DNA of 64,000 nt from the NCBI GenBank assembly GCA_022768865.1, contig JALELH010000098.1, positions 1 through 64,000 on the forward strand, written 5' to 3'. The notes beneath the pieces are model-generated. The model was not told the DNA's origin and did no database searches. It saw nothing but the letters and a program-made list of their open reading frames with translations. The position numbers and the translations under genes are program-made. Every line of letters begins with the position of its first letter. The first letter of the stretch is position 1. This DNA is from Spirochaetia bacterium (GTDB lineage Bacteria; Spirochaetota; Spirochaetia; Treponematales; Treponemataceae). Positions 1 to 64,000 of the stretch are shown here, one piece after another.

Positions 1-1050
1 ATTGATGAACTTAATTCCCTGCGCAAGGACGAAATCGGTGTTCTTAACCAGTCCACAAAAGACGAAAAAGACTTCTTGAACACATTCTCTAAGTTTACAA
101 ACAAGGGTGTTGCCAAGGCCATTGCCAGAAAGGAAATTGACTTTGAACCGCACTTAAAGGACCTGACTATTTTCTTCAGCGACATCCGCGGTTTTACTGC
201 CATCTCTGACGGGTTCAAGAACCGCTTTGGCAATGATTCCCCGAGAGAAATCATCGGCTTTTTAAACGACTACATGAGCCGCATGGTCAACTGCATTACT
301 TTAAGCCACGGCAACGTTGATAAGTTTGAAGGCGATGCAATCATGGCCGTATGGGGAATCCTGCGTGACGAAACTTTAGACTTTGAAAACCTTCCGGATT
401 CTGATCCTAAAAAGGCAGAGCTTGCTGCCATGCATAAAAAGCACATTAAAGAAGATGCCCTTAATGCCATTACGGGCACCATTGCCATGCGCTATGCCCT
501 TATGAAGTACAACAAGGATGCCGTTGCCTTTACGGAATCCCACAAAGAAGAAGAGCGTGCACAGTATAAGCCGCACATCCGCATTGGCTGCGGCCTTAAT
601 ACAGGACGTGCAACGGCTGGTATCATGGGTTCGGCAGACAAGATGGAATATACTGCCATTGGAGACGCCGTAAACTTTGCAAGCCGTACAGAAAGTTCCA
701 ACAAGCCTTGCGGAACAGACATTCTTATTACAGAAGATACACACGCCATATTAAAGGAAGAAATAGACAACGGCACTTTAGTTGTAGAAAAGATTCCCGT
801 TGAATTTGAAGTAAAGGGAAAAGGCGCACAGCACTTCTATGGTGTTGTAAATATGCCGCATTTTGATGTAGAAGCTTTCTTCAGGCAGGGCGAACCTGGT
901 TTTGTTGCTGATGAAGACTGCGTTAAGGCCGTAGGCCCTAAAGGTCCAAAGACTTTAAATGAAGTAAGAAACCTTTTGGGCATTCCGATTCCAGATTTTG
1001 AAAAGGTTAACTTGAATGAAGAAGAAAACAAGATCCAGGTTAAGCAATAA
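1..1050 (+). CDS. Class III adenylate/guanylate cyclase, 5' end cut by window
   Basis: The reading frame is open from base 1, so the start lies upstream; about 349 residues are visible. The first residues contain a DEIGVL segment typical of the end of a HAMP domain, so the missing part is probably membrane-bound with a sensor. The catalytic domain follows: FFSDIRGFT with the metal-binding Asp near visible residue 61, then NVDKFEGDAIMAVWG with the second metal Asp, then GLNTGRATAGIMG and YTAIGDAVNFASR, the transition-state region. All key positions of an active class III cyclase appear present. It makes cAMP (less likely cGMP) at the inner membrane. Its last 35 bases overlap the FecR-domain gene, which suggests co-transcription with the envelope genes. 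Confidence 0.9.
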   Translation: MDELNSLRKDEIGVLNQSTKDEKDFLNTFSKFTNKGVAKAIARKEIDFEPHLKDLTIFFSDIRGFTAISDGFKNRFGNDSPREIIGFLNDYMSRMVNCITLSHGNVDKFEGDAIMAVWGILRDETLDFENLPDSDPKKAELAAMHKKHIKEDALNAITGTIAMRYALMKYNKDAVAFTESHKEEERAQYKPHIRIGCGLNTGRATAGIMGSADKMEYTAIGDAVNFASRTESSNKPCGTDILITEDTHAILKEEIDNGTLVVEKIPVEFEVKGKGAQHFYGVVNMPHFDVEAFFRQGEPGFVADEDCVKAVGPKGPKTLNEVRNLLGIPIPDFEKVNLNEEENKIQVKQ

Positions 1051-3934
1051 TCTTTCAGTAACCTTTTGCGTTGCAATTTTTATTTGTCTTCTTGGAGCTG
1101 CAGGCAACTTCTGCGGATTTTATAAAAGCTTTACTTTTTCTCTTTCCAAGATGAACGAAGACCCTATTGCTACAATTACATTCAAATATAAAACTGCCCA
1201 GCGTAAAATCTACGAACGCCTTGTATGGGACCGCCTGCGCCAGGAATCTCCTTTGTATAACGGAGATACAATCCACACTTCCAATGCCTCTGAAGCAACC
1301 GTTACTTTTGTTGACGGCAATAAAATAGAACTTTTTGAAAGCACCATGATTCAGATCTGGAAGGATGACGAATCCGGTAAAGCGTCTACAGAAATCTATG
1401 ACGGTTCCGTTTATGTAGAAACTGGTGATAAGGAAAATGCTGACGGTGTTTTCCTTAAGTCTGACGGCGGCAACATTAACATTGCCATGGAAAGCGGTTC
1501 TGCTGCCAGCGTAGACATAAGCAAGGGCGGCTTTGTTCAGGTTGTTTCTGGTAATGTTTCTGTTTCCAATTCTGAAGGAATTGTAAAGTCCCTTTCTGAA
1601 GGCGAAAGTTTAGGAACGTCTGCAAAGGAATTCATGCAGCCTGTCTTTACCATGCTTTCACCAAGCCCGAATAAAAAGATTTTGAACCACAGCAAGGAAA
1701 ATCAGAAGGTTGACTTTAAATGGAAGACTGCCAGTCTGTCTGATGATGTAAACCTTGTTCTTGAGATTTCCAAAGACAAGGCCTTTACCATGATAGAAGA
1801 TTCTTCTGTAATCAACGGCATGGAAAGTTATACTGCTGCTTTGGAATCAGAAAACTATTTCTGGCGCATAAGGAATACAAAAGAAGCTGATGTTTCTAAG
1901 GCTGTCCTTGTAAGCAGCCGCCTTAACATAATTCAGTCTTTGCCGCCGGAATGCCTTTCTCCTGTTCAGGATTATGAATATAAGTTCAGGACAAGAAAGC
2001 CTGCCATCCGCTTTATATGGACGGAAACAAACAGGGCAGATTCCTACAGGTTTATTGTTGCAGACAACGAAGCAATGAATAGCCCTGTAATTGACCAGAG
2101 GCTTAGCTCTACATCTGCCATAATTTCTTCTTTAAAAGAAGGTGTTTATTTCTGGCAGGTAATTCCGTATTTTACTACCAACAAGGAAGGTTTTGCAGCA
2201 GGGTCTGCCGTCTGTTCCTTTACAATTACAAAGTCCGGAACTTTAAATATTCCTACACCACTTATTCCTTCTGACAATTCCGTAGTTAATATAGAAAAGA
2301 CTGCAAAGAAAACTTACTTTTCCTGGAAGACAGAGCCGGAAGCAGTAAACTATAAAGTTGAATTTTCCAAGACTGCTGACTTTGCAAAAGTAGAAAAGAC
2401 AATTGAAAGTTCTTCCAACTATGTTTCATTGAACAGCGCAGAAGTTTTTTCTGCAGGCCGCTGGTTCTGGCGCATTGCACAGTTTGACAACGAAGGCAAC
2501 AGTTCCATAAAGTCTGAACCCTTCTGTTTTTATGCCATGGAAGGCAAGCCTGAGCAGCACACTGTTGAACCTGTAGACGGTTTTGGCATTGCAGAAAACT
2601 TAATGCTTGACCTTAACTTTACATGGAAAAAGAATCTGCCGGACTTTTATAAGTCTTCCATTCAGATTGCAAAAGATGCTAACTTCAACAGCCTGGTTTA
2701 TACGGCACCGGTTACAGGCTTTTCTTTAAGCGGAATCCATTTGCCAAAGGGAACCTATTACTGGCGTTTGTCCTCTAAATCTTCCATCGATGATTTTGCA
2801 TTGAATTCTTCTACTAAGGTTCTTAAAGTTATTTCCAACCTTGATGCCACAAGCATAATTGCACCCCTTGGCAAGGCTGTTGCCAGGGATACTGTTCCGT
2901 TTAAGTTTCAGTGGAAGGAAGTTAAAGATGCAGACTTTTACAAGGTCAACATCTACAGGCTTTCTGACGGCAAGCTTGTGCATGAAGACATTGTCTATGG
3001 AACAGACTTTGAACTTGATATGTTCCATCCAAAAGACTTTGTTGACAGAACAGACTACAAGATAGAAATCCAGGCCAAGTCCAATGCTATACCTGGCCTT
3101 GTAAGCCGCCGTAACGGTGAATTGTATGAAAGTGTTTTCCATCTTGTAAAGCTGCGTCCGGTAGAAATAAAGACGCCAAAAAAGAAGGCAAAGTTTGAAG
3201 GCATTGATGTCGTATTCAACAAGGTAAAGATTACATGGTATTCAGTTGATGCAGTTTCAGAAGCACAGGTAGAAGTAGTTAAGCTTTCTGAAGAAGAACC
3301 TTTAACTGTCGTAAAGATTCCGTCTGATGAAGAATTTGCCAAAGGTAATAAAGTTGCGCCGTCTTCTGTTTTAATAGAAAACCCGGATTTAAGAAACGGC
3401 GGCGACTATGAAGTTATTGTTCATGCAAAGACTTTGGACGGCATTGATATTTCTAATACAGATAAAAAATACATTGGGCAGTTTTCAATTAGCCCGGTTG
3501 AACCTTTGCAGATGGCCAGTGAGCTTAAATGCACACCTGCAATTTATGATGCAGCTTATTTACGCAATAAGGAAAATACAAGGGATGTTAAGTTTAGCTG
3601 GCAGCATGTTAAAAATGCAACAGACTACCGCTTTGAAATTAAGTCTCCTAAGGGCAAGTCCATTTACAAAAAGACTTTGACAGGCAAGACGGAAGTTAAG
3701 GTAAACTGGCCGGAACTTATCCAGAGCCAGAAGTCAAAGGCAGACATGAGAAAGCTTTATCAGGGCAATTTTACATGGACTGTAGAAGCATTCCGCCGCA
3801 TAGATTTGGATAAGGACGGCATTTTGGAAACGGAGATTCAGCCTGGCGTTATTGCAGAATCTGTTTTGGTTGTTGATGTTCCAAGTCTTAAAAAGACAAG
3901 CGGAAGGGGAGCAAAGAATCCTTATGGCAAATAG
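1016..3934 (+). CDS. FecR-domain envelope protein with fibronectin-like repeats
   Basis: A 972-residue protein starting inside the end of the cyclase gene; ATG at 1016 has an AAGG about ten bases upstream. An N-terminal hydrophobic segment (residues about 13-35) would anchor or export it. Residues about 65-200 look like a FecR-type domain (ETGDGSVYVET-like pattern, here YDGSVYVETGD). The remainder is a chain of roughly 100-residue beta-sandwich-like repeats, each with a pattern such as FxWxxxxxAxxYRFxIAxD and a closing YFWQV or YYWRL, as in Fn3-like domains. I infer a periplasmic or surface structural role. The downstream gene overlaps its end by 11 bases, so translation is probably coupled. 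Confidence 0.75.
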   Translation: MKKKTRSRLSNNLSVTFCVAIFICLLGAAGNFCGFYKSFTFSLSKMNEDPIATITFKYKTAQRKIYERLVWDRLRQESPLYNGDTIHTSNASEATVTFVDGNKIELFESTMIQIWKDDESGKASTEIYDGSVYVETGDKENADGVFLKSDGGNINIAMESGSAASVDISKGGFVQVVSGNVSVSNSEGIVKSLSEGESLGTSAKEFMQPVFTMLSPSPNKKILNHSKENQKVDFKWKTASLSDDVNLVLEISKDKAFTMIEDSSVINGMESYTAALESENYFWRIRNTKEADVSKAVLVSSRLNIIQSLPPECLSPVQDYEYKFRTRKPAIRFIWTETNRADSYRFIVADNEAMNSPVIDQRLSSTSAIISSLKEGVYFWQVIPYFTTNKEGFAAGSAVCSFTITKSGTLNIPTPLIPSDNSVVNIEKTAKKTYFSWKTEPEAVNYKVEFSKTADFAKVEKTIESSSNYVSLNSAEVFSAGRWFWRIAQFDNEGNSSIKSEPFCFYAMEGKPEQHTVEPVDGFGIAENLMLDLNFTWKKNLPDFYKSSIQIAKDANFNSLVYTAPVTGFSLSGIHLPKGTYYWRLSSKSSIDDFALNSSTKVLKVISNLDATSIIAPLGKAVARDTVPFKFQWKEVKDADFYKVNIYRLSDGKLVHEDIVYGTDFELDMFHPKDFVDRTDYKIEIQAKSNAIPGLVSRRNGELYESVFHLVKLRPVEIKTPKKKAKFEGIDVVFNKVKITWYSVDAVSEAQVEVVKLSEEEPLTVVKIPSDEEFAKGNKVAPSSVLIENPDLRNGGDYEVIVHAKTLDGIDISNTDKKYIGQFSISPVEPLQMASELKCTPAIYDAAYLRNKENTRDVKFSWQHVKNATDYRFEIKSPKGKSIYKKTLTGKTEVKVNWPELIQSQKSKADMRKLYQGNFTWTVEAFRRIDLDKDGILETEIQPGVIAESVLVVDVPSLKKTSGRGAKNPYGK

Positions 3935-5249
3935 ATTTAAAATGCTTCCTGCAGCAAATATAAAAAAGTTAGCATTAATATTATTTTTTGTGCTTTTTGT
4001 TTTTGCCGTTGTATCTGCACAGGATGTAAATGCAGAAGCAGAAGATTCTTTGACAGCAGAAGAAAATAAAGAGCAGGTGGAAGATTTGCCGGTAGAAAAT
4101 TTCTGGCAGACTCTTGAATGGAACGAAGAAAACCCTGAAAACGTTCTTTGCTACCAGATTGAAATTGAAAAATACAATTCAAAGGCAAAGGACTACGAAA
4201 GCATTCTTTCTATTAAGACAGAAAATAATTCCACAAGCATAAAGATAGAACCTGCATTAAGCTGCGGCGTCTACCGCTACAAAATCATTTCCTATGACCT
4301 TTTGGGTCTTGATGCAGTAGAATCCGACTGGAACGAACTTGTTATCTACAAGGCCTTTAAGCCAGAAATCAAGGGTGTTTCTGCCAATGTAAACTATTCT
4401 TCTACAATCTATCTTGAAGAATACAACGATGGCATTTTTAATATTGCAGGTAAAAACCTTTTTGAACTTCCGGAAGACGACAAGGATATTTCCTATACAA
4501 CCTATTATTTAAGGAAGCGCGGAAAGAAAAGTTCAGAAACAGTGCCTTTGGTTATGGAAATAAGCCCTGACCATAAAAAGGTTAAGATTAAGCTAGAAGA
4601 AAAGCAGATGGATACAGGTTCCTATTATTTTGTTGCAAAAGATGCAAGCGGTCTTGAAAGCGACCTTGATTCTGATGCTTCCCTTGTCATAAAATACAAG
4701 AAGATGTTTGACTTAAACGTTTCTGCAGGGTATTCAGTTCCGTATATTCTGTATGATTCTACTTTACCTGATTACCTGGATAAAAAGATGTGGCCTTTTA
4801 GTGCAACGGCTAAGGCTACGTTTATTTTTTCAAAGCACATCTGGGGTTATTTTGGCCTGGGTGTTGAAGGCAACTACACACGCATGAAGGCCAGCTTTGA
4901 AACCTACGATATTGAAGGAAACATGATAACGGCTCTTGGCAACTTTTGCTATCAGCTGCCGGTTTATAAAAGGGTTTCTGCTACACAGAAAAAACACATT
5001 ATGAACATTGAACTTCATGGCGGTGCAGGCCTTGTAAATTTTAAGGATTATGTATTTTACTTTCCTAATGATATTGAATCAGATCCTTTAAACAGTTCCA
5101 GCGTTGCAGTTGATGCAGGCATTGCCATTCAGTATTTCTTTACAAGCAGGCTTTATACAGAACTTCAGGCAGACTTTGTGCACGCTTTTGTTAAGGATAT
5201 GTCTTTGGGAATGGTTATTCCAACGTTCAGCATTGGCTGGCAGTTTTAA
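3924..5249 (+). CDS. Outer-membrane barrel-like protein with N-terminal Fn3-like part
   Basis: 441 residues from ATG 3924, chosen because it follows GGGGA and gives a clean signal peptide (hydrophobic LALILFFVLFVFAVVSA, cleavage near VSA-QD); ATG 3942 is an alternative. Residues about 40-270 repeat the Fn3-like beta pattern of the preceding protein. The last 165 residues alternate aromatic and polar residues and end in a terminal Phe (SIGWQF), typical of outer-membrane beta-barrels. The gene overlaps the FecR gene by 11 bases and is followed 12 bases later by a lipoprotein gene, so the three probably form one envelope operon. Exact function is not recognisable. Confidence 0.7.
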   Translation: MANRFKMLPAANIKKLALILFFVLFVFAVVSAQDVNAEAEDSLTAEENKEQVEDLPVENFWQTLEWNEENPENVLCYQIEIEKYNSKAKDYESILSIKTENNSTSIKIEPALSCGVYRYKIISYDLLGLDAVESDWNELVIYKAFKPEIKGVSANVNYSSTIYLEEYNDGIFNIAGKNLFELPEDDKDISYTTYYLRKRGKKSSETVPLVMEISPDHKKVKIKLEEKQMDTGSYYFVAKDASGLESDLDSDASLVIKYKKMFDLNVSAGYSVPYILYDSTLPDYLDKKMWPFSATAKATFIFSKHIWGYFGLGVEGNYTRMKASFETYDIEGNMITALGNFCYQLPVYKRVSATQKKHIMNIELHGGAGLVNFKDYVFYFPNDIESDPLNSSSVAVDAGIAIQYFFTSRLYTELQADFVHAFVKDMSLGMVIPTFSIGWQF

Positions 5250-5261
5250 AAGTGAGGATAA

Positions 5262-7721
5262 ATGTTTAGTCTAAAGAAACTATTAAAGCTTTTTATTTTT
5301 TCTGTTTTAATTTTATCGGGGGGGGTAGTTTTATCCTTGTTTTTTTTCTGCGCAGATTCGATTAATGAACCTGTTAAGGAATATTTTGAATACTGGACTG
5401 GAACGGTTCAGATTTCCCGCCTTGAAATTCTTTCTGACTATTCCATGCGCCTTGACGGCAAGGAAAATGTTTATGCCAAAGACGATGCCAGGTTCAGTCT
5501 TCTTCTTGTAAATCCACAGAAATATTCTGTATGTCCTGACAGAAATGAATTTGAAATTGATGATGCAAACGGAAATAAAGTTGTAGATGTTAATATCACT
5601 GTTCCTGATTATAATGTTGTTGAAATTTCAGCACCGCTCAAAGACCAGAATGAAGGCGACGAACTTTTTCTAAAAGGAAACCTTAAGCCTGCCGGTATGA
5701 GCCAGTTGTGGGGTAATACGTCCTACAGCTGGAGCTTTATTCAGAATTCTCCCCCTGATGCAGTGGAAGAACTTAACAATAAATCAAAGGAGAAGATTGA
5801 CGATAAGTACTTTTTTGTTACATTCAATCTCCCTGATCAGAATCTAAAAAGAAACAATGACATTCATTTTATTATGAGCGTTTATCTTACGGATAACGGT
5901 TCCACGGAAAAGCAGTGGGAAGGTGAGCTTACACGTGACGACAATCTGAATGGAAATTCATCAAATGCATTCAAGTGGTATTGGAACGGACAGAAAACAG
6001 ACCTTTTCTATGATTATGCAGTTACTGTTGTTGACAGCACAGGGCTAAAATCAGAGATTATGGCTACAAGTTCCTTTATCGGAACAAATAAACTTTGCAG
6101 TCCAATTATTGAAGTTTCTCCTGGATTGACTGGAAACAAAACGGCTGACGGTTATGAATATATAGAAGTAGAAAATGATTCTTCACTTGCCAGTTACAGC
6201 ATTTCCTCTGACGATAAGGATGCTTACTTTGAAATTTCCATTGATGATTTACCTATGGAAACAGTAAGTGCAATGGACGGCAAAACTGGAACTTTTGCCT
6301 GCGGCCAGCATGTAATTTCTGTTGTTGCAAGAAAAGACGGCAGCGTTCCTGCAACCTATATAAAGAAAATAATAGTTGTTTCTAAACTAAGCGTAACTGT
6401 TACTGTAACAGGCGAAAACGGCTATGCAGATGGAGATACAAAATATGCAGAACTTGCTGATGGTGCAACGCAGACTTCATTTAACGTTTATTCTGCAGAA
6501 CAGGGTGCAACTTTTGAAATATCTGTAAAAAATGGCGGTACGACTACGCCTGTATCAGGAAATACTGGAAAGCTAAATATGGGTGTAAGTGAAATATCTG
6601 TCACAGTAAAAAAGGAAGGCTGGGAAGACCAGACATTTACATATAAATACAACGTAGTTAAGGAACTTATGGAACCTGTATTCAGTGTTACTGGTTCTAT
6701 TGATACGACTGACGCAGCACCTGGTGATGAAAATATAATGAGGGCTTTTAAGCTTAACGATGCAGGAACAAACCTTCCTGGCTGGAAATGTACTGCAAAC
6801 CAGAACGAAACCAATAGCGGAACAACAGTTGCGGCAAAAATTGACGGAATTCAGTTTGAATCAAGCGGCACAAACCTTGCTTTAGGCCATCATGAAGTTG
6901 AAATGACAATCAAAAAGGATTTCATGAAGCCAAAGACTGTAAAGAAAACTTTGTATGTCCTTGGAATAATTTCTAAACCTGCAATTAAATACACCAATGA
7001 ATATACAGATTCAAGTTTAACATCAACAGCAACAAATCCGTCAACAAGTCAAGTGCATGCAATAAAGTATTTTGAATACGAAAACTATCCAAAACTTAAC
7101 TTTAGTATCACAGCTAAAAATGGCGCAACCCTTGCCGTAACCGGCACGCCAGGCAATGCTGCTTCCGGTTCCTTTGAAACAGACAGTTACTATACAATAA
7201 AAGCTGTTGCCACAAAAGCAAATTGCAGAACAGAAACCACAGAAGAAAAAATCCAGGTAAAGATAAAGCCAATTAACTTGTATATTAATATGTTAAGAAG
7301 TGCGCAGGAATCCCGTCACGACGTTCAGATTTATATGTCTGGCTTTGGTACAGACGATACATTTGATGGAAAAGGCTATATATCACTTGATGGGCAGAAA
7401 CTTATGTACTGGGAAAACAGTAGCCTTAATATTACGCCTAATAAGTGGGATTGGCTCCATGATGGTAACACTGAAAGTGTTTACAGCCGGACAATTTATT
7501 CACCATCGGATACTCTAAAGCTTTACCTGCAGGATATAAGACGAAATATAGGCGGTGGATCAGATAAAGGTCTTGATTATAATCCTACAGAAGATATTCC
7601 ATTTTCTAAATTAAGGGAAGGTTCTGAAAAAGACGGCTGGCTGTATTCTTCTGTATTCAGAAACAACGGCAGGTCTGTTCAGGTACGCATTAAATTCAAA
7701 GATGTGACCATAAAATACTGA
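5262..7721 (+). CDS. Large surface lipoprotein, paralogue of the 29.3-32.1 kb lipoprotein
   Basis: 819 residues; GAGG sits seven bases before the ATG. The signal peptide ends at LFFFC-AD, a spirochaete-type lipobox with Cys near residue 30. The mature N-terminus (CADSINEPVKEYF, then QISRLE, then LLVNPQKY) matches position by position the lipoprotein at 29292-32144 (CADHINEPVKEFF, QVSRYE, YLINPQQY), so the two are paralogues. Several beta-rich repeats of about 90-100 residues follow, recalling cadherin- or Ig-like folds. No catalytic motif is visible. A run of eight G lies in the signal-peptide codons, which could let the gene switch on and off by slippage. Likely exposed on the cell surface; ligand unknown. 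Confidence 0.75.
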   Translation: MFSLKKLLKLFIFSVLILSGGVVLSLFFFCADSINEPVKEYFEYWTGTVQISRLEILSDYSMRLDGKENVYAKDDARFSLLLVNPQKYSVCPDRNEFEIDDANGNKVVDVNITVPDYNVVEISAPLKDQNEGDELFLKGNLKPAGMSQLWGNTSYSWSFIQNSPPDAVEELNNKSKEKIDDKYFFVTFNLPDQNLKRNNDIHFIMSVYLTDNGSTEKQWEGELTRDDNLNGNSSNAFKWYWNGQKTDLFYDYAVTVVDSTGLKSEIMATSSFIGTNKLCSPIIEVSPGLTGNKTADGYEYIEVENDSSLASYSISSDDKDAYFEISIDDLPMETVSAMDGKTGTFACGQHVISVVARKDGSVPATYIKKIIVVSKLSVTVTVTGENGYADGDTKYAELADGATQTSFNVYSAEQGATFEISVKNGGTTTPVSGNTGKLNMGVSEISVTVKKEGWEDQTFTYKYNVVKELMEPVFSVTGSIDTTDAAPGDENIMRAFKLNDAGTNLPGWKCTANQNETNSGTTVAAKIDGIQFESSGTNLALGHHEVEMTIKKDFMKPKTVKKTLYVLGIISKPAIKYTNEYTDSSLTSTATNPSTSQVHAIKYFEYENYPKLNFSITAKNGATLAVTGTPGNAASGSFETDSYYTIKAVATKANCRTETTEEKIQVKIKPINLYINMLRSAQESRHDVQIYMSGFGTDDTFDGKGYISLDGQKLMYWENSSLNITPNKWDWLHDGNTESVYSRTIYSPSDTLKLYLQDIRRNIGGGSDKGLDYNPTEDIPFSKLREGSEKDGWLYSSVFRNNGRSVQVRIKFKDVTIKY
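5318..5325 (+). repeat. G8 homopolymer in lipoprotein signal-peptide codons
   Basis: Eight consecutive G encode Ser-Gly-Gly in the hydrophobic core of the signal peptide; a T8 run follows at 5340-5347, just before the lipobox Cys. A gain or loss of one base would frameshift the gene within its first 20 codons. Poly-G tracts are known phase-variation switches in Treponema pallidum. Confidence 0.85.
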
Positions 7722-7749
7722 AAAAGTAAATAAAAACCGGTATATAATT

Positions 7750-7766
7750 TTTACACAAACTTAACA
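7750..7766 (+). promoter_or_regulatory. Pho-box-like direct repeat upstream of the PhoB/PhoR pair
   Basis: TTTACA, five bases, TTAACA: two hexamers with an 11-bp repeat distance, 45 bases before the response-regulator start. This spacing is that of PhoB/PhoP binding sites. The same arrangement occurs at 9810-9826 before the phosphate transporter gene, which supports a shared operator and autoregulation. Confidence 0.6.
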
Positions 7767-7810
7767 TTTTTATATTTGCTTTTTTTTATAAATAATCTAT
7801 AAAATAAAGT

Positions 7811-8479
7811 ATGATTTATATTCTGGAAGATGATGATAATATTAGAAAACTTATAAAGTATTCTCTTAAAAGCCAGGGTTTTGAAATTCATGATTTTGAT
7901 GTGCCTTCAAAGATGTGGTGCCAGTTAAAAAATCAGAAGCCTGATTTGTTCCTTCTTGATATTATGCTTCCGGAAGAAGATGGAATTTCCATCTTAAAAA
8001 AACTGCGCTCTGATCCAAATACTTCTTCCATTCCCGTAATAATGCTTACGGCAAAAGATTCTGAATATGATGTTGTTACGGGTCTTGATGCAGGTGCCGA
8101 CGATTACGTTACAAAACCTTTTGGCATGATGGCTTTAGTTTCTCGTATTAAGGCTGTTTTGCGCCGCTATGAAAAAAAGGACGGCAAGAATGAAATCCTT
8201 GAAGCCGGCGGAATAAAAATTGATGAAAACAAGCATTCAGTCTTTGCAGGAGAAAACCAGATATTTTTAACTGTAAAGGAATTTGACCTTTTAGTTCTTC
8301 TTATAAAGCACCGCGGCAATGTTCTTTCCAGGGAACAGCTTCTGGAATCTATCTGGGAAATTTCTTCTGATGTAGAAAGCCGCACTGTAGATGTTCATAT
8401 AAGAACCTTAAGAAAAAAACTTGGTGACTATGAAAACAACATAGAAACAATCAGAGGAGTCGGATATAGATTTATATGA
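7811..8479 (+). CDS. PhoB/PhoP-type response regulator
   Basis: 222 residues, the usual length for the OmpR/PhoB family. The receiver domain (1-115) has the acidic pocket LEDDD, the phosphorylated Asp50 in LFLLDIMLPE, the Thr of MLTAKD and the Lys of VTKPF. The winged-helix output domain (about 125-222) ends in RGVGYRFI. It binds DNA when phosphorylated by the kinase encoded immediately downstream (ATGA overlap). The Pho-box-like repeat in its own promoter and in front of the following Na/Pi transporter suggests that it governs phosphate starvation genes. No strong Shine-Dalgarno precedes the ATG. Confidence 0.88.
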   Translation: MIYILEDDDNIRKLIKYSLKSQGFEIHDFDVPSKMWCQLKNQKPDLFLLDIMLPEEDGISILKKLRSDPNTSSIPVIMLTAKDSEYDVVTGLDAGADDYVTKPFGMMALVSRIKAVLRRYEKKDGKNEILEAGGIKIDENKHSVFAGENQIFLTVKEFDLLVLLIKHRGNVLSREQLLESIWEISSDVESRTVDVHIRTLRKKLGDYENNIETIRGVGYRFI

Positions 8480-9804
8480 AAACAAAATCCCTTACCTTTA
8501 AAATATTCATAAATACATTTTTTACGGGAACAATAATTTATTTTATCTGCGCCTTTATTTTTATTTCCCACATGTACGGGTATTTTGAAAACCAGCTTTT
8601 TACTGAACTTGAATCAGAAAGCAACTTCCTTAATGATTATGCATTAAACGGAGAACTGGACAGGCTTTCTTCTTTGCAGACTAAAAACAGAATTACACTT
8701 ATTCATGGCGACGGAACAGTTTACTTTGACAATACTGTAGATATTGCAACTCTGGGAAACCACAGCATCCGTCAGGAATTTATTGATGCTAAATCAAAGG
8801 GAACAGTTAAGCTTTCTCGTTTTTCTTCTACTATGACGGAAAAAACCTTGTATTTTGCACGAAGCCTTTCCAACGGCGATGTCCTTAGAATAAGCTGCAA
8901 TCAGCATGCCGTATGGGTTTTGGTTTTAGGAATGAGTCAGATTCTTTTAATAATGTTTGTAATTGCTTTAATAATTTCCGGTGTTTCTGCTTCATGCATA
9001 AGCAGAAGAATAACAGAACCCTTGAACATGATTAATCTTGAAACGCCGGAAGAAAGTGAAGTTTATGATGAGCTTAAACCTTTTACAAAAAGGATTGCAG
9101 AAGAAAATTTTGAAAAAGACCAGCGGGAAGAATTGCGCCAGCAATTTACGGCAAATGTAAGCCACGAGCTAAAGACACCGCTAACAAGCATAAGCGGCTT
9201 TGCAGAAATATTAAAGGCAGGCGGTGTAGACGAAGAAACAACAAAAGATTTTGCAAGTTCCATTTACGAAGAAAGCCAGAGGATGATAACTTTAGTCAAC
9301 GACATTATAAGGCTTTCTAAACTTGATGAAAAATCAATCAGTCTTGAAAAAGAGCCCATAAGCCTTAGATCCATGTGCCTTGATGTAATAAAGGCAGTCA
9401 GTCCAAGTGCAAAAAATAAAAATGTAAGTTTAAATCTTAGTGGAGACAGCGGGCTTATTAATGGCGTTCAGCCTGTAATTTATGAAATGGTCTATAACCT
9501 GATTGATAATGCCGTCAAATACAATGTAGAAAACGGAAGCGTTAATATAAAAATCCAGAATATGATGGATGCACAGAAAGTAATACTTACAGTTCAGGAT
9601 ACAGGAATTGGAATTCCTGCCAACGAAAAAGACCGCATTTTTGAAAGGTTTTACAGGGTAGATAAAAGCCGTTCAAAACAAAACGGAGGCACAGGGCTAG
9701 GGTTAAGCATTGTAAAGCACGCTGCAAAATATCATAATGCCAGCATCCTTGTAAACAGCGAACTTGGCAAAGGTAGCACTTTTACAGTAATTCTGCCTGT
9801 TTAA
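8476..9804 (+). CDS. PhoR-type sensor histidine kinase
   Basis: 442 residues, overlapping the regulator gene by four bases. Transmembrane segments at about residues 9-31 and 143-168 flank a periplasmic region of about 110 residues; no typical HAMP domain is obvious. The dimerisation box SHELKTP carries the phospho-accepting His, followed by the N box NLIDNAVKYN, the G1 box DTGIGIP, an F box FERFYRVD and the G2 box GTGLGLSIV. It should phosphorylate the neighbouring regulator. Assignment to phosphate sensing rests on the adjacent transporter and the shared Pho-box-like sites. Confidence 0.87.
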   Translation: MKTKSLTFKIFINTFFTGTIIYFICAFIFISHMYGYFENQLFTELESESNFLNDYALNGELDRLSSLQTKNRITLIHGDGTVYFDNTVDIATLGNHSIRQEFIDAKSKGTVKLSRFSSTMTEKTLYFARSLSNGDVLRISCNQHAVWVLVLGMSQILLIMFVIALIISGVSASCISRRITEPLNMINLETPEESEVYDELKPFTKRIAEENFEKDQREELRQQFTANVSHELKTPLTSISGFAEILKAGGVDEETTKDFASSIYEESQRMITLVNDIIRLSKLDEKSISLEKEPISLRSMCLDVIKAVSPSAKNKNVSLNLSGDSGLINGVQPVIYEMVYNLIDNAVKYNVENGSVNIKIQNMMDAQKVILTVQDTGIGIPANEKDRIFERFYRVDKSRSKQNGGTGLGLSIVKHAAKYHNASILVNSELGKGSTFTVILPV

Positions 9805-9809
9805 TAAAT

Positions 9810-9838
9810 TTTACATAGATTTAACATTCAGCTTTACT
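9810..9838 (+). promoter_or_regulatory. Pho-box-like repeat upstream of the Na/Pi transporter gene
   Basis: TTTACA at 9810, five bases, TTAACA at 9821, then a third weaker TTTACT at 9833. The first two copies match the site at 7750-7766 in sequence and spacing. A TAAAAT at about 9867 could serve as a -10 element downstream. Confidence 0.6.
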
Positions 9839-9880
9839 ATTTCATTTATTAATTCATTAAATTGCATTAAAATGTAAGGG

Positions 9881-11527
9881 ATGTTGAATTTAATTGCACA
9901 AATAGCAGGTTTTACAGGTGCTTTGTGTATTCTTCTTTTTGGAATGAATATGCTGAGCAACGGTATTCAGAAAGGTGCAGGCAGCGGTTTACAGAAACTT
10001 CTCGGCAAAATTACCGGTAATCGTTTTTATTCAGTTCTTACGGGTATTGGCGTAACTGCAATCATTCAGTCTTCCGGTGCAACTTCCGTAATGGTTGTTT
10101 CTTTTGTTAATGCGGAAATTCTTACCCTTGAACAGGCCATCGGTGTTATCTTTGGTGCAAATATCGGAACAACAGTAACGGCATGGATTGTTTCCCTTTT
10201 CGGTTTCAGTTTTTCAATTTCTGCCCTTGCAATTCCTCTTTTTGGATTTGGGTATATCTTAAAATACTTTAAGAAGGTTAAGCTTCATAATTTTGCAGAA
10301 TCTTTTATGGGTTTTGCACTTCTGTTTATGGGACTTGGCATCCTTAAGGAAAGTTTAACTTTAGGACCTGCTGCAACAAAAATATTCTTTATAATAAACA
10401 GCTGGGGTGCAGGCGGCATTCTTCTTGGTGTATTAATTGGTGCTATTTTTACTGCATTGATTCATTCAAGTTCTGCAATGACGGCAATTGTCCTTACTAT
10501 GGCAGCCAACGGTTCATTAAGCTGGCAGTTAAGTGCGGCAATTGTTCTTGGAAGCAATATCGGTTCTACAGTTGATGCAGTAATGTCCAGCTTTGGCGCA
10601 AGCATAAATGCTAAACGAACTGCTTTTGTTCACGTTGGCTTTAACGTTGCAGGAACTGTAATTGCTCTTTTAGTATTTAAAACCTTCCTTGAGTTTATTG
10701 ATTTTATTGTTCCTATGGAGCCTGCCGAAAACATTACAACCCACATTGCCATGCTGCATACGGTTTTTAATATCTTTTCAACATTGCTTTTTATTCCTTT
10801 TGTAAAGCAGATTGCTGCCATTGCTTGCAAGGTAATTCCTGAAACAGCAGAACATAAAGATGAACATTACCACCTGCCTGCAATTTTGCCTCATTCAAGA
10901 ATCAGTGCTGATTTGTATTCTTATCAGATTCAGACAGAAATAAGCAAAATGTGTGCAAAGACCATGGAAATGTTCGATTCAATCTGCAATAGTTTTCTTC
11001 GTCCAGAAAATGCAGAAAAGGAAAATGAATATGTAAAATTCCTTGAAAACTATATTGACGAAATGAACAGTGCCATTACAGGATTTTTGCAGAAGTGTTC
11101 AAGACTTCCAAATGCAAACCACGATGACAGAAAGCATTTTAATTCCCTGCTTCATGTGACTGATACTCTTGAAAATTTAAGCGATGAAACATGTTCCCTT
11201 ATGCACACTGTAAAAAAATATGTTTCCAATGAAGGCTTTGATTTAAATTCACAGCGTTCAAAGGAAATTGAAGAATATTTAGAAAAGGTCCGTGCCTTTT
11301 TTGAACAGACATGCCTTTATTTTACCTTTGGTTTTTCTAAAGATGAAATTCTTGCCGGCGAAGCAATTGAACATGAAATTGACATTACAAAAGCTACGCT
11401 TAAAACTGCCAGCCGCCAGCGTCTTGAATCCGGTGCAGATGTACAGGAAGAACTTCAGTATATTGATATTGTCCGCAAGATTGAACGTGCCGGAGACTGC
11501 ATTTATTACATGCTTAAAAACATATAG
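9881..11527 (+). CDS. Na+/phosphate cotransporter with PhoU-like tail
   Basis: 548 residues. The membrane part (about 1-310) contains the two inverted Na/Pi-cotransporter repeats, each with a Q/H-S-S motif: IIQSSGATSVMVVSF with GANIGTTVTAW, and LIHSSSAMTAIVLTM with GSNIGSTVDAVM. The C-terminal 200 residues are helical and charged, as in the PhoU domain fused to NptA/YjbB-type transporters. It moves inorganic phosphate across the inner membrane with sodium. It sits directly behind the PhoB/PhoR pair and has its own Pho-box-like site. AAGGG abuts the ATG with no spacing; TTG at 9884 is a possible alternative start. Confidence 0.9.
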   Translation: MLNLIAQIAGFTGALCILLFGMNMLSNGIQKGAGSGLQKLLGKITGNRFYSVLTGIGVTAIIQSSGATSVMVVSFVNAEILTLEQAIGVIFGANIGTTVTAWIVSLFGFSFSISALAIPLFGFGYILKYFKKVKLHNFAESFMGFALLFMGLGILKESLTLGPAATKIFFIINSWGAGGILLGVLIGAIFTALIHSSSAMTAIVLTMAANGSLSWQLSAAIVLGSNIGSTVDAVMSSFGASINAKRTAFVHVGFNVAGTVIALLVFKTFLEFIDFIVPMEPAENITTHIAMLHTVFNIFSTLLFIPFVKQIAAIACKVIPETAEHKDEHYHLPAILPHSRISADLYSYQIQTEISKMCAKTMEMFDSICNSFLRPENAEKENEYVKFLENYIDEMNSAITGFLQKCSRLPNANHDDRKHFNSLLHVTDTLENLSDETCSLMHTVKKYVSNEGFDLNSQRSKEIEEYLEKVRAFFEQTCLYFTFGFSKDEILAGEAIEHEIDITKATLKTASRQRLESGADVQEELQYIDIVRKIERAGDCIYYMLKNI

Positions 11528-11583
11528 AAAGTTTTCCGTTTAAAATGTAGAATTCATCTATTGATTTTTAACAGGAGAACTAT

Positions 11584-11988
11584 ATGAAAATTGCAGCTAC
11601 ATACGATGTTTCAAAAAAAGAAATATTCCAGCATTTTGGTAAAACTCAGAATTTTAAAATATATACAATAGAAAATGGCATGGTGGAAAAATCTGAAGTT
11701 ATTGATAACGGCGGATTTGGTCATCATGATCTGGCAACTTATCTTAAAAGTCTTGGTGTAGAAATCCTTATTTTAGGAAACAGAGGTCAGGGGGCCATTG
11801 ATGCACTTGATGCTGCTGGCATAAAACAGCTTGCAGGAATTACGGGAAACCCGGATGATGCAATTGTTGCCTATCTTGCAGGAACTTTAAAAGACAATCC
11901 TGATGCAAAGTGTGATCACCATGGCGAACATCATGAACATATTGAAGATAATGGCGACAAGGAAAAGATTGTCTTTAAGCCTCTTTAA
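11584..11988 (+). CDS. NifX/NafY-like dinitrogenase iron-molybdenum cofactor family protein
   Basis: 134 residues with a good GGAG before the ATG. The core (residues 1-105) fits the small alpha/beta fold of the NifB/NifX/NafY family: KIAATYD, a phenylalanine-His FQHFGKTQNFKIY strand, LGVEILILGNRGQGA and a final helix. No nif genes are near, so a nitrogenase role is unlikely; in anaerobes such stand-alone proteins are thought to carry metal clusters. The C-terminus is a His-rich tail (CDHHGEHHEH), which suggests metal binding. The rhodanese gene begins 18 bases later. Confidence 0.8.
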   Translation: MKIAATYDVSKKEIFQHFGKTQNFKIYTIENGMVEKSEVIDNGGFGHHDLATYLKSLGVEILILGNRGQGAIDALDAAGIKQLAGITGNPDDAIVAYLAGTLKDNPDAKCDHHGEHHEHIEDNGDKEKIVFKPL

Positions 11989-12006
11989 TAAAAATAAAAC
12001 CAGATT

Positions 12007-12414
12007 ATGAAAAAATTATTTTTAGTTTTCCTTATGGCATTTGCTCTTTTAGCAGTATCCTGTTTTGCAAAGGGAAAAATTACAAAAGGAGATTCTATGG
12101 CATCCTATAAATCTGTGTCTATGGCAGAAGGCCTTGAGCTTATGAAAAAAGACAAGGATTTTATTCTTCTTGATGTGCGCACTTTAGAAGAATATGATTC
12201 AGGTCATATTCCAGGTGCATTGCAGCTGACCAACGAAACTTTTACAAAAGAAGATGCAGAAAAAATATTAAAGAATAAAAATCAGAATATTTATGTTTAC
12301 TGCAGGTCTGGCAGAAGAAGCAAGAATTCCAGCCAGAAATTAATTGACTTCGGCTATACCAGCGTAATTGAAATCGGCGGTATTATGTCTTATTCCGGTA
12401 AACTTGAATATTAA
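12007..12414 (+). CDS. Rhodanese-like lipoprotein
   Basis: 135 residues. The N-terminal signal ends in LLAVSC, a lipobox with Cys near residue 19, so the protein should be a periplasm-facing lipoprotein. The rhodanese domain (about 35-135) has DVRTLEEYDSGHIPGA and the active-site loop YCRSGRRS with the catalytic Cys. It would handle persulfide sulfur or act in redox chemistry outside the cytoplasm. A strong AGGAG lies before an internal ATG at 12097 that would give a form without a signal peptide, whereas the first ATG has no clear Shine-Dalgarno; both products are possible. Confidence 0.85.
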   Translation: MKKLFLVFLMAFALLAVSCFAKGKITKGDSMASYKSVSMAEGLELMKKDKDFILLDVRTLEEYDSGHIPGALQLTNETFTKEDAEKILKNKNQNIYVYCRSGRRSKNSSQKLIDFGYTSVIEIGGIMSYSGKLEY

Positions 12415-12428
12415 AATGTTTTGTAAAA

Positions 12429-12809
12429 ATGAAAGCAGATAATAAAACTTTACTTTATAGATTATTAAAATGGATTCCGGCCTTGATTATTTTTTCTACC
12501 TCGTGGTATTTGTCCAGCCAGGAACATATTGAACACATGCCTTCTTTCTGGAATGCAGATAAGCTTGTGCATTTTGTGTGTTTTGGTGGTCTTTGCTTTT
12601 GGGTAAGTTTTGCATGCTGTACAAAAAACTTTTCTAAAGTCTGGATTCCGGTTTTAATTGTAAGCCTTTATGGAATTATAGATGAAATTCACCAGAGTTT
12701 TGTTCCCGGCAGGTCTACATCTGTTTTTGACTGGATGGCGGATACGGCCGGAGCTTTTTTAGGTGCCTGTGTGTTTTTATTTGTAATTAAAAAGCTTTTT
12801 AAACGCTAG
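12429..12809 (+). CDS. VanZ-like membrane protein
   Basis: 126 residues with four hydrophobic segments. The pattern STSWYLSSQ, then KLVHFVCFGGLCF, then DEIHQSFVPGRSTSVFDWMADTAGAFLGA is the characteristic signature of the VanZ family. The biochemical role of chromosomal VanZ proteins is unclear; teicoplanin resistance applies only to the plasmid-borne namesake. It follows the rhodanese gene after 14 bases and probably shares its transcript. Confidence 0.85.
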   Translation: MKADNKTLLYRLLKWIPALIIFSTSWYLSSQEHIEHMPSFWNADKLVHFVCFGGLCFWVSFACCTKNFSKVWIPVLIVSLYGIIDEIHQSFVPGRSTSVFDWMADTAGAFLGACVFLFVIKKLFKR

Positions 12810-12831
12810 ATATTGCTTTATAAAAACTTCG

Positions 12832-12883
12832 AATCCTAGTTTTATAATAGGAATTTGAAGAAAAATGTCTCTTGTGCTAGAAT
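12832..12883 (+). promoter_or_regulatory. Promoter and Rrf2-type inverted repeat
   Basis: TTGAAG at 12855-12860 and TAGAAT at 12878-12883 are separated by exactly 17 bp. Just upstream, AATCCTA at 12832-12838 and TAGGAATT at 12848-12855 form an imperfect inverted repeat overlapping the -35. The placement suggests autorepression by the Rrf2 protein encoded downstream. Confidence 0.6.
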
Positions 12884-12904
12884 TAATCTATAAGAGAGGA
12901 AAAG

Positions 12905-13315
12905 ATGATTGTTTCTACAAAAGGCCGTTACGCATTAAGAGTTCTTATTGATATTGCTGAAAATTCAAAAGACGGAAAATATATTGCATTAAAGGGAATT
13001 GCTGAACGCCAGCAGATAAGCCAGAAATACATTGAAGCAATAATGACCATGCTTTCAAAAGGCGGCCTTGTTGATGCAGCCCATGGAAAATGCGGCGGCT
13101 ACAAATTAAACCGTAAGCCGGAAGAATATAAAATGACAGATATTCTTTCTTTAACGGAAGGAGACCTGGCTCCTGTTGCCTGCCTTGAAACCGGTGCACT
13201 GGAATGTGAAAAAGCTCCACACTGTAGAACCCTTCCAATGTGGAAAGACCTGCATAAAACTATAAAAGATTTCTTTGATTCCTATACCATTGCGGATTTA
13301 ATGAATAAAAAATAA
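12905..13315 (+). CDS. Rrf2-family transcriptional regulator, IscR-like
   Basis: 136 residues, preceded by GAGAGGAA. The winged-helix domain begins MIVSTKGRYALRVLIDIA and contains IAERQQISQKYIEAIM as the recognition region and GKCGGYKL in the wing. Three cysteines at 93, 101 and 107 lie where IscR has its 2Fe-2S ligands (92, 98, 104), so it probably senses iron-sulfur status or redox. The first gap (seven residues) is longer than in IscR (five). No isc or suf genes are in the window. A promoter with an overlapping inverted repeat precedes it. Confidence 0.88.
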   Translation: MIVSTKGRYALRVLIDIAENSKDGKYIALKGIAERQQISQKYIEAIMTMLSKGGLVDAAHGKCGGYKLNRKPEEYKMTDILSLTEGDLAPVACLETGALECEKAPHCRTLPMWKDLHKTIKDFFDSYTIADLMNKK

Positions 13316-13410
13316 TTATTTATATCATATATTTCATCCAAAAAATATTTTATATTATTAAAATTACTTGTAGTCCTTTTAATTAAAATGTTTTAGATTG
13401 TAATTCACTT

Positions 13411-14661
13411 ATGAAGAAATTTTCACTGAAAACTATTGGCAGTGCAGTTATGTTTGCTGCACTTATGTCTTTGGAATGTAATTCTAATGCTTCAGCCAAG
13501 TCTGTAGCTGAAAAAGAAGCAGAAGTTCCTTTGCTAAAAGGAAACGGAGTTGTAAAAATGGATGATTTTGCTAAAGAAATGGTTGCTTCCATGAAGACTG
13601 GATGGAATCTTGGTAATACTTTTGAAGCCAACGGCAACATCGATAAGTTTTCAAATCAAAACCAGGGGATAGGTTCCGTTACATGCTGGGGAATGAGTGA
13701 GCCTAAAAAGGAACTTTTTGATGCAGTAGCCAATGCAAGTTTTAAATCAGTCCGCATTCCTGTAAGCTGGTCAAATCATATCTGTGACAAAAACTATACC
13801 ATTGATTCTGAATGGATGGCTAAAGTTAAGCAATTTGTTGACTATGCCATAAGCGACAATCTTATTGTGATTATTAACATACACCATGATAATTTTTATT
13901 CCGAATCTGCTTTTAAATACGGACGTGGTTTTTATCCATCAAACAAATGTTATGAAGAATCTGAAAAATTTGTTACACGTATATGGGAGCAGATTTGTGC
14001 TTTATTTAAAGACTATTCAGAAAATGATCTGGTTTTTGAAACTTTAAATGAACCACGCTTAAGAAAACATGAACATGAATGGGGATACAATTCTTCATGC
14101 TCTAAATGCAAGGAAGCAATGAACTGTATTAATAATTTAAATCAGAAAGCAGTAGATGTAATAAGGTTAAGTGGCGGTGCCAATGCAAAAAGATTGATTA
14201 TGGTTCCGTCTTATGTTGCGGCACCATGGGCTGCCTTTGAAAAAGAATTCCGCCTGCCAGAAGATTCTGCTAAGCGTATTGCTCTTTCTACCCATGCATA
14301 TTCCCCTTATGTTTTTGCTATGCAAAAAAACAAGGATGGCGGAACTTCTAAGTTTACCAGTGCACATAAAGAAGAACTTAAAAATATGTTTAAGTCTTTG
14401 AATGATAAATTTGTTTCTAAAGGCGTGCCTGTAGTTATGGGCGAATATGGCGCAACAAATAAAAATAACCTTAAAGACAGGGAAGAATGGTTCAGTGTCT
14501 ATGTAGAAGAAGCAAAAAAATATAATATCTGCTGCGTGCTCTGGGATAACAATTCACCAAATAATTCTGATGAATCAGAAAGATTCGGCTTCCTTAACCG
14601 CAGTACATACCAGTGGTATTTTCCGACACTGATTGAAAAAATTATGGCAGTGTTTAATTAA
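13411..14661 (+). CDS. GH5 endoglucanase (subfamily 4-like), secreted
   Basis: 416 residues with an N-terminal signal sequence (about 1-29). The GH5 domain begins at MKTGWNLGNTFEA (about 61) and contains RIPVSWSNH, NIHHD, the acid/base Glu214 in TLNEPR, HAYSPY, and the nucleophile Glu345 in VMGEYG, followed by VLWDNN. This is the arrangement of GH5_4 endo-beta-glucanases, which often also act on xyloglucan or mannan. A CSKCKEAMNC segment lies between the acid/base and the next helix. No carbohydrate-binding module is attached. Together with the GH130 genes near 63 kb it points to plant-cell-wall or beta-mannan use. The 5' region is AT-rich with no clear Shine-Dalgarno. Confidence 0.93.
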   Translation: MKKFSLKTIGSAVMFAALMSLECNSNASAKSVAEKEAEVPLLKGNGVVKMDDFAKEMVASMKTGWNLGNTFEANGNIDKFSNQNQGIGSVTCWGMSEPKKELFDAVANASFKSVRIPVSWSNHICDKNYTIDSEWMAKVKQFVDYAISDNLIVIINIHHDNFYSESAFKYGRGFYPSNKCYEESEKFVTRIWEQICALFKDYSENDLVFETLNEPRLRKHEHEWGYNSSCSKCKEAMNCINNLNQKAVDVIRLSGGANAKRLIMVPSYVAAPWAAFEKEFRLPEDSAKRIALSTHAYSPYVFAMQKNKDGGTSKFTSAHKEELKNMFKSLNDKFVSKGVPVVMGEYGATNKNNLKDREEWFSVYVEEAKKYNICCVLWDNNSPNNSDESERFGFLNRSTYQWYFPTLIEKIMAVFN

Positions 14662-14715
14662 TAGGATAAATGTTGATTTTAAGAACAAGTTAAAATAAAT
14701 TAAGTTTATAACAAA

Positions 14716-14810
14716 TATACGCCGTAGGCAGGTTCAGGAATGAAAAAAAATCTGCACAAACGAAGTGCGGAAGCCTTTTTTTCAGGCCTGGTTCTGCCGA
14801 GAGGCGTATA
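14716..14810. repeat. 95-nt interrupted palindromic element
   Basis: The ends TATACGCC and GGCGTATA are perfect complements. Moving inward, GGCAG pairs with CTGCC, CAGG with CCTG, an A8 run with a T7 run, and CTGCAC with GTGCGG (one G-T), leaving a loop of about seven bases. It lies between the convergent 3' ends of the GH5 and thiC genes and is followed by T5 on the plus strand. It could be a bidirectional terminator, a structured RNA or a small mobile palindrome. Confidence 0.75.
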
Positions 14811-14854
14811 TTTTTGCAAAGTAGTAATTTATTTATAACTTGACATTTGCTCTA

Positions 14855-16159
14855 TTATAATATATCAACATGCTCACCTGCCAGGGCTTTATTCATGCTG
14901 CGGACGGCACAGAACTTTCCGCACATAGAGCATGTATCATCCTGTTCAGGTGCTCGGCTTGCACGTATAGCCTTTGCTGTTTCCGGATCAAGGGCACATT
15001 CCCATTGAGCATCCCAGTCAAGCCTGCGTCTTGCATCTGCCATTTTATTATCAATATCCATGGCTCCTCGGACACCTTTTGCAATGTCTGCTGCATGTGC
15101 TGCAATTTTGCTTGCAATAATTCCCTGCTTTACATCATCTACGTTTGGCAAGGCAAGATGTTCTGCCGGTGTTACGTAGCATAAAAATGCTGCACCATTT
15201 TGTGCTGCAATTGCTCCGCCAATGGCAGAAGTTATATGGTCGTATCCCGGTGCAATATCTGTTACTAAAGGGCCAAGAACATAGAAAGGTGCACCCATGC
15301 AGATTGTCTGCTGAATTTTCATGTTTGCTGCAATCTGATCCATTGGCATGTGGCCCGGGCCTTCTACCATTACCTGCACATCTTTTGCCCATGCACGTTT
15401 TGTAAGTTCACCCAGGCGCACAAGTTCTTCTATCTGGCATACATCAGAAGCATCCGCAAGACATCCTGGGCGGCAGGCATCTCCTAAAGAAATAGTTACA
15501 TCGTGCTCTCTGCAGATGTCAAGAATTTCATCGTAGTATTCATAGAATGGATTTTCGTTTCCTGTCATGGTCATCCATGCAAAAACCAGTGAACCGCCGC
15601 GGCTTACAATGTTCATCTTGCGCTTATGTTTCTTTATCTGATCAATGGTATGGCGTGTAATTCCGCAGTGAAGGGTAACAAAGTCAACTCCGTCTTCTGC
15701 ATGCAGGCGCACAACATCAATAAAGTCTTTTGCAGTCAATGTTGCCAGGTCTCTTTTGTAATGAATTACGCTGTCGTAAACTGGAACTGTCCCAATCATT
15801 GCCTTGCATTCTGATGTAAGTTTTCTTCTGAATGGAATTGTATCACCGTGGCTTGATAAATCCATGATTGCTTCTGCACCCATTTCTACGGCGGCATTTA
15901 CTTTCTTCATTTCTACGTCGTAGTCTTTACAGTCGCGGCTTATTCCAAGGTTTACATTGATTTTTGTCCTTAGCATGGAACCAACACCTTCCGGATCAAG
16001 GCATTTGTGGTTTTTATTGGCACAGATTGCAACCTTACCCGAAGCTACTAAAGGCATAAGTTCTTCTACTGTCATTTTTTCCTTTGCAGCAACAATTTTA
16101 ATCTGTTCCGTTACAATGCCACGTTTTGCAGCATCCATTTGTGTTGTATACTGTTCCAT
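14855..16159 (-). CDS. thiC: Phosphomethylpyrimidine synthase ThiC
   Basis: 434 residues from ATG 16159, preceded by TTGGAG; an upstream in-frame TTG is less likely. ThiC is a radical SAM enzyme that converts the purine intermediate AIR into hydroxymethylpyrimidine phosphate. Recognisable blocks include [51 protein letters not shown] and [12 protein letters not shown]. The C-terminal cluster motif reads CSMCGKFC, with three residues between the second and third Cys, one fewer than in the CX2CX4C form described for the Caulobacter enzyme. It is the last gene of the thiamine operon, one base after thiD. Confidence 0.96.
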
Positions 16160-16160
16160 T

Positions 16161-16946
16161 TTATTCTCCAATCATGTAGTTATGTTTTAGTGGGCCAGAA
16201 CCTTTTCCAAGATTAAGGTTAGCCTTTAGGCATTCAGTAATATAATTTTTTGCAAGCTGAACTGAACATTCAAGATTATTTCCTTTTGCAAGAAATGTTG
16301 CAATGGCACTGGATAAGGTGCAGCCTGTGCCGTGAGTGTTTTTATTTTCTATTCTTTCTGAAAGGAACCACAGAAAATTTTTGCCGGCATACAGAACATC
16401 ATTTGCATCGTTAATGCTGTGTCCGCCTTTTAAAAGAACTGAAGTGCCGTATTTTTCAGAAATCTTTTTTGCTGCAGCAAGCATCTGTTCTTCTGTGGAA
16501 ATTTTAATTTCACTTAGAACTTCTGCTTCCGGAATGTTTGGCGTAATTAAAGTTGCAATGGGAAATAATTCTTTTGCAAGAATTTCAATTGCTTCAGTTT
16601 TGATTAAGGAAGAACCGCTTGTTGCAACCATTACAGGATCAACAACGATATTTCTTGCCTTGTAGTAATTTAACTTTTCTGCAATTACCTGTGCAAGACG
16701 GGCATCAGAAACCATTCCGATTTTTACTGCATCAGGAACTATATCCGTAAAAACTGCATCCAGCTGGTCTGCCAGAAATTCCGGAGTGCTTTCCTGAATT
16801 GATTTTACACCCAGTGTATTTTGTGCAGTCATTGCTGTTATTGCACTCATGGCGTAGCAGCCGTTACAGGTTATTGTTTTTATGTCAGCCTGAATGCCTG
16901 CACCGCCAATGGAATCGCTGCCTGCAATGGTTAAAACTGTTTCCAT
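16161..16946 (-). CDS. thiD: Hydroxymethylpyrimidine/phosphomethylpyrimidine kinase ThiD
   Basis: 261 residues, the usual length. It phosphorylates HMP-P to HMP-PP for coupling to the thiazole. Seen: the N-terminal [20 protein letters not shown] signature, the NIPEAEVL region, LLKGGH, and the anion hole [15 protein letters not shown] containing the catalytic Cys/Asp region of the ribokinase family. The start overlaps the end of the HAD gene by 16 bases, and thiC follows one base after its stop, so the three are translationally linked. Confidence 0.96.
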
Positions 16947-17548
16947 TCATTATCCTCAAAAATAAAAGCAGATAGCTTTTTTATTTCTTCATAATTGGTT
17001 TGAATGTCTTTTATTAAAACCGTTTTTATTCCAGTTTTTTTTGCCGTAACAATTGAATGCATTCCGTCTTCAAAAAGCAATACTTCTTCCGGCCTTGCCT
17101 TAAGGTAAGAAAGGCACTGTTCAAAAAGTTCCGGCGTGCTCTTGCTGCCGATAAAAATGGATTTAAAATATTTCATTAAATCCAGGCGTTTAAAGGCACC
17201 TTCTATAAGTTCCTTTACGCTGCTTGAAGCTACAATCATGGGAATGTTTTTTGCCTGCAGAAAGTCTAAAGTATCTTTTATGCCGTCTTTAAGCTGAACT
17301 TTATTTTTATAAAAGTCTTCTGTAAGTTGCTGAACTTCAGCTTCAATGGTTTCAGCAGGCAAGGCAAGTTTATACTGTTCTTTCATGTATTGTGCAGCCT
17401 GGGGAACTGTAAATGAAAGCATCTTTTCATCAATATCTTCTGAGGGGTTTAAGCCTTTTGACTTCAGATAATTTTGTCCAAGAGTAGCCCACATGGGCAT
17501 TGAATCAAGAACAGTTCCGTCTACATCGAATATGGCAGCTTTCAGCAA
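16931..17548 (-). CDS. HAD-family phosphatase inside the thiamine operon
   Basis: 205 residues using TTG at 17548, which overlaps the thiE stop and has AGGAAA ten bases upstream; the in-frame extension upstream lies inside thiE and is unlikely. It is a HAD subfamily IA phosphatase: motif I FDVDGTVLDS with the nucleophile Asp, motif II VASSS, motif III Lys in the IGSKSTPE region, motif IV LLFEDGMHS. The beta-phosphoglucomutase-like cap lies between motifs I and II. Because it is embedded between thiE and thiD, I infer that it dephosphorylates a thiamine intermediate, with thiamine monophosphate the leading candidate. Phosphatase class is secure; substrate is not. Confidence 0.85.
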   Translation of the reverse strand: MLKAAIFDVDGTVLDSMPMWATLGQNYLKSKGLNPSEDIDEKMLSFTVPQAAQYMKEQYKLALPAETIEAEVQQLTEDFYKNKVQLKDGIKDTLDFLQAKNIPMIVASSSVKELIEGAFKRLDLMKYFKSIFIGSKSTPELFEQCLSYLKARPEEVLLFEDGMHSIVTAKKTGIKTVLIKDIQTNYEEIKKLSAFIFEDNEWKQF

Positions 17549-18177
17549 CTTAACATTTCCTTTGTTTCTGCAATTAAGTCTTTGCATGCTTCCGTAATAT
17601 TTTCTGCAGCAAAGATTGCACTGATTACGCTCATGCCTGCAAAACCAAGGCCTTTAAGTTCCTTTATGTTTTCTTTTTTTACGCCGCCAATGGCAACTAC
17701 AGGAATTTTTACGGCATTGCAGATTTCCTTACAAAGTTCATGCGTTAAAACCCAGCAGTCTTCTTTTGAACCTGTAGGAAACACTGCACCAACACCAAGA
17801 TAATCAGCACCCATTTTTTCTGCAAGAATTGCTTCTTCTACAGTATGTGTTGAAACACCCAGTATTTTATCCGGCCCGATTATTGCACGTACATCCTGTG
17901 CTGCCATATCACTTTGGCCTACATGAATACCGTCTGCGTCAATTTTTTTAGCAAGTTCTACATTGTCATTTATAATGAAAGGCACATTGTATTTTTTGCA
18001 GAGTTCCTTTATTTCAAGTGCTTCTTTATAAAAGCTTTCGTCGTCAAGATTTTTTTCCCTTAACTGAAGCATGGTGGTTCCGCCTTTAAGGGCAAGTTCA
18101 ACATCATCTGCAAGGCGGCGTCCATTAAGCCAGTAGCGGTCTGTAATTCCGTATAAAAGCAAATCTGATTTATTCAT
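17542..18177 (-). CDS. thiE: Thiamine-phosphate synthase ThiE
   Basis: 211 residues, standard for ThiE. It joins HMP-PP and hydroxyethylthiazole phosphate into thiamine monophosphate. Motifs: LYGITDRYWLNGR, TMLQLREKN, FIINDNVELAKKIDADGIHVGQSD, GVSTHTVEEA, ADYLGVGAVFPTGSK and VVAIGGV near the phosphate site. Its final codons (MLSC, stop) overlap the start of the HAD gene. The 12-base gap to the thiamine-binding protein gene supports a single operon. Confidence 0.97.
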   Translation of the reverse strand: MNKSDLLLYGITDRYWLNGRRLADDVELALKGGTTMLQLREKNLDDESFYKEALEIKELCKKYNVPFIINDNVELAKKIDADGIHVGQSDMAAQDVRAIIGPDKILGVSTHTVEEAILAEKMGADYLGVGAVFPTGSKEDCWVLTHELCKEICNAVKIPVVAIGGVKKENIKELKGLGFAGMSVISAIFAAENITEACKDLIAETKEMLSC

Positions 18178-18189
18178 TTTATGCTCCGG

Positions 18190-18507
18190 TTATTTTTCCT
18201 GTCTGTTTAGTTTTTCTGCGGCAGCATTTAAGCGCTCAATTTTACCGTCCATGGTGTTTGTATATCCAGGGCGTATGTCTGCCTTCAAAATAACTTCCGT
18301 GCGTATTCCTTTTTCTGCCAGAACCATAGTTGCATCTTTTACGCACTTCATGACGTCATCCCATTCGCCTTCAATTTCCGTAAACATGGAACAGGTTTTA
18401 TATTTTAAGCCGGAATCAGCAATTACTTTGCAGGCTTCTGCCACATAAGAAGAAAGTTCGTCTCCAACGCCAAAAGGTGCAATGGCAAGGGCAATTAATG
18501 TATTCAT
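18190..18507 (-). CDS. Thiamine-binding MTH1187/YkoF-family protein
   Basis: 105 residues, a single-domain ferredoxin-like fold of the MTH1187 family (PF01910). Features: IALAIAPFGVGDELSSYVAE at the N-terminus, LKYKTCSMFTEIEGEWD, and TEVILKADIRPGYTNTMDGKI. Family members bind thiamine or its precursors and often occur in TPP-riboswitch operons. Here it lies 15 bases after thiM and 12 bases before thiE. It probably acts as a cytoplasmic thiamine or HMP binding protein; no transporter gene accompanies it in this window. Confidence 0.85.
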   Translation of the reverse strand: MNTLIALAIAPFGVGDELSSYVAEACKVIADSGLKYKTCSMFTEIEGEWDDVMKCVKDATMVLAEKGIRTEVILKADIRPGYTNTMDGKIERLNAAAEKLNRQEK

Positions 18508-18522
18508 TTAGATTTCCTTTAA

Positions 18523-19347
18523 TCAGATAATTTCAATGTTAGAATCTTTTATACCTTTAGAAGAAACTTTATAAAGCTGATCTAAAAATAAAGGCTGGAA
18601 AATGCCCGGACCCTTTGCTTTCTTTTCTGCATTCTTTGCAGCCTTGTTGTAAAGAACAGTTGCTGTAAGTGCTGCATAAAAAGGATTTGTTACATTTGCG
18701 TAAACGGCACATACTCCGCCAAGAGAACATCCTGCACCCGTAATCATAGGCAGGAATTCAGAACCGCCATGGCATAATACACAGGTTGTTCCGTCTGTAA
18801 CTAAATCTATTTTGCCGCTGACAGTAACGGCTCCGCCTGTAAATTTTGCAAGGGCAATGGCAGCATCTTTTGCAGACAAAACTTCATCCGTGCTGTCTAC
18901 ACCGCGGACTCCGCTTTCTTTTTTTTCTGTAAGTTCCCACAATGAGGCAAGGGCAATTACTTCGCTGGCATTGGCACGTATAATCTTGGGTTTAGCATTT
19001 TTAAATTCCTTTAATAAGGTTGTGCGCTGCTGGCCAATACCTATGCCCACAGGATCAAGAACCCAGTTGTTTCCTGCTTCTGCACATGCCTTTGCCGTGC
19101 GCGGTAAAGTTTCAGCATAGCATGTAAACTGGGTGCCCATGTTTATATACATGGATTTGCTTGCCTTTGCCATTGCTTCGCCTTCATCGGCAAGGTAAAC
19201 CATGGCGGCAGAACCACCGCAGGCAAGCTGTGCATTGGCAACAAAATTGATTGTTACTGTGTTTGTGATTGATGGTGCAAGAGGATTATTTTTGCGCACC
19301 ATCCCTAAGGCAGAATTTACTTCTGCTAAAAGAGTTTCCTTGTTCAT
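18523..19347 (-). CDS. thiM: Hydroxyethylthiazole kinase ThiM
   Basis: 274 residues. It phosphorylates salvaged hydroxyethylthiazole. Signatures: NTVTINFVANAQLACGGS, the PVGIG loop (WVLDPVGIG), IIRANASEVIALA, RGVDSTDE, and the glycine-rich MITGAGCSLGGVCA with the catalytic Cys. It is the first gene after the TPP riboswitch, whose 3' end contains its Shine-Dalgarno. No thiazole-synthesis genes (thiG, thiH, thiS) occur in this operon, so thiazole is probably obtained by salvage unless those genes lie elsewhere. Confidence 0.96.
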   Translation of the reverse strand: MNKETLLAEVNSALGMVRKNNPLAPSITNTVTINFVANAQLACGGSAAMVYLADEGEAMAKASKSMYINMGTQFTCYAETLPRTAKACAEAGNNWVLDPVGIGIGQQRTTLLKEFKNAKPKIIRANASEVIALASLWELTEKKESGVRGVDSTDEVLSAKDAAIALAKFTGGAVTVSGKIDLVTDGTTCVLCHGGSEFLPMITGAGCSLGGVCAVYANVTNPFYAALTATVLYNKAAKNAEKKAKGPGIFQPLFLDQLYKVSSKGIKDSNIEII

Positions 19348-19349
19348 AA

Positions 19350-19438
19350 TGTACTCCCTACAACGGTATTATCCCGACAGGTTCAATGGGTCAAGACTGA
19401 CAGTCTACTCTCAGCCGGCTTAAACCAGCTCCCCAAGT
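19350..19438 (-). promoter_or_regulatory. TPP riboswitch (THI element)
   Basis: Read on the minus strand, the leader has the conserved aptamer blocks in order: GGGGAGC, then GGCTGAGAGT, then GACCCATTGAACCTG, then CGGGATAATACCG, then GTAGGGAGT. The final GGGAG lies about seven bases before the thiM ATG and doubles as its Shine-Dalgarno, so ligand binding probably blocks translation. No separate terminator hairpin fits between aptamer and start codon. Confidence 0.96.
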
Positions 19439-19447
19439 TTTTACGCT

Positions 19448-19476
19448 ATTCTATTTTATATTGCAGATTTTGTCAT
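19448..19476 (-). promoter_or_regulatory. Probable promoter of the thiamine operon
   Basis: On the minus strand ATGACA (19476-19471) and TAGAAT (19453-19448) are separated by 17 bp, immediately upstream of the riboswitch. The promoter overlaps the last codons and stop of the MATE gene. Confidence 0.55.
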
Positions 19477-20802
19477 CCATACTTTTGACTTCCATCTGAA
19501 AATCATAACTATTGCCCTGAAGCATTCATCACAGGCCATGGCAATAATGATTCCGGCAAAACCCCAGTTTAAGATCCTGCTGAAAACATAGGCAAGGCCA
19601 AAAGAAATGCACCAGTTGGAAAAGATACCCGCCTTAACAGGAAAGTGAATGTCTCCGCTTGCCATTAAAGACGGAATGGCGATGACGTTTACAGCCCTGC
19701 CTGTTTCAAGAAAAAATGAAATGGGCATTATGGTAAGAAGAATGTATCTTATTTCGTAGTCGCTTGTAAAAATGCCTATCATCTGTCGGCGGAACAAATA
19801 AACTATAAATGCAATGCTAAGGCTGAATGCGGCTCCTGATGCAATGTAAATAAAAAGTTTTTTGTATGCTGTTTCCTGTAAGCCTGCACCGCAGAAGTGT
19901 CCGGTCTTTATCTGGGCTGCACTTCCTATGGAAATTGCAATCATATAAATAAAGCGCAGGATTGTTCCAAAGTAAGTAAAGGCTGCAATGGATGCCGTGC
20001 CGTGGAAAGAAATTAAAAACATAACTGCCATCTGGGCAAGGTTCCATGAAACGCTTTCTCCTGCTGTAGGCACACCGATTTTTAAAATCTGCTTCCATTC
20101 AGATGAAACAAGTTTAAACGGTTTGTCAAATTTATACTTTGTATCACTTAAGGAAAAGACTTTTAAAGAAAGAATCAGGGCACCAACAGCCTGGGCAGCA
20201 ACTGTAGCAAATGCTACGCCTTTAACGCCGTAAACAGGAAGTCCAAACCAGCCGTAAAGTGCAACGGCGTTTCCTGCAATGTTTACAAAATTGGCGCAGG
20301 CATTGATTATCATGGCTGTCCTTGTGTGTCCGTAGCTTCTTAAAATTGCAGACTGAATCATTGAAATGCCTGTAAAAACAGCAAACAAAGCATAGATAAA
20401 AATGTATTCCGTTGCATACTGGCGCACGTCATCTTCAAGAGTGTAGTGCTTTAAAATCTGCGGAACTGCAACTGCAAAAATAAGTCCGATGGCAATGGCA
20501 AAAAAGATCATCATCTGAAGGCATGTCCTTGAAAGGAATTTTGCCTTGTCAAACTTTTTGCCGCCCAGAAGATTTGTAAGGGAAATTGTTGCACCGTTTG
20601 GAATTACCTGTAAGAAAGTTATGATGAACCAGGTATATTGTGTTACAAGGCCGACGGCTGCAACGGCAGTGTCGGAATAGGAAGACAGCATGAAAATATC
20701 AACGCTGTTAAAAGCAAGAAAAAGCAGGTTTTCAATTACAAGGGGATATGCAATTTTAATAAGTGGTGTGTTTGTTACGTCAATTGTTTTTTTGTCAGAC
20801 AT
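19456..20802 (-). CDS. MATE-family multidrug/metabolite exporter
   Basis: 448 residues with about twelve hydrophobic segments and a good GAGGAAAT before the ATG. The N-terminal half begins PLIKIAYPLVIENLLFLAFNSVDIFMLS and contains VTQYTWFIITFLQVIPNGATISLTNLLGG, typical of the MatE domain; the second half repeats the fold (PTAGESVSWNLAQMAV). It would export cationic compounds in exchange for Na+ or H+. Its 3' end abuts the thiamine operon promoter, so a link to thiamine is possible but not shown; it may belong to a separate transcript. Confidence 0.88.
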   Translation of the reverse strand: MSDKKTIDVTNTPLIKIAYPLVIENLLFLAFNSVDIFMLSSYSDTAVAAVGLVTQYTWFIITFLQVIPNGATISLTNLLGGKKFDKAKFLSRTCLQMMIFFAIAIGLIFAVAVPQILKHYTLEDDVRQYATEYIFIYALFAVFTGISMIQSAILRSYGHTRTAMIINACANFVNIAGNAVALYGWFGLPVYGVKGVAFATVAAQAVGALILSLKVFSLSDTKYKFDKPFKLVSSEWKQILKIGVPTAGESVSWNLAQMAVMFLISFHGTASIAAFTYFGTILRFIYMIAISIGSAAQIKTGHFCGAGLQETAYKKLFIYIASGAAFSLSIAFIVYLFRRQMIGIFTSDYEIRYILLTIMPISFFLETGRAVNVIAIPSLMASGDIHFPVKAGIFSNWCISFGLAYVFSRILNWGFAGIIIAMACDECFRAIVMIFRWKSKVWMTKSAI

Positions 20803-20929
20803 AATATTTCCTCGCTATGTCGTTCTATCAATAGTAAGATTTTAAATCAATAGGGGAACTGAAACATTTTGAACTAAGAAAATCAATAATTTTGCGTTAT
20901 GGGAATTTTATACTATGGAAAAGTGATTT

Positions 20930-21574
20930 TTAGCTTATGGTTTTTAAGAACTCTGTAACTTCTTCCGCACCGGAAACTAAAACACCGCCCATGCCCATTT
21001 CTAAGGGAAGTGCCAGGTCAATGTCGTAACGGTCACCGATGGAAATACATTCAGAAGCTTTTGAATCTGTGCGTTCCAAAGCAAGGTTTAGTATTTCTTT
21101 TGCTGGCTTTGATTTCCTGCATGTATCAAGGCCTATAATCTGCGGAATGACTTTTTCTAAACCTAAAACTGCAAGGGTTTTTCTTGCGGCTTCCACAGGA
21201 TTGTTTGTAACGGCAATTAACTTGAACTTTCCGGATGCATCTTCAAGTGCTTTTTTCAGCTTTTCATCAGGCTTTAAAAAGCTTTCAGGCTTTAAAAGTT
21301 CAATGCGCCATTTAATGCTTGTGTCTATGTCTACACCGAAATTCAGAAAAACATTTCCAAGGCTTATCTTTTTGCCGCCATGTTCAGCAGCATATTTTTT
21401 CCTGAAGTCAGAAATCTTTTTCCTTGCTTCTTTATGCGTCATTCCGTTTAAATCTGCCCAGTGCCTTACCTGCACATCAACCTGTTCATGAACAAATTCT
21501 GCGCTTGTATACAGTGTTCCGTCAATGTCAAAAATAAGGGTAGAAATCTTTTCGGGCAAATTATAGGTCTTCAT
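20930..21574 (-). CDS. HAD-superfamily hydrolase, phosphoglycolate-phosphatase-like
   Basis: 214 residues. Motif I is LIFDIDGTLYTSAEF with the nucleophile Asp, motif II IAVTNNP, the Lys of motif III lies in CRKSKPAKE, and motif IV is SIGDRYDIDLALPLEMG. A helical cap lies between motifs I and II. The family removes phosphate from small metabolites; the substrate cannot be read from sequence. It begins ten bases after the stop of the FGGY kinase gene, so the two are probably co-transcribed and may handle the same sugar phosphate. Confidence 0.82.
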   Translation of the reverse strand: MKTYNLPEKISTLIFDIDGTLYTSAEFVHEQVDVQVRHWADLNGMTHKEARKKISDFRKKYAAEHGGKKISLGNVFLNFGVDIDTSIKWRIELLKPESFLKPDEKLKKALEDASGKFKLIAVTNNPVEAARKTLAVLGLEKVIPQIIGLDTCRKSKPAKEILNLALERTDSKASECISIGDRYDIDLALPLEMGMGGVLVSGAEEVTEFLKTIS

Positions 21575-21584
21575 TTTTTCTGCC

Positions 21585-22823
21585 TTATTCTTCTACTGAT
21601 GACGGCACAAAAAGTTTATCTGCAAAAAAAAGCTTTTCAGATGCTTCCTGAATGGAACTGAACATTCCCATGCCCGCAAAAGCCATGGCAGCATCCCCTA
21701 AAAGTTCACTGTCAGAACATAAAGGTACGCGGATTTTAATTCCCGTAATGTCAGTCTTCATCTGGTTGCGCTTGTCGTTGCTTGCCTGACCGCCTGTAAT
21801 AGTCATTGTATCAGGAAAAGGAAGTCCTTTTTCAAAAGCGGCTTTTCTTAAAGTTTCTATGGCAGCCCTTACATCAAGTGCTGTCTGGATTAAAAGATAC
21901 TTGCCCTGATCTAAAGTTGCATTGGAACCGTCGCTTTCTATCATTATTTCCAGCAGCTCGTTGTAGTCTACAGACTGTCCAAGTTCTCGTTCAATTTTCT
22001 GTTTGTAGGCCGCAAATTTAGAACCGCTGTCCGGAAGAAGCACGCTGGCATTCCAAAGCCCCGGCACAATAGAAGGAAGTGTGCGAATATTCTCTCCGTA
22101 TAAAGGTTCCCTTGTGCAAAGGTTAATTCCTTCACTGGAACCGGCCCTGTCGCAAAGTGTATTTTCCCTGACCGTAGCCGTGCCAATAAGGGCTGCTATG
22201 AAATCCGGTGAACCAAGAAAAACAGGCAGTCCGTCTTTTATGCCGTGGTCTTCTGCTCCTAAAAAAGAAACAGCCTTGTGCGTAAGTCCGCCGATTTTTT
22301 CAGAAGACTTTCTGAAAGGCGGCAATTTTGCAATTTCGTCTTTATTCAATCCTGCTGCAAGCAAATCTTTTTCAGTCCAATAGGCGTCTGTGTAGCGTTC
22401 TTCTGGCAGAATTGTACATGCCTTGTCCGTCAAAAGCCATACTAAATATTCAGGTGCGCCAAAAATGTATTCTGACTTTTCCCATATAGCTGAAAATTTG
22501 TTTTTAAAAGAAATTATGCGTGGAATAAAAAGTGAATTGCTCTTTATTTCAACAGCTTTTTCATTCCATAAAAAAGTTTCACCGGTTGGTGCAACTAAAG
22601 TAGGCCCGTTGCCGCTTACGCAGATTCCGTCTGCCTTTGCTTCCGGTGCTGCATTAAAAAGATCTGCAACGGCATTCTGAAGTGCCGGAAACCATTCCTT
22701 TGAAGAATGTTCTGTCGTTACAAGAAGGAATTTCCTGCGAGTTTTTGCAATAACGTTTCCTTCTTCGTTTATCAATGCTGCCTTTAATGATGATGTACCG
22801 ATGTCTACACAAAGAATTGTCAT
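21585..22823 (-). CDS. FGGY-family carbohydrate kinase
   Basis: 412 residues, somewhat shorter than the usual 480-520 of xylulo- and glycerol kinases. The N-terminal actin-like phosphate loop is VDIGTSSLKAALI; GSPDFIAALIG and AGSSEGINLC mark the middle; the C-terminal signature is MTITGGQASNDKRNQM followed by SELLGDAAMAFAGMG. It phosphorylates a sugar or polyol, substrate unknown. Followed closely by a HAD hydrolase gene, and preceded by the PRPP synthetase gene with a terminator between. Confidence 0.87.
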   Translation of the reverse strand: MTILCVDIGTSSLKAALINEEGNVIAKTRRKFLLVTTEHSSKEWFPALQNAVADLFNAAPEAKADGICVSGNGPTLVAPTGETFLWNEKAVEIKSNSLFIPRIISFKNKFSAIWEKSEYIFGAPEYLVWLLTDKACTILPEERYTDAYWTEKDLLAAGLNKDEIAKLPPFRKSSEKIGGLTHKAVSFLGAEDHGIKDGLPVFLGSPDFIAALIGTATVRENTLCDRAGSSEGINLCTREPLYGENIRTLPSIVPGLWNASVLLPDSGSKFAAYKQKIERELGQSVDYNELLEIMIESDGSNATLDQGKYLLIQTALDVRAAIETLRKAAFEKGLPFPDTMTITGGQASNDKRNQMKTDITGIKIRVPLCSDSELLGDAAMAFAGMGMFSSIQEASEKLFFADKLFVPSSVEE

Positions 22824-22839
22824 AATTAAATTATATCAC

Positions 22840-22883
22840 TTTAAAAATAAAAACCCAATATTCCGCAAAAGAAATATCGGGTT
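22840..22883 (-). terminator. Rho-independent terminator of the PRPP synthetase gene
   Basis: On the minus strand AACCCGATATT pairs with AATATTGGGTT (one G-U) around a ten-base loop and runs into a T-rich tail. It lies 52 bases after the stop of the gene at 22935. Confidence 0.85.
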
Positions 22884-22934
22884 ATTTACTGGCTATTGTC
22901 ATTCCTAAGTCAGGGATAACAACATAAATTGATT

Positions 22935-24194
22935 TTATTCAGCTGCAGGCTGGTCTGCCGGTGTGCTAACCTTAATAAGCTTGTCAATAATTGAACGGTT
23001 GTCAAGAAGGTCACTTAAAGACTGGTTGTGGTGGAGCCTTGTAATGACGTTGGCAAAAAGACCGGAAACATTTGTGCTGATATACCATTCGCGGTTAAGC
23101 AAGTCTTCATGGTAAACGGCATTTGTTCCGATGATTCTGTAGAACAGGCCCTTCTTGTAAGCTTCGTCAAACTGTTCAATTGCATTTCCCGTAAAGAAAG
23201 GAAGAGAAATTGCAGCAATAACCTTTGTAGCACCGTTGTTATGAAGGAATTCCATGGCCTTAAGCAAAGTGCCGCCTGTACCAAGCATATCGTCTGCAAG
23301 GAAGGCAACCTTACCCTGAACATCACCAAGAAGCTTAACGCTCTTAATGTTTGTATTTTTGGCATCCTGTGTAACAACAGAATAATCCCTTTCTTTATAA
23401 ATCATTGCCAGCGGTTTTTTAAGTCCTGTAGCATAGAACTTGTTGCGGTCAATGGCACCTGTATCAGGTGAAACTACAACCAGATCTTCTTTTGTTAAAT
23501 CTATGGCCTTTGCAAGTTCGCGGATAATCTGATAAGAAGCATGAAGGTTTTCGCAATGTGTATGTGCAAAAGCATTGACGATTTCGCGGGAATGGAGATC
23601 AAGGGTAATGATTCTTTTAACTTCCATAGATTCGTAAATATGTCCAAGAAGGGCAGCTGTAAGTCCTTCGCGGCTCTTCTTCTTGTGCTGGCGGCTGTAA
23701 GGGTAAGCAGGAACAACAAGTGTAATCTGCTTTGCACCGGCCTGGCGCACGGCGTCTATAGTAACAAGAAGTCCCATTACGTGGTCGTTTACGGAAAGCT
23801 TAAGTTTAGCTTTTCCGCCGTTCATAAGGATTTCTTCGTGGTTTTCTACATCCTGAAAAATGTAAACATCCTTTCCGCGGATACATTCGTTAAGTTCGCA
23901 CTTGAATTCACCGTTGGCAAAATAAGTAAAGGAAGCGTTTACCTTAAAAACAGGCTGACGGTATCTGTCAATACTTCCACGGATGCAAAGATCGCTGGTA
24001 TGGATATCATTGACAAGGTTCATACGCTGAACAGCGTCTTCTTTTTCCATACTATAACGCTTTGCAATTACATCACTCTTTAAAGAAAAACGGTGTTTGT
24101 ACATGTGACGAAGATGAGTGATAACTTCATTGGCGAATGATTCTCCGCCAGGACAGGCAACGACTGCAAGGTCGGTTGGTTCAGAATACGGCAT
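22935..24194 (-). CDS. prs: Ribose-phosphate pyrophosphokinase (PRPP synthetase), long form
   Basis: 419 residues, about 100 longer than classical Prs. It converts ribose 5-phosphate and ATP to PRPP for nucleotide, His and Trp synthesis. Seen: the ATP/Mg region LVVPAYPYSRQHKK, TLDLHSREIVNAFAHTHCENLHA, VVSPDTGAIDRNKFYA, and the PRPP loop LADDMLGTGGTLLKA. The extra length is an N-terminal stretch (about 60 residues, PTDLAVVACPGGESFANEVI onward) and insertions around DVYIFQDVENHEE. This divergent long version recalls those of treponemes. It is a single-gene transcript with a terminator downstream. Confidence 0.92.
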   Translation of the reverse strand: MPYSEPTDLAVVACPGGESFANEVITHLRHMYKHRFSLKSDVIAKRYSMEKEDAVQRMNLVNDIHTSDLCIRGSIDRYRQPVFKVNASFTYFANGEFKCELNECIRGKDVYIFQDVENHEEILMNGGKAKLKLSVNDHVMGLLVTIDAVRQAGAKQITLVVPAYPYSRQHKKKSREGLTAALLGHIYESMEVKRIITLDLHSREIVNAFAHTHCENLHASYQIIRELAKAIDLTKEDLVVVSPDTGAIDRNKFYATGLKKPLAMIYKERDYSVVTQDAKNTNIKSVKLLGDVQGKVAFLADDMLGTGGTLLKAMEFLHNNGATKVIAAISLPFFTGNAIEQFDEAYKKGLFYRIIGTNAVYHEDLLNREWYISTNVSGLFANVITRLHHNQSLSDLLDNRSIIDKLIKVSTPADQPAAE

Positions 24195-24340
24195 TATTCT
24201 TACCCCTTAAAATATAGAATATAATAGACTCCAGAGAACATCATGCGGCAAAAGCAACCGCTTTGAATCCGTAGATTTCTATTGGAATTCGTGTGCAAAT
24301 AATACTGTTTTATACGGTATATTTCAAGGAAAACTGCGTC

Positions 24341-24937
24341 TTAATTTGAATTAAACTTCTGGGCAGGGGTTACAAACCAGATGGCTTCCAAGGGTTCCTT
24401 GCCCGTGTTTTCCAGGTGGTGGGGAAGGTTGGCACTGAAAGTAATACTGTCTCCTGCAGTAATGGGGTAGCTTTTGTTGCCGTGGAAAAGAACGCCCGTG
24501 CCTTTTGTTACAAGACCCATTTCCTTGCCTATGTGTCCGTAAAGTCCCCTGTGGGTATGGGAACCTACGGGAATCGTTACAGTGTAGCTTTCAAAGGAAT
24601 TTTCACCGTTGCCGCTGTAGGAATCTGAAAGTTCCTTATAGACAACATCGTTTTCGTTTAAAGTGCGGCGTTCATCCCTGTGGGTTATGGAAACAGGCCT
24701 GTTGCGCGTGTATTCTTCAAAAAGATATTCAAGGTTAATGTCTAAAGCATTTGCAAGGTCAAGAAGGGTATCAATGGCCGGTGAAACCTTATTGCGTTCA
24801 ATCTGTGAAACAAGGCTTTCGCTTACTCCTGCCGCCTGTGCAACGGATTTAAGCGTCATGTGCTTTTTTTCACGCACGTCCCTAAGTTTTTCCCCAAAGT
24901 GGTATGTCTTTTTTGCTTCAACGGGTGTTTCGCTCAT
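24341..24937 (-). CDS. XRE-family regulator with C-terminal cupin
   Basis: 198 residues. The helix-turn-helix lies at about 14-70 (LRDVREKKHMTLKSVAQAAG, VSESLVSQIERNKVSPAIDTLLDLANAL). The cupin domain at about 120-195 has VGSHTHRGLYGHIGKEMG, GTGVLFHG and ITAGDSITFSANLPHHLENTG with conserved His residues for metal or ligand binding. This is the architecture of small-molecule-sensing repressors such as PuuR. Its ATG directly follows the stop codon of the upstream gene of unknown function, so the two are co-transcribed. Confidence 0.9.
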   Translation of the reverse strand: MSETPVEAKKTYHFGEKLRDVREKKHMTLKSVAQAAGVSESLVSQIERNKVSPAIDTLLDLANALDINLEYLFEEYTRNRPVSITHRDERRTLNENDVVYKELSDSYSGNGENSFESYTVTIPVGSHTHRGLYGHIGKEMGLVTKGTGVLFHGNKSYPITAGDSITFSANLPHHLENTGKEPLEAIWFVTPAQKFNSN

Positions 24938-26062
24938 TTATAAATATTCCTTTGCAAATGTATCATTCTTCTGCTTTTCTCTGTTCTGTTCCATAATGAA
25001 CTTAAAGAAGTGGTCTTCAAGTGTATTTTTTGGTCCCGGCAGATGAAGCCTTTGTCTTGTGCGGGCATTATCACGGCGCACTGTATATAGAAGATAAAAG
25101 TCCCGGTAGTCCAGGTTAATGTCTGTCTTAACACGTTCCCCAAGGTATGCGCTTACTTCATCACGGCCAATGGACTTAACTCCCTGGTCCCGCAGGATAG
25201 CCTTAAGACGCAGAATCTGTTCGTGGGAAACGCCGAAAAGGAATTCTTCCATTGCTTCTGAAACATCAGGCATAGAAAGTTTTTCACGGATAAAGGCATT
25301 CCACTGGTCGTCCATCTGCATTGTAACCATTAAAAGTTCACTTGTGCCCATCATGGTGCCGAAGGCAGGAGCCAGCTTGCGGCGTGCGTTCCATACGGAC
25401 TGCAGAACCGGTGCAATGTCATTAATGGACTGGTCGCTTCTGTGTTCCCACAGAATTATAAGGCTGTTGGCAATTTCACGGCGGATGTCTAGGGAAATGT
25501 TTTTGTCTTTAATAAGGTTTAAATAAACATCCTCTGCCATAAGGGTAAACATCATGGAAACTGTTTCGTCGCTGTATTCCCTTACTTCCTTGTCCGACAT
25601 CTGTGCATAGTTTTTTGCCAGCTTGGACATGGAATAAAAGGTATGAATCTTTGCAACAAGAAAGCCTTTGCCTAAGATTGCCTTAGAAGGCATATGCAGT
25701 GTTGTATCACCTTCTTCCTGGTAAGAAATCAAAGTTTCAACCAGGGCTTCTGGTGTTCTTGTAGAAGTTGTAGTATTTGCCCTTTCCAGTAAAGAAGGAA
25801 AGTGTGCTATGGCTTTTGCAAGGTCCGTTATATCGTTTAAACGGCTCTGAAGTCTGTCTACTCTGTCTGGTGCATTTTTTGCAAGTGCTGAACTTAAGCG
25901 GTCAATAAGCTTTTGCTGGTGGTCTGTAAAAACAATGATACCAGTCTGAATAACTTCTGCTTCTTTTTTTGCGTCTTCATCAAAAAATTCATCAATACTT
26001 ACAGAAGTAAAAGAGGAATTTCTAATTTTTTCCAGTTCTTCTTCTCTTTTAACGTCGTCCAA
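24938..26062 (-). CDS. Conserved protein of unknown function
   Basis: 374 residues from a TTG start with GGCAGG upstream; no ATG alternative gives a sensible N-terminus. I do not recognise the family. The protein is soluble, mostly helical and rich in charged residues, without signal peptide or membrane segment. Visible features: an acidic N-terminus (SIDEFFDEDAKKEAEV), a helical middle (SMSKLAKNYAQMSDKEVREYSDETVSMM) and a basic C-terminus (YTVRRDNARTRQRLHLPGP). The downstream XRE-cupin regulator begins at the base after its stop, implying a functional pair. It may be a spirochaete-specific protein. Confidence 0.75.
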   Translation of the reverse strand: MDDVKREEELEKIRNSSFTSVSIDEFFDEDAKKEAEVIQTGIIVFTDHQQKLIDRLSSALAKNAPDRVDRLQSRLNDITDLAKAIAHFPSLLERANTTTSTRTPEALVETLISYQEEGDTTLHMPSKAILGKGFLVAKIHTFYSMSKLAKNYAQMSDKEVREYSDETVSMMFTLMAEDVYLNLIKDKNISLDIRREIANSLIILWEHRSDQSINDIAPVLQSVWNARRKLAPAFGTMMGTSELLMVTMQMDDQWNAFIREKLSMPDVSEAMEEFLFGVSHEQILRLKAILRDQGVKSIGRDEVSAYLGERVKTDINLDYRDFYLLYTVRRDNARTRQRLHLPGPKNTLEDHFFKFIMEQNREKQKNDTFAKEYL

Positions 26063-26241
26063 AATATTAACCTGCCATAAATTAAACTTATTTAATTACT
26101 CCTATTATAATCTAACATAGGCAATTTGAGAAGTAATAAATCAACAGTCAGTAAAAATAATTCAGCCGGACTTCAAATATATGGAAGAATTATAAAGCTA
26201 ATTTATTTCAGCATAAGGCATAAACAGCCGATAATAAGAAT

Positions 26242-27480
26242 ATGGAAAAAAGGCTTTTTTTATTTTTGACTTTATTTACGTGCAGTGTATTTGCTTTTTC
26301 CCAGCAGGTAAGGGGAATTGTAGAAACTCCGAAAATGCAGGTGCTTGCTGATGACGTACTGTTGATTCCTCATGCAGATGAAACCGGAAAAAAGAACGGC
26401 TTTGACCTTTACGTGCGCAAAAAGGATTCAATAAAAAGCGTAATGCTTGTAGAAACCACAAAAGATCCCGAAGGCAAGGAAGCAAACTATGCCTACCGCG
26501 CTGCAGAATGGAACTCCGTAAACGGAGACGAAATCCGCTACCTTAACGGACGGGAACTTCATTCAGAAGCAGCAAAATACAGCCTTATTTCTTCTACAGT
26601 AACACGCCATGCAAAACTTGGCGAATGCTTCCATATTTATATACCAGAAGTCCTGCATTACGGCTATCCGTGGACACGCCACGGAACAGTAAGCATAACC
26701 AAGGGAACATTTATAAACATACGAACTTTTGAAAAGCCATACGGAGACTACACAGGCCGCTATATGGACAACGCCTTTATGTTTGACTTTGGCAAGGCAC
26801 CGGAAAAAAAGCCGGAACCGGAACCAGAAGTAATTCCAGAACCAGTTCCAGAACCGGAAGTAGTCCTTACGGATGATTACAATTCCGTTGCTGCAGAGAA
26901 GTTTGCAGAAATTGCAAAAGACGGTGTAATCTATTATTCAAAGCCTGAAAAACTTACGGAAGATTTGCTTAAGGCAGTTGAAGACATGGGCACAGGCGTT
27001 GCAGACGTAGTTTTTGCCATTGATACGACGGGCAGCATGAAGGACGACCTGGAAAAGCTTAAGGCAGAATGGGTGCCTGCACTGCTTGAGCAGGTTAAGA
27101 AATTTAAAGACATAAGACTCGGCCTGCTTTTTTACAGGGACTATAATGATTCCTACAACTATAAAGGCCTGCCTGTAAAATATTTTGACTTTACAAGGAA
27201 CACGAATCAGTTTACCAAAAACTTAAACACGGTGCGCATACGTGGAAACGAAGGCGGAGACATTCCGGAAGCTGTCTACGAAGCACTTTATGCCGGCCTT
27301 AATTTTTACAGCTGGCGCAAAGGTGCTGCAAAAAAGATTATTTTAATAGGAGATGCCGAACCGCACCCAAAGCCAAGGGGACCTAAGAAAATAACGCAGG
27401 AAAAAGTTATGCAGATGGCAAAAGAAAAAGACGTAACCTTAGACTGCATAATTGTGCCGGACAGCAAGGCGGAGAAATAA
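26242..27480 (+). CDS. Exported VWA-domain protein
   Basis: 412 residues with a signal peptide (about 1-20, FTCSVFAFSQ). Residues about 20-190 are an unrecognised beta-rich region, followed by a Pro-Glu linker (PEPEPEVIPEPVPEPEV). The C-terminal von Willebrand A domain (about 250-412) has the MIDAS loop VVFAIDTTGSMKDDL and a second strand IRLGLLFYRDY, then GGDIPEAVYEAL and KKIILIGDAEPHP. It is probably a periplasmic or surface protein that binds a metal-dependent partner. It stands alone, divergent from the operon at 24.3-26.1 kb. Confidence 0.85.
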   Translation: MEKRLFLFLTLFTCSVFAFSQQVRGIVETPKMQVLADDVLLIPHADETGKKNGFDLYVRKKDSIKSVMLVETTKDPEGKEANYAYRAAEWNSVNGDEIRYLNGRELHSEAAKYSLISSTVTRHAKLGECFHIYIPEVLHYGYPWTRHGTVSITKGTFINIRTFEKPYGDYTGRYMDNAFMFDFGKAPEKKPEPEPEVIPEPVPEPEVVLTDDYNSVAAEKFAEIAKDGVIYYSKPEKLTEDLLKAVEDMGTGVADVVFAIDTTGSMKDDLEKLKAEWVPALLEQVKKFKDIRLGLLFYRDYNDSYNYKGLPVKYFDFTRNTNQFTKNLNTVRIRGNEGGDIPEAVYEALYAGLNFYSWRKGAAKKIILIGDAEPHPKPRGPKKITQEKVMQMAKEKDVTLDCIIVPDSKAEK

Positions 27481-27522
27481 TTAATGGAAGAATATAAAAA
27501 ACAGTGGGAAAAACGTACCATA

Positions 27523-27870
27523 CTATAATTTTTGAACTAAAGATGGTTCAATACTAAGCAGGTGAATCAGTTTTTTTGCAGTTGGGGAAGGAGTGCATTT
27601 GCCGCTTTCCCAGGCTTCAACTGTGCGTTTTGAAACACCTATCAATGCTGCAAAGGCTTTTTGTGTCATGTTTAAGCTGGAACGTTCTTTTGCAACATCA
27701 ACTTCCGGCAGGCTTTGCTTTCTGACATAGGTTTCGGCTTTTGCAGAACCTTTTTCGTATGCAAGGGCTTCATTCAAGCCTTCCATTAATCCGTCAAAAA
27801 AAGAGATATTTTTAAAATTTTCAACAATCTGTTCATCTGTTAAAGAAGATTTGAATGTAAGTTCTGCCAT
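27523..27870 (-). CDS. HigA-like XRE antitoxin
   Basis: 115 residues. The C-terminal helix-turn-helix (about 60-110) reads LNMTQKAFAALIGVSKRTVEAWESGKCTPSPTAKKLIHLL, a lambda-repressor-like fold typical of HigA antitoxins. It follows the toxin gene by two bases, the toxin-first order of higBA loci. It should bind the toxin and repress the shared promoter at the palindrome near 28225. Confidence 0.85.
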   Translation of the reverse strand: MAELTFKSSLTDEQIVENFKNISFFDGLMEGLNEALAYEKGSAKAETYVRKQSLPEVDVAKERSSLNMTQKAFAALIGVSKRTVEAWESGKCTPSPTAKKLIHLLSIEPSLVQKL

Positions 27871-27872
27871 GA

Positions 27873-28205
27873 TTATGCCTCCTTTTTGATTTCTTCTATG
27901 ATATTTCTAATAGCCTTTTTCTGGTTCGCAGTCAAATTTTCCTGAACATTCTTTGGATACGCAAACAAAAAGTATAGTTTTTCTTTTTCAAACACATCCA
28001 AGTATATGACTTTGGCACCGCCGCTTTTACCGTGATTTTCAAGTTTAATACGAAGTTTTCTGGCACCTCCTGTTCCTTCTATTACATCTCCGGCTTGTGG
28101 ATTCTTAAGAAGCTCCTGTTCAAGTTCTCTAAGGTTTGTGTCATTTAATCCCATGGCTTTCCAGCAATTATTGAAGGAGGCTGTAAAGATAAATTCTCTA
28201 GTCAT
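27873..28205 (-). CDS. RelE/HigB-family toxin
   Basis: 110 residues from ATG 28205; the longer frame from TTG 28241 would run through the promoter and operator. The fold pattern is that of RelE-superfamily toxins: MTREFIFTASFNNCW, LRELEQELLKNPQAGDVIEGTGGARKLRI, then KVIYLDVFEKEKLYFLFAYPKN and a C-terminal helix. Such proteins cleave mRNA in the ribosome and inhibit growth until bound by the antitoxin. No Shine-Dalgarno is evident before the ATG, which suggests weak translation. Confidence 0.82.
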   Translation of the reverse strand: MTREFIFTASFNNCWKAMGLNDTNLRELEQELLKNPQAGDVIEGTGGARKLRIKLENHGKSGGAKVIYLDVFEKEKLYFLFAYPKNVQENLTANQKKAIRNIIEEIKKEA

Positions 28206-28213
28206 ATATTTAT

Positions 28214-28241
28214 GGTATACGATAAAATCGTATAATGTCAA
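28214..28241 (-). promoter_or_regulatory. Toxin-antitoxin promoter with palindromic operator
   Basis: On the minus strand TTGACA (28241-28236) and TATACC (28219-28214) have a 16-bp spacer. The spacer holds a perfect palindrome, TATACGAT-AAA-ATCGTATA, at 28216-28234, overlapping the -10. This is where an XRE antitoxin would bind for autoregulation. Confidence 0.75.
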
Positions 28242-28244
28242 TTT

Positions 28245-28383
28245 TGATTTCAGAAAAATCAGTCATAAACAGGCAGTAGAAAAAGCAGAAACTGAATATA
28301 AAAAGTTTATACAAAACAATCTGGCTCCAGTTGAAAAAGCATATCTGGACAATCTTAAAAAACTTGCAAAAAACTTAAAATAA
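28245..28383 (+). pseudogene. C-terminal remnant of a RhuM-family gene
   Basis: About 45 codons in one frame without a start encode FRKISHKQAVEKAETEYKKF and then a Lys-rich helix ending at TAA 28383. The KISHKQAVEKAE-EYKKF pattern resembles the C-terminus of RhuM-like virulence proteins (a common island gene). The remainder of the gene is missing; the toxin promoter lies where its body would have been, suggesting replacement by the toxin-antitoxin module. Family assignment is from memory of the motif only. Confidence 0.45.
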
Positions 28384-28494
28384 TCCTTTAAAAAGTGTCA
28401 TTTTATTTTTTTTTACCATTATAAGATATATATGGAGTTTTTGTTGCCGGTGGCGGCAGAAACCCTGATAACTTATCTTATAGGAGTAAAAATT

Positions 28495-28706
28495 ATGAAT
28501 GGATTTAAACCCGTAGAAGAACTTGAACTTACAGATGATTTTATGTTCATGGCTGTAATCAGGGCATTTCCATCGGTGCTTTACAAAAGGCTATGGATGC
28601 GGCAAAAAAGTTATTGGCAACAGGTTTATCTAAAGAGCAGATTTCAAGTTGTCTGGATTTGCCCATAGAAAAGATAGAACATCTTTCTAAGCAGGCAGAT
28701 AAATAA
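28495..28706 (+). pseudogene. Rpn/PD-(D/E)XK transposase-family remnant with internal deletion
   Basis: ATG 28495 with GGAG upstream starts MNGFKPVEELELTDDFMF, the usual N-terminus of Rpn-type PD-(D/E)XK nuclease/transposase proteins. After about 20 codons the frame changes near 28560, and the C-terminus of the same family continues in another frame (AMDAAKKLLATGLSKEQISS, then CLDLPIEKIEHLSKQADK, stop at 28706). The whole catalytic middle, about 200 codons in intact members, is missing. This is a decayed mobile-type gene. Confidence 0.75.
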
Positions 28707-28847
28707 ACTGGTATAAAAGTTGCGCAGGTTTTGCCTGCGTTAGCTTGCGGCTCACTCAAAGGGCGCTCAGTGCCTGCAATAGGAAAGGCTGGTGCGCTTT
28801 GTCTTTATTATTGATGCACTTTTTGTTTTATTAGGGTGTACTGAAAA
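28707..28847. other. Intergenic stretch before repeat array A
   Basis: No gene seen. CGCAGG-TTTTG-CCTGCG at about 28722-28738 forms a six-base-pair hairpin behind the Rpn remnant and may be its old terminator, though no T tract follows. The stretch leads directly into array A. Confidence 0.5.
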
Positions 28848-29160
28848 TTTCATACGTATGACGGGGTAATTTCATACGTATGACGGGGGTAATTTCATAC
28901 GTATGACGGGGGTAATTTCATACGTATGAAATGGATGGGTTTATCCGTATAAAGTTGGCACGTTTATACGGATAAAGTGGGCACGTTTATACGGATAAAA
29001 GAATTTTTTTATCTTGATAAACATGGTAACTTTATCCAGATGAAATGGGTAAGTTTATCTAGATAAAGTGGTTAGGTTTATCCAGATGAAATGGGTACGG
29101 TCATCTAGATGAAATTAGTACCGTCATCTAGATGAAATTTTACAGCCATCTAGATGAAAT
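28848..29160. repeat. Array A: fourteen 22-23-bp tandem units with palindromic cores
   Basis: Palindrome centres fall at 28855, 28877, 28900, 28923, 28946, 28969, 28992, 29014, 29037, 29060, 29083, 29106, 29129 and 29151 (all +0.5), so spacing is 22 or 23 throughout. Cores in order: four CATACGTATG, then TATCCGTATA, two TATACGGATA, TATCTTGATA, TATCCAGATG, TATCTAGATA, TATCCAGATG and three CATCTAGATG, mostly flanked by TTT and AAA. The linkers are G-rich on the plus strand (such as GTGGGCACG, ATGGGTAAG). It lies between the 3' ends of the Rpn remnant and the lipoprotein gene. Confidence 0.95.
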
Positions 29161-29291
29161 TGCCGGGAAGGCGGGAAAAGGGCGAGATGCTATTGGGCTG
29201 TCAGCCTAAAGAACCCTTAGGTTTGCAATAGGTTAGGCTGGGGATAGATGACCACCGCTTGTTATGTTTTCTGCATCTGCCATAGCTTAAA
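29161..29291. other. 3' flank of the large lipoprotein gene with inverted repeat
   Basis: CAGCCTAA and TTAGGCTG near 29203-29240 form an eight-base-pair inverted repeat around a loop of about 22 bases. It may end transcription of the lipoprotein gene, although no strong T tract is present. No coding sequence is apparent. Confidence 0.5.
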
Positions 29292-32144
29292 CTAAGAAGC
29301 AGTGTTTCCAGATGTGTTATTAACTGTTACATTACTACCAAATATGTCGTTTGCAGGGTTATTTTTTATTTCGCCCCCAGACCAGTTAAAGGTTCCACTT
29401 CCATCAATTATTGAGCCATTTACTTTAGTATTACCTGTTATTGTTCCGCCTTGCATATTGAAAACTGCGCTATTAGAAGTTTGATAAACAGCGGCACCAT
29501 ATCTTGCTTTATTACTTTCTATTGAACCGGATTCCATAGTAACTGTACCAGAATTCTTAATACCGGCACCGTTATCATTACTATCAAAGCCTCTTATTGT
29601 TGTATATTTTATTGTCAATTCGCCGTTATTGGTAATGGCAGTTCCGCCTGCATCGTGGAAATAAGTTCCTGTAAGGGTACAGTTTTCCAATGTCAGGCTA
29701 GAACCTCTTGGAATGTTGATAACAGAATAATTATCATTGGTAGTAGCAGATTTAAAACTATTAGAAATGTTAAATGTCAGTCCTGTTATTTTAACATTTG
29801 AGCCACTTGGTATATCTAAAGACGCAAAATCATCTTTTCCCATTTCAAAAGTTTGTGATGTTGTAATTTCAATATCTTTATTAGTACCATTATTAAATGC
29901 TGTCTTAATATCATCTATAGAAGTAGCATTTACGGTTACTTTTTCTTTCCAGATAACATTAAATGTTACCGTCTTTTCTTCAGTTGGCTTAAATCCGTCT
30001 TTTGTAACGCTTGTTGTTATCCTATAATCGCCGGCTTCCAGTGCAAATTCCTTGCTGCCGGTTAAACTTCCTTGACCGTCGGTTATTGTATCATAATCAG
30101 AAGCATCATTCTTCTTTTTTATCTTATAGCTTACCTCTGCATCGCTTGTATCGTGACCTTCTGTTTTTTCAGGTGCTGCTATATTGATTTTTGCCTTACC
30201 GTCTATGCCTGCTGTAATAGTGTTACCGGCAGCAATTTTATTACCGTTTGCATCCGTAACAACCGCTGCACCTACCTGCAAAGAATTTATTACAAATGTA
30301 ATGGTGCTTGTGTTTGTTTTAAATCCTTCTAATTCAAGTGTTACTTCAAGGGTGTATGTGCCGTAGCCGTTTTCTTGAAATGGATCAAGTGTTTTTTCTC
30401 CACCGGTGTTATACCCGCTATTAATAAAGTCATCATCTTCTTTTTTAGTAAGCGTATAATCTACCGTTGCATTGATTGTATCAAATTTACCCAACTTGTC
30501 CTGCGGTTTTATTGTAATTGTGGCTTTGTTTTTGTCATCCGTTACTATAATGGCACCGTCTGTTACACTCTGGCCGTTGCAGGTTATAATCGGGTTGCCC
30601 AGTTTATCTGCGCTTACAAGTATGCTTATGGTCTTTTCCGGGCTTGGCAAAAGTCCTTCCATTGTAACGGATGTTGTAATTCTGTATGTTCCTGTTTCAA
30701 GTGTAAAGTCTTTACTGCCGGTGTAGCTGCCGCTTCCGTTGGCTATTTCCTGGTATCCTTCTGTACCATCATCAGTTTTGTTCAGCCTTTCTATCTTGTA
30801 TGCAACTGTGGCGTTTCTTGTGTCTACGTTGCCTGTCTTGTCCTGTGGCTTTATGGTTATCTTTGCCTGCTTGTTGCTGTCTACGCCCAGCTCTGCATTA
30901 TCTGCAACTTCTACGCCGTTGTTTAATACCTGTGCCGTGCCCAGGGTTGCTTTTTCTACTGTAAAGGTTGTCTGCGTTGTGTCGCTTGTGGTAAGTCCGC
31001 TCTGGGAAACCGTAGTCGTAATCCTGTAAACGCCAGGAGTCAATGTAACTTCTATACCGCCGTTCTGGCTGCCGTAGTCTACTTCTGTAAAGTCTCCGCC
31101 TTCTTCTTTTCTTTCTATTATATAGTTTACTGTTGCGTTGCTTGTAACAAATGAGCCTGCCATTGCCTGTGGCCTTACGGCAATAGTTGTCTGGTTTTTG
31201 CTGTTTACGGCCAGGCTTGCACCGTCTGCAACAATGTCTGCGCCGCAGTAGATTAAGGCGTTGCCAAGTTTTTCTGCCGTTGGGGCTCCGTTGGTTACTG
31301 TAGAAAGCCCAAGCCTGTCTGTTAAGGTAAAGCTGTATACTGTGGAATCTTTTTCTTTTGTCTGAACATCCGTTACATAGTAAAAGCTCTGGGCTATGGA
31401 TGCATCTTTAGACGGAACAAAGTCAAGGCCTGTTATGTAGGCTGTGTGGCCTGTATCTATGGCAGTGCATGGCTTTACGCCGCTGCCTTCTGCAAATGTA
31501 ATTATGCCGTCTATGCCTACGCTAAGGGGGAATGTATTGCCGTTTATTTTAAGTGCATTCAGGTCTTTATGAATCTTGCTGCTGTTTGTCTGGTTTGTTC
31601 CCGGCAGGTTAAAGTAGATTACGTAGCAGTTGCTGCTGTTTTTATAGAATGTAATGCTTAATACCTGTGGCGGCGGCGTGTTTACCTTTAATGCAATGGG
31701 GTAGATGCCAAAGTCTCTTCTGGTAAATTCTTCTATAAGCCTTAATGACGGGCTAAAGCTGCCGCCTGCAAGTTCCATTGTTTTTAAGTCTGCTTTAGGA
31801 ATAAAATAGCTTAGTATGTATTTGTCTTCTGACTGTGTTATGCTTCTGGTTTCTGAAAAGCCTTCTTCTGCTGCTTTTTTTAGCTGTGTGTTTAGGGTGT
31901 ATTGCTGCGGGTTTATAAGATAGTAGTAAATGGTTAAGTCCTGGTTGCTTGTTACGTTCTGGCTGCCGTTGGAATCCATAACCGGTGACTGTGAAAGTTC
32001 GTATCGGGATACCTGGGCTGTTTCTGTGTATTCCTTAAAGAATTCCTTTACGGGCTCGTTTATGTGGTCTGCGCAGGAATTAAAGCCGAATATGGAAACA
32101 AGGATTAATATATAGAAGAAGATTGAACTGAACTTTCTTTTCAT
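29292..32144 (-). CDS. 950-residue repeat lipoprotein with C-terminal beta-helix
   Basis: The signal peptide ends GFNSC-AD, a spirochaete lipobox with Cys near residue 24. The N-terminal region shares INEPVKEFF, QVSRYE and LINPQQY with the 5262-7721 lipoprotein. Four tandem domains of about 107-115 residues follow from about residue 290 to 740, each with KAxITIKPQDKxGxxDTxNATVxYxI and GTYRITTSVTxEGxxPxxEKT-like blocks. The last 200 residues look like a right-handed beta-helix (ITNNGELTIKYTTI, GIKNSGTVTMESGSIESN, GGTITGN). No catalytic motif is seen. Probably a long surface adhesin or carbohydrate-binding protein. Repeat arrays flank it on both sides, and the tandem domains make copy-number change possible. 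Confidence 0.8.
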   Translation of the reverse strand: MKRKFSSIFFYILILVSIFGFNSCADHINEPVKEFFKEYTETAQVSRYELSQSPVMDSNGSQNVTSNQDLTIYYYLINPQQYTLNTQLKKAAEEGFSETRSITQSEDKYILSYFIPKADLKTMELAGGSFSPSLRLIEEFTRRDFGIYPIALKVNTPPPQVLSITFYKNSSNCYVIYFNLPGTNQTNSSKIHKDLNALKINGNTFPLSVGIDGIITFAEGSGVKPCTAIDTGHTAYITGLDFVPSKDASIAQSFYYVTDVQTKEKDSTVYSFTLTDRLGLSTVTNGAPTAEKLGNALIYCGADIVADGASLAVNSKNQTTIAVRPQAMAGSFVTSNATVNYIIERKEEGGDFTEVDYGSQNGGIEVTLTPGVYRITTTVSQSGLTTSDTTQTTFTVEKATLGTAQVLNNGVEVADNAELGVDSNKQAKITIKPQDKTGNVDTRNATVAYKIERLNKTDDGTEGYQEIANGSGSYTGSKDFTLETGTYRITTSVTMEGLLPSPEKTISILVSADKLGNPIITCNGQSVTDGAIIVTDDKNKATITIKPQDKLGKFDTINATVDYTLTKKEDDDFINSGYNTGGEKTLDPFQENGYGTYTLEVTLELEGFKTNTSTITFVINSLQVGAAVVTDANGNKIAAGNTITAGIDGKAKINIAAPEKTEGHDTSDAEVSYKIKKKNDASDYDTITDGQGSLTGSKEFALEAGDYRITTSVTKDGFKPTEEKTVTFNVIWKEKVTVNATSIDDIKTAFNNGTNKDIEITTSQTFEMGKDDFASLDIPSGSNVKITGLTFNISNSFKSATTNDNYSVINIPRGSSLTLENCTLTGTYFHDAGGTAITNNGELTIKYTTIRGFDSNDNGAGIKNSGTVTMESGSIESNKARYGAAVYQTSNSAVFNMQGGTITGNTKVNGSIIDGSGTFNWSGGEIKNNPANDIFGSNVTVNNTSGNTAS

Positions 32145-32201
32145 AAAAACGCTCTCTTACTTTTTGTATTGATATGAATAAAACCTAACTTCATAGTATA
32201 A

Positions 32202-32360
32202 AGTAGTGGTAGCATTTATTCAACAGTTGTTGGGCGAAAGCCTTTAGTAATAGCTCTCAATGTCGTTGAGTAACAGCTCTCAATGACCTTTAGTAATGGC
32301 TCTCAACAACATTGAGTAATAGCTCTAAATGACCTTGCATAATGGCTTGCACAGTGCTTC
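32202..32360. repeat. Array B: 21-23-bp tandem units (AGTAATAGCTCT family)
   Basis: Units begin at 32202, 32225, 32246, 32269, 32292, 32315 and 32338. Clear copies start AGTAATAGCTCTC, AGTAACAGCTCTC, AGTAATGGCTCTC and AGTAATAGCTCTA; the outer ones are diverged (AGTAGTGGTAGC, AGTTGTTGGGCG, CATAATGGCTTG). Across unit borders CTCAA-N5-TTGAG forms a perfect dyad in two places. The array lies between the divergent starts of the lipoprotein gene and tRNA-Asn. Confidence 0.9.
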
Positions 32361-32393
32361 TTTAAAAATATTAAAAAAAACTTTAATTTGCTA

Positions 32394-32422
32394 TTGACAG
32401 TTTTTGTTCAATTAGATAATAT
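32394..32422 (+). promoter_or_regulatory. Promoter of tRNA-Asn
   Basis: TTGACA at 32394-32399 and TAATAT at 32417-32422 with a 17-bp spacer, 26 bases before the tRNA start: a near-consensus sigma-70 promoter. Confidence 0.85.
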
Positions 32423-32447
32423 ATCACCACGTTCGAGAAATCGAAAT

Positions 32448-32520
32448 GCTCCTTTAGCTCAGCTGGTAGAGCAATGGACTGTTAATCCATGTGTCACTGG
32501 TTCAAGCCCAGTAAGGGGCG
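32448..32520 (+). tRNA. tRNA-Asn (GTT)
   Basis: 73 nt. The acceptor stem GCTCCTT pairs with AAGGGGC, followed by discriminator G; the D-loop is AGCTCAGCTGGTAGAGC, the anticodon stem-loop TGGACTGTTAATCCA with anticodon GTT at 32481-32483, and the T arm CTGGTTCAAGCCCAG. CCA is not encoded. It is a single-gene transcript with its own promoter and terminator, sitting between arrays B and C. Confidence 0.96.
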
Positions 32521-32521
32521 A

Positions 32522-32556
32522 AGCCTTCAGTAGAAATGCTGAAGGCTTTATTATTT
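32522..32556 (+). terminator. Terminator after tRNA-Asn
   Basis: GCCTTCAG pairs with CTGAAGGC around an eight-base loop and is followed by TTTATTATTTT. Confidence 0.88.
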
Positions 32557-32586
32557 TAAATGTATCTTAAATGCAGCATTTTTATT

Positions 32587-32724
32587 ATGCACAAACAGTA
32601 CCACTGTTGTAGTCAAGAACAGCGGTGCGTTATAGTCAACAACACACATCGTGTATAGTCAAGAACACAGTATCCCCGTAGTCGACAACACAGGTTGTGC
32701 TTAATCAATAACACGCATTGTGCT
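32587..32724. repeat. Array C: six 23-bp tandem units (TAGTCAAGAACA family)
   Basis: Units start at 32587, 32610, 32633, 32656, 32679 and 32702, exactly 23 bp apart. Five begin TAGTCAAGAACA, TAGTCAACAACA, TAGTCAAGAACA, TAGTCGACAACA and TAATCAATAACA; the first (ATGCACAAACAG) is diverged. Most carry a small dyad with a five-base loop: ACAG-N5-CTGT, CAC-ACATC-GTG, CAC-AGGTT-GTG, CAC-GCATT-GTG. It lies between the tRNA-Asn terminator and the bactofilin gene. Confidence 0.9.
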
Positions 32725-32751
32725 GCAGCATGGGCAGGGCATGATAATTGT

Positions 32752-32825
32752 GTCATTCCCGTGCTACGACACGGGAATCTTGCTTAACTTAGCAAAAGGA
32801 TCTTCGGGTCAAGCCCGAAGATGAC
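32752..32825. repeat. MITE/REP-like palindromic element
   Basis: The ends GTCAT and ATGAC are complementary. Inside are two hairpins, ATTCCCGTG-CTACGA-CACGGGAAT and ATCTTCGGGT-CAAG-CCCGAAGAT, an arrangement like dispersed GTCATTCCCG repeats of many genomes. ATAATTG occurs shortly before and after the element and could be a target duplication. It directly precedes the bactofilin gene. Confidence 0.65.
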
Positions 32826-32887
32826 GTGGTATAATTGTCACCTTTCAACTTATAGACATAAGGGCATTAACTCAATAAAATAAAGCA

Positions 32888-33253
32888 ATGTATGATATAA
32901 AAGATTCTAGGGCCTTTGATACGGACGAAGACGACTATGACACAGTAATGGCATCCGACCTTACTTTTTTCGGCACAATCCGTTTTACAAAGCCTTTCAT
33001 GATTAAAGGAAAAATGAGCGGCACCATAGAAGCCGCAAGCGACCTTTTAATAGACACTGACGCCATTGTAAATGCAGATATTTCAACAGACCGTGTTCTT
33101 GTGCGCGGCAAGGTAACAGGCAACGTTACCGGACGCCAGCTTGTTTACGTAACTTCCACCGGCAGCGTAAAGGGGGACATTACTTCTGCACAGGTTGTTC
33201 TTGAACCGGGGTCAATGTTTACCGGCAAATGCACCATGTCTCAATCTGAATAA
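32888..33253 (+). CDS. Bactofilin-family cytoskeletal protein
   Basis: 121 residues. The central region (about 20-110) shows the short repeated beta-helix pattern of bactofilins: LTFFGTIRFTKPFMIKGKMSGTIEA, IVNADISTDRVLVRGKVTGNVTG and STGSVKGDITSAQVVLEPGS. These proteins polymerise without nucleotide and shape or position parts of the cell; in spirochaetes they have been tied to cell morphology. The N-terminus is acidic and disordered. It heads an apparent operon with the TPR protein (13-base gap) and MtaB genes. The Shine-Dalgarno is weak. Confidence 0.88.
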   Translation: MYDIKDSRAFDTDEDDYDTVMASDLTFFGTIRFTKPFMIKGKMSGTIEAASDLLIDTDAIVNADISTDRVLVRGKVTGNVTGRQLVYVTSTGSVKGDITSAQVVLEPGSMFTGKCTMSQSE

Positions 33254-33266
33254 ACAGGGTTTTATT

Positions 33267-33896
33267 ATGAAAAAGTTATCTATATTATCTTTAGTTCTTT
33301 CTGTTTTTGTATGTTCATCTTTTGCACAGGCAGGCAAGCCTGATGCACTTAAACTTTACCGCGAAGGCAACTATAAGGATGCCATTACAATCTGCGAGCA
33401 GGAAATTACAAATAATCCGTCTAATATGGATTCCCACGCAGTTTTGTGCTGGTCTTTGGTTGCCAACAAGCAGTATAACGAAGCAGAACAGCGTGCCTCT
33501 GAAGCAAGAAAAATAAACCAGTACGACATCCGCCTTATGGAAGTGCTGGGGGAAGCAAAATATTACCTTGGCAAAAATGCCGATGCACTTGCCATGTTCC
33601 AGCGCTATATTGCAAGTTCTTCTGAATCTGCTGCAAGAATCGGCACTGCCTACTATTACATGGGAGAAATCTACATCCGCCAGGCAAAGTACGAACATGC
33701 AGACATTTCCTTTACAACGGCAGTACGTTTTGAACCTGCCCATAGTGCCCACTGGTGGACGCGCCTTGGCTATGCCCGTGAAATGAACGGCGACTGGCAG
33801 AATGCACTGGCTGCATACGATAAGGCACTTGCACTTAATTCTTCACACTACGATGCCATACGCGGCAAAAACAACTGCCGTGCGCATCTGCACTAA
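33267..33896 (+). CDS. Exported TPR protein
   Basis: 209 residues from ATG 33267, chosen because it starts a clean signal peptide (KKLSILSLVLSVFVCSSFAQ); the frame upstream overlaps bactofilin and is not used. Four to five tetratricopeptide repeats fill the mature protein, e.g. ALKLYREGNYKDAITICEQE, AVLCWSLVANKQYNEAEQRA, GKNADALAMFQRYIASS and ALAAYDKALALNSSHYDAI. It should act as a periplasmic protein-interaction scaffold, perhaps in envelope assembly. It lies between bactofilin and mtaB in the same direction. Confidence 0.87.
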   Translation: MKKLSILSLVLSVFVCSSFAQAGKPDALKLYREGNYKDAITICEQEITNNPSNMDSHAVLCWSLVANKQYNEAEQRASEARKINQYDIRLMEVLGEAKYYLGKNADALAMFQRYIASSSESAARIGTAYYYMGEIYIRQAKYEHADISFTTAVRFEPAHSAHWWTRLGYAREMNGDWQNALAAYDKALALNSSHYDAIRGKNNCRAHLH

Positions 33897-33914
33897 ACTT
33901 AAACAGTAATTTTG

Positions 33915-35345
33915 ATGGATAAAATAATTCACTTTGAAACTCTGGGCTGCCGTTTAAATCAGGATGAATCTGAGGGGGCAGCCCGCTGTTTTTCTAATGC
34001 CGGTTTTGTTTCTGACATGATTCCTGTTACGGCAAAAACGGAAATATCTGACAGTGTAGTTCTTTCTATTATCAATACATGCACGGTTACAGGCAAGGCG
34101 GAACAGAAGGCAAGAAGAATCATCAGGCTGCTTTTAGAAAAGTTTCCGGCTTCTGTTCTTGTTGTTACAGGCTGCTATGCAGAGCTTGACGGCCCGCTTA
34201 TCAGGCAGATAAACCCGGAGCGCATATGCATTTTATCCGGCACTAAAAAGTTCATGCTTTCAAGGATTGCAGAAGAGGCTGCAGGCGGTGTGCTTGATGC
34301 ACAAAAGAACCTGCTTACGCAAAGCAATGTGCAGGCCTTTATTGATGAATGCAGCAAAAAGGAAGTTTCTGCAACGCTTAATAAGTTTACTTTGTTTACT
34401 CCTGTTTTTGAAAAACATTCCAGGTCTTCCTTAAAGATTCAGGACGGCTGCAACAACAACTGTTCTTTCTGCAGGATTCATCTTGCGCGCGGCAAGTCTG
34501 TTTCACTTGATGTTAAGGATGTGCTTGAGCGTGCCAAAGACCTGGAAGCCCACGGCGCAGTAGAAATTGTCCTGACCGGCGTAAACTTAAGCCAGTATGC
34601 AGGCAGATGTGCTGACGGGGCTTTGCTGTCTTTTGGAGGTCTCTTAAAACTATTGCTTGCCCAGACGCAGAAAGTTAAATACAGGGTTTCAAGTTTTTAC
34701 CCCCAGCATGTTACGGAAGAACTTTGTGCCGTCCTTGCAGATGATCGTGTGCAGCCGTTTTTCCATTTAAGCATTCAGAGCGGCAGCGATGCTATTTTAG
34801 CTAAAATGTGCAGGCCCTATAAGGTTGAACACGTGGAGCGGGCTGTTGAACTTTTGCGCAAATACAAGGCAGGCTGCTTTATTTCCTGCGACATTATTGC
34901 AGGCTTTCCGGGGGAAAGCAAAGAAGATTTTGCCCTTACGGAAGAACTTTGCCGCAAGTGCAGTTTTGCGTGGATACATGCTTTCCCATATTCTGCAAGG
35001 CCGGGAACGGCTGCTAAGGATATGAAAGGGCAGGTTGCAGAAAACATAAAGGCAGAGCGTGTTAAGGTTTTGACTTCTTTTGCACAGGCAGGCAAGATTG
35101 ATTTTATTGGCAATGCTGTGGGCAAGGTTTTTGATGCCATTGTAGAAAACAGCAGATCCATAAGAATGGGCCTTGTGGCGTCTAATGTTTTCCATGCAGT
35201 TACGGACAATTACATTCACGTAGAATTTACGGGCAGCGGCTTTATTGCCCAGGGAACTGTTGTAAAAGTTAAGATTACATCTGCATTGGAAGACAACATC
35301 CGCACGGGCAAGGAAATAGAAGCCCGCGGCGTTCTGGTTTCATGA
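33915..35345 (+). CDS. mtaB: tRNA t6A37 methylthiotransferase MtaB
   Basis: 476 residues from ATG 33915 (an overlapping TTG precedes it). It converts t6A to ms2t6A at position 37 of ANN-decoding tRNAs. The UPF0004 domain starts HFETLGCRLNQDESEG with cluster cysteines continuing in NTCTVTGKAEQKAR and VTGCYAEL. The radical SAM motif is CNNNCSFCRI (CX3CX2C), followed by EIVLTGVNLSQY, SIQSGSD and DIIAGFPGE. A C-terminal TRAM-like region ends the protein. GCRLNQ-E and TGVNL favour MtaB over MiaB. Its stop lies four bases from the convergent OmpA-like gene. Confidence 0.92.
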   Translation: MDKIIHFETLGCRLNQDESEGAARCFSNAGFVSDMIPVTAKTEISDSVVLSIINTCTVTGKAEQKARRIIRLLLEKFPASVLVVTGCYAELDGPLIRQINPERICILSGTKKFMLSRIAEEAAGGVLDAQKNLLTQSNVQAFIDECSKKEVSATLNKFTLFTPVFEKHSRSSLKIQDGCNNNCSFCRIHLARGKSVSLDVKDVLERAKDLEAHGAVEIVLTGVNLSQYAGRCADGALLSFGGLLKLLLAQTQKVKYRVSSFYPQHVTEELCAVLADDRVQPFFHLSIQSGSDAILAKMCRPYKVEHVERAVELLRKYKAGCFISCDIIAGFPGESKEDFALTEELCRKCSFAWIHAFPYSARPGTAAKDMKGQVAENIKAERVKVLTSFAQAGKIDFIGNAVGKVFDAIVENSRSIRMGLVASNVFHAVTDNYIHVEFTGSGFIAQGTVVKVKITSALEDNIRTGKEIEARGVLVS

Positions 35346-35349
35346 TAGA

Positions 35350-36585
35350 CTAGCGGTCCATGATGGTGATTTCTACGCGGCGGTTTTTGGCTTTGCCGGC
35401 CTCCGTTGTGTTGGGCGCAACGGGTTTTTCAGCACCGAAGCCCTGAGTAAATATATGATACTGGTCACGCACGTTTAATCCGACTAAATATTCTGCAACG
35501 GCACCGGCACGTTCTTCTGATAATACCTGGCGCATTCTTTCTGTGCCTGCAAGGGCAGTGTGGCCTGTAACAAGAATGTCGTTGTCCGGCAGTGATGCTA
35601 AAATCTCTGCAATCTTGTTAAGCTTTGCTTTTTCACTTTCCATAAGGGTTGCGCTGTCCGGCTGAAACTTTATGTCTTCAAGGGATATGGTAAGTCCCTT
35701 TTCTCCGTTTTTTACGGTTACGTTTTCAAGGCCGTATTCATTGATTTTGTTCTGAACCGTTGCCAGGTTTTCTTCTGTGTTTGTTCTTTTAAAGTCCGTA
35801 ATTTCTGCCTTTGCGCTGCCTGAAAATTCGTAAAGGTTGCCTAGGGAACTTTCTATAAGAATGCGGAAGTTTTCCGTGTAATGGTCTATGGCACCTTTTT
35901 CTGCATCCCAGTAAATAAGTTCATCGCTGAATCCTTTTGTGCCTAAAATGTATTCGTCATTCTGCATTCCTTTTACGGATGGGGTCTGCATTTCCATTCT
36001 GTAGCGCACGTTGATTACGTGGAGCCCTGTAAGTTTATCTATGCCAAGGTATGTGTATTCTGCCACAAAGGGAACTTTGTATGGTTTCTGTATGTTAAAC
36101 TGGCGGCGCAGATCGTGGGCTTCGTGGCCTTCTTCCTTCCATTTTTCCCCCGGTGCAACTTCTTTGTCCGGGAATACAGGCACGTTGCGCACTGTGGGCA
36201 TAAAGTACTGGTCAGAAATTGTATAGATGCCGCGGGAGCTTCTTGTAAAAATGCTTGCGTAGTCTTCCCCATAGGTGAACTTTGCGCCTGTCCTTGAGCC
36301 AGTGGAATCTTCCGTTGTCATGAATACGCAGTTGTGTACTCCGCTGCCGTCTGGCGTTACGTCCGTTACTTCTGCCGTAACTCTGTTTATGATTATGGAA
36401 TGGTGGTTTGGCAGGTGGTTTACAAATATGTCTTCGTCTACTGTAGAAAGGATTCTGTACATGTCTCCTTTTTTGTATTTGAAGGTAAACTTTATGGCTC
36501 CGCCATTGGTTATATAGTCCTGGGCAAAAGTGCAGAAAGACAAGGTTAAGAATATGGAAAAGAAAAGACGCTTTAAGTTTTTCAT
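35350..36585 (-). CDS. OmpA-family outer-membrane/peptidoglycan-linking protein
   Basis: 411 residues with a signal peptide (about 1-21). The N-terminal 270 residues are an unrecognised beta-rich domain. The C-terminal OmpA domain (about 300-411) has LEDIKFQPDSATLMESEKAKL, ILVTGHTALAGTERMRQVLSEERA, GFGAEKPVAPN and KNRRVEI, with the Asp and Arg that bind diaminopimelate-containing peptidoglycan. It probably anchors an envelope structure to the cell wall. It is divergent from the nuclease-like gene at 36635. Confidence 0.88.
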   Translation of the reverse strand: MKNLKRLFFSIFLTLSFCTFAQDYITNGGAIKFTFKYKKGDMYRILSTVDEDIFVNHLPNHHSIIINRVTAEVTDVTPDGSGVHNCVFMTTEDSTGSRTGAKFTYGEDYASIFTRSSRGIYTISDQYFMPTVRNVPVFPDKEVAPGEKWKEEGHEAHDLRRQFNIQKPYKVPFVAEYTYLGIDKLTGLHVINVRYRMEMQTPSVKGMQNDEYILGTKGFSDELIYWDAEKGAIDHYTENFRILIESSLGNLYEFSGSAKAEITDFKRTNTEENLATVQNKINEYGLENVTVKNGEKGLTISLEDIKFQPDSATLMESEKAKLNKIAEILASLPDNDILVTGHTALAGTERMRQVLSEERAGAVAEYLVGLNVRDQYHIFTQGFGAEKPVAPNTTEAGKAKNRRVEITIMDR

Positions 36586-36634
36586 AGACGCTCCAAAATA
36601 TACAAATATTCTTTATGCTGATATATTATAACCC

Positions 36635-37048
36635 ATGAACGATATTTTTAGAATAAACAATGTAAAGTCTATATGCATGCTTGTCCTGATTTTTGCAGCG
36701 GGCTTTTTTCTTGGACGTCTGATTCAGTTTGTTAAAGGCAGGGCGGCCATAAAACAGAACAGAAAGGATGCCATTAAAAAAAGCCGTGCCGTAATAGGCG
36801 GTCAGGTGGCAGAACAGATTGCACCTTTTTTGCCGGGCTTTCCGTGCAACCCGGGAGACGTAAGTTTTCTAGGCAAGCCTGTGGATTTTGTTGCTTTCTG
36901 CGGTCTGGCAGAAAAAGATAAAATAGAAGAAGTTGTTTTTATAGAAGTTAAGACGGGCCAGAGCAAACTTAACGGACACGAAAAGCAGCTTAAGGATGCA
37001 GTAAAGAATGGCCGTGTCCGTTATGTTGAATATTGTCCTGAACTTTAG
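36635..37048 (+). CDS. Membrane-anchored Holliday-junction-resolvase-like nuclease
   Basis: 137 residues. An N-terminal transmembrane segment (about 12-30) is followed by a conserved core, VDFVAFCGLAEKDKIEEVVFIEVKTGQSKLN plus RVRYVEY, which matches the Endonuc_Holl family (PF10107). The Asp and the EVK pair fit a PD-(D/E)XK active site. The family's real substrate is not established. The last four bases overlap the convergent GGDEF-EAL gene. Confidence 0.78.
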   Translation: MNDIFRINNVKSICMLVLIFAAGFFLGRLIQFVKGRAAIKQNRKDAIKKSRAVIGGQVAEQIAPFLPGFPCNPGDVSFLGKPVDFVAFCGLAEKDKIEEVVFIEVKTGQSKLNGHEKQLKDAVKNGRVRYVEYCPEL

Positions 37049-38814
37049 GAATTGTTTATTGTAAGGATGGCACTAAGGTCACCGGCAAGAAGCCTGTCGC
37101 AAAGGTTTTTAGGCATTGGCTTGCCGCGTAAAAATCCCTGTATTGTCTTGCAGTTGAACTTCTTTAAGACTTCCAGCTGTTCTTCACGTTCTACGCCTTC
37201 TGCAATTGTATCAAGGCCCATTTTAGAAACTAAAGACAAAATGCCTTCCGTAATGTCTGATTCGTTTACAATGTTCTTTACAAAAGATTTGTCTATCTTT
37301 AGCGTTGTAAGCGGCAGCATCTGAAGGTAGCGCAAAGAAGAATATCCTGTGCCAAAGTCGTCAAGGGAAATGCCTACGCCAAGGTTTTTAACTTCGTTAA
37401 GCTTGTTTATTACGTTTTCAAAGTTTTCTATAAGGACGCCTTCCGTAATTTCTATTTCCAGATGAACAGTATTTATTTTGTAGAATTCAATCTTCTTCTT
37501 GAACTTTGGAAGAAAGTCTTCCTGGCAGAACTGTACCGGAGAAACGTTTACTGACATTATTCCGTTAAAGTTAAAGCGCTGTTCCCATTCTGACAGTGTC
37601 CTTAATGCCGTATCCAAAACCCAGTTGCCAAGGGGAATTACAAGGTGCGTTTCTTCTGCAAGGGGAACAAACTGTTCCGGGCTTATCCAGCCTAAGTCTT
37701 CGTCGTACCATCGTAAGAGGGCTTCAAAGCCGCGGAGTTTTTCTGACTGCGTATAGAACTGCGGCTGGTAGTAAAGCTGGAAGTTTTTTTCTACCATTGC
37801 CTTTGACAGTTTTGTTTCTATATTAAGCTTGCTTAAGAACTTTTCCTGCATCAGGCTCTGGAATGCAGTTATGTTGTTCTTGCCTTTCTTTTTTGCTTCC
37901 AGCCTTGCCATGTCTGCAAACTTAAACAGGTCGTCGTATTTTTCTGAATCGTCAGGGTAAACGGCGATGCCGCCTGAAATGCCTATGCCTTCTGCGTTCA
38001 TAAAGCCAAGGACTTTTTTAGAAATGTTCAGGGCTTCTGCGCGGTCCTTTATGTCTTTTAAAAGCAGGATGAATTCGTCGCCGCCAAAGCGTGCAGGTAT
38101 TGTTTTCTTTGATTCAAACATCCTTAAAATTGTGGCTACCTGCTTTATAAGTTCGTCTCCGGCATTGTGGCCGTGGAAGTCGTTTACATTTTTTAAGTCG
38201 TCTATGTCAAAGAGCAAAAAGCCGAACTTTTCGTCGTTGTTCTTTTTATCCTTGCCTATTTCCTTTAAGGCGGTGTTTATCCATGTTCTGTTGTAAAGGT
38301 CTGTAAGGGAATCGTGGTAGGCACTGAACAGGAGCTGTGTGTTTAGGTTCTGGATGCTCTTTAGCTGGGTGTCCAGGCTGGCACGGTTTTGTGCAAGTTC
38401 TGCGGCAAGGCTTTCCAGTTTCTGGTTCTGCTGTGTAAGTGCGTTTTCGTATTCCTTTGCTTTTGAAATGTCAGAGAATGTTGCGGCAACGGTGTTGTCG
38501 TATACGCAGTTTACGGTAACCTGAAACCATTTTGAAAAGTTATAGGAATAGAATGTTTCCGTTACTGTGGATTTTTGCTCTATGCATTCCAGTGCAATTT
38601 CTTTCCATGCTACTGCAGGCGTAAGGCGTGTTTTAAATTCAGACAGAAGTTCATTTTCTTTCAGCAGGTCTTTTGTAAGCTTTAAGAAACTTTCGTTCAT
38701 GTAGCTGACTTTGAAGTCTACGATTTTACCGTCTGCATTAAGGACGCCGTCTGCAAGAAGAACGGCCGTTGAAAGATTGTTTAATATAATTTTGTAATAT
38801 TCAGTTTTAATCAT
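37045..38814 (-). CDS. PAS-GGDEF-EAL cyclic-di-GMP enzyme
   Basis: 589 residues without membrane segments. A PAS-like domain (about 1-125) and a coiled coil (about 125-160) precede the GGDEF domain (about 165-325) with RFGGDEFILL intact, so diguanylate cyclase activity is possible. The EAL domain (about 340-580) keeps FEALLRW, NVSPVQF, EITEGVLI, LDDFGTGYSSL, KIDKSFV and EGVE, the residues needed for metal binding, so it should hydrolyse c-di-GMP. Which activity dominates cannot be told. A PilZ-type protein gene lies two genes away on the same strand. Confidence 0.9.
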   Translation of the reverse strand: MIKTEYYKIILNNLSTAVLLADGVLNADGKIVDFKVSYMNESFLKLTKDLLKENELLSEFKTRLTPAVAWKEIALECIEQKSTVTETFYSYNFSKWFQVTVNCVYDNTVAATFSDISKAKEYENALTQQNQKLESLAAELAQNRASLDTQLKSIQNLNTQLLFSAYHDSLTDLYNRTWINTALKEIGKDKKNNDEKFGFLLFDIDDLKNVNDFHGHNAGDELIKQVATILRMFESKKTIPARFGGDEFILLLKDIKDRAEALNISKKVLGFMNAEGIGISGGIAVYPDDSEKYDDLFKFADMARLEAKKKGKNNITAFQSLMQEKFLSKLNIETKLSKAMVEKNFQLYYQPQFYTQSEKLRGFEALLRWYDEDLGWISPEQFVPLAEETHLVIPLGNWVLDTALRTLSEWEQRFNFNGIMSVNVSPVQFCQEDFLPKFKKKIEFYKINTVHLEIEITEGVLIENFENVINKLNEVKNLGVGISLDDFGTGYSSLRYLQMLPLTTLKIDKSFVKNIVNESDITEGILSLVSKMGLDTIAEGVEREEQLEVLKKFNCKTIQGFLRGKPMPKNLCDRLLAGDLSAILTINNS

Positions 38815-38854
38815 TTTATACTCTTTACTTTTTTAATTTATTTTAATTCAGGAG

Positions 38855-38893
38855 GAAGAAAATAATGAATGGTTCCCATTCATTATTTTCTTC
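38855..38893. repeat. Perfect 18-bp-stem hairpin with 3-base loop
   Basis: GAAGAAAATAATGAATGG at 38855-38872 is perfectly complementary to 38876-38893, with TTC between. It lies just after the GMP synthase stop and before the GGDEF-EAL gene on the minus strand. No T tract follows on either strand. Confidence 0.9.
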
Positions 38894-38897
38894 TATT

Positions 38898-40781
38898 TTA
38901 CTCCCAACCAAAGGTTGCAGGCGGCTTGTTGGTGCAGTCCAGATAAAGCGAATCAACAAAATCCAGTGCCGCAATTTTATGCACGATGGTATCAAGAAGT
39001 TCCAGCGGCAGCCATGCAAAGCGGGCCGTCATTACGTCTTCTGAAACTACAGGACGCAATACAAAACTTGCCTTACCTGCACTTGTTGCAAAAGGCAAAT
39101 CAATTGTAAGGTGCTGGAAAATCTTTGAATACCAGCCGCTTGCATGGAGTTCCGTTAAGACAATGTTGTCTACTTCACGCAGCTGATCAAGGCGGTCCTT
39201 TGTGCAGTATGCCTTCTGAAGCATCAGGTCTTCATCCTTAACGCCTGGTTTCTGGTAAAGCTTAAGGATTGTCCTGTTAAGGTATTTTGAGCTGTTTGTA
39301 ATTGTGCTAGAAGTTCTTTCTATCTTTTCATGAACTTTAGGAACATGGAAGAATCCCTTTTCGTCCTGTGCAAAAGCAAGGCATGCCGGGAACCTGTAAG
39401 TCCTGAAGTCCCCCTGAACGCCTACAGACTTTACTGGAAGAACAGTCTTTGCAAGAGATTTGCTGCAGTTTTCGCAGAACTCTGTAATTTCAATATTGCT
39501 GAATTCTTCACGTGCTTTTTTAAGTTCTTCCGTATCCTGTGCCGAAAGAACGCCTTCGGAACACAATACGTTGATGGAAAGTCCAGGACCAGGGAATGGA
39601 TGGCGCATTACAAGTTCATCTTCTAAGCCTAAGATTTTGCCTATCTTGCGCACTTCGTCTTTATACAGATCCTTTAATGGTTCTATGATAAGGCCCTGTG
39701 CAATTAACTTCTGGATTCCGTCTACGCGGTTGTGGTGTGTCTTTATGGTGTTGCTGTTTTTTGTTCCGCCAGATTCAATAATATCCGGGTAAAGGGTTCC
39801 CTGTGCAAGCATGTAAGGAACAGGATCCTGATCAAGTTTCTGTTCTGCAACAAATTTGTCTCGCACGGTTATAAAGTTTTCTCCTACTGCCATGCGTTTT
39901 TTCTGCGGGTCCGTTAAGCCCTTTATGGCATTAAGGAAACTTTCGCTTGCATCTGTTGCAACAAAATTAGTAAAGCCGTGTGCCTTATAGGCTTTTGCTA
40001 CATTGGCACTTTCGTTTTTGCGCATAAAGCCGTTGTCTATGTGCAGGCCAAGAACGCGGTCGTTGCCTAAGGCCTTGTTTAAAAGGGCAAAGGCAACTGT
40101 TGAATCAACACCACCGGAAAGGAACAGAAGTACTTTTTTGCCTTCTGCATCTTTCTTTATGTTTTCGATTATATGGTTTAATACGGCGTTTTCGTCCCAG
40201 TTTTTAGGCATCTGGCAGAACCTGGCAAAGTTTTCAAAAATCTTGTTTCCGCAAGGTGTATCCTTTACTTCACAGTGGCACTGAAGTGAAAACCTTTTCT
40301 TTGCAAGGTTCTGTGTTGCAGCGTAAGGGCAGTCTTTTGTGCTGCCTACTGTTTCAAAGCCTTCCCCAAGTTCAAGGACTCCGTCCTGATGGCTCATCCA
40401 TACCTGCTGGCTTGGTTCTATGCCTTCAAAGAGCGGGCATTTAACCTGTGGATTTAAATTAAGTGTGGCAAATCCAAATTCACCGACGTCTGCCATTCCT
40501 ACTTTGCCGTTGTAGCCCAGCTGAACAATGTAGTGCCCGTAGCATAGGCCGAGAATCGGGATTTCAAGTTCAAGGATTTTAGAATTGAATTCAGGAACTT
40601 TTTCATCATATACAGAAGCAGGACCGCCTGAAAAAACAACGCCCTTTGCTCCGTTAAAGGTTTCAAGGTCAGCAGAAGGTAAAGCAATTTCTGAATAGTA
40701 ACCAAGGGCACGGAATCTTTTTGCAATAAGGTGTGCATATTGACTGCCGAAGTCCAGTACTACGATTTTTTCTTTGTTCAT
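38898..40781 (-). CDS. guaA: GMP synthase (glutamine-hydrolysing), long form
   Basis: 627 residues, about 100 longer than the usual bacterial enzyme (around 515-525). It aminates XMP to GMP. The amidotransferase half has LDFGSQYAHLIAKRFR, VFSGGPASVYD, the nucleophile Cys in LGLCYGHYI, and a His-Glu pair in SLQCHCEV where most enzymes have QFHPEV. The ATP-pyrophosphatase half has LFLSGGVDSTVAFALL, LHIDNGFMRKNE, GTLYPDIIESGG, MRHPFPGPGL and the C-terminal dimer region ending TNKPPATFGWE. The extra residues lie in the C-terminal part around SVLCSEGVLSAQD to LAKTVLPVKS (approximate), recalling the inserted dimerisation domain of eukaryotic GMP synthase. A good GGAGG precedes the ATG. Confidence 0.95.
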   Translation of the reverse strand: MNKEKIVVLDFGSQYAHLIAKRFRALGYYSEIALPSADLETFNGAKGVVFSGGPASVYDEKVPEFNSKILELEIPILGLCYGHYIVQLGYNGKVGMADVGEFGFATLNLNPQVKCPLFEGIEPSQQVWMSHQDGVLELGEGFETVGSTKDCPYAATQNLAKKRFSLQCHCEVKDTPCGNKIFENFARFCQMPKNWDENAVLNHIIENIKKDAEGKKVLLFLSGGVDSTVAFALLNKALGNDRVLGLHIDNGFMRKNESANVAKAYKAHGFTNFVATDASESFLNAIKGLTDPQKKRMAVGENFITVRDKFVAEQKLDQDPVPYMLAQGTLYPDIIESGGTKNSNTIKTHHNRVDGIQKLIAQGLIIEPLKDLYKDEVRKIGKILGLEDELVMRHPFPGPGLSINVLCSEGVLSAQDTEELKKAREEFSNIEITEFCENCSKSLAKTVLPVKSVGVQGDFRTYRFPACLAFAQDEKGFFHVPKVHEKIERTSSTITNSSKYLNRTILKLYQKPGVKDEDLMLQKAYCTKDRLDQLREVDNIVLTELHASGWYSKIFQHLTIDLPFATSAGKASFVLRPVVSEDVMTARFAWLPLELLDTIVHKIAALDFVDSLYLDCTNKPPATFGWE

Positions 40782-40852
40782 CTTTCTGTTTCCTCCAGTT
40801 ATTAAATTAGTTAAATTGAGTATTTAGATTAAGAATTGTATGTCATGCTGAA

Positions 40853-41755
40853 TTAAAAGTTGCTTCCCGGAATAGTTGCAAAGGGATTTACTTTAGTCTT
40901 GGTTTTTGTCTTTGTTGCAAGATTATAGTAGTTTAGGACTGCATAGTCTTCGTCGTCTTTTCTTTCCCCGTTAATTGAAGCAAGCATTTTTTCTTCTATT
41001 GTTTTAGAAACATAGGCGCGGATTTCTTCCTTAATTGCCGGTGCTGTAGATGGCAGAAGAAGAAGAATCCACAGAGGTCCTTCTGTTGTCTGCTTTGTTC
41101 CGTAGATTACGGCTTCTACTACAACCTGCTTTGTTCCAAGGCGCATTGTTACATCCTGAAGAAGAAAGTTTTTTACTATAATCTGATTTTCAAGAACAGC
41201 AGGGCAGCGCACGGCCATGCCGATGGAACTTATATCAAGAAGCTTAAGGTGGTGCATTTTAGAACCGTAGTTCCAGAAAAGGGCAGCGTCCTTGTCGTGT
41301 GAAAGGTTTGCACGGACGTATTGCCTTTTGCCTTTTGCATTAAGGTCAAGGACAATTTTCTGAACCTGGTTTATTACGCCTTCAATGCCTTCGTTGAATT
41401 CTATTACTTCATAAGGAAGGTGTGCAAATTTATTAAAGATGTTTATGTCCGACTGTTTTATGCGTTCTGACATTACTACAACCTTTATAGTCTGTAAAAT
41501 GTCTTCGCGGTCAAAGGTACGTACATAATTGAACCATCCAGGCACTGTAAGCTGTGCGTCAAGATTTATAAAAAGTATTGAATCTGGATTTTTTCTTAAA
41601 AGGGGTTTTGCTTCTTTGTAGTTTTCTATGGTGTAAACTTCATATTCCTGTGCCTGAAGTTTCGGAATAATTTCTTTCTTTACAGGATATGCAGGATTCA
41701 GAAAGAAAATCTTTCTTCCAAAAATCTCAAGGTTAGATTCATTCTGCTCTGCCAT
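40853..41755 (-). CDS. PilZ-domain cyclic-di-GMP receptor with REC-like N-terminus
   Basis: 300 residues. The first 130 residues resemble a receiver fold without the phosphorylation site (KIFFLNPAYPVKKEIIPKL, DSILFINLDAQL, IKVVVMSER). The PilZ domain at about 140-260 has both binding motifs, RQYVR (RXXXR) and DISSIGMAV (D/NXSXXG), so c-di-GMP binding is expected. The tail is basic and Thr-rich. Together with the nearby GGDEF-EAL enzyme it suggests local c-di-GMP signalling, perhaps for motility. GGGAG precedes the ATG. Confidence 0.83.
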   Translation of the reverse strand: MAEQNESNLEIFGRKIFFLNPAYPVKKEIIPKLQAQEYEVYTIENYKEAKPLLRKNPDSILFINLDAQLTVPGWFNYVRTFDREDILQTIKVVVMSERIKQSDINIFNKFAHLPYEVIEFNEGIEGVINQVQKIVLDLNAKGKRQYVRANLSHDKDAALFWNYGSKMHHLKLLDISSIGMAVRCPAVLENQIIVKNFLLQDVTMRLGTKQVVVEAVIYGTKQTTEGPLWILLLLPSTAPAIKEEIRAYVSKTIEEKMLASINGERKDDEDYAVLNYYNLATKTKTKTKVNPFATIPGSNF

Positions 41756-41802
41756 TTTCTACTCCCATAGATTGATTTAGTATTGTTCTGAAAAACAGAA
41801 AA

Positions 41803-41833
41803 TGATGACCAAGCTTTATGCTTAATCATCATC
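41803..41833 (-). terminator. Possible terminator after asnS
   Basis: ATGATGA/TCATCAT and AAGC/GCTT form a hairpin of about eleven pairs just downstream of the asnS stop on the minus strand, before the PilZ gene. The T tract is weak. Confidence 0.45.
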
Positions 41834-41851
41834 CTGAAGTTTATTTAAGTT

Positions 41852-43300
41852 TTAGAAATCTGCTAGTTTTGGTGCTCTTGGATAAGGAATTACATCGCGG
41901 ATGTTTTCCATTCCCGTTACGTAGCGGATAAGGCGTTCAAAGCCCATTCCAAAACCAGAGTGTGGAACTGTACCAAACTTGCGCAGGTTAAGGTACCATT
42001 CGTAAACGCTTTCGTCCATTCCGCGGTCTTTGATTGCCTTTAGAAGCTTGTTGTAATCTTCTTCTCGTTCAGAACCGCCGTTAAGTTCTCCAATGCCAGG
42101 AACAAGAACATCAACTGCCTTTACTGTTTTTCCGTCTTCGTTAAGCTTCATATAGAAAGACTTTATTTCTTTAGGGTAGTTGTAAACCATTACAGGCTTT
42201 TTATAAATCTGTTCTGTAAGGAACCTTTCGTGTTCTGTTGCAATGTCACAGCCCCAGTATGGCTTGAATTCAAATTTGTCTGCATGCTTTTCAAGCTGTG
42301 CAATGGCATCCGTGTAGGAAATGCGTTCAAACTTGCTGTTTACAACGTGTTCAAGCTGGGCAATAAGTCCAGGCTGGATTCTCTTGTCAAAGAATTCCAG
42401 GTCTTCACGGCATTTTGTAAGTGCCCAGTTAAGAAGGTATTTTACAAAGTCTTCCTGAAGATCCATGTCGTCTTCAAGATCAAAGAATGCCATTTCCGGT
42501 TCAATCATCCAGAATTCTGCAAGGTGGCGCGGTGTGTTTGAATTTTCTGCACGGAATGTTGGGCCAAATGTGTAAACACGGCTTAATGCAGTTGCTAAAG
42601 TTTCTGCTTCCAGCTGGCCTGAAACTGTAAGGGAAGCTTTCTTGCCAAAGAAGTCCTTGCTGTAGTCAACGATTTTGTGTGCGTCTTCTATCTTCATTCC
42701 GCCCTGACCGGCTTTTACGCCAAGTTCTGCAATCTTTTCAAGGCTCAGTGTTGTTACCTGGAACATTTCTCCTGCACCTTCGCAGTCAGAACATGTGATT
42801 TCCGGAGTGTTGATATACTGGAATCCCCTTTCCTGGAAGAATGAATGAACGGCAAATGCCATCTGGTTTCTTACGCGGAATACGGCACCGAATGTGTTTG
42901 TGCGTGCACGGAGTGTTGCGTTTTCACGCAGGTATTCCATGGACATTTTGTTTTTCTGAAGCGGATATTCTTCCGGATTACATTCGCCTAAAACAGTAAG
43001 TTTTATAAGTGTAACTTCAACAGCCTGTCCTGAAGCAGGGGATGGAATGATGATTCCTTCTGCCTTAATTGAAGTTCCTGTATTTATGCGTTTAAGTTCG
43101 TTTTCAATATTATTTACGTCAGCGTCTTTTGGATTTGATCTGTCAAAAGTAAGCTGAATGTTTGCAAAGCAGCTTCCGTCGTTTACCTGAATGAAAACCA
43201 GATTTTTTGAATCACGTTTTGTCCTTACCCAGCCGCAGACTGTAACGCTGCGTCCGTCTGGTTCAGATGTTAATAAATCTTTAATAAGTGTAGGCTTCAT
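41852..43300 (-). CDS. asnS: Asparaginyl-tRNA synthetase
   Basis: 482 residues. It charges tRNA-Asn, whose gene is also in this window. The OB-fold anticodon-binding domain (about 10-115) includes VTVCGWVRTKRDSKNLVFIQVNDGS. Class II motif 2 appears as TFRAENSNTPRHLAEFWMIEPEMAF, with motif 1 in FQYINTPEITCSDCEGAGEMF, and motif 3 as GFGMGFERLIRYVTG. NTPRHLAEFWMIEPE is typical of AsnRS rather than AspRS. A hairpin follows the stop. Confidence 0.96.
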   Translation of the reverse strand: MKPTLIKDLLTSEPDGRSVTVCGWVRTKRDSKNLVFIQVNDGSCFANIQLTFDRSNPKDADVNNIENELKRINTGTSIKAEGIIIPSPASGQAVEVTLIKLTVLGECNPEEYPLQKNKMSMEYLRENATLRARTNTFGAVFRVRNQMAFAVHSFFQERGFQYINTPEITCSDCEGAGEMFQVTTLSLEKIAELGVKAGQGGMKIEDAHKIVDYSKDFFGKKASLTVSGQLEAETLATALSRVYTFGPTFRAENSNTPRHLAEFWMIEPEMAFFDLEDDMDLQEDFVKYLLNWALTKCREDLEFFDKRIQPGLIAQLEHVVNSKFERISYTDAIAQLEKHADKFEFKPYWGCDIATEHERFLTEQIYKKPVMVYNYPKEIKSFYMKLNEDGKTVKAVDVLVPGIGELNGGSEREEDYNKLLKAIKDRGMDESVYEWYLNLRKFGTVPHSGFGMGFERLIRYVTGMENIRDVIPYPRAPKLADF

Positions 43301-43585
43301 AATGTTTCTATAATACTGAATTTGTTAGTCAGTGTAAATTGAATTTATTTTGCCTTGTAAACGTTAAGTTTCAGAAGAATTTACTTTTTAGTAATAGGTT
43401 GAATGTCGAGTTATAAAAATAATACTGGTTTTAAGAAAATAAGTGCTGCAGGCATGTTGTTTATTAGTTCAGGGTTACGTTTCTTTTCAGACAGCTTTTT
43501 CCTTCGGAAAACTTAAAGTTTGCTTAAAAGCCTGTATTCTTTATTGACGTAAAAGAGATAATGGAGATTTTTAAGTGCATATTTA

Positions 43586-43635
43586 TATACACTGTCTTAA
43601 ATAATATACTTAACTGTGTATAAAAATATACAGTT
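43586..43635. promoter_or_regulatory. Inverted repeats, possible enhancer sites
   Basis: AACTGTGTATA-AAAA-TATACAGTT at 43612-43635 is a near-perfect inverted repeat (one extra base in the left arm). A third related half-site, TATACACTGT, lies at 43586-43595. They are about 140-190 bases upstream of the sigma-54-type promoter, a usual distance for activator binding. Confidence 0.55.
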
Positions 43636-43771
43636 GTCTGAAAATATATTTGCAATACCTTATTTACCGCTATTTTTAAGGCAAATTTAAGAAAACTGTA
43701 AGTTAATATAATATAATGAATTAAGCAGGTATGCGGTCTATTCAGTCTGTTAAAGCGTCTGAATCAATCTT

Positions 43772-43789
43772 TTGGCACGTTCTATGCTA
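43772..43789 (+). promoter_or_regulatory. Sigma-54-type promoter of the sigma-factor gene
   Basis: TTGGCACG-TTCT-ATGCTA: the invariant GG (43774-43775) and GC (43786-43787) are separated by exactly ten bases, as in the -24/-12 consensus, with one mismatch in the -12 block. The start codon is about 50 bases downstream, leaving room for a leader of about 40 bases and the GGAG at 43829. Confidence 0.7.
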
Positions 43790-43838
43790 ATAATTAGGCA
43801 TAACATAAAGTGAAAATAACATCATTTGGAGCGGCCAT

Positions 43839-44657
43839 ATGGAACAGGACGTTATCGGAAGTTATTTGAACTCTATAAAAAATTTCAGCCTCCTTTCAGC
43901 AGAAGAAGAGGTAGAGCTTTCAAAGAAAATAAAGTCAGGCGATAAAGAAGCTGCCAGACAGCTTGTGAATTCAAACCTTCGCCTTGTTGTAAGCCTTGCA
44001 AGAAAAATGCAGGTATCATCATCAGTAATCATGGATTTAATTCAGGAAGGAAATATGGGACTTATGGTTGCCGCTGAAAAATTCAGTGCAGCCTTTAAGA
44101 CACGTTTTTCTACTTACGCATATCCATGGATAGCACAATATATGCTGCGCTATTTGAACAACAGGACATCCAGCATTGCTTTGCCAAACCGTAAGGAAAT
44201 GATGATCCGTAAGCTTCAGAAAGCACAGAATTATTTTTTCCAGCAAAACGGAAGGGAAGCTGCTGTTTCTGAACTTTCCCTTTTAACCGGAATACCGGAA
44301 GATAAAGTTACAGAATATCTGAATTATTCCTATACTGTTGCATCTCTGGATGTAGAAGTTAGTGATGAAGATAATTCTGTTACTCTCGGTGATATTCTTC
44401 CTGATACAACATATTCTCCTGAAGAAATGTTAATGAAAGAAGAAGAAAAGGAGACCGTAAGATCCCTTATGAATTCTTTGCCCGGCAAAGAACGCTGTGT
44501 TTTGTGGTACCGCTATAATTTTGATGGCGAACTTCAGGCCAAGACATTACGCGAAGTTTCTAAAATTATCGGCGTAAGTCCTGAAGCAGTCCGCCAGACA
44601 GAAATACGTGCCGTAAAGCACATGAAAGCTGCAGTGGAAAAAATCCGTGCTGTTTAA
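43839..44657 (+). CDS. Alternative RNA polymerase sigma factor (sigma-70 family)
   Basis: 272 residues with GGAG before the ATG. Region 1.2 is IGSYLNSIKNFSLLSAEEEVEL; region 2 contains ARQLVNSNLRLVVSLARKM, DLIQEGNMGLMVAAEKF and FSTYAYPWIAQYMLRYL; region 3 is EAAVSELSLLTGIPEDKV; region 4 is ERCVLWYRYNF with the helix-turn-helix TLREVSKIIGVSPEAVRQTEIRA. Length and lack of region 1.1 place it among RpoH/RpoS-like alternative factors. The sigma-54-type promoter in front suggests it is turned on by RpoN with an activator. A strong terminator follows downstream. Confidence 0.9.
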   Translation: MEQDVIGSYLNSIKNFSLLSAEEEVELSKKIKSGDKEAARQLVNSNLRLVVSLARKMQVSSSVIMDLIQEGNMGLMVAAEKFSAAFKTRFSTYAYPWIAQYMLRYLNNRTSSIALPNRKEMMIRKLQKAQNYFFQQNGREAAVSELSLLTGIPEDKVTEYLNYSYTVASLDVEVSDEDNSVTLGDILPDTTYSPEEMLMKEEEKETVRSLMNSLPGKERCVLWYRYNFDGELQAKTLREVSKIIGVSPEAVRQTEIRAVKHMKAAVEKIRAV

Positions 44658-44773
44658 TTTTCCGGAATAGATTTTGCCTTTACAGCAAGAAGGGCAGTTT
44701 CTGAATTCCGGAAATCCAAGAAATACTTAGCCTCCAAAAAATTATTTCAAGGCAGGTTTTTGCTCAGTTTTCT

Positions 44774-44809
44774 GGGAATGAATAGTTTTATTCATTCCCT
44801 GTTTTTTTT
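44774..44809 (+). terminator. Strong rho-independent terminator after the sigma gene
   Basis: GGGAATGAATA pairs perfectly with TATTCATTCCC around GTTT and is followed by TGTTTTTTTT. Confidence 0.93.
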
Positions 44810-44846
44810 GTATTAATTTAATGAATTTTATATTACTATTAAAAAT

Positions 44847-45740
44847 ATGAAAATGGTGTTGCTTGGAACGGGAACAAGTCATGGAGTTCCTGTAATCGGA
44901 TGTAATTGCAAAGTCTGCCGCTCAGCAGATCCTAAAGACAACAGGTTAAGATGCAGTGCTTATGTAAAGGAGCCGGAAGCAGTCCTTATTGATGTGGGTC
45001 CGGAATTCAGGATTCAGGCTTTGCGTTATGGTATAAAAAAAGTAAATGCAGTTTTGCTTACACATTCCCATGCAGATCATCTTCATGGCATTGACGATTT
45101 AAGGATTTTCAGCCATTCAAAATCCTATGGTGCAGGAAAGGTTACGGGAGAAGAAACAAGCGGCAATGGGCTTCCTGTTTATTCCCATAAAGAAGTTATT
45201 GATGATATACGCCACAGGTTTAATTATATTTTTAAAGAAGTCAGGCAGGGCGGTGGCAAGCCAAAAATAAATGCAACTTCCACTGAAGGTTTTAATGAAG
45301 GTAATCCGCTTAAAATCGGCGGAATTGAAATTCTTCCTGTAATGATTAAGCATGGCTATCTTGATGATTCGGGCTGGATTTTAAGGCAGGATGCCAGCGG
45401 TGTGTATAAAAGCATTGTTTATCTTACGGATTTAAACTTTCTGCCGGAAAAGTCTATTGAGCGCATTTTGTCTTTTGCAGGAAATATTAAGCATCTTGTA
45501 ATTGACGGTTTAAGGTTTGCTCCCCATTCAACACATTTTTCTTTTGAACAGGCACTTGAAGCAGCTGAAAAACTGAATCCTGAAAACGTATATCTGACTC
45601 ATATTACACATAATCTTTTTCACTGGCAGATTCAGGAATTTGTTGATGCAATAATTGACAGATATCCAAAACTTAAGGAAGTAAAAAATAAGGGCGGCTA
45701 TATAGGGCCTGCCTTTGACGGAATGGAACTGGAAGTATAA
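44847..45740 (+). CDS. Metallo-beta-lactamase-fold hydrolase, PhnP-like
   Basis: 297 residues. The N-terminus LLGTGTSHGVPVIGCNCKVCRS carries a Cys-rich segment typical of PhnP-type phosphodiesterases. The metal site includes LLTHSHADHLHGIDDLR, a His in IKHGY, the Asp of VYLTDLN, VIDGLR and a late His in YLTHITHNLFH. Activity on cyclic phosphates or small phosphodiesters is likely; the exact substrate is unknown. No Shine-Dalgarno is clear before the ATG. It is convergent with rpmB. Confidence 0.88.
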   Translation: MKMVLLGTGTSHGVPVIGCNCKVCRSADPKDNRLRCSAYVKEPEAVLIDVGPEFRIQALRYGIKKVNAVLLTHSHADHLHGIDDLRIFSHSKSYGAGKVTGEETSGNGLPVYSHKEVIDDIRHRFNYIFKEVRQGGGKPKINATSTEGFNEGNPLKIGGIEILPVMIKHGYLDDSGWILRQDASGVYKSIVYLTDLNFLPEKSIERILSFAGNIKHLVIDGLRFAPHSTHFSFEQALEAAEKLNPENVYLTHITHNLFHWQIQEFVDAIIDRYPKLKEVKNKGGYIGPAFDGMELEV

Positions 45741-45768
45741 AAAAATCCCGCCTGAATTAGACGGGATT
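45739..45768 (-). terminator. Terminator of rpmB
   Basis: On the minus strand AATCCCG pairs with CGGGATT around an eleven-base loop and runs into TTTTT, 20 bases after the rpmB stop. Confidence 0.9.
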
Positions 45769-45787
45769 AAATCGGGCATGATAAAAA

Positions 45788-46018
45788 TTATTCAGCCTTC
45801 GGTGCACCTGCGTTTGCTGGTGTTACGTTGATTTTCTTTGTAATCCATCCTGCGCGGAGACACTGTGCACAAATCTTAAGTGTCATTGTCTGACCTTCGA
45901 TTTCTGTCTTAACCTTAAGGAGATTTGGCTTCCACTGGCGGCGTGTGTGGTTGTATGACTTAGATACTTTGTTTCCGTGTACTGGGTGCTTTCCACAAAC
46001 ATCACATGTTCTTGACAT
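45788..46018 (-). CDS. rpmB: 50S ribosomal protein L28
   Basis: 76 residues. Starts MSRTCDVCGKHPVHGNKVSKSYNHTRRQW as expected for L28, with TLKICAQCLRAGWI near the end. Two CXXC pairs (CDVC and CAQC) show it is the zinc-binding form. It binds 23S rRNA in the large subunit. A Pro-Ala-rich tail (TPANAGAPKAE) extends the C-terminus. Single-gene transcript with a terminator. Confidence 0.97.
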   Translation of the reverse strand: MSRTCDVCGKHPVHGNKVSKSYNHTRRQWKPNLLKVKTEIEGQTMTLKICAQCLRAGWITKKINVTPANAGAPKAE

Positions 46019-46108
46019 AATATTACCTACCTAAAAATAATTTCAATTACAAGTTCTAGGATTTTATAGAATACAAGGGGTTTTGTCAATGGCAATTCTT
46101 GTGCATTA

Positions 46109-48178
46109 CTACTTTTCCGTTGCCCTTAGGATGCCATCCCAGTGTTCCGGTGGATTTTCCATCATGTGCTGGCATTTATCCACAAACTTTGCTGACGGAG
46201 CGTCTTTTTCTGCTGTAGCCGCAAAAGTTTCTTTTGCAGTTTTAAAGTCGCCTGCAACAAACTCTTTGTATGCTTCATCATAGTTCTTTCTTATTTCTGC
46301 CATGGAATCAAATTCTTTTTTTGTCATGGGGTTAAAAACCTGAACGCCGGTTTTTTTGCCTACTACCGCAATGTTTGCCAGCGGACGGAATGCATATTCA
46401 CTTCCGTTTTCAATGGCACTTTTCATTGTTGCTTCAGAGCACATGGTAAAAGTTCCAAACTGCTTGTTTATTCCTTCAAGACGGCTTGCCAGATTTACGG
46501 TGTCTCCCATCATGGTGTAGTTAAATCTTGATTTACTCCCCATGTTGCCAACAATGGCTTTTCCTGTGTTAAGTCCGATTCTTTGGATAAATGGCTTTTT
46601 AGAAACCTTAACAAGTTCTTCCTGCATTTCTTCAAGTTTTCTCTGGCATGCAAGGGCTGCATCAACTGCACGTTTTGCATTGTCTTTCTGATCTACCGGT
46701 GCGCCAAAAAAAGCAACAATGGCATCGCCTTCATACTTGTCTACATATCCGCCGTAATCCTGAATGATGTCTGTCATGGCACTTAAGTAAACGTTAAGCA
46801 ATTCCGTAAGTTCAGTTGGAGAAAGGTTTTCAGAAATGGAAGTAAATCCCTGAACATCAGAAAAATACGCCGTAATTTCCTTTTCTTCTCCGCCAAGATG
46901 GAGTGAATCAGGATTTGCGATAAGCTGTTCAATAACGTCTGCACTTAAATAATGCTTGAATGCAGATTTTATGAACCTTTTTTGATGACCTTCATTTAAA
47001 TAGTTTTCAAAAATTGCCGTAAGGTATGCAGCAGTAAATCCAAATACAGGAAGAATCACCGGCAAAATAAAACCTTCATTAAACAAGGCGTATGCTGCAC
47101 CTGCGTAGGCAAAGCAGATTAAAATTGCAAGAAAAGTTTTTACTGCAAGTGAAGAATTCTTTTCCTGACGGACAGACTTTGCAAGAATGAATCCGCCAAT
47201 AATGGAAAATAAAATCAGAATAACAGAAGTACCTGCCGGAATATCTTTCAAATAATCCTGGTTTAAAATGGAATTAAGCTGGCAGACATGGATTCCGACT
47301 CCCGGATATGTTGAAGAAACTGGAGTTGCACAGACATCAAAAAGTCCAGGTGCATACAGGGCAAAGAAAACAAAGTTGTTTTCAAACTGTTCTGGCGGAA
47401 CAAAATCCGGATTAGAAGCTAATGAAATATTTGCGGAAGCCTGGCTTTCAGAAGTTTCTAAAAGTTCTTCGCTTTGTAGAATTGTCATGGCACTGTATGG
47501 AACAAAGCGTTCAAGGGCATCAACAAAGCGGATATACATGCCGCCTTCTTTTGCCTCCGGGATTTCAGAAACATCAGCATCTTCTCCTGCAACTTTTAAA
47601 CTTGCAACGGAAAGTGCCGGTTCCCTGCTGCCTGCCTTTGTATAAAAAAGATTCCTGCGGATAACACGGTCTTCTTTATCAGCACTGGAAGTTACGTTCC
47701 CAATGGCTGCGGCAGAATTTCTTAAAACTTCAATGGGGTAAGTTCCGCTGGTGCTTTCCTGGTTTTCATAGTAAACGGTCTGAATTACTTTTCCAAAATC
47801 TGAACTTGCCTTTGCAAAGGATTTGTCATCTTCTTTTCCGTAAAGGGAAGTCTCGGAATAAATCATATCAAAGGCAAGGCTAGAGGCATTGGCACGGTTA
47901 AAGTATTTTGTAAGTTTAGCGTAAGCTTCCCTTGGCCATGGCCAGCTCCAGCCGTGAACTTCCTGCGCCCAGGTAAGGCTTTCTTTATCAAGTAAAACAA
48001 GGGCAATCCTGTCGGAAACATTTGTTTTGCCGGATGCGTATTTTGCCCTTGAATCATAGGATTTTTTTTCAAGGACAGAAAATCCGCCGGAAGCAAGCAG
48101 CACCATTGACACTATAAAAATTACAATTATGGAAATTGCCGCCTGAATTAAATGATTTTTTTTATTTTGCTTTTGCAA
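46109..48178 (-). CDS. CHASE2-domain adenylate/guanylate cyclase
   Basis: 689 residues. A first transmembrane segment (about 11-29) leads into an extracytoplasmic CHASE2 sensor (about 35-300, with KKSYDSRAKYASG and LVLLDKESL). Three membrane segments (about 315-395) follow, then the class III catalytic domain (about 430-620): AYFSDVQGFTSISENLSP with the first metal Asp, GYVDKYEGDAIVAFFGAP with the second, GLNTGKAIVGNMGS and YTMMGDTVNLASRLEG. A final helical tail may form one TPR. Start overlaps the M48 protease gene by 17 bases, so it is the last gene of the SH3-M48-cyclase operon. Second cyclase of the window. Confidence 0.92.
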   Translation of the reverse strand: MQKQNKKNHLIQAAISIIVIFIVSMVLLASGGFSVLEKKSYDSRAKYASGKTNVSDRIALVLLDKESLTWAQEVHGWSWPWPREAYAKLTKYFNRANASSLAFDMIYSETSLYGKEDDKSFAKASSDFGKVIQTVYYENQESTSGTYPIEVLRNSAAAIGNVTSSADKEDRVIRRNLFYTKAGSREPALSVASLKVAGEDADVSEIPEAKEGGMYIRFVDALERFVPYSAMTILQSEELLETSESQASANISLASNPDFVPPEQFENNFVFFALYAPGLFDVCATPVSSTYPGVGIHVCQLNSILNQDYLKDIPAGTSVILILFSIIGGFILAKSVRQEKNSSLAVKTFLAILICFAYAGAAYALFNEGFILPVILPVFGFTAAYLTAIFENYLNEGHQKRFIKSAFKHYLSADVIEQLIANPDSLHLGGEEKEITAYFSDVQGFTSISENLSPTELTELLNVYLSAMTDIIQDYGGYVDKYEGDAIVAFFGAPVDQKDNAKRAVDAALACQRKLEEMQEELVKVSKKPFIQRIGLNTGKAIVGNMGSKSRFNYTMMGDTVNLASRLEGINKQFGTFTMCSEATMKSAIENGSEYAFRPLANIAVVGKKTGVQVFNPMTKKEFDSMAEIRKNYDEAYKEFVAGDFKTAKETFAATAEKDAPSAKFVDKCQHMMENPPEHWDGILRATEK

Positions 48179-49058
48179 ATCTTGCCTTCCTGTAAGAACT
48201 TGTATCCTGTGGAGCCTGGACTTCTTTAAGTTCTGCTTTTATTTTTTCAATACGCTTAACAGGTGTAGGATGTGTCTTAAACATTCCGGAGCCGGAACTT
48301 CCCTGAACTTCATTGAGAGAATTAAGCATATCAAGCATTGCGGTAGGATTGTATCCTGACTGTGCAAGAAGTGTTAAAGCCTGTTTGTCTGCCTGAAATT
48401 CCTGCTTCTGTGAATAACCGTTGTTTACTAAAGTTGTAATCTGGTCATTTACCATGCCGTCTAAAGAAGAAGCAAGTTCTTCATCCGTGAATTTTGCTGC
48501 TGTGTTTAAAACAGAAATTCCTGCACTTGTCCATCTGCCTGTTTTGATTGCCTTAAGGCTGTGCTTAAGCTGAACATGAGACATTTCGTGTGCAAGGGCT
48601 GCTGCAACTTCATCTTCTGATTTGGCAGTATTTAAAAGCCCCCTTGTAATGAAAATGTGGCCGCCGCTTGTTGCAAAGGCATTTACTTCATCTGAATTTA
48701 AAATCATTACATGGTAGCCGTTAAAAGGTTCTGCTTCTGAAGAATTAACTGCAAGAACATTTACAATCTTATTAAGGTAAATCTGCTGGCTGCCAGATGT
48801 TTCTTTTTTATAGTTTGTTAAAACTGTAGCAGCAACGGCTCTGCCAATGTAATATTCATTTTCAGGAGTAATGGCTTCCATGGCTTTTGATGCAGAAGAA
48901 GTTGCAGTTAAAACGTCACCTGCATCTGAATATCCTGCATCTTTTGCAGCCTGTCCTGCTGTTGCAAGGGCATCCGTCAGCATGGAAGAAGTTGCGCATG
49001 AAATAGATAAAACCGAAGCTAAAATTGCTGCCGTTAAAAAGTGTAATTTAGTTTTCAT
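48162..49058 (-). CDS. M48-family metalloprotease lipoprotein
   Basis: 298 residues. The signal sequence ends VLSISC-A, a lipobox with Cys near residue 21. The zinc protease core has HVMILNSDEVNAFATSGGHIFITRGLL, the HEXXH motif in ALAHEMSHVQLKHS and the third ligand in QEFQADKQALTLLAQSGYNP, followed by THPTPVKRIEKI. This matches the BepA/LoiP-like periplasmic quality-control peptidases. The start shares one base with the SH3 gene stop (TAATG), and its end overlaps the cyclase start. Confidence 0.9.
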   Translation of the reverse strand: MKTKLHFLTAAILASVLSISCATSSMLTDALATAGQAAKDAGYSDAGDVLTATSSASKAMEAITPENEYYIGRAVAATVLTNYKKETSGSQQIYLNKIVNVLAVNSSEAEPFNGYHVMILNSDEVNAFATSGGHIFITRGLLNTAKSEDEVAAALAHEMSHVQLKHSLKAIKTGRWTSAGISVLNTAAKFTDEELASSLDGMVNDQITTLVNNGYSQKQEFQADKQALTLLAQSGYNPTAMLDMLNSLNEVQGSSGSGMFKTHPTPVKRIEKIKAELKEVQAPQDTSSYRKARFAKAK

Positions 49059-49534
49059 TATTCTTCTCCTCTGCTTAAGTGGCCTTCTTCTATGAAGTTC
49101 TGAATTTCAGCATCTGAAACCGAAACCTTTTCCAGTTCGTCAACGTCATTGTAGTCAAGGTTTTTGTTTGATGATTTAAATGCTTTTTCAGCTTCTGCAG
49201 AAAATCCTTTACCTGCGTTTGCAAGTTCCGTCGTAGAAACCCTTCCTGCAGAACCAGTTGAAGCAACGATTTTTTTTGAACTTAAACTTCCGTTTGTAAT
49301 CCAGCCTGTTACACCATTGGAAAATTTTACCTGCGTGTTTTTCCCGTTAGACTGAACTACAGTTCCTGAGTTTCCGTAAGAAACGTTTCCTACGTTTTTA
49401 GCAAAGAATGATGTTCCGTTTTTTACCTTTGCTGTTTTTACAGAAACGTAAACTGTTTTGCCTGCAGTAAAGCCTGCACAAAAAGCACTGATTGCCAGGC
49501 TTAAGACAAAAATACATGAAATTGTTTTTTTCAT
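49058..49534 (-). CDS. Exported bacterial-SH3-domain protein
   Basis: 158 residues from ATG 49534, chosen for the strong AGGAGG and the signal peptide (KKTISCIFVLSLAISAFCAG). An SH3b domain covers about 25-85 (GKTVYVSVKTAKVKNGTSFF, GNSGTVVQSNGKNTQVKFSN, GVTGWITNGSL). The rest is charged and ends in a helical acidic segment. It may recognise cell-wall peptides. A minus-strand TATAAT lies at 49552-49547, giving a very short leader. First gene of the SH3-M48-cyclase operon. Confidence 0.82.
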   Translation of the reverse strand: MKKTISCIFVLSLAISAFCAGFTAGKTVYVSVKTAKVKNGTSFFAKNVGNVSYGNSGTVVQSNGKNTQVKFSNGVTGWITNGSLSSKKIVASTGSAGRVSTTELANAGKGFSAEAEKAFKSSNKNLDYNDVDELEKVSVSDAEIQNFIEEGHLSRGEE

Positions 49535-49563
49535 ATTTCCTCCTGTATTATATGCGACCTTTA

Positions 49564-49710
49564 CAAGAATTGTCGGCGAAAGCACTTGTCTCTTTGAGCA
49601 TTGTAGCTTAAGAAACTTTCGCCGACGAACTTCTAGGGAAGTTCGTGAATGTTTTTTTCCCCCCCCCATTTTCTAAACAGACTTTCAAGAATTGTCGAAG
49701 ACAATTCTTG
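49564..49710. repeat. Nested inverted repeats with C9/G9 tract behind uvrB
   Basis: CAAGAATTGTC at 49564-49574 recurs at 49686-49696, where it forms a perfect 11-bp hairpin with GACAATTCTTG and a GAA loop. GTCGGCGAAAG (49572-49582) pairs with CTTTCGCCGAC (49616-49626). ACGAACTTC-TAGG-GAAGTTCGT is a perfect hairpin at 49625-49646. C9 occupies 49659-49667 after T7. The block fills most of the gap between uvrB and the SH3 gene. Confidence 0.85.
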
Positions 49711-49747
49711 CGGGAAAAGTTTAGAAAGGTGCCGGCATCTAAAATGG

Positions 49748-51760
49748 CTAATGCTTTTCCCATTGCTTTTGAATGTCCTGAATCTGATCTCTGTAAATGG
49801 CAGCCGTTTCATAATCAAGCCTTTCAGCAGCTTCTGTCATTTCTTTTTTAAGAAGATCGATTAATTTCTTTCTGTCTTTTTTGTTGAACAGGTTTGTGTT
49901 TTTCTTAACTTCATTTAAATATGCGTCACCAGATTCAACAGCGTTTTCTTCTTTATCTCCGTCAGGATGTTCAAGAATATTTTCAACTGCTTTAATAATT
50001 GTTTTTGGAACAATGCCGTGTTCCTTATTATATGCTTCCTGAATGCTGCGTCGTCGTTTTGTTTCTTCAATGGTTTCTTTCATTGCGTCGCTCATTCTGT
50101 CAGCATACATTACAACTGTTCCGTCTGCGTTGCGTGCTGCACGTCCTGCAATCTGAATTAGGCTTGTTGTGCTGCGTAAAAAACCTATTTTGTCTGCATC
50201 AAGCAGGGCAATAAAGGAAACTTCAGGCAGGTCAATTCCTTCCCTTAAAAGGTTGATTCCTATAAGAACGTCAATTTCTCCAAGGCGAAGGGACTTTAGA
50301 ATTTCAACACGTTCAAAAGTATCAATTTCTGAATGAATATATTTAACTTTTAAATTAAGGTTGCTCAGATAATCAGTTAAATCTTCTGCCATCTTTTTTG
50401 TAAGTGTAAGAATCAGGCTGCGCTCATTTTTTTCTATGCGCTTCTGGACTTCCTTATAAATGTCCTGCATCTGCCCTTCTGTTGGACGTACTTCAATTAT
50501 AGGATCCAGAAGTCCGGTAGGGCGTATAAGCTGTTCTACAACCTGGGTGCTTTGCTTGACTTCCTGCGGGCGCGGAGTTGCAGTTACGTAGATTACCTGA
50601 TTCATCTTTGCAAAAAATTCATCAGACTTTAACGGACGGTTGTCCAAAGCACTTGGCAAACGGAAACCGAAGTCTATTAAATTCTGCTTGCGGCAGCGGT
50701 CACCTTCATACATGGCTCCGATCTGCGGAACAGTAACATGGGCTTCGTCTATAAGGCATAAAAAGTCATCAGGAAAATAATGAAGAAGTGTAGCTGGCGG
50801 GTCTCCGTGTTTTCTGCCAGCAATTATGGCAGAATAATTTTCTATGCCGCTGCAGTATCCCATTTCCTTCATCATTTCCATGTCATAAGTTGTGCGTGTT
50901 TTAAGCCTTTCAGCTTCAAGAAGTTTGTTTTTTGACCTTAAGTCTTCTACGGCAGTTTCCATTTCTTTCTGGATTCTTTCCGTAACGCTGGACATCATTT
51001 CTTTTGGAACGACAAAGTGCTTGGCCGGGTAAAGCTGAAGTTCATCAAGTTCTTCTATTGTGTTTCCGTTCATTACATCAAAGCGGCGTATTCTTGCTAC
51101 TTCATCAAAGTCAAGTTCAATGCGGTATGCCTCATCTGTTTCCATGTAGGTTGGAAAGATTTCTATAACATCACCATGAATCCTGAAATTGCCTCGTTCA
51201 AAAACCATGTCATTGCGCTGATACTGGATTTCAGAAAGCTTAAGTGAAAGTTTGTGCATGTCGATTTCTTCCCCACGGGTTAAATGAACACGCATTTCTT
51301 TATATAAATCCGGCATGCCTAAACCGTAAATGCAGCTGACTGTAGCAATGATTATTACATCACGGCGTTCCATAAGGGCGTATGTTGCTGCAAGGCGAAG
51401 CTTATCGATTTCGCGGTTTACGGAAGCATCTTTTTCTATATATAAGTCCCGGGCAGGAACATAGGCTTCCGGCTGATAATAATCGTAATAACTTACAAAA
51501 TATTCTACGGCATTGTTTGGAAAAAAGGTTTTAAATTCCCTGTAAAGCTGAGCACTTAAGGTTTTGTTGTGGCTGATAATCAAAGTAGGGCGCTGAACTG
51601 CTTCTATGATTTTTGCCATGGTAAATGTTTTACCGGAACCTGTTACGCCTTTTAATGTCTGATATTTATCTCCGCGCTTAAAGCCTTCTACAAGTTTTGC
51701 AATTGCTTCAGGCTGATCTCCGCTAGGTTCAAACTTTGATTCAACTTTGAATAATCTCAT
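49748..51760 (-). CDS. uvrB: Excinuclease ABC subunit B
   Basis: 670 residues, the normal length. UvrB verifies DNA damage handed over by UvrA and recruits UvrC. Seen: FKRGDKYQTLKGVTGSGKTF with the Walker A site, the beta-hairpin region YFVSYYDYYQPEAYVP, ATVSCIYGLG, LCLIDEAHVTVPQ (DEAH-like Walker B), VIYVTATPRP, GINLLREGIDLPEV, QIAGRAARN, and the C-terminal UVR motif EAAERLDYETAAIYRDQI. It begins one base after the htrA stop, so the two are co-transcribed. Confidence 0.98.
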   Translation of the reverse strand: MRLFKVESKFEPSGDQPEAIAKLVEGFKRGDKYQTLKGVTGSGKTFTMAKIIEAVQRPTLIISHNKTLSAQLYREFKTFFPNNAVEYFVSYYDYYQPEAYVPARDLYIEKDASVNREIDKLRLAATYALMERRDVIIIATVSCIYGLGMPDLYKEMRVHLTRGEEIDMHKLSLKLSEIQYQRNDMVFERGNFRIHGDVIEIFPTYMETDEAYRIELDFDEVARIRRFDVMNGNTIEELDELQLYPAKHFVVPKEMMSSVTERIQKEMETAVEDLRSKNKLLEAERLKTRTTYDMEMMKEMGYCSGIENYSAIIAGRKHGDPPATLLHYFPDDFLCLIDEAHVTVPQIGAMYEGDRCRKQNLIDFGFRLPSALDNRPLKSDEFFAKMNQVIYVTATPRPQEVKQSTQVVEQLIRPTGLLDPIIEVRPTEGQMQDIYKEVQKRIEKNERSLILTLTKKMAEDLTDYLSNLNLKVKYIHSEIDTFERVEILKSLRLGEIDVLIGINLLREGIDLPEVSFIALLDADKIGFLRSTTSLIQIAGRAARNADGTVVMYADRMSDAMKETIEETKRRRSIQEAYNKEHGIVPKTIIKAVENILEHPDGDKEENAVESGDAYLNEVKKNTNLFNKKDRKKLIDLLKKEMTEAAERLDYETAAIYRDQIQDIQKQWEKH

Positions 51761-51761
51761 T

Positions 51762-52976
51762 TTAGTTTTCCAGTTCCAGTGTTAATTCTATGTTGTGTCC
51801 GTCTCTGTAAACCGTAATGTTTACCTTGTCTCCTGGTTTTTTATCTTCAAGGGCACTGTAGTAATCTGCAAGACCGTCAATCCTGATTCCATCAACTTCT
51901 ATGATTATGTCGCCGCCAAGATAAATTGTCTGCGGATTAAATGTTCCATACTGCACGGCCTGGGTTCCGCCTTTTAAACCTGCTTTTGCAGCAAGGCTTC
52001 CAGGGCGAACTTTGTTTACCAGAAGTCCTGTATTGATTTTATACCCTGCATAGGAAGCAATGCGGCTTGTGTTCTGAACAAAAGAAGCCTGAATTGTTCC
52101 GCGGTTAACTTTTCCATAAGTCAGTAAATCACGGACAACCCTGCGTGCCGTGCTTACGGGAATTGCAAAACCGACTCCGCTTGAAGAACCTGACTTTGAA
52201 TAAATGATTGTGTTTATTCCGATCATGCGTCCCTGGCTGTCTAAAAGCGGACCGCCGGAATTTCCCGGGTTAATGGCGGCATCAGTCTGAATCATGTTGC
52301 GGATTATTACATTGGAACTTTCCTGAATAGGTCTGCCCAGGCCGGAAATTATTCCCGTAGTCATGGTGCGTTCCAGGGCAAAAGGATTACCGATGGCAAT
52401 TACTTTCTGCCCTACTTTTAGTGCGTCTGATGTTCCAAACTGAATTGTCTTTAAAACAGTTTTTGGATCAGGATCGAATTTTAACACTGCAATGTCGCTT
52501 TCAACGTCTTTACCTACGACCCTGCCTTCATAGTTAGAACCGTCAGCCAAAGAAATATTTATTGTTGCTGCGTCTTCAATTACGTGAACATTTGTGACTA
52601 CATAACCGCGCTTGTCGATGATTGAACCTGAGCCTGAACCGCTTCCCGTTATTACAGGTTCAAGAAACCAGTTATAGCCCATAGTCTGTGTTGTAATGTT
52701 TACAACTGCTTCATTGCATTTTTCATATACAGAAATATTCTGAAGTTCATCCTGTGTATATGTGCCATCGTTGTTTGCAACTTTTAAAACGGGTTGCTCT
52801 TCCTTTGCATTTGCAGAATCCGAATTTTCAATGGCTGAATTATAAGAAGTCTGTTCTGTATCTGTCTTAGTAAATTTTCCTTTTGCAAGAACAAATGCTG
52901 CAGAAAAGACTGCAGCCGTGGCAATTCCTGTAAGAGCTGAATAAAAAACAACCTGATTTTTTGTAAATAACTTCAT
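51762..52976 (-). CDS. HtrA/DegP-type serine protease
   Basis: 404 residues with an N-terminal membrane anchor or signal (about 10-31). The trypsin-like domain (about 85-290) has the catalytic His in VTNVHVIEDA, Asp in ESDIAVLKFD and Ser in INPGNSGGPLLDSQG. One PDZ domain (about 300-400) includes GLLVNKVRPGSLAAKAGLKGG and GGDIIIEVDGIRI. It degrades or refolds damaged envelope proteins. The single PDZ resembles DegS-like members. It is divergent from trpE and directly upstream of uvrB. Confidence 0.93.
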   Translation of the reverse strand: MKLFTKNQVVFYSALTGIATAAVFSAAFVLAKGKFTKTDTEQTSYNSAIENSDSANAKEEQPVLKVANNDGTYTQDELQNISVYEKCNEAVVNITTQTMGYNWFLEPVITGSGSGSGSIIDKRGYVVTNVHVIEDAATINISLADGSNYEGRVVGKDVESDIAVLKFDPDPKTVLKTIQFGTSDALKVGQKVIAIGNPFALERTMTTGIISGLGRPIQESSNVIIRNMIQTDAAINPGNSGGPLLDSQGRMIGINTIIYSKSGSSSGVGFAIPVSTARRVVRDLLTYGKVNRGTIQASFVQNTSRIASYAGYKINTGLLVNKVRPGSLAAKAGLKGGTQAVQYGTFNPQTIYLGGDIIIEVDGIRIDGLADYYSALEDKKPGDKVNITVYRDGHNIELTLELEN

Positions 52977-53064
52977 AGGAAAACTATACTTCTATTTTAT
53001 GCAAATTTCAATTTTCCATAACGGATGTTCTTAAGTTTTATTTTTATAAAATCCTGTGTTTCTA

Positions 53065-53127
53065 TTGACAGAATCTGTAATCAGTTGTATGTTACTGCTT
53101 AAAGAAACGTTACTACCTGGAGTAACG
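53065..53127 (+). promoter_or_regulatory. trp operon promoter and leader hairpin
   Basis: TTGACA (53065-53070) and TATGTT (53088-53093) have a 17-bp spacer. Shortly downstream CGTTACT-ACCTGG-AGTAACG (53108-53127) forms a perfect seven-base-pair inverted repeat, 28 bases before trpE; an additional GTTACT at 53091-53096 could pair with the same right arm. This may be an operator or an RNA switch. No leader peptide with tandem Trp codons was seen. Confidence 0.6.
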
Positions 53128-53155
53128 AAGGTAAATTAACAGCAAGGCGGAATAT

Positions 53156-54592
53156 ATGAATACAGTTTATAAATGTCTATCTTCAGAAAGATACACTCCT
53201 TATTCTCTGGCAAGAAAAATTAACGCAACTGCAATTCTTGAATCTGCAAGTTTTGCAAAAGGCAGGGAGCGTTATTCTATCTTAATGACAGAAGAAGCAT
53301 TCAAAATAATTCAGGACGAGGATGGCATTGGATTTATTGTTGATGGAAAAAGAATTCCATTTGATTCAAAAATTACAGACAGCCGTGATGCCTTAGGCCA
53401 CAAAAAGGAGGCCGACATTCTTGATGCTGTATTGTATGTTGCAGAACAGAATAAAAACTTTGCGGCAGGTGCAGAAAAAGAAATACCGGTACCTGCATCT
53501 GGTCTTGGCTATCTTTCCTATGAATTTGCTGCACGCTGCGACAACATAAAGTTTTACGAGCAGAAAGATGAACTTAAAATTCCTGAAAGTCTATTTGTTG
53601 CCGGTCATATTTATATAGTTTTTGACCACTACACAGAAACAATGCACATCTTCGGGTTAAATTACAATGAACATCAGATTGATTTGAATGCCGCTGTAGA
53701 AAAACTTGTAAAGCGCATAAACGACATGGATTTTTCCTATGTAGAAGAACCGCCTGTTCATTTTGAATATAAAATGCTTACGGATTTGGAAGAATCTAAA
53801 AAAGAATATATTCAGAAAGTTGAAGCATTAAAAAAGCACATTGTTGCAGGAGACATTATTCAGGCAGTTCCAAGCCGAAGAGTAAAGATTGAATGCGATG
53901 CAAGCGGTTTAAATGTTTACGGCAAGTTAAGGAAAGTAAATCCAAGTCCCTATCTTTTTTATATTGATTTTGGAGACTTTCAGCTTACGGGCGCATCCCC
54001 TGAAAGCCTTGTTCGGGTCCGGAATGGAAAGGCTTCAATTCATCCTATTGCAGGAACAATCCGTCGCGGTAAAACAGAAACAGAGGATGAAGAGCTTAAA
54101 AATACACTTCTTTCAAATCCAAAGGAACGGGCAGAACACTTAATGCTTGTAGATTTAGCACGCAATGATTTAGGACGTGTCTGCAAAAAAGGCAGCGTTA
54201 CAGTTCCCCAGTTTATGGAATGTGAACTTTTCAGCCATGTAATTCATATGGTTTCAAATACAGAAGGTTTTGTAAAAGACGGAATAAAGCCTATAGAAGT
54301 TTTAAGGGCAGCCTTTCCTGCAGGAACAGTTTCCGGTGCTCCTAAAATAAGTGCCATGCAGATTTTAAGCGGACTTGAAAAATGCAAGCGTCGTTTTTAT
54401 GCAGGTGCTGTAGGTTATGTTCAGGGCAACGGAGACCTTGATTTCTGCATAACAATCCGAAGCGCATTAAGACAGAAAAATGTATGGACGCTGCAGGCCG
54501 GTGGCGGAATTGTTTATGATTCAGACCCGGAACGGGAATATACGGAAACCTGTGAAAAACTTGGTGCCTTAATAGACACCTTAACAAAATAA
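53156..54592 (+). CDS. trpE: Anthranilate synthase component I
   Basis: 478 residues with AAGGCGG before the ATG. It makes anthranilate from chorismate together with the glutamine amidotransferase encoded next. Chorismate-binding signatures: QAVPSRRVKIE, NPSPYLFYIDFGDFQLTGASPESLVRV, HPIAGTIRRGKT, ERAEHLMLVDLARNDLGRVCK, AAFPAGTVSGAPKISAMQIL and QAGGGIVYDSDPEREYTET. First gene of the trp operon, followed by trpGD after a 12-base gap. Confidence 0.97.
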   Translation: MNTVYKCLSSERYTPYSLARKINATAILESASFAKGRERYSILMTEEAFKIIQDEDGIGFIVDGKRIPFDSKITDSRDALGHKKEADILDAVLYVAEQNKNFAAGAEKEIPVPASGLGYLSYEFAARCDNIKFYEQKDELKIPESLFVAGHIYIVFDHYTETMHIFGLNYNEHQIDLNAAVEKLVKRINDMDFSYVEEPPVHFEYKMLTDLEESKKEYIQKVEALKKHIVAGDIIQAVPSRRVKIECDASGLNVYGKLRKVNPSPYLFYIDFGDFQLTGASPESLVRVRNGKASIHPIAGTIRRGKTETEDEELKNTLLSNPKERAEHLMLVDLARNDLGRVCKKGSVTVPQFMECELFSHVIHMVSNTEGFVKDGIKPIEVLRAAFPAGTVSGAPKISAMQILSGLEKCKRRFYAGAVGYVQGNGDLDFCITIRSALRQKNVWTLQAGGGIVYDSDPEREYTETCEKLGALIDTLTK

Positions 54593-54604
54593 GCGGAGGA
54601 CAAA

Positions 54605-56212
54605 ATGATTTTAGTTATAGATAATTACGACAGTTTTACATTTAATGTAGTGCAGGCAGTTCAGGTTGCAACAGAAGAAGAAATAAAAGTAGTGCGCAAT
54701 GATGAATTTAAACTTGAAGATATAGTTGCCATGAATCCATCAAAGCTCATTGTTTCACCCGGACCGGGAACTCCATCACAGGCTGGAATAAGTGAAGAAG
54801 CAATAAAATATTTTGCAGGTAAAATTCCTGTTCTTGGAATATGCCTTGGTCATCAGGCAATAGGTGAAGCTTTTGGTGCAAAAATAAAAAATGCAAAATT
54901 TATAAAGCACGGTGTAGTAGAAGAAATCAATCTGGACGGCCGCGGCATTTTTAGAACAATCGGAAAGGCCTGTAAATTTACACGCTACCATTCCCTTGTC
55001 ATTGATGAAGATACTTTGCCGGAAGATTTTGAAATTACAGCACGTGCAAAAGACGGAGACATTATGGGAATCCGCCATAAAATCTTTGCGCTTGAAGGTA
55101 TTCAGTTTCATCCGGAATCAATAGCATCTGACTGCTGTCAGAAATTAATAAAAGCATTTTTAAACTATCACAGAGACAATATCAACGTTGCTTCTTATCT
55201 GAATCAGCTTATTGTTAAAAAGGATTTAACGGAACAACAGGCCTTTGAATTTATGGAAAGTGTTGCAGACGGAACAATGGACGAACGTCAGATGGCTGCA
55301 ATTCTTGTCGCAATGGCGGCAAAAAATCCCGTTGCTTCAGAAATGACGGGCTGTGCAAAAGCACTTCTAAAAGTAAAGACTTCATTTCCGTTAAAAGAAA
55401 GTGGCCTTGCGGAAATCGTTGGAACTGGGGGAGACGGAAAAGGTTCGTTTAATATTTCTTCCATGTCTGCATTGGTAGCAAGTGCCTGCGGTCAGAAAGT
55501 TGCAAAACATGGTAACAGGGCAGTATCTTCAAAATCAGGAGCAGCAGACTTTTTTGAAAACATGGGCGTAAACATTATGGCAGGTCCTGATAAAACGGCA
55601 GAACTTGTTAAGCAGACAGGCTTTGGTTTTTTAATGGCACCTGTCTATCATGCTGCCATGCGTTTTGCTGCACCTGTCAGAAAGGCTTTGGGTATAAAAA
55701 CAATTTTCAATATCATGGGTCCTTTGCTTAACCCTGCCAGTGCAGAATACGAAGTGCTTGGCGTTTATTCAAAAAGCTTAATGCAGGATTATGCACGCAC
55801 TGCAAAAGCACTTGGTGCAAAAAGAGTAATGGTTGTATGCAGCCGTGACGGTTACGATGAAATAAGCCCTGTTGCAATTACAGATGTTTATGAAATTGAT
55901 GAAAAGGGTAAAGAAAGCCAGTATGAAATTAATCCGAAGAAATTGGGAATAACAGACTGCATGGAAAATGAACTTATGGGCGGCAACGGAACAGAAAATG
56001 CAAGGCTTGCCATGGAAATTCTTAACGGCAAAGGAAGAAAAACCATAAAGTGTGCCGTTGCCCTTAACACAGGTGCAATTCTTTACGTTGCAGGCAGGGC
56101 AAAAACTTTAGAAGAAGGTTATAAAACGGCATTAAAGGCAATTGAAGATGGAACAGCCCTTGCTAAAGTTAAGCAGATTCAGGAAGTTTCAAAAGAACTT
56201 TCAGCCGCATAG
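54605..56212 (+). CDS. trpGD: TrpG-TrpD fusion (glutamine amidotransferase / anthranilate phosphoribosyltransferase)
   Basis: 535 residues carrying two steps. Residues 1-190 are the class I glutamine amidotransferase: VIDNYDSFTFNVVQ, VSPGPGTPSQAG, the Cys of LGICLGHQAIGEAFG and the His-Glu of IQFHPESI. Residues about 195-535 are TrpD: IVGTGGDGKGSFNISSMSA with the GTGGD loop, KHGNRAVSSKSGAADFFE, MAPVYHAAMR and FNIMGPLLNPA. The TrpG part feeds ammonia to TrpE; TrpD attaches PRPP to anthranilate. The same fusion order occurs in enteric TrpD. Confidence 0.97.
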   Translation: MILVIDNYDSFTFNVVQAVQVATEEEIKVVRNDEFKLEDIVAMNPSKLIVSPGPGTPSQAGISEEAIKYFAGKIPVLGICLGHQAIGEAFGAKIKNAKFIKHGVVEEINLDGRGIFRTIGKACKFTRYHSLVIDEDTLPEDFEITARAKDGDIMGIRHKIFALEGIQFHPESIASDCCQKLIKAFLNYHRDNINVASYLNQLIVKKDLTEQQAFEFMESVADGTMDERQMAAILVAMAAKNPVASEMTGCAKALLKVKTSFPLKESGLAEIVGTGGDGKGSFNISSMSALVASACGQKVAKHGNRAVSSKSGAADFFENMGVNIMAGPDKTAELVKQTGFGFLMAPVYHAAMRFAAPVRKALGIKTIFNIMGPLLNPASAEYEVLGVYSKSLMQDYARTAKALGAKRVMVVCSRDGYDEISPVAITDVYEIDEKGKESQYEINPKKLGITDCMENELMGGNGTENARLAMEILNGKGRKTIKCAVALNTGAILYVAGRAKTLEEGYKTALKAIEDGTALAKVKQIQEVSKELSAA

Positions 56213-56221
56213 GAAAATAAT

Positions 56222-57658
56222 ATGGAAAGAAATATTGTTGAAGAAATTGTAGAGCGGCGTAAAAAAGACATTGCAGAAAAAGGCTTTACCTTTGGTTATA
56301 AAATTCCTGAAACAAGAACAAGACCTGTAGTTCCATTTATGAAAGAAAAAGGAGTAATCCTTGAAATAAAAAAAGCATCGCCTTCAAAAGGAGACATTGT
56401 TCCGGATTTAAATGTTACTGAAACAGCCAGAAAATACAGGGCCTGTGGTACCAGAGCCATCAGTTGCTTAACGGAAGAAAATTATTTTAAGGGGAGCCTG
56501 CAGTATTTAATGGATGTGTGTAATGCCGTAGATGATGTGGCTGTTCTTAGAAAAGATTTTTTAATTTCAGAAGAAGAAGTTGAAATATCTTACCTCTGTG
56601 GTGCAGATGCAGTTCTTTTAATAGCAGGAATTTTAAGTCCTGAAAAGATTCTTTCCATGGCAAAAAAATGTAAGGAACTTGGATTAAGTGCTTTAGTTGA
56701 AGTGCGGACAAAAGAAGATGCAGAAAAAGTTCTAAAAGTAAAACAGCAGTATGATGATGTAATTGTCTGCGGCGTCAATTCCAGGAATTTAAAAGACTTT
56801 ACCATTGACCTGCTTGTGCCTGCATCCATGAAAAAGATTCTTGGCGGCAAAGTAATTTTTGAAAGCGGAATAACCACACCGGATGCTGCAGAAAAAATCG
56901 GTGCCATGGGATTCCATGGAATTCTTCTTGGAGAAGCTGCAGCAAAAAATCCGGAAAATGCAGTTAAATATATAGAAGCTTTTGAATCATCTGAAGAAAA
57001 TCTTTACGGTAAAACAATGGTTAAAATGGCAGAAAAAATTGCAGGCAGGAAAAAGCCGCTTGTAAAAATCTGCGGCCTTACAAGAATTGAAGATGTAATT
57101 CTTGCAGAAAATCTTGGTGCAGACTTTGCAGGATTTATCTTTTCAAAAAAATACGGACGCAATGTTTACGGTCCAAAGTTTAACGCCATGCGGCAGGAAT
57201 TAAAAAAACTTAAGATTCTGAAAGTTGCCGTTATAACTGATGTTACAGGACAGGAAGCAGAGGAAGCCTGTTTCCTTGTGTTAAAGGGAGAACTTGATTT
57301 TATTCAGCTACATGGAATTTCTTATGATGAAGTAAAAGCAAAAAATAAAAAACTGCTGGAAAACATTCCTCATTATTTTGCAGTTACGGAAAAGAATGGC
57401 AGCATTCAGGAACAGATGAAAGTTCTTTATGAAAAAGGTGAAGCAAGAGTTCTTGTTGATTCAAAAAACAAAGATGCTTTACCTGCAAATGCAAAATGGA
57501 TTGCAGGCGGCATAAATCCGGAAAATATTTCTTCTATTATAGATAGATATAATCCGGAACTAATTGATGTTTCAGGTGGTCTTGAAGGTTCTGACATTGG
57601 CATAAAGGATAAAGCTAAGATTGAAAAGTTTTTTCAAGTATTAAATACACAAAAATAA
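56222..57658 (+). CDS. trpCF: TrpC-TrpF fusion (indole-3-glycerol-phosphate synthase / PRA isomerase)
   Basis: 478 residues. TrpC occupies about 1-265: ILEIKKASPSKGDI, VAVLRKDFLISEEEVEIS, ADAVLLIAGIL, LVEVRTKEDAEKVL, GVNSRNLKDFTID and ESGITTPDAAEKI. TrpF occupies about 275-478: VKICGLTRIEDVILAENLGADFAGFIF, DFIQLHGISYDEV and IAGGINPENI plus IDVSGGLEGSDIGIKD. It performs the isomerisation and ring closure steps before TrpA. C-F fusions are known from enterics. Gap to trpB is ten bases. Confidence 0.97.
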   Translation: MERNIVEEIVERRKKDIAEKGFTFGYKIPETRTRPVVPFMKEKGVILEIKKASPSKGDIVPDLNVTETARKYRACGTRAISCLTEENYFKGSLQYLMDVCNAVDDVAVLRKDFLISEEEVEISYLCGADAVLLIAGILSPEKILSMAKKCKELGLSALVEVRTKEDAEKVLKVKQQYDDVIVCGVNSRNLKDFTIDLLVPASMKKILGGKVIFESGITTPDAAEKIGAMGFHGILLGEAAAKNPENAVKYIEAFESSEENLYGKTMVKMAEKIAGRKKPLVKICGLTRIEDVILAENLGADFAGFIFSKKYGRNVYGPKFNAMRQELKKLKILKVAVITDVTGQEAEEACFLVLKGELDFIQLHGISYDEVKAKNKKLLENIPHYFAVTEKNGSIQEQMKVLYEKGEARVLVDSKNKDALPANAKWIAGGINPENISSIIDRYNPELIDVSGGLEGSDIGIKDKAKIEKFFQVLNTQK

Positions 57659-57668
57659 GAGGTATAAA

Positions 57669-58934
57669 ATGGTTTATTCTGATAATGGATTTTTTGATGA
57701 ATTTGGCGGCAAGTATGTAGCAGAAGTTTTACGCCGTCCGCTGGATGAACTTGAAACTGCATTCAAAGAAGCAATGCAGGATAAAGTTTTTTTAGAAGAA
57801 CTAAAGACAATTCAGCGTGATTATATAGGACGTGAAACACCACTTTTGCATGCAGAAACAGCAAGCAGGATTTTGGGCGGTGCACAGATTTACATAAAGC
57901 TTGAAGGGCTTGCAAATACAGGCGCCCATAAAATAAACAATGCCATAGGCCAGTGTCTTCTTGCAAAACGCATGGGCAAAAAAAGAATAATTGCAGAAAC
58001 GGGTGCAGGCCAGCACGGTGTGGCTACAGCCGCTGCATGTGCAAAGCTTGGTCTTGACTGCACCATTTACATGGGAGAAGTTGACGTGCGCCGTCAGCAG
58101 CCCAATGTTTCTTCCATGGAAATGTATGGCGCAAAAGTTAAGTCCGTAACTTCCGGCAGCCGCACTTTAAAAGATGCCGTAAATGAAGCAATGCGCGACT
58201 GGGCTGCAAATCCTGATACGACACACTATTGCCTTGGCTCAGCATTAGGGCCTGCTCCATTTCCGGATATTGTCCGTGAATTTCAGTCTGTAATCGGCAG
58301 GGAAGTAAAAAGGCAGGCAGAAGAAAGAAACCTTGATATAGTCGCTTTAATTGCATGCTGTGGTGGCGGTTCTAATTCCATTGGATTTTTTGCTCCATTT
58401 ATTGAAGAAAAGACTCCTCGCCTTATTGCCGTAGAAGCAGGCGGCATTGGTCCCGGGCAGGGAGAAAATGCTTCAAGAATGACGGGCAATGCAAGCCGCA
58501 ACGGAATTCTTCAGGGGTATAAATCAAGGTTTCTTTTAGACGATGACGGCCAGACTTTGCCCACACGTTCAATTTCTGCCGGACTTGACTACTGCGGCAT
58601 TGGACCACAGCTTGCAGCCCTTGGAAAAAAAGGCCGCATAGAATTTACTTCTGCACTGGATAAAGAAGTTTTAGATGCCATAAAGTTCTTTGCAAAAAAT
58701 GAAGGCGTTCTCTTTGCCATGGAAAGTGCCCATGCCGGTGTGGAAGCAATAAAACTTGCTCCAGCACTTCCAAAAGACAAAGCCATAATAATCAACATGA
58801 GCGGCCGCGGAGACAAAGACATTTTCATAACTTGTCCTGTATTCCGCCCGGAAGAATGGAAGCAGTTCCTGCTTAGTGAACTTAAACGCCTTGAAGAAAA
58901 TAAAGACATTCACAATGCAGAATCAATGAAATAA
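57669..58934 (+). CDS. trpB: Tryptophan synthase beta chain
   Basis: 421 residues (usual about 395-410). A PLP enzyme that joins indole and serine. The PLP lysine is in NTGAHKINNAIGQ; other blocks are GRETPLLHAE, ETGAGQHGVATAAACA, the EVDVRRQQPNV region, the glycine loop CCGGGSNSIG and GLDYCGIGPQ. AGAGG precedes the ATG. It pairs with TrpA, encoded 16 bases downstream. Confidence 0.97.
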   Translation: MVYSDNGFFDEFGGKYVAEVLRRPLDELETAFKEAMQDKVFLEELKTIQRDYIGRETPLLHAETASRILGGAQIYIKLEGLANTGAHKINNAIGQCLLAKRMGKKRIIAETGAGQHGVATAAACAKLGLDCTIYMGEVDVRRQQPNVSSMEMYGAKVKSVTSGSRTLKDAVNEAMRDWAANPDTTHYCLGSALGPAPFPDIVREFQSVIGREVKRQAEERNLDIVALIACCGGGSNSIGFFAPFIEEKTPRLIAVEAGGIGPGQGENASRMTGNASRNGILQGYKSRFLLDDDGQTLPTRSISAGLDYCGIGPQLAALGKKGRIEFTSALDKEVLDAIKFFAKNEGVLFAMESAHAGVEAIKLAPALPKDKAIIINMSGRGDKDIFITCPVFRPEEWKQFLLSELKRLEENKDIHNAESMK

Positions 58935-58950
58935 AACCGGAGAAACTATT

Positions 58951-59712
58951 ATGAACAAAATAAAATTAATGAGCCATCTTGTTGCTGGCTTCCCTACAGA
59001 CGAACTTTCCCTTATTGCAGCCAGAGCCTTAGTTGCAGGCGGAGCAGACATACTTGAAATTCAGCTTCCTTTCAGTGATCCTAGTGCAGACGGACCTGCC
59101 ATTCAAAGTGCATGCACTGAAGTATTAAATAGAAAATATAAAACTGCAGACGGATTAAAGTTTATAGAAACCGTTCATAAGGAATTTCCGCATATTCCCA
59201 TTTATATAATGAGTTACGGCAGTCTTGTTTACACTCCCGGCATAAAAAACTTTTGCAAAAAGGCTGCTGCTGCCGGCGTTAAGGGGATGATTGTTCCGGA
59301 CCTGCCTTTTGATTTTGATGAAGGCTTGACTGAAGCCTGCAAAGAAAACGGCATGGTAAACATTCCCGTTGCAGCACCAGGCATGAGTCCTGAAAGGCTG
59401 GGTAAAATGGCAGATGCAGGCTTCCCTTATATTTATGCAGCCTTGCGCACCGGCATTACTGGAACGGAAACAAAAATTGACGAAGCTACAATTGCTTTCC
59501 TTAAAAAAGTAAGTGCTGGCGGTTCAAAGATTTGCGGCGGATTCGGCATAAGCAGCGGAAGTCAGTCTGCACTCCTTGCTTCTTCTGTAGAAGCCGTAGT
59601 CTGTGGTTCTGTTTTTGTCCGCCTTATTGCAGAAAACAAAAACGACGGGCAAAAACTATACGAAGCCGTAAAAGCAAAAGCCATGGAAATAAGTCATTCT
59701 GGTGAAGACTAA
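58951..59712 (+). CDS. trpA: Tryptophan synthase alpha chain
   Basis: 253 residues. It cleaves indole-3-glycerol phosphate. Catalytic Glu lies in GGADILEIQLPFSDPSADGP (Asp of FSDPSADGP is the second catalytic residue); the phosphate site appears in CGGFGISSG and VVCGSVFVRLI. N-terminus KIKLMSHLVAGFPTDE is as expected. Last gene of the trp operon. No clear terminator follows; instead there is a duplicated hairpin repeat. Confidence 0.96.
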   Translation: MNKIKLMSHLVAGFPTDELSLIAARALVAGGADILEIQLPFSDPSADGPAIQSACTEVLNRKYKTADGLKFIETVHKEFPHIPIYIMSYGSLVYTPGIKNFCKKAAAAGVKGMIVPDLPFDFDEGLTEACKENGMVNIPVAAPGMSPERLGKMADAGFPYIYAALRTGITGTETKIDEATIAFLKKVSAGGSKICGGFGISSGSQSALLASSVEAVVCGSVFVRLIAENKNDGQKLYEAVKAKAMEISHSGED

Positions 59713-59724
59713 AGTACCGGAAAA

Positions 59725-59952
59725 TCTATAAAACCATGGACGACGCAATGAAAAGTTTAGCAAAACAGCCATGCGACTCTTGCTACGCAAAAGTCGTCTT
59801 CAGAAAATTGACACGGAGGTCTTGCAAAGTTAAGCAACAATGCAAAAAGCTCCATAAAGCCATGGAGGGCGTGATGAAAGGTAAGCAAAACAGCCCTGAG
59901 AGTTTTGCATCGCAAAACTCGGGAAAGAAAATTGACACGGAGGTCAATTTTC
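59725..59952. repeat. Two-copy ~95-bp direct repeat with internal hairpins
   Basis: Copies at about 59725-59821 and 59851-59945 share ATAAA-CCATGGA, AGCAAAACAGCC and AGAAAATTGACACGGAGGTC. Each has a hairpin with a three-base loop but different stem sequence: CGACTCTTGC-TAC-GCAAAAGTCG (one mismatch, 59774-59796) and GAGTTTTGC-ATC-GCAAAACTC (perfect, 59900-59920). The second copy also forms GAAAATTGAC-ACGGAG-GTCAATTTTC (59927-59952), overlapping the radC stop. Not coding. Confidence 0.8.
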
Positions 59953-60624
59953 TGACAGTAATCCATGTTCCAGAAAACTAAAGTAGCTGTCCCTTGTAAT
60001 GATTATATGGTCAAGAAAGGAAATGCCTAAAATCTTCGATGCCTTCTGAAGCTGAACTGTAGATTCTATGTCGGCATCGCTGGGGTAGCACTGATTGCAC
60101 GGATGATTGTGACAGCATATTATTCCCGATGCATGTTCTGCAACGGCACTGGCAAAAACTTCCCTGGGGTGAATCAAAGCCCTGTTTACAGTGCCCACTG
60201 AAACAACCCGTGTGCTTAAAATCTCCTGTGCGCCATTGGTTGTTATGGTTATAAAGTGTTCGGAAGGTTCAAGGCTGTATTGGCGGACATACTGAATAAT
60301 GTCTTTTGTATTCCTGACAACTGAATGCAGGTAACCGCGCCGCCGCCTGCCAAGTTCAATGGCTGCGGAAACGGCAAGAGCCCTGGAATCACCCATGCCG
60401 GGAATTGCAGTCAGGTTTTCCATAAGGTTGTCGTCGTTGCTTGCATTGATTGCCGAAATAACCTTGTCAGAAAGCTGGGCAATGGGGTTTCCTTTAATTC
60501 CCCTGCCAAGAATCAGCATGATAAGTTCCTCATCACTAGGATAAGAAATTCCGTTTGCAAGAGTCAATTCCCGGATGTCCGGATGTCTGTTCAGGTTGCT
60601 GTAGTCACAAATTTTGTTTTTCAT
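59944..60624 (-). CDS. radC: RadC/JAB-domain protein
   Basis: 226 residues. An N-terminal helix-hairpin-helix part (LTAIPGMGDSRALAVSAAIELGRR) precedes the JAB/MPN metalloprotease-like domain with SVGTVNRALIHPREVFASAV and the zinc motif CCHNHPCNQCYPSDADIEST (HXH plus Asp). The usual HNHPSGDPTPS reads HNHPCNQCYPS here, adding two cysteines. The biochemical role of RadC is unsettled; the early radiation phenotype was reassigned. Its last three codons lie in a hairpin of the adjacent repeat. Confidence 0.9.
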   Translation of the reverse strand: MKNKICDYSNLNRHPDIRELTLANGISYPSDEELIMLILGRGIKGNPIAQLSDKVISAINASNDDNLMENLTAIPGMGDSRALAVSAAIELGRRRRGYLHSVVRNTKDIIQYVRQYSLEPSEHFITITTNGAQEILSTRVVSVGTVNRALIHPREVFASAVAEHASGIICCHNHPCNQCYPSDADIESTVQLQKASKILGISFLDHIIITRDSYFSFLEHGLLSEN

Positions 60625-60807
60625 TCTATATATATTATTTTAAAAAAAAATAAAAAAAGTGCACGAATTTGAAATATTTCTTAAAAAAAGTTAATAAAAT
60701 TCTGCTATAAGTTCACCTTGTGTTGTTTTTAACATAAAACTTATTAACAAAAATCAGGATTTTCACTAATATCCATTCGGAGAAAAACCGATGTTCCGGG
60801 GTTATAG

Positions 60808-61725
60808 ATGAAAAAATTAATTGGATTTACTTTTATATTCAGCATGATTATGTGCCTTATGTCTTGCAGCGGCAGAGAAAAAAAACTTGACATCCGGCTA
60901 GACGGAAAATCTTATCAGAAAACAGCTATGGTAGTTGCAATCCCTGAAGAAAAAACAGCATTAATAAAAGGCAGCGATTCCAATGCCAGTGAAATTTTTA
61001 CGGAAGGACACGATGTAACTTTAAGTGCCTTTGCCATCGGCCAGTATGAAGTTACGGAAGAATTTTTTGAAGCTGTAATGGGAATAAATCCAAGTGAGGT
61101 TACGGAAGATCTGGCAGAAGATGAAAATCAGAAACTGCGTCCTGTAGAATGGGTAAACTGGTTTGAAGCAATAACATTCTGCAACAAGCTGAGCCTAAAG
61201 ACGGGTCTTGAACCATATTACAGTGTTAAAGCAGACGGCAATGAAATAGACTGGAAAAACTTATCATACGATGATGCCGGTAAAGGCTGGGAAAATGTTT
61301 CATGCACAGGAAGCAATGGTTATCGTCTGCCGACAGAAGCAGAGTGGGAATTTGCTGCCCGCGGCGGAAACCAGAATGATAAGAAAAACTGGAATTATGC
61401 ATATTCCGGAAGCAATTCTATAGACGAAGTTGCCTGGTATCGCGGCAACAGCGGTTTTAAAATTCATGAAGTAGGTAAAAAATCACCCAGCAAATTAAAA
61501 TTATATGACATGACCGGAAATGTATGGGAATGGTGTTATGATTTGCCAGGAAATTTCAGTAAAGAAACCGTAAAAGATTCTATGGGCAACGAAAGTTCTG
61601 AACGCATAATCCGTGGCGGTGACTGGGACTTTGATGCTAGTGGAGCAGCAGTTTCTTACCGCCGCAGCGTTGATCCAGCTTTCCATACCAACGACATTGG
61701 TTTCCGCATTGCACGGTCACTTTAG
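60808..61725 (+). CDS. SUMF1/FGE-fold lipoprotein
   Basis: 305 residues. The signal ends LMSC-SG, a lipobox with Cys near residue 20. The formylglycine-generating-enzyme-like fold spans about 45-305: FAIGQYEVTEEFFEAVMG, PVEWVNWFEAITFCNKLS, YRLPTEAEWEFAARGG, NVWEWCYD, RIIRGGDWDF and DIGFRIARS. The copper-binding cysteines of true FGE are not in evidence, so it is more likely a binding or structural member, common in treponemes. It stands alone. Confidence 0.87.
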   Translation: MKKLIGFTFIFSMIMCLMSCSGREKKLDIRLDGKSYQKTAMVVAIPEEKTALIKGSDSNASEIFTEGHDVTLSAFAIGQYEVTEEFFEAVMGINPSEVTEDLAEDENQKLRPVEWVNWFEAITFCNKLSLKTGLEPYYSVKADGNEIDWKNLSYDDAGKGWENVSCTGSNGYRLPTEAEWEFAARGGNQNDKKNWNYAYSGSNSIDEVAWYRGNSGFKIHEVGKKSPSKLKLYDMTGNVWEWCYDLPGNFSKETVKDSMGNESSERIIRGGDWDFDASGAAVSYRRSVDPAFHTNDIGFRIARSL

Positions 61726-61760
61726 CTTCTTAAATTAGTTTTTCTTAAGACATACAGGTA

Positions 61761-61911
61761 CTACGTGCATCTTATTATTCGTCTATAATCATGTTTTCCA
61801 AGGACTGTAATCATGTTGCCTGGGGACTATAAAAACGTTCTCCATGGACTATAACCATGGTCTTCATCGTCTATAAACACGTTCTCCGTGGACCAAGAAT
61901 ACTCTGCTGAC
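61761..61911. repeat. Array D1: 22-bp tandem units (GACTATAA family)
   Basis: Units anchored on CTATAA start at 61783, 61805, 61827, 61849, 61871 and 61893, exactly 22 bp apart, with a diverged copy (CTACGTGCATC) at 61761. Each has a dyad with a five-base loop of type CAYG-TTYTC-CRTG; CACG-TTCTC-CGTG at about 61878-61890 is perfect. On the minus strand units read TATAGTCC...GAACA, recalling array C. It lies between the convergent ends of the SUMF1 and manA genes. Confidence 0.9.
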
Positions 61912-61967
61912 AGTACCTACAGTATTCTGCGGATAGTACCTGCAGCATTATGAATATAGTACTGTGG
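61912..61967. repeat. Array D2: 23-bp tandem units (AGTACC family)
   Basis: Starting at 61912, 61935 and 61958, units begin AGTACCTACAG, AGTACCTGCAG and AGTACTGTGG (partial). Dyads GTAC-CTACA-GTAT and GTAC-CTGCA-GCAT again have five-base loops. It directly continues array D1 with a slightly different period and sequence. Confidence 0.8.
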
Positions 61968-61991
61968 AAATACATAATCTTCCATTATAAT

Positions 61992-62783
61992 TTACTTTGC
62001 TACGATTTTCATAAACGTTCCATTGCCGCTGAACTTAAGTTCTTCACCGGCTTTTACGGCAATGATGTTTTCTTTTTCAACCACAAGTTTTGTGCCGTCA
62101 CTGGATTCAACATTTACGTTATTTCCTTCAAGCAGGAACAAAAGCGTAGTTTCATCTGCTTTAAGGTTTGTTCCGCTCAAAAGTTCCAGTGCAAAGTACT
62201 TGCATGTAAAACTTTTATCAAAATGCTGAATTTCTGGCAGCATCTTTGACATGGACTTTGAACTTAAAACCTTAAGGCTTTTTTCTACATGAAGTTCCCG
62301 CCCGCGGTTCCAGTCGTAAAGCCTGTAAGTTACGTTGCTTGACTGCTGGATTTCAAGAAGCTTTATTCCGCCGCCAATGGCATGGACTGTTCCAGACGGA
62401 ATAAAAATAAAGTCTCCTTTTTTAACGTTTACAAAATGCAGGTCTTTTTCCAGAGTGCCTGATTTTATGTCGTCAGCAATTTTCTGGCATGTTGCGTCGG
62501 GTTTCAGTCCGTAAACAAGCTTTGCATCAGGTGTGGCATCAAGGATATACCAGCATTCAGTCTTGCCGCGTATGCCCTTGCCTTCAAGTTCTTCTGCGTC
62601 CTTGTCGTCCGGGTGAACCTGAACGGAAAGGGTAGAGTCTGCCTTGATTACTTTTACAATGAGGGGATAGTCTGCCTTTACAAAATCAAGGAATTCTTTC
62701 TGGCAGCCGTCTATGTGCGTAGAAGCAATCCAGTCTTCATAACCCCAGATTTTAGGGCAGTGAATGGCATCAAGTTTAATCAT
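61992..62783 (-). CDS. manA: Mannose-6-phosphate isomerase, class I (short form)
   Basis: 263 residues with AGGAG before the ATG; shorter than the 390-residue enteric enzyme, similar to Bacillus-type ManA. It interconverts mannose 6-phosphate and fructose 6-phosphate. Zinc and active-site blocks: VIKADSTLSVQVHPDDKDAEE (Gln and His ligands), GKTECWYILDA (Glu ligand), FIFIPSGTVHAIGGGI (His ligand) and NVTYRLYDWNRG. It lies 13 bases after a GH130 phosphorylase gene and completes the route from mannoside phosphorolysis to glycolysis. Confidence 0.94.
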   Translation of the reverse strand: MIKLDAIHCPKIWGYEDWIASTHIDGCQKEFLDFVKADYPLIVKVIKADSTLSVQVHPDDKDAEELEGKGIRGKTECWYILDATPDAKLVYGLKPDATCQKIADDIKSGTLEKDLHFVNVKKGDFIFIPSGTVHAIGGGIKLLEIQQSSNVTYRLYDWNRGRELHVEKSLKVLSSKSMSKMLPEIQHFDKSFTCKYFALELLSGTNLKADETTLLFLLEGNNVNVESSDGTKLVVEKENIIAVKAGEELKFSGNGTFMKIVAK

Positions 62784-62796
62784 TCTTTGCTCCTGC

Positions 62797-63783
62797 TTAC
62801 ATCATGTCGTACTTTTTGATGTAGGCGATTGTTTCGTCTACTGTCGTAAAGCAAAGTGCTGTGTTTGTGTCTGCTGCGCCATAGTAAATGGCAATGCGGT
62901 TTGTGGCAGCGTCAACAAGTGCGGCACAAGGGAACACTACGCTTGGAACAAAGCCGCGCTCTTCGTATTCTTCTTCCGGAGTAAGAAGGAAGTTCTGGCA
63001 GCGGTGGATTACTTTTGAAGGATCATTTTTATCAAGGATTGCAGCACCGATTGAATAAATGAATCCTGAGCATGTGCCTGTAACTCCGTGGTAGAACAAA
63101 AGCCATCCTTCTTCTGTTTCAATAGGAGCACATCCTGCACCGATTTTTACTGACTGCCACCATTCCTTTGATTTTCCCATTACCCACTTGTGGTTTCCCC
63201 AGTGCAGAAGGTCATCGCTTTCAGAAAGGAAAATATCGCCGAAAGGTGTGTGTCCGCTGTCTGAAGGGCGTGTAAGCATTAAATACTTGCCGTCAACTTT
63301 TCTTGGGAACAAAACACCGTTGCGGTTAAATGGCAAAAATCCGTTGCCCTTTGTAGTAAATGTCTTAAAGTCCTTTGTTGTAGCAATGCCGATGGAAGCA
63401 CCGTGGAAGTCCGTACACCATACAATGTGGTAAGTGTCATCGATTTTAATAAGGCGAGGATCGTAGGCGTAATTTGGGCTTACGTCGTTGCCTTTTTCGT
63501 CAGTGATTTTAATTGCACCGTCGCTGAACTTCCAGTTGAGTGCGTCATCGCTGAATCCGTAATAAAGGTATGGAATGCCGTTGCATGTTTCTGCACGGAA
63601 TACGCCTACGAATTTGCCGTCTTTCCATGGAGCTACTGCACTGTTAAAAATGCGTGTTACGTTTGGAAGGGGATTGCGTCCGATTACAGGGTTCTTTGAA
63701 TAGCGCCAGATTGGGCGGTTGTATCCTGCAGGTTTTTCTTCCCATGGCATGTTGCTGATTGTTGTTCCGATAGTCTTAATCAT
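62797..63783 (-). CDS. GH130 beta-1,4-mannoside phosphorylase
   Basis: 328 residues with AGGAG before the ATG. GH130 enzymes split beta-1,4-mannosides with phosphate to give mannose 1-phosphate. Seen: RNPLPNVTRIFNSAVAPW, FVGVFRAET, the proton-donor Asp region NYAYDPRLIKIDDTYHIVWCTDFHG, LFPRKVDGKYLMLTRPSD, WQSVKIGAGCAPIETEEGWLLFYHG and VVFPCAALVD. Length and motifs suggest subfamily 2 (mannooligosaccharide phosphorylase). Two GH130 genes and manA in one run point to intracellular beta-mannan catabolism. Confidence 0.9.
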   Translation of the reverse strand: MIKTIGTTISNMPWEEKPAGYNRPIWRYSKNPVIGRNPLPNVTRIFNSAVAPWKDGKFVGVFRAETCNGIPYLYYGFSDDALNWKFSDGAIKITDEKGNDVSPNYAYDPRLIKIDDTYHIVWCTDFHGASIGIATTKDFKTFTTKGNGFLPFNRNGVLFPRKVDGKYLMLTRPSDSGHTPFGDIFLSESDDLLHWGNHKWVMGKSKEWWQSVKIGAGCAPIETEEGWLLFYHGVTGTCSGFIYSIGAAILDKNDPSKVIHRCQNFLLTPEEEYEERGFVPSVVFPCAALVDAATNRIAIYYGAADTNTALCFTTVDETIAYIKKYDMM

Positions 63784-63813
63784 GATTTACTCCTTTGCTT
63801 TGTTTACCGTTTA

Positions 63814-64000
63814 TTATTTTTTTAGAAGTTCAAGGTTCTTGCTTATAAGCTTGCATCTCTGCTGAACGCATTCTACAGAGCGGTGAGGGTCCTTTGGCGT
63901 GTTGAAGATGTAGTCTTCAAGCTGTGCAAGGGTTGTTGTTGCAACGTGAACGCGTGTATCGCTTGAAGCATAGTAAATGAAAACTTCATTCTTCTTGTTT
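63814..64000 (-). CDS. GH130 phosphorylase, C-terminal part (cut by window end)
   Basis: Only the last 61 complete codons are in the window, too short for an ORF listing. The visible residues include [20 protein letters not shown], then [20 protein letters not shown] and [12 protein letters not shown] before TAA. This ending matches GH130 subfamily 1 (4-O-beta-mannosyl-glucose phosphorylase) as remembered. The downstream GH130 gene begins 30 bases after its stop, so the pair and manA form one operon whose upstream part lies beyond the window. Confidence 0.8.

Follow-up and report, generated by a model that had tools for sequence, protein, structure and literature searches.

A fourteen-unit palindromic array and its neighborhood

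The window, by which we mean the whole 64-kb stretch of DNA analyzed, carries an intergenic array of fourteen palindromic 14-bp units at positions 28849 to 29158, the first unit lying at 28849 to 28862 and the last at 29145 to 29158. Its neighbors encode a RelE/HTH toxin-antitoxin pair, a VWA protein, and a 950-amino-acid protein without a Pfam match; no HU-HIG or HU-Ig gene, and no ParA or ParB gene, was found among the neighboring genes scanned. The RelE-type toxin and HTH antitoxin (27523 to 28241) have copies 75 to 79% identical in genomes G065 and G009, and the pair appears to be mobile, since the best matches of these two genomes to the neighboring VWA gene lie on other contigs. Positions 28390 to 28548 recur at 26434 to 26595 of contig C37 of the same genome (G000) with 87% identity, and a degenerate reading frame at 28480 to 28706, which starts MNGFKPVEELELTDDFMFMAV, resembles on visual inspection the beginning of an Rpn/PD-(D/E)XK-type gene whose middle is missing. 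When orthologs of the window were sought in relatives, only neighboring genes were recovered (65 to 79% identity), and no strain pair was available for the array itself.

Centre-to-centre steps along the array are 22, 23, 23, 23, 23, 23, 22, 23, 23, 23, 23, 23, and 22 bp, with linkers of 8 to 9 bp between units, so the fourteen units at 22- or 23-bp steps described in the original prediction are borne out coordinate by coordinate. TRF reported the same region as several overlapping 23/46-bp arrays. Across all 64 kb, a self-identity of at least 60% over 92 bp was confined to periods of 22 and 23 bp and their doubles, 44 and 46; at the remaining periods between 10 and 60 it was 50% or less. Symmetry is, as had been claimed, nearly always kept: each unit retains five to seven complementary pairs of a possible seven, and 87% of the cells of the seven-pair dyad are paired across the fourteen units, compared with 38 to 52% when the partner column is slid by one to three positions. 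The covariation score of these units was matched by 1 of 500 shuffles.

The array falls into three segments. Units 1 to 4 (28846 to 28932) are of the form TTTCATACGTATGA(C/A) and are joined by GGGGGTAA-type linkers. Units 5 to 7 (28938 to 29001) have the centres CCGT, ACGG, and ACGG, and unit 5 (ATCCGTAT) is indeed the reverse complement of units 6 and 7 (ATACGGAT), in the case of unit 6 over 14 bp. Units 8 to 14 (29006 to 29161) have the centres CTTG, CCAG, CTAG, CCAG, and three times CTAG. The series of outer pairs had been read correctly as C-G (units 1 to 4), T-A (5 to 8 and 10), T-G (9 and 11), and again C-G (12 to 14).

The earlier remark that no named element fits holds for the array, which matched neither the Rfam covariance models nor plasmid and phage sequences; without such a sequence match, a plasmid or phage origin was rejected. 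CRISPR was rejected because the linkers recur (GGGGGTAA-type three times, ATGGGTA-type twice) and the palindromes vary, unlike identical repeats with unique spacers. One geometrical point in the original prediction, sites strictly on one face of the DNA, is not supported: at 10.5 bp per turn, steps of 22 to 23 bp turn each site by about 34 to 69 degrees.

Three more arrays of 22 to 23 bp with other sequences, overlooked at first, lie in the same window. One at 32241 to 32345, between the 950-amino-acid gene and tRNA-Asn, has a 23-bp period and units of the TTGAG-TAATAGCT-CTCAA type (dyad P = 0.03). The second, at 32595 to 32735 between tRNA-Asn and a 121-amino-acid gene, has a period of about 23 bp and TAGTCAAGAACAC-type units, and the third, at 61775 to 61962 between convergent genes, has a 22- to 23-bp period and units of the GGACTATAA and ATAGTACCT types; the dyad is not significant in either. 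None of the three matched any HU-linked array found in our analysis.

Dispersed units at a constant period

In its own genome, a 2.75-Mb draft of 125 contigs that is ~90% complete, the family of the window array occupies about 13 loci, and the array is not an isolated case. Its palindromes are 14 bp long and read TTYAT-N4-ATRAA, with the centres ACGT, CTAG, CCGG, and CTTG/CAAG. An ordinary transcription-factor regulon was rejected because type-A sites are almost never solitary (~2 of ~70 palindromes).

The window array is pieced together from units that are dispersed over several loci. Units 2 to 4 agree with units of loci L002, L003, and L004 in 30 to 31 of 32 bp, and units 9 to 11 have their best match in locus L007, so the core changes come in blocks. 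The original prediction was right that the core changes along the array, but a gradual compensatory drift along it is not supported. The order of unit types is common to L002, L003, L004, and L005, and multi-unit elements recur in unrelated flanks. Three loci (L008, L016, and L017) share 93 to 96% identity over 144 to 155 bp between unrelated flanks, with 12-bp inverted repeats at their ends (AAATTTCATACG/CGTATGAAATTT) that are perfect in L017. At L044, one unit type has been homogenized within the array.

Comparable elements occur elsewhere. In 'Mediterranea' sp. Cc175_bin25 (JAIRKY contigs; L101, L102, L113, L127, L128, L134, L143, L151, L165, L166, and L171), many element copies have the form CCCAATAGAACGAACAGGTTTT-[GTCATGCGCATGAT N9]n-GCGAAAGTTTTACATCGGC, with ~3 to 8 units and linkers in both orientations; some copies are one-ended, and the ends are conserved in most of 12 copies. 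Treponema sp. Nc350_bin204 (L122 and L124) carries TTCAT-N4-ATGAA and TTCCG-N4-CGGAA palindromes, the latter in more than 20 units, which have the linker CTAAGCCTG in common and differ in their arms. At five Treponema loci (L007, L008, L018, L009, and L010), the T-rich array end directly meets the run of T's in a terminator-like hairpin that belongs to a neighboring gene or tRNA.

Such copies could be read as dispersed, nonautonomous BOX/REP/MITE-like repeats with tandem units, moved by an unknown enzyme and bound by no functional partner, whose closeness to HU genes would reflect an insertion preference or hitchhiking. The near-identical copies with inverted ends in unrelated flanks, the conserved ends in 'Mediterranea', and the absence of any copy inside an open reading frame (ORF) speak for it. 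Against it, the IS200-like transposase of the RAYT class (PF01797) is absent from G000, G040, G052, G011, and G196, and no target-site duplication was seen; it also leaves unexplained why unrelated sequences share a 22- to 23-bp period, why HU paralogs have different palindromes, and why linkage to HU genes is so strong (odds ratios of 47 to 76; see below). We consider this account unlikely as a full explanation, although both it and a role as HU sites may be true, the former being how the arrays spread. A REP/RAYT system in particular was rejected, given the absence of the PF01797 Y1 transposase from the ~90% complete G000.

The period itself extends far beyond one sequence family. A scan of 411 kb of the genome, a sample that favors contigs with known arrays, gave 12 arrays at period 22 and 16 at period 23, with 0 to 3 at each remaining period between 12 and 41. 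Many of these are unrelated in sequence (TTCCTC-N7-GAGGAA, GTGTTTAAGCTTAAACAC, GCACCC-N6-GGGTGC, and others). After merging, none of 22 arrays lay inside an ORF (18 were intergenic and 4 were at stretch edges), while intergenic DNA makes up ~10% of the sample. A geometry scan for three units across 85,000 species returned 76 loci in Treponema, Bacteroidales, Prevotellaceae, Marinifilum, cable bacteria, and others, some of which are probably chance matches in AT-rich genomes. Stretches of further genomes were chosen mostly without regard to arrays: 200 kb of Bacteroides ndongoniae contained eight arrays of period 22, and 182 kb of Marinifilum contained five of period 23, every one of them on a contig where arrays had been known beforehand, while Fodinibius had one array of period 21 and one of period 22 in 160 kb. 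Apart from a borderline 21-bp match in G049, the samples from Treponema G044, G049, and G001 gave none. Periods of 22 to 23 bp dominate the tandem repeats of the host genome, Bacteroides ndongoniae, and Marinifilum, in many unrelated sequences. A full-text literature search, with most subscription journals outside its reach, returned no account of arrays of this kind, whether linked to HU proteins or not.

A purely mutational origin, in which hairpin-assisted slippage of a unit of about two turns builds the array and quasipalindrome correction maintains the symmetry without selection, would accommodate the flipping orientation of centres and linkers and the homogenization at L044. It fits poorly with a narrow period across phyla, strong linkage to one protein superfamily, and a unit-type order kept at four loci, or with the orthologous array of G011 (contig C127, L010) and G043 (contig C104, L009), which is 99% conserved between these two related genomes; we regard it as very improbable. 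The left flank of that array is 98% identical, and a 200-bp patch at 70% identity begins at the distal array end; a recombination boundary there was rejected, as identity climbs again 200 bp on. Loss of SbcCD as the cause of palindrome buildup was likewise rejected, SbcD being present in G000.

Covariation of the dyad, probably in duplex DNA

We examined covariation between genomes in 30 genomes with the geometry of the window array, using shuffling to obtain P values. The search pattern restricted positions 2 to 5 and 10 to 13 (with C/T at 3 and A/G at 12) and left pairs 1/14 and 6/9 free. Pair 1/14 is complementary in 22 of the 30 genomes, with T-A, G-C, A-T, and C-G all occurring (P = 0.0002); pair 3/12 in 27 (P = 0.0002); and pair 6/9 in 18 (P = 0.0002). 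Pair 7/8 gave no covariation signal across the same genomes, and slid control columns equaled expectation. The letters change across these genomes while pairs 1/14, 3/12, and 6/9 covary, so the original view that the dyad itself is maintained is upheld. Dyad symmetry was also significant (P < 0.05) in 23 of 33 HU-linked arrays (Fisher, 2.5e-23); several arrays tested did not reach significance.

The third pair is looser within Treponema (odds ratio 2.4, P = 0.014). With 24 Treponema arrays placed in one orientation, it is CG 53 times, TA 31 times, TG 27 times, and CA 25 times. Since a T-G pair reads as C-A from the opposite strand, the near equality of TG and CA speaks against wobble on a defined single strand, and the proposed reading of the T-G states as wobble intermediates fails. 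Centres occur in either orientation, matching the prediction for symmetric duplex sites. Pairing between neighboring units, which would form a 14-bp stem with a 9-nucleotide loop and had been suggested by CAAG/CTTG alternation, was rejected: neighboring nonpalindromic centres are the same in 25 cases and reverse complementary in 23.

These counts also speak against the proposal that the array is transcribed as a row of RNA hairpins serving as a terminator, an RNA sponge, or a 3-prime stabilizer. Both strands do fold far better as RNA than their shuffles (z = −9.7 and −13.0), as they must, since the units are palindromes; neither strand shows a G-U preference, neighboring centres show no excess of complementarity, and there is no Rfam match. 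We judge this proposal slightly less probable even than slippage. The sites are symmetric with a flippable centre, have no strand preference, and match no RNA family, all of which favors duplex DNA. Of the two alternatives first envisaged, a dimeric protein or folded single strands, strand-specific folding is therefore disfavored by the equality of TG and CA, and a dimer is favored, with a candidate family provided by gene linkage.

HU-superfamily genes and the arrays beside them

Relatives of the window array adjoin genes of the HU superfamily. Loci L004, L008, and L018 lie beside genes for paralogous 152-amino-acid HU-HIG proteins (PF18291, E ~1e-21); these are the three strongest HU-HIG matches of the genome, on contigs C20, C78, and C96. 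The same neighborhood is found in G011, G043, and G065. Other HU-HIG genes are directly adjoined by other palindromes, e.g., AAAAGGTATATACCTTTT, CGGGAGG-CCA-CCTCCCG, and GGGAACGTTCCC/GAGAACGTTCTC/GGAAACGTTTCC. Nine HU-Ig genes, which encode an HU domain with a DUF4469 Ig-like domain (PF14848 plus PF14734), have a nearby array in the same genome (C11, C5, C87, C76, C69, C37, C89, C18, and C100), 7 to 252 bp upstream in the six measured, and their palindromes all differ (TCCAC..GTGGA, GCATATGCACATATGC, GAGG..CCTC, GGTATATTATAATATACC, CGTAGCTACG, GTAACAATGTTAC, GAGGGT..ACCCTC, TCCCAC..GTGGGA, and TTCCTC..GAGGAA). Many genomes of Treponema and Bacteroidota encode several such paralogs, and many of the genes have an adjoining array, frequently immediately upstream. 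Palindromes mostly differ between HU paralogs, and both families occur in many copies per genome.

In Bacteroidota, an array of period 21 to 23 lies within 500 bp of 22 of 30 HU-HIG genes; for control ORFs taken from elsewhere in those genomes, the figure is 35 of 634 (odds ratio 47, P = 1.7e-19; 500-bp flanks, low-complexity repeats excluded). At other periods, the same HU-HIG flanks gave 1 of 30 (17 to 19), 0 of 30 (25 to 27), and 1 of 30 (28 to 30). In Treponema, arrays accompany 14 of 30 PF14848 loci and 4 of 351 control windows from other Treponema genomes (P = 3e-14). Linkage odds ratios range from 47 to 76 in genomes drawn partly because of their arrays, and no array was detected at 8 of the 30 Bacteroidota and 16 of the 30 Treponema genes.

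The window array has sequence ties to these loci. Positions 28864 to 28966 are 91% identical over 103 bp to the array beside the HU-HIG gene on C20, and positions 28963 to 29092, which span units 6 to 11, are 72% identical over 132 bp to that on C78, making the window array an orphan whose units resemble those of two or more HU-HIG paralogs. Other orphans show the same pattern: L049 matches the array beside the HU-Ig gene on C89, and L041 matches one ~1.5 kb upstream of the HU-Ig gene on C33. With HU-paralog-linked palindromic arrays, the window array shares an intergenic position at period 21 to 23, a dyad in each unit, and a match to HU-linked sequence; because its relatives at C20, C78, and C96 adjoin HU-HIG genes and it does not, we treat it as an orphan relative rather than a full member.

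Since the arrays are far commoner than chance beside HU-type genes, each gene having its own palindrome, those of Treponema and Bacteroidota are most likely matched docking sites of expanded HU-type proteins, the predicted binders. The window array itself is probably a row of tandem duplex sites for a dedicated HU-type dimer, of a kind that would be autoregulatory beside genes and dispersed elsewhere. One palindromic unit would be the site of one HU-superfamily dimer, and the two-turn repeat would allow neighboring dimers to pack side by side, in contact and perhaps cooperatively. An array upstream of its own HU paralog gene would autoregulate that gene, while scattered intergenic copies, among them the window array with its C20-like and C78-like units, would attract that protein to further places, to mark the chromosome or to structure the nucleoid. 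Candidate roles for orphans include nucleoid organization, marking of self DNA, and preemption of mobile DNA, the last of which Burroughs et al. (2017) reportedly suggested for HU-HIG proteins. Among the points that count against an HU dimer are that 23 bp is not exactly two turns, that the window array has no adjoining HU gene, that HU proteins are usually only weakly sequence specific, and that some HU genes have no detected array while some arrays, including the other three of the window, match no HU-linked array or show no significant dyad. By sequence, the HU-HIG protein weakly matched two HU structures among those solved, and the HU-Ig protein matched none. HU-HIG proteins beside arrays with ATTG/CAAT centres (C78 and G065 C28) contain NPRDLDAD, and those beside ACGT- or CCGG-centre arrays contain NPQ; these are possible specificity residues, judging from five sequences (G000 C20, C96, and C78; G065 C28; G011 C127).

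More tentatively, and with somewhat less than even confidence, we suggest a genome-marking system in which up to ~twenty HU paralogs per genome would each have a palindrome-specific array as an address label, the specificities of proteins and arrays coevolving between paralogs and species and orphan arrays spreading the labels for nucleoid organization, self-marking, or preemption of invading DNA. To our knowledge, no DNA target is known for the HU-HIG and HU-Ig proteins that have expanded in Bacteroidota and some Spirochaetes. Each paralog-array pair names a candidate target and thereby makes specificity directly testable, and many such pairs together could reveal a natural protein-DNA code for the HU fold. 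A large class of intergenic tandem repeats, otherwise unexplained and minisatellite-like, would also gain a likely partner.

The array-linked genes belong to the same multicopy families, the HU-HIG and HU-Ig proteins of Bacteroidota (PF18291, PF14848, and PF14734), that Burroughs et al. reportedly described in 2017, proposing roles in recognizing invasive DNA and in partitioning the chromosome; no account of cognate tandem palindromic arrays adjoining their genes is known to us. Plasmid and phage centromeres (SopB-sopC, ParB-parS, and omega heptads) likewise place the gene for a dimeric DNA binder beside a row of palindromic sites. Here, however, the protein belongs to the HU superfamily rather than to ParB or RHH, each chromosome holds many paralog-array pairs plus orphans, and each paralog has its own palindrome. 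The lambda OR and 434 OR operators are autoregulatory and consist of palindromic sites for dimers, spaced by about two turns; our arrays differ in forming rows of 4 to 18 sites, in their predicted HU-type binder, and in their dispersed copies. REP/BIME elements are dispersed, partly clustered extragenic palindromes with GTAG or CGTC tags and 20- to 40-bp hairpins (PMC3733652); our arrays have a period of 22 to 23 bp, no constant tag that we could see, and no Y1 transposase in the host genome. The BOX elements of Streptococcus pneumoniae are dispersed and intergenic, and their conserved ends enclose tandem units whose number varies (PMC3049150). The A1 to A3 elements of G000 and the 'Mediterranea' copies resemble them in architecture; our arrays differ in having a 23-bp palindrome as the internal unit, in the single period common to many unrelated families, and in their linkage to HU genes. 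A DNA-binding protein with tandem cognate sites is an already known kind of arrangement; a paralog-array code, if confirmed, would be a system of its own.
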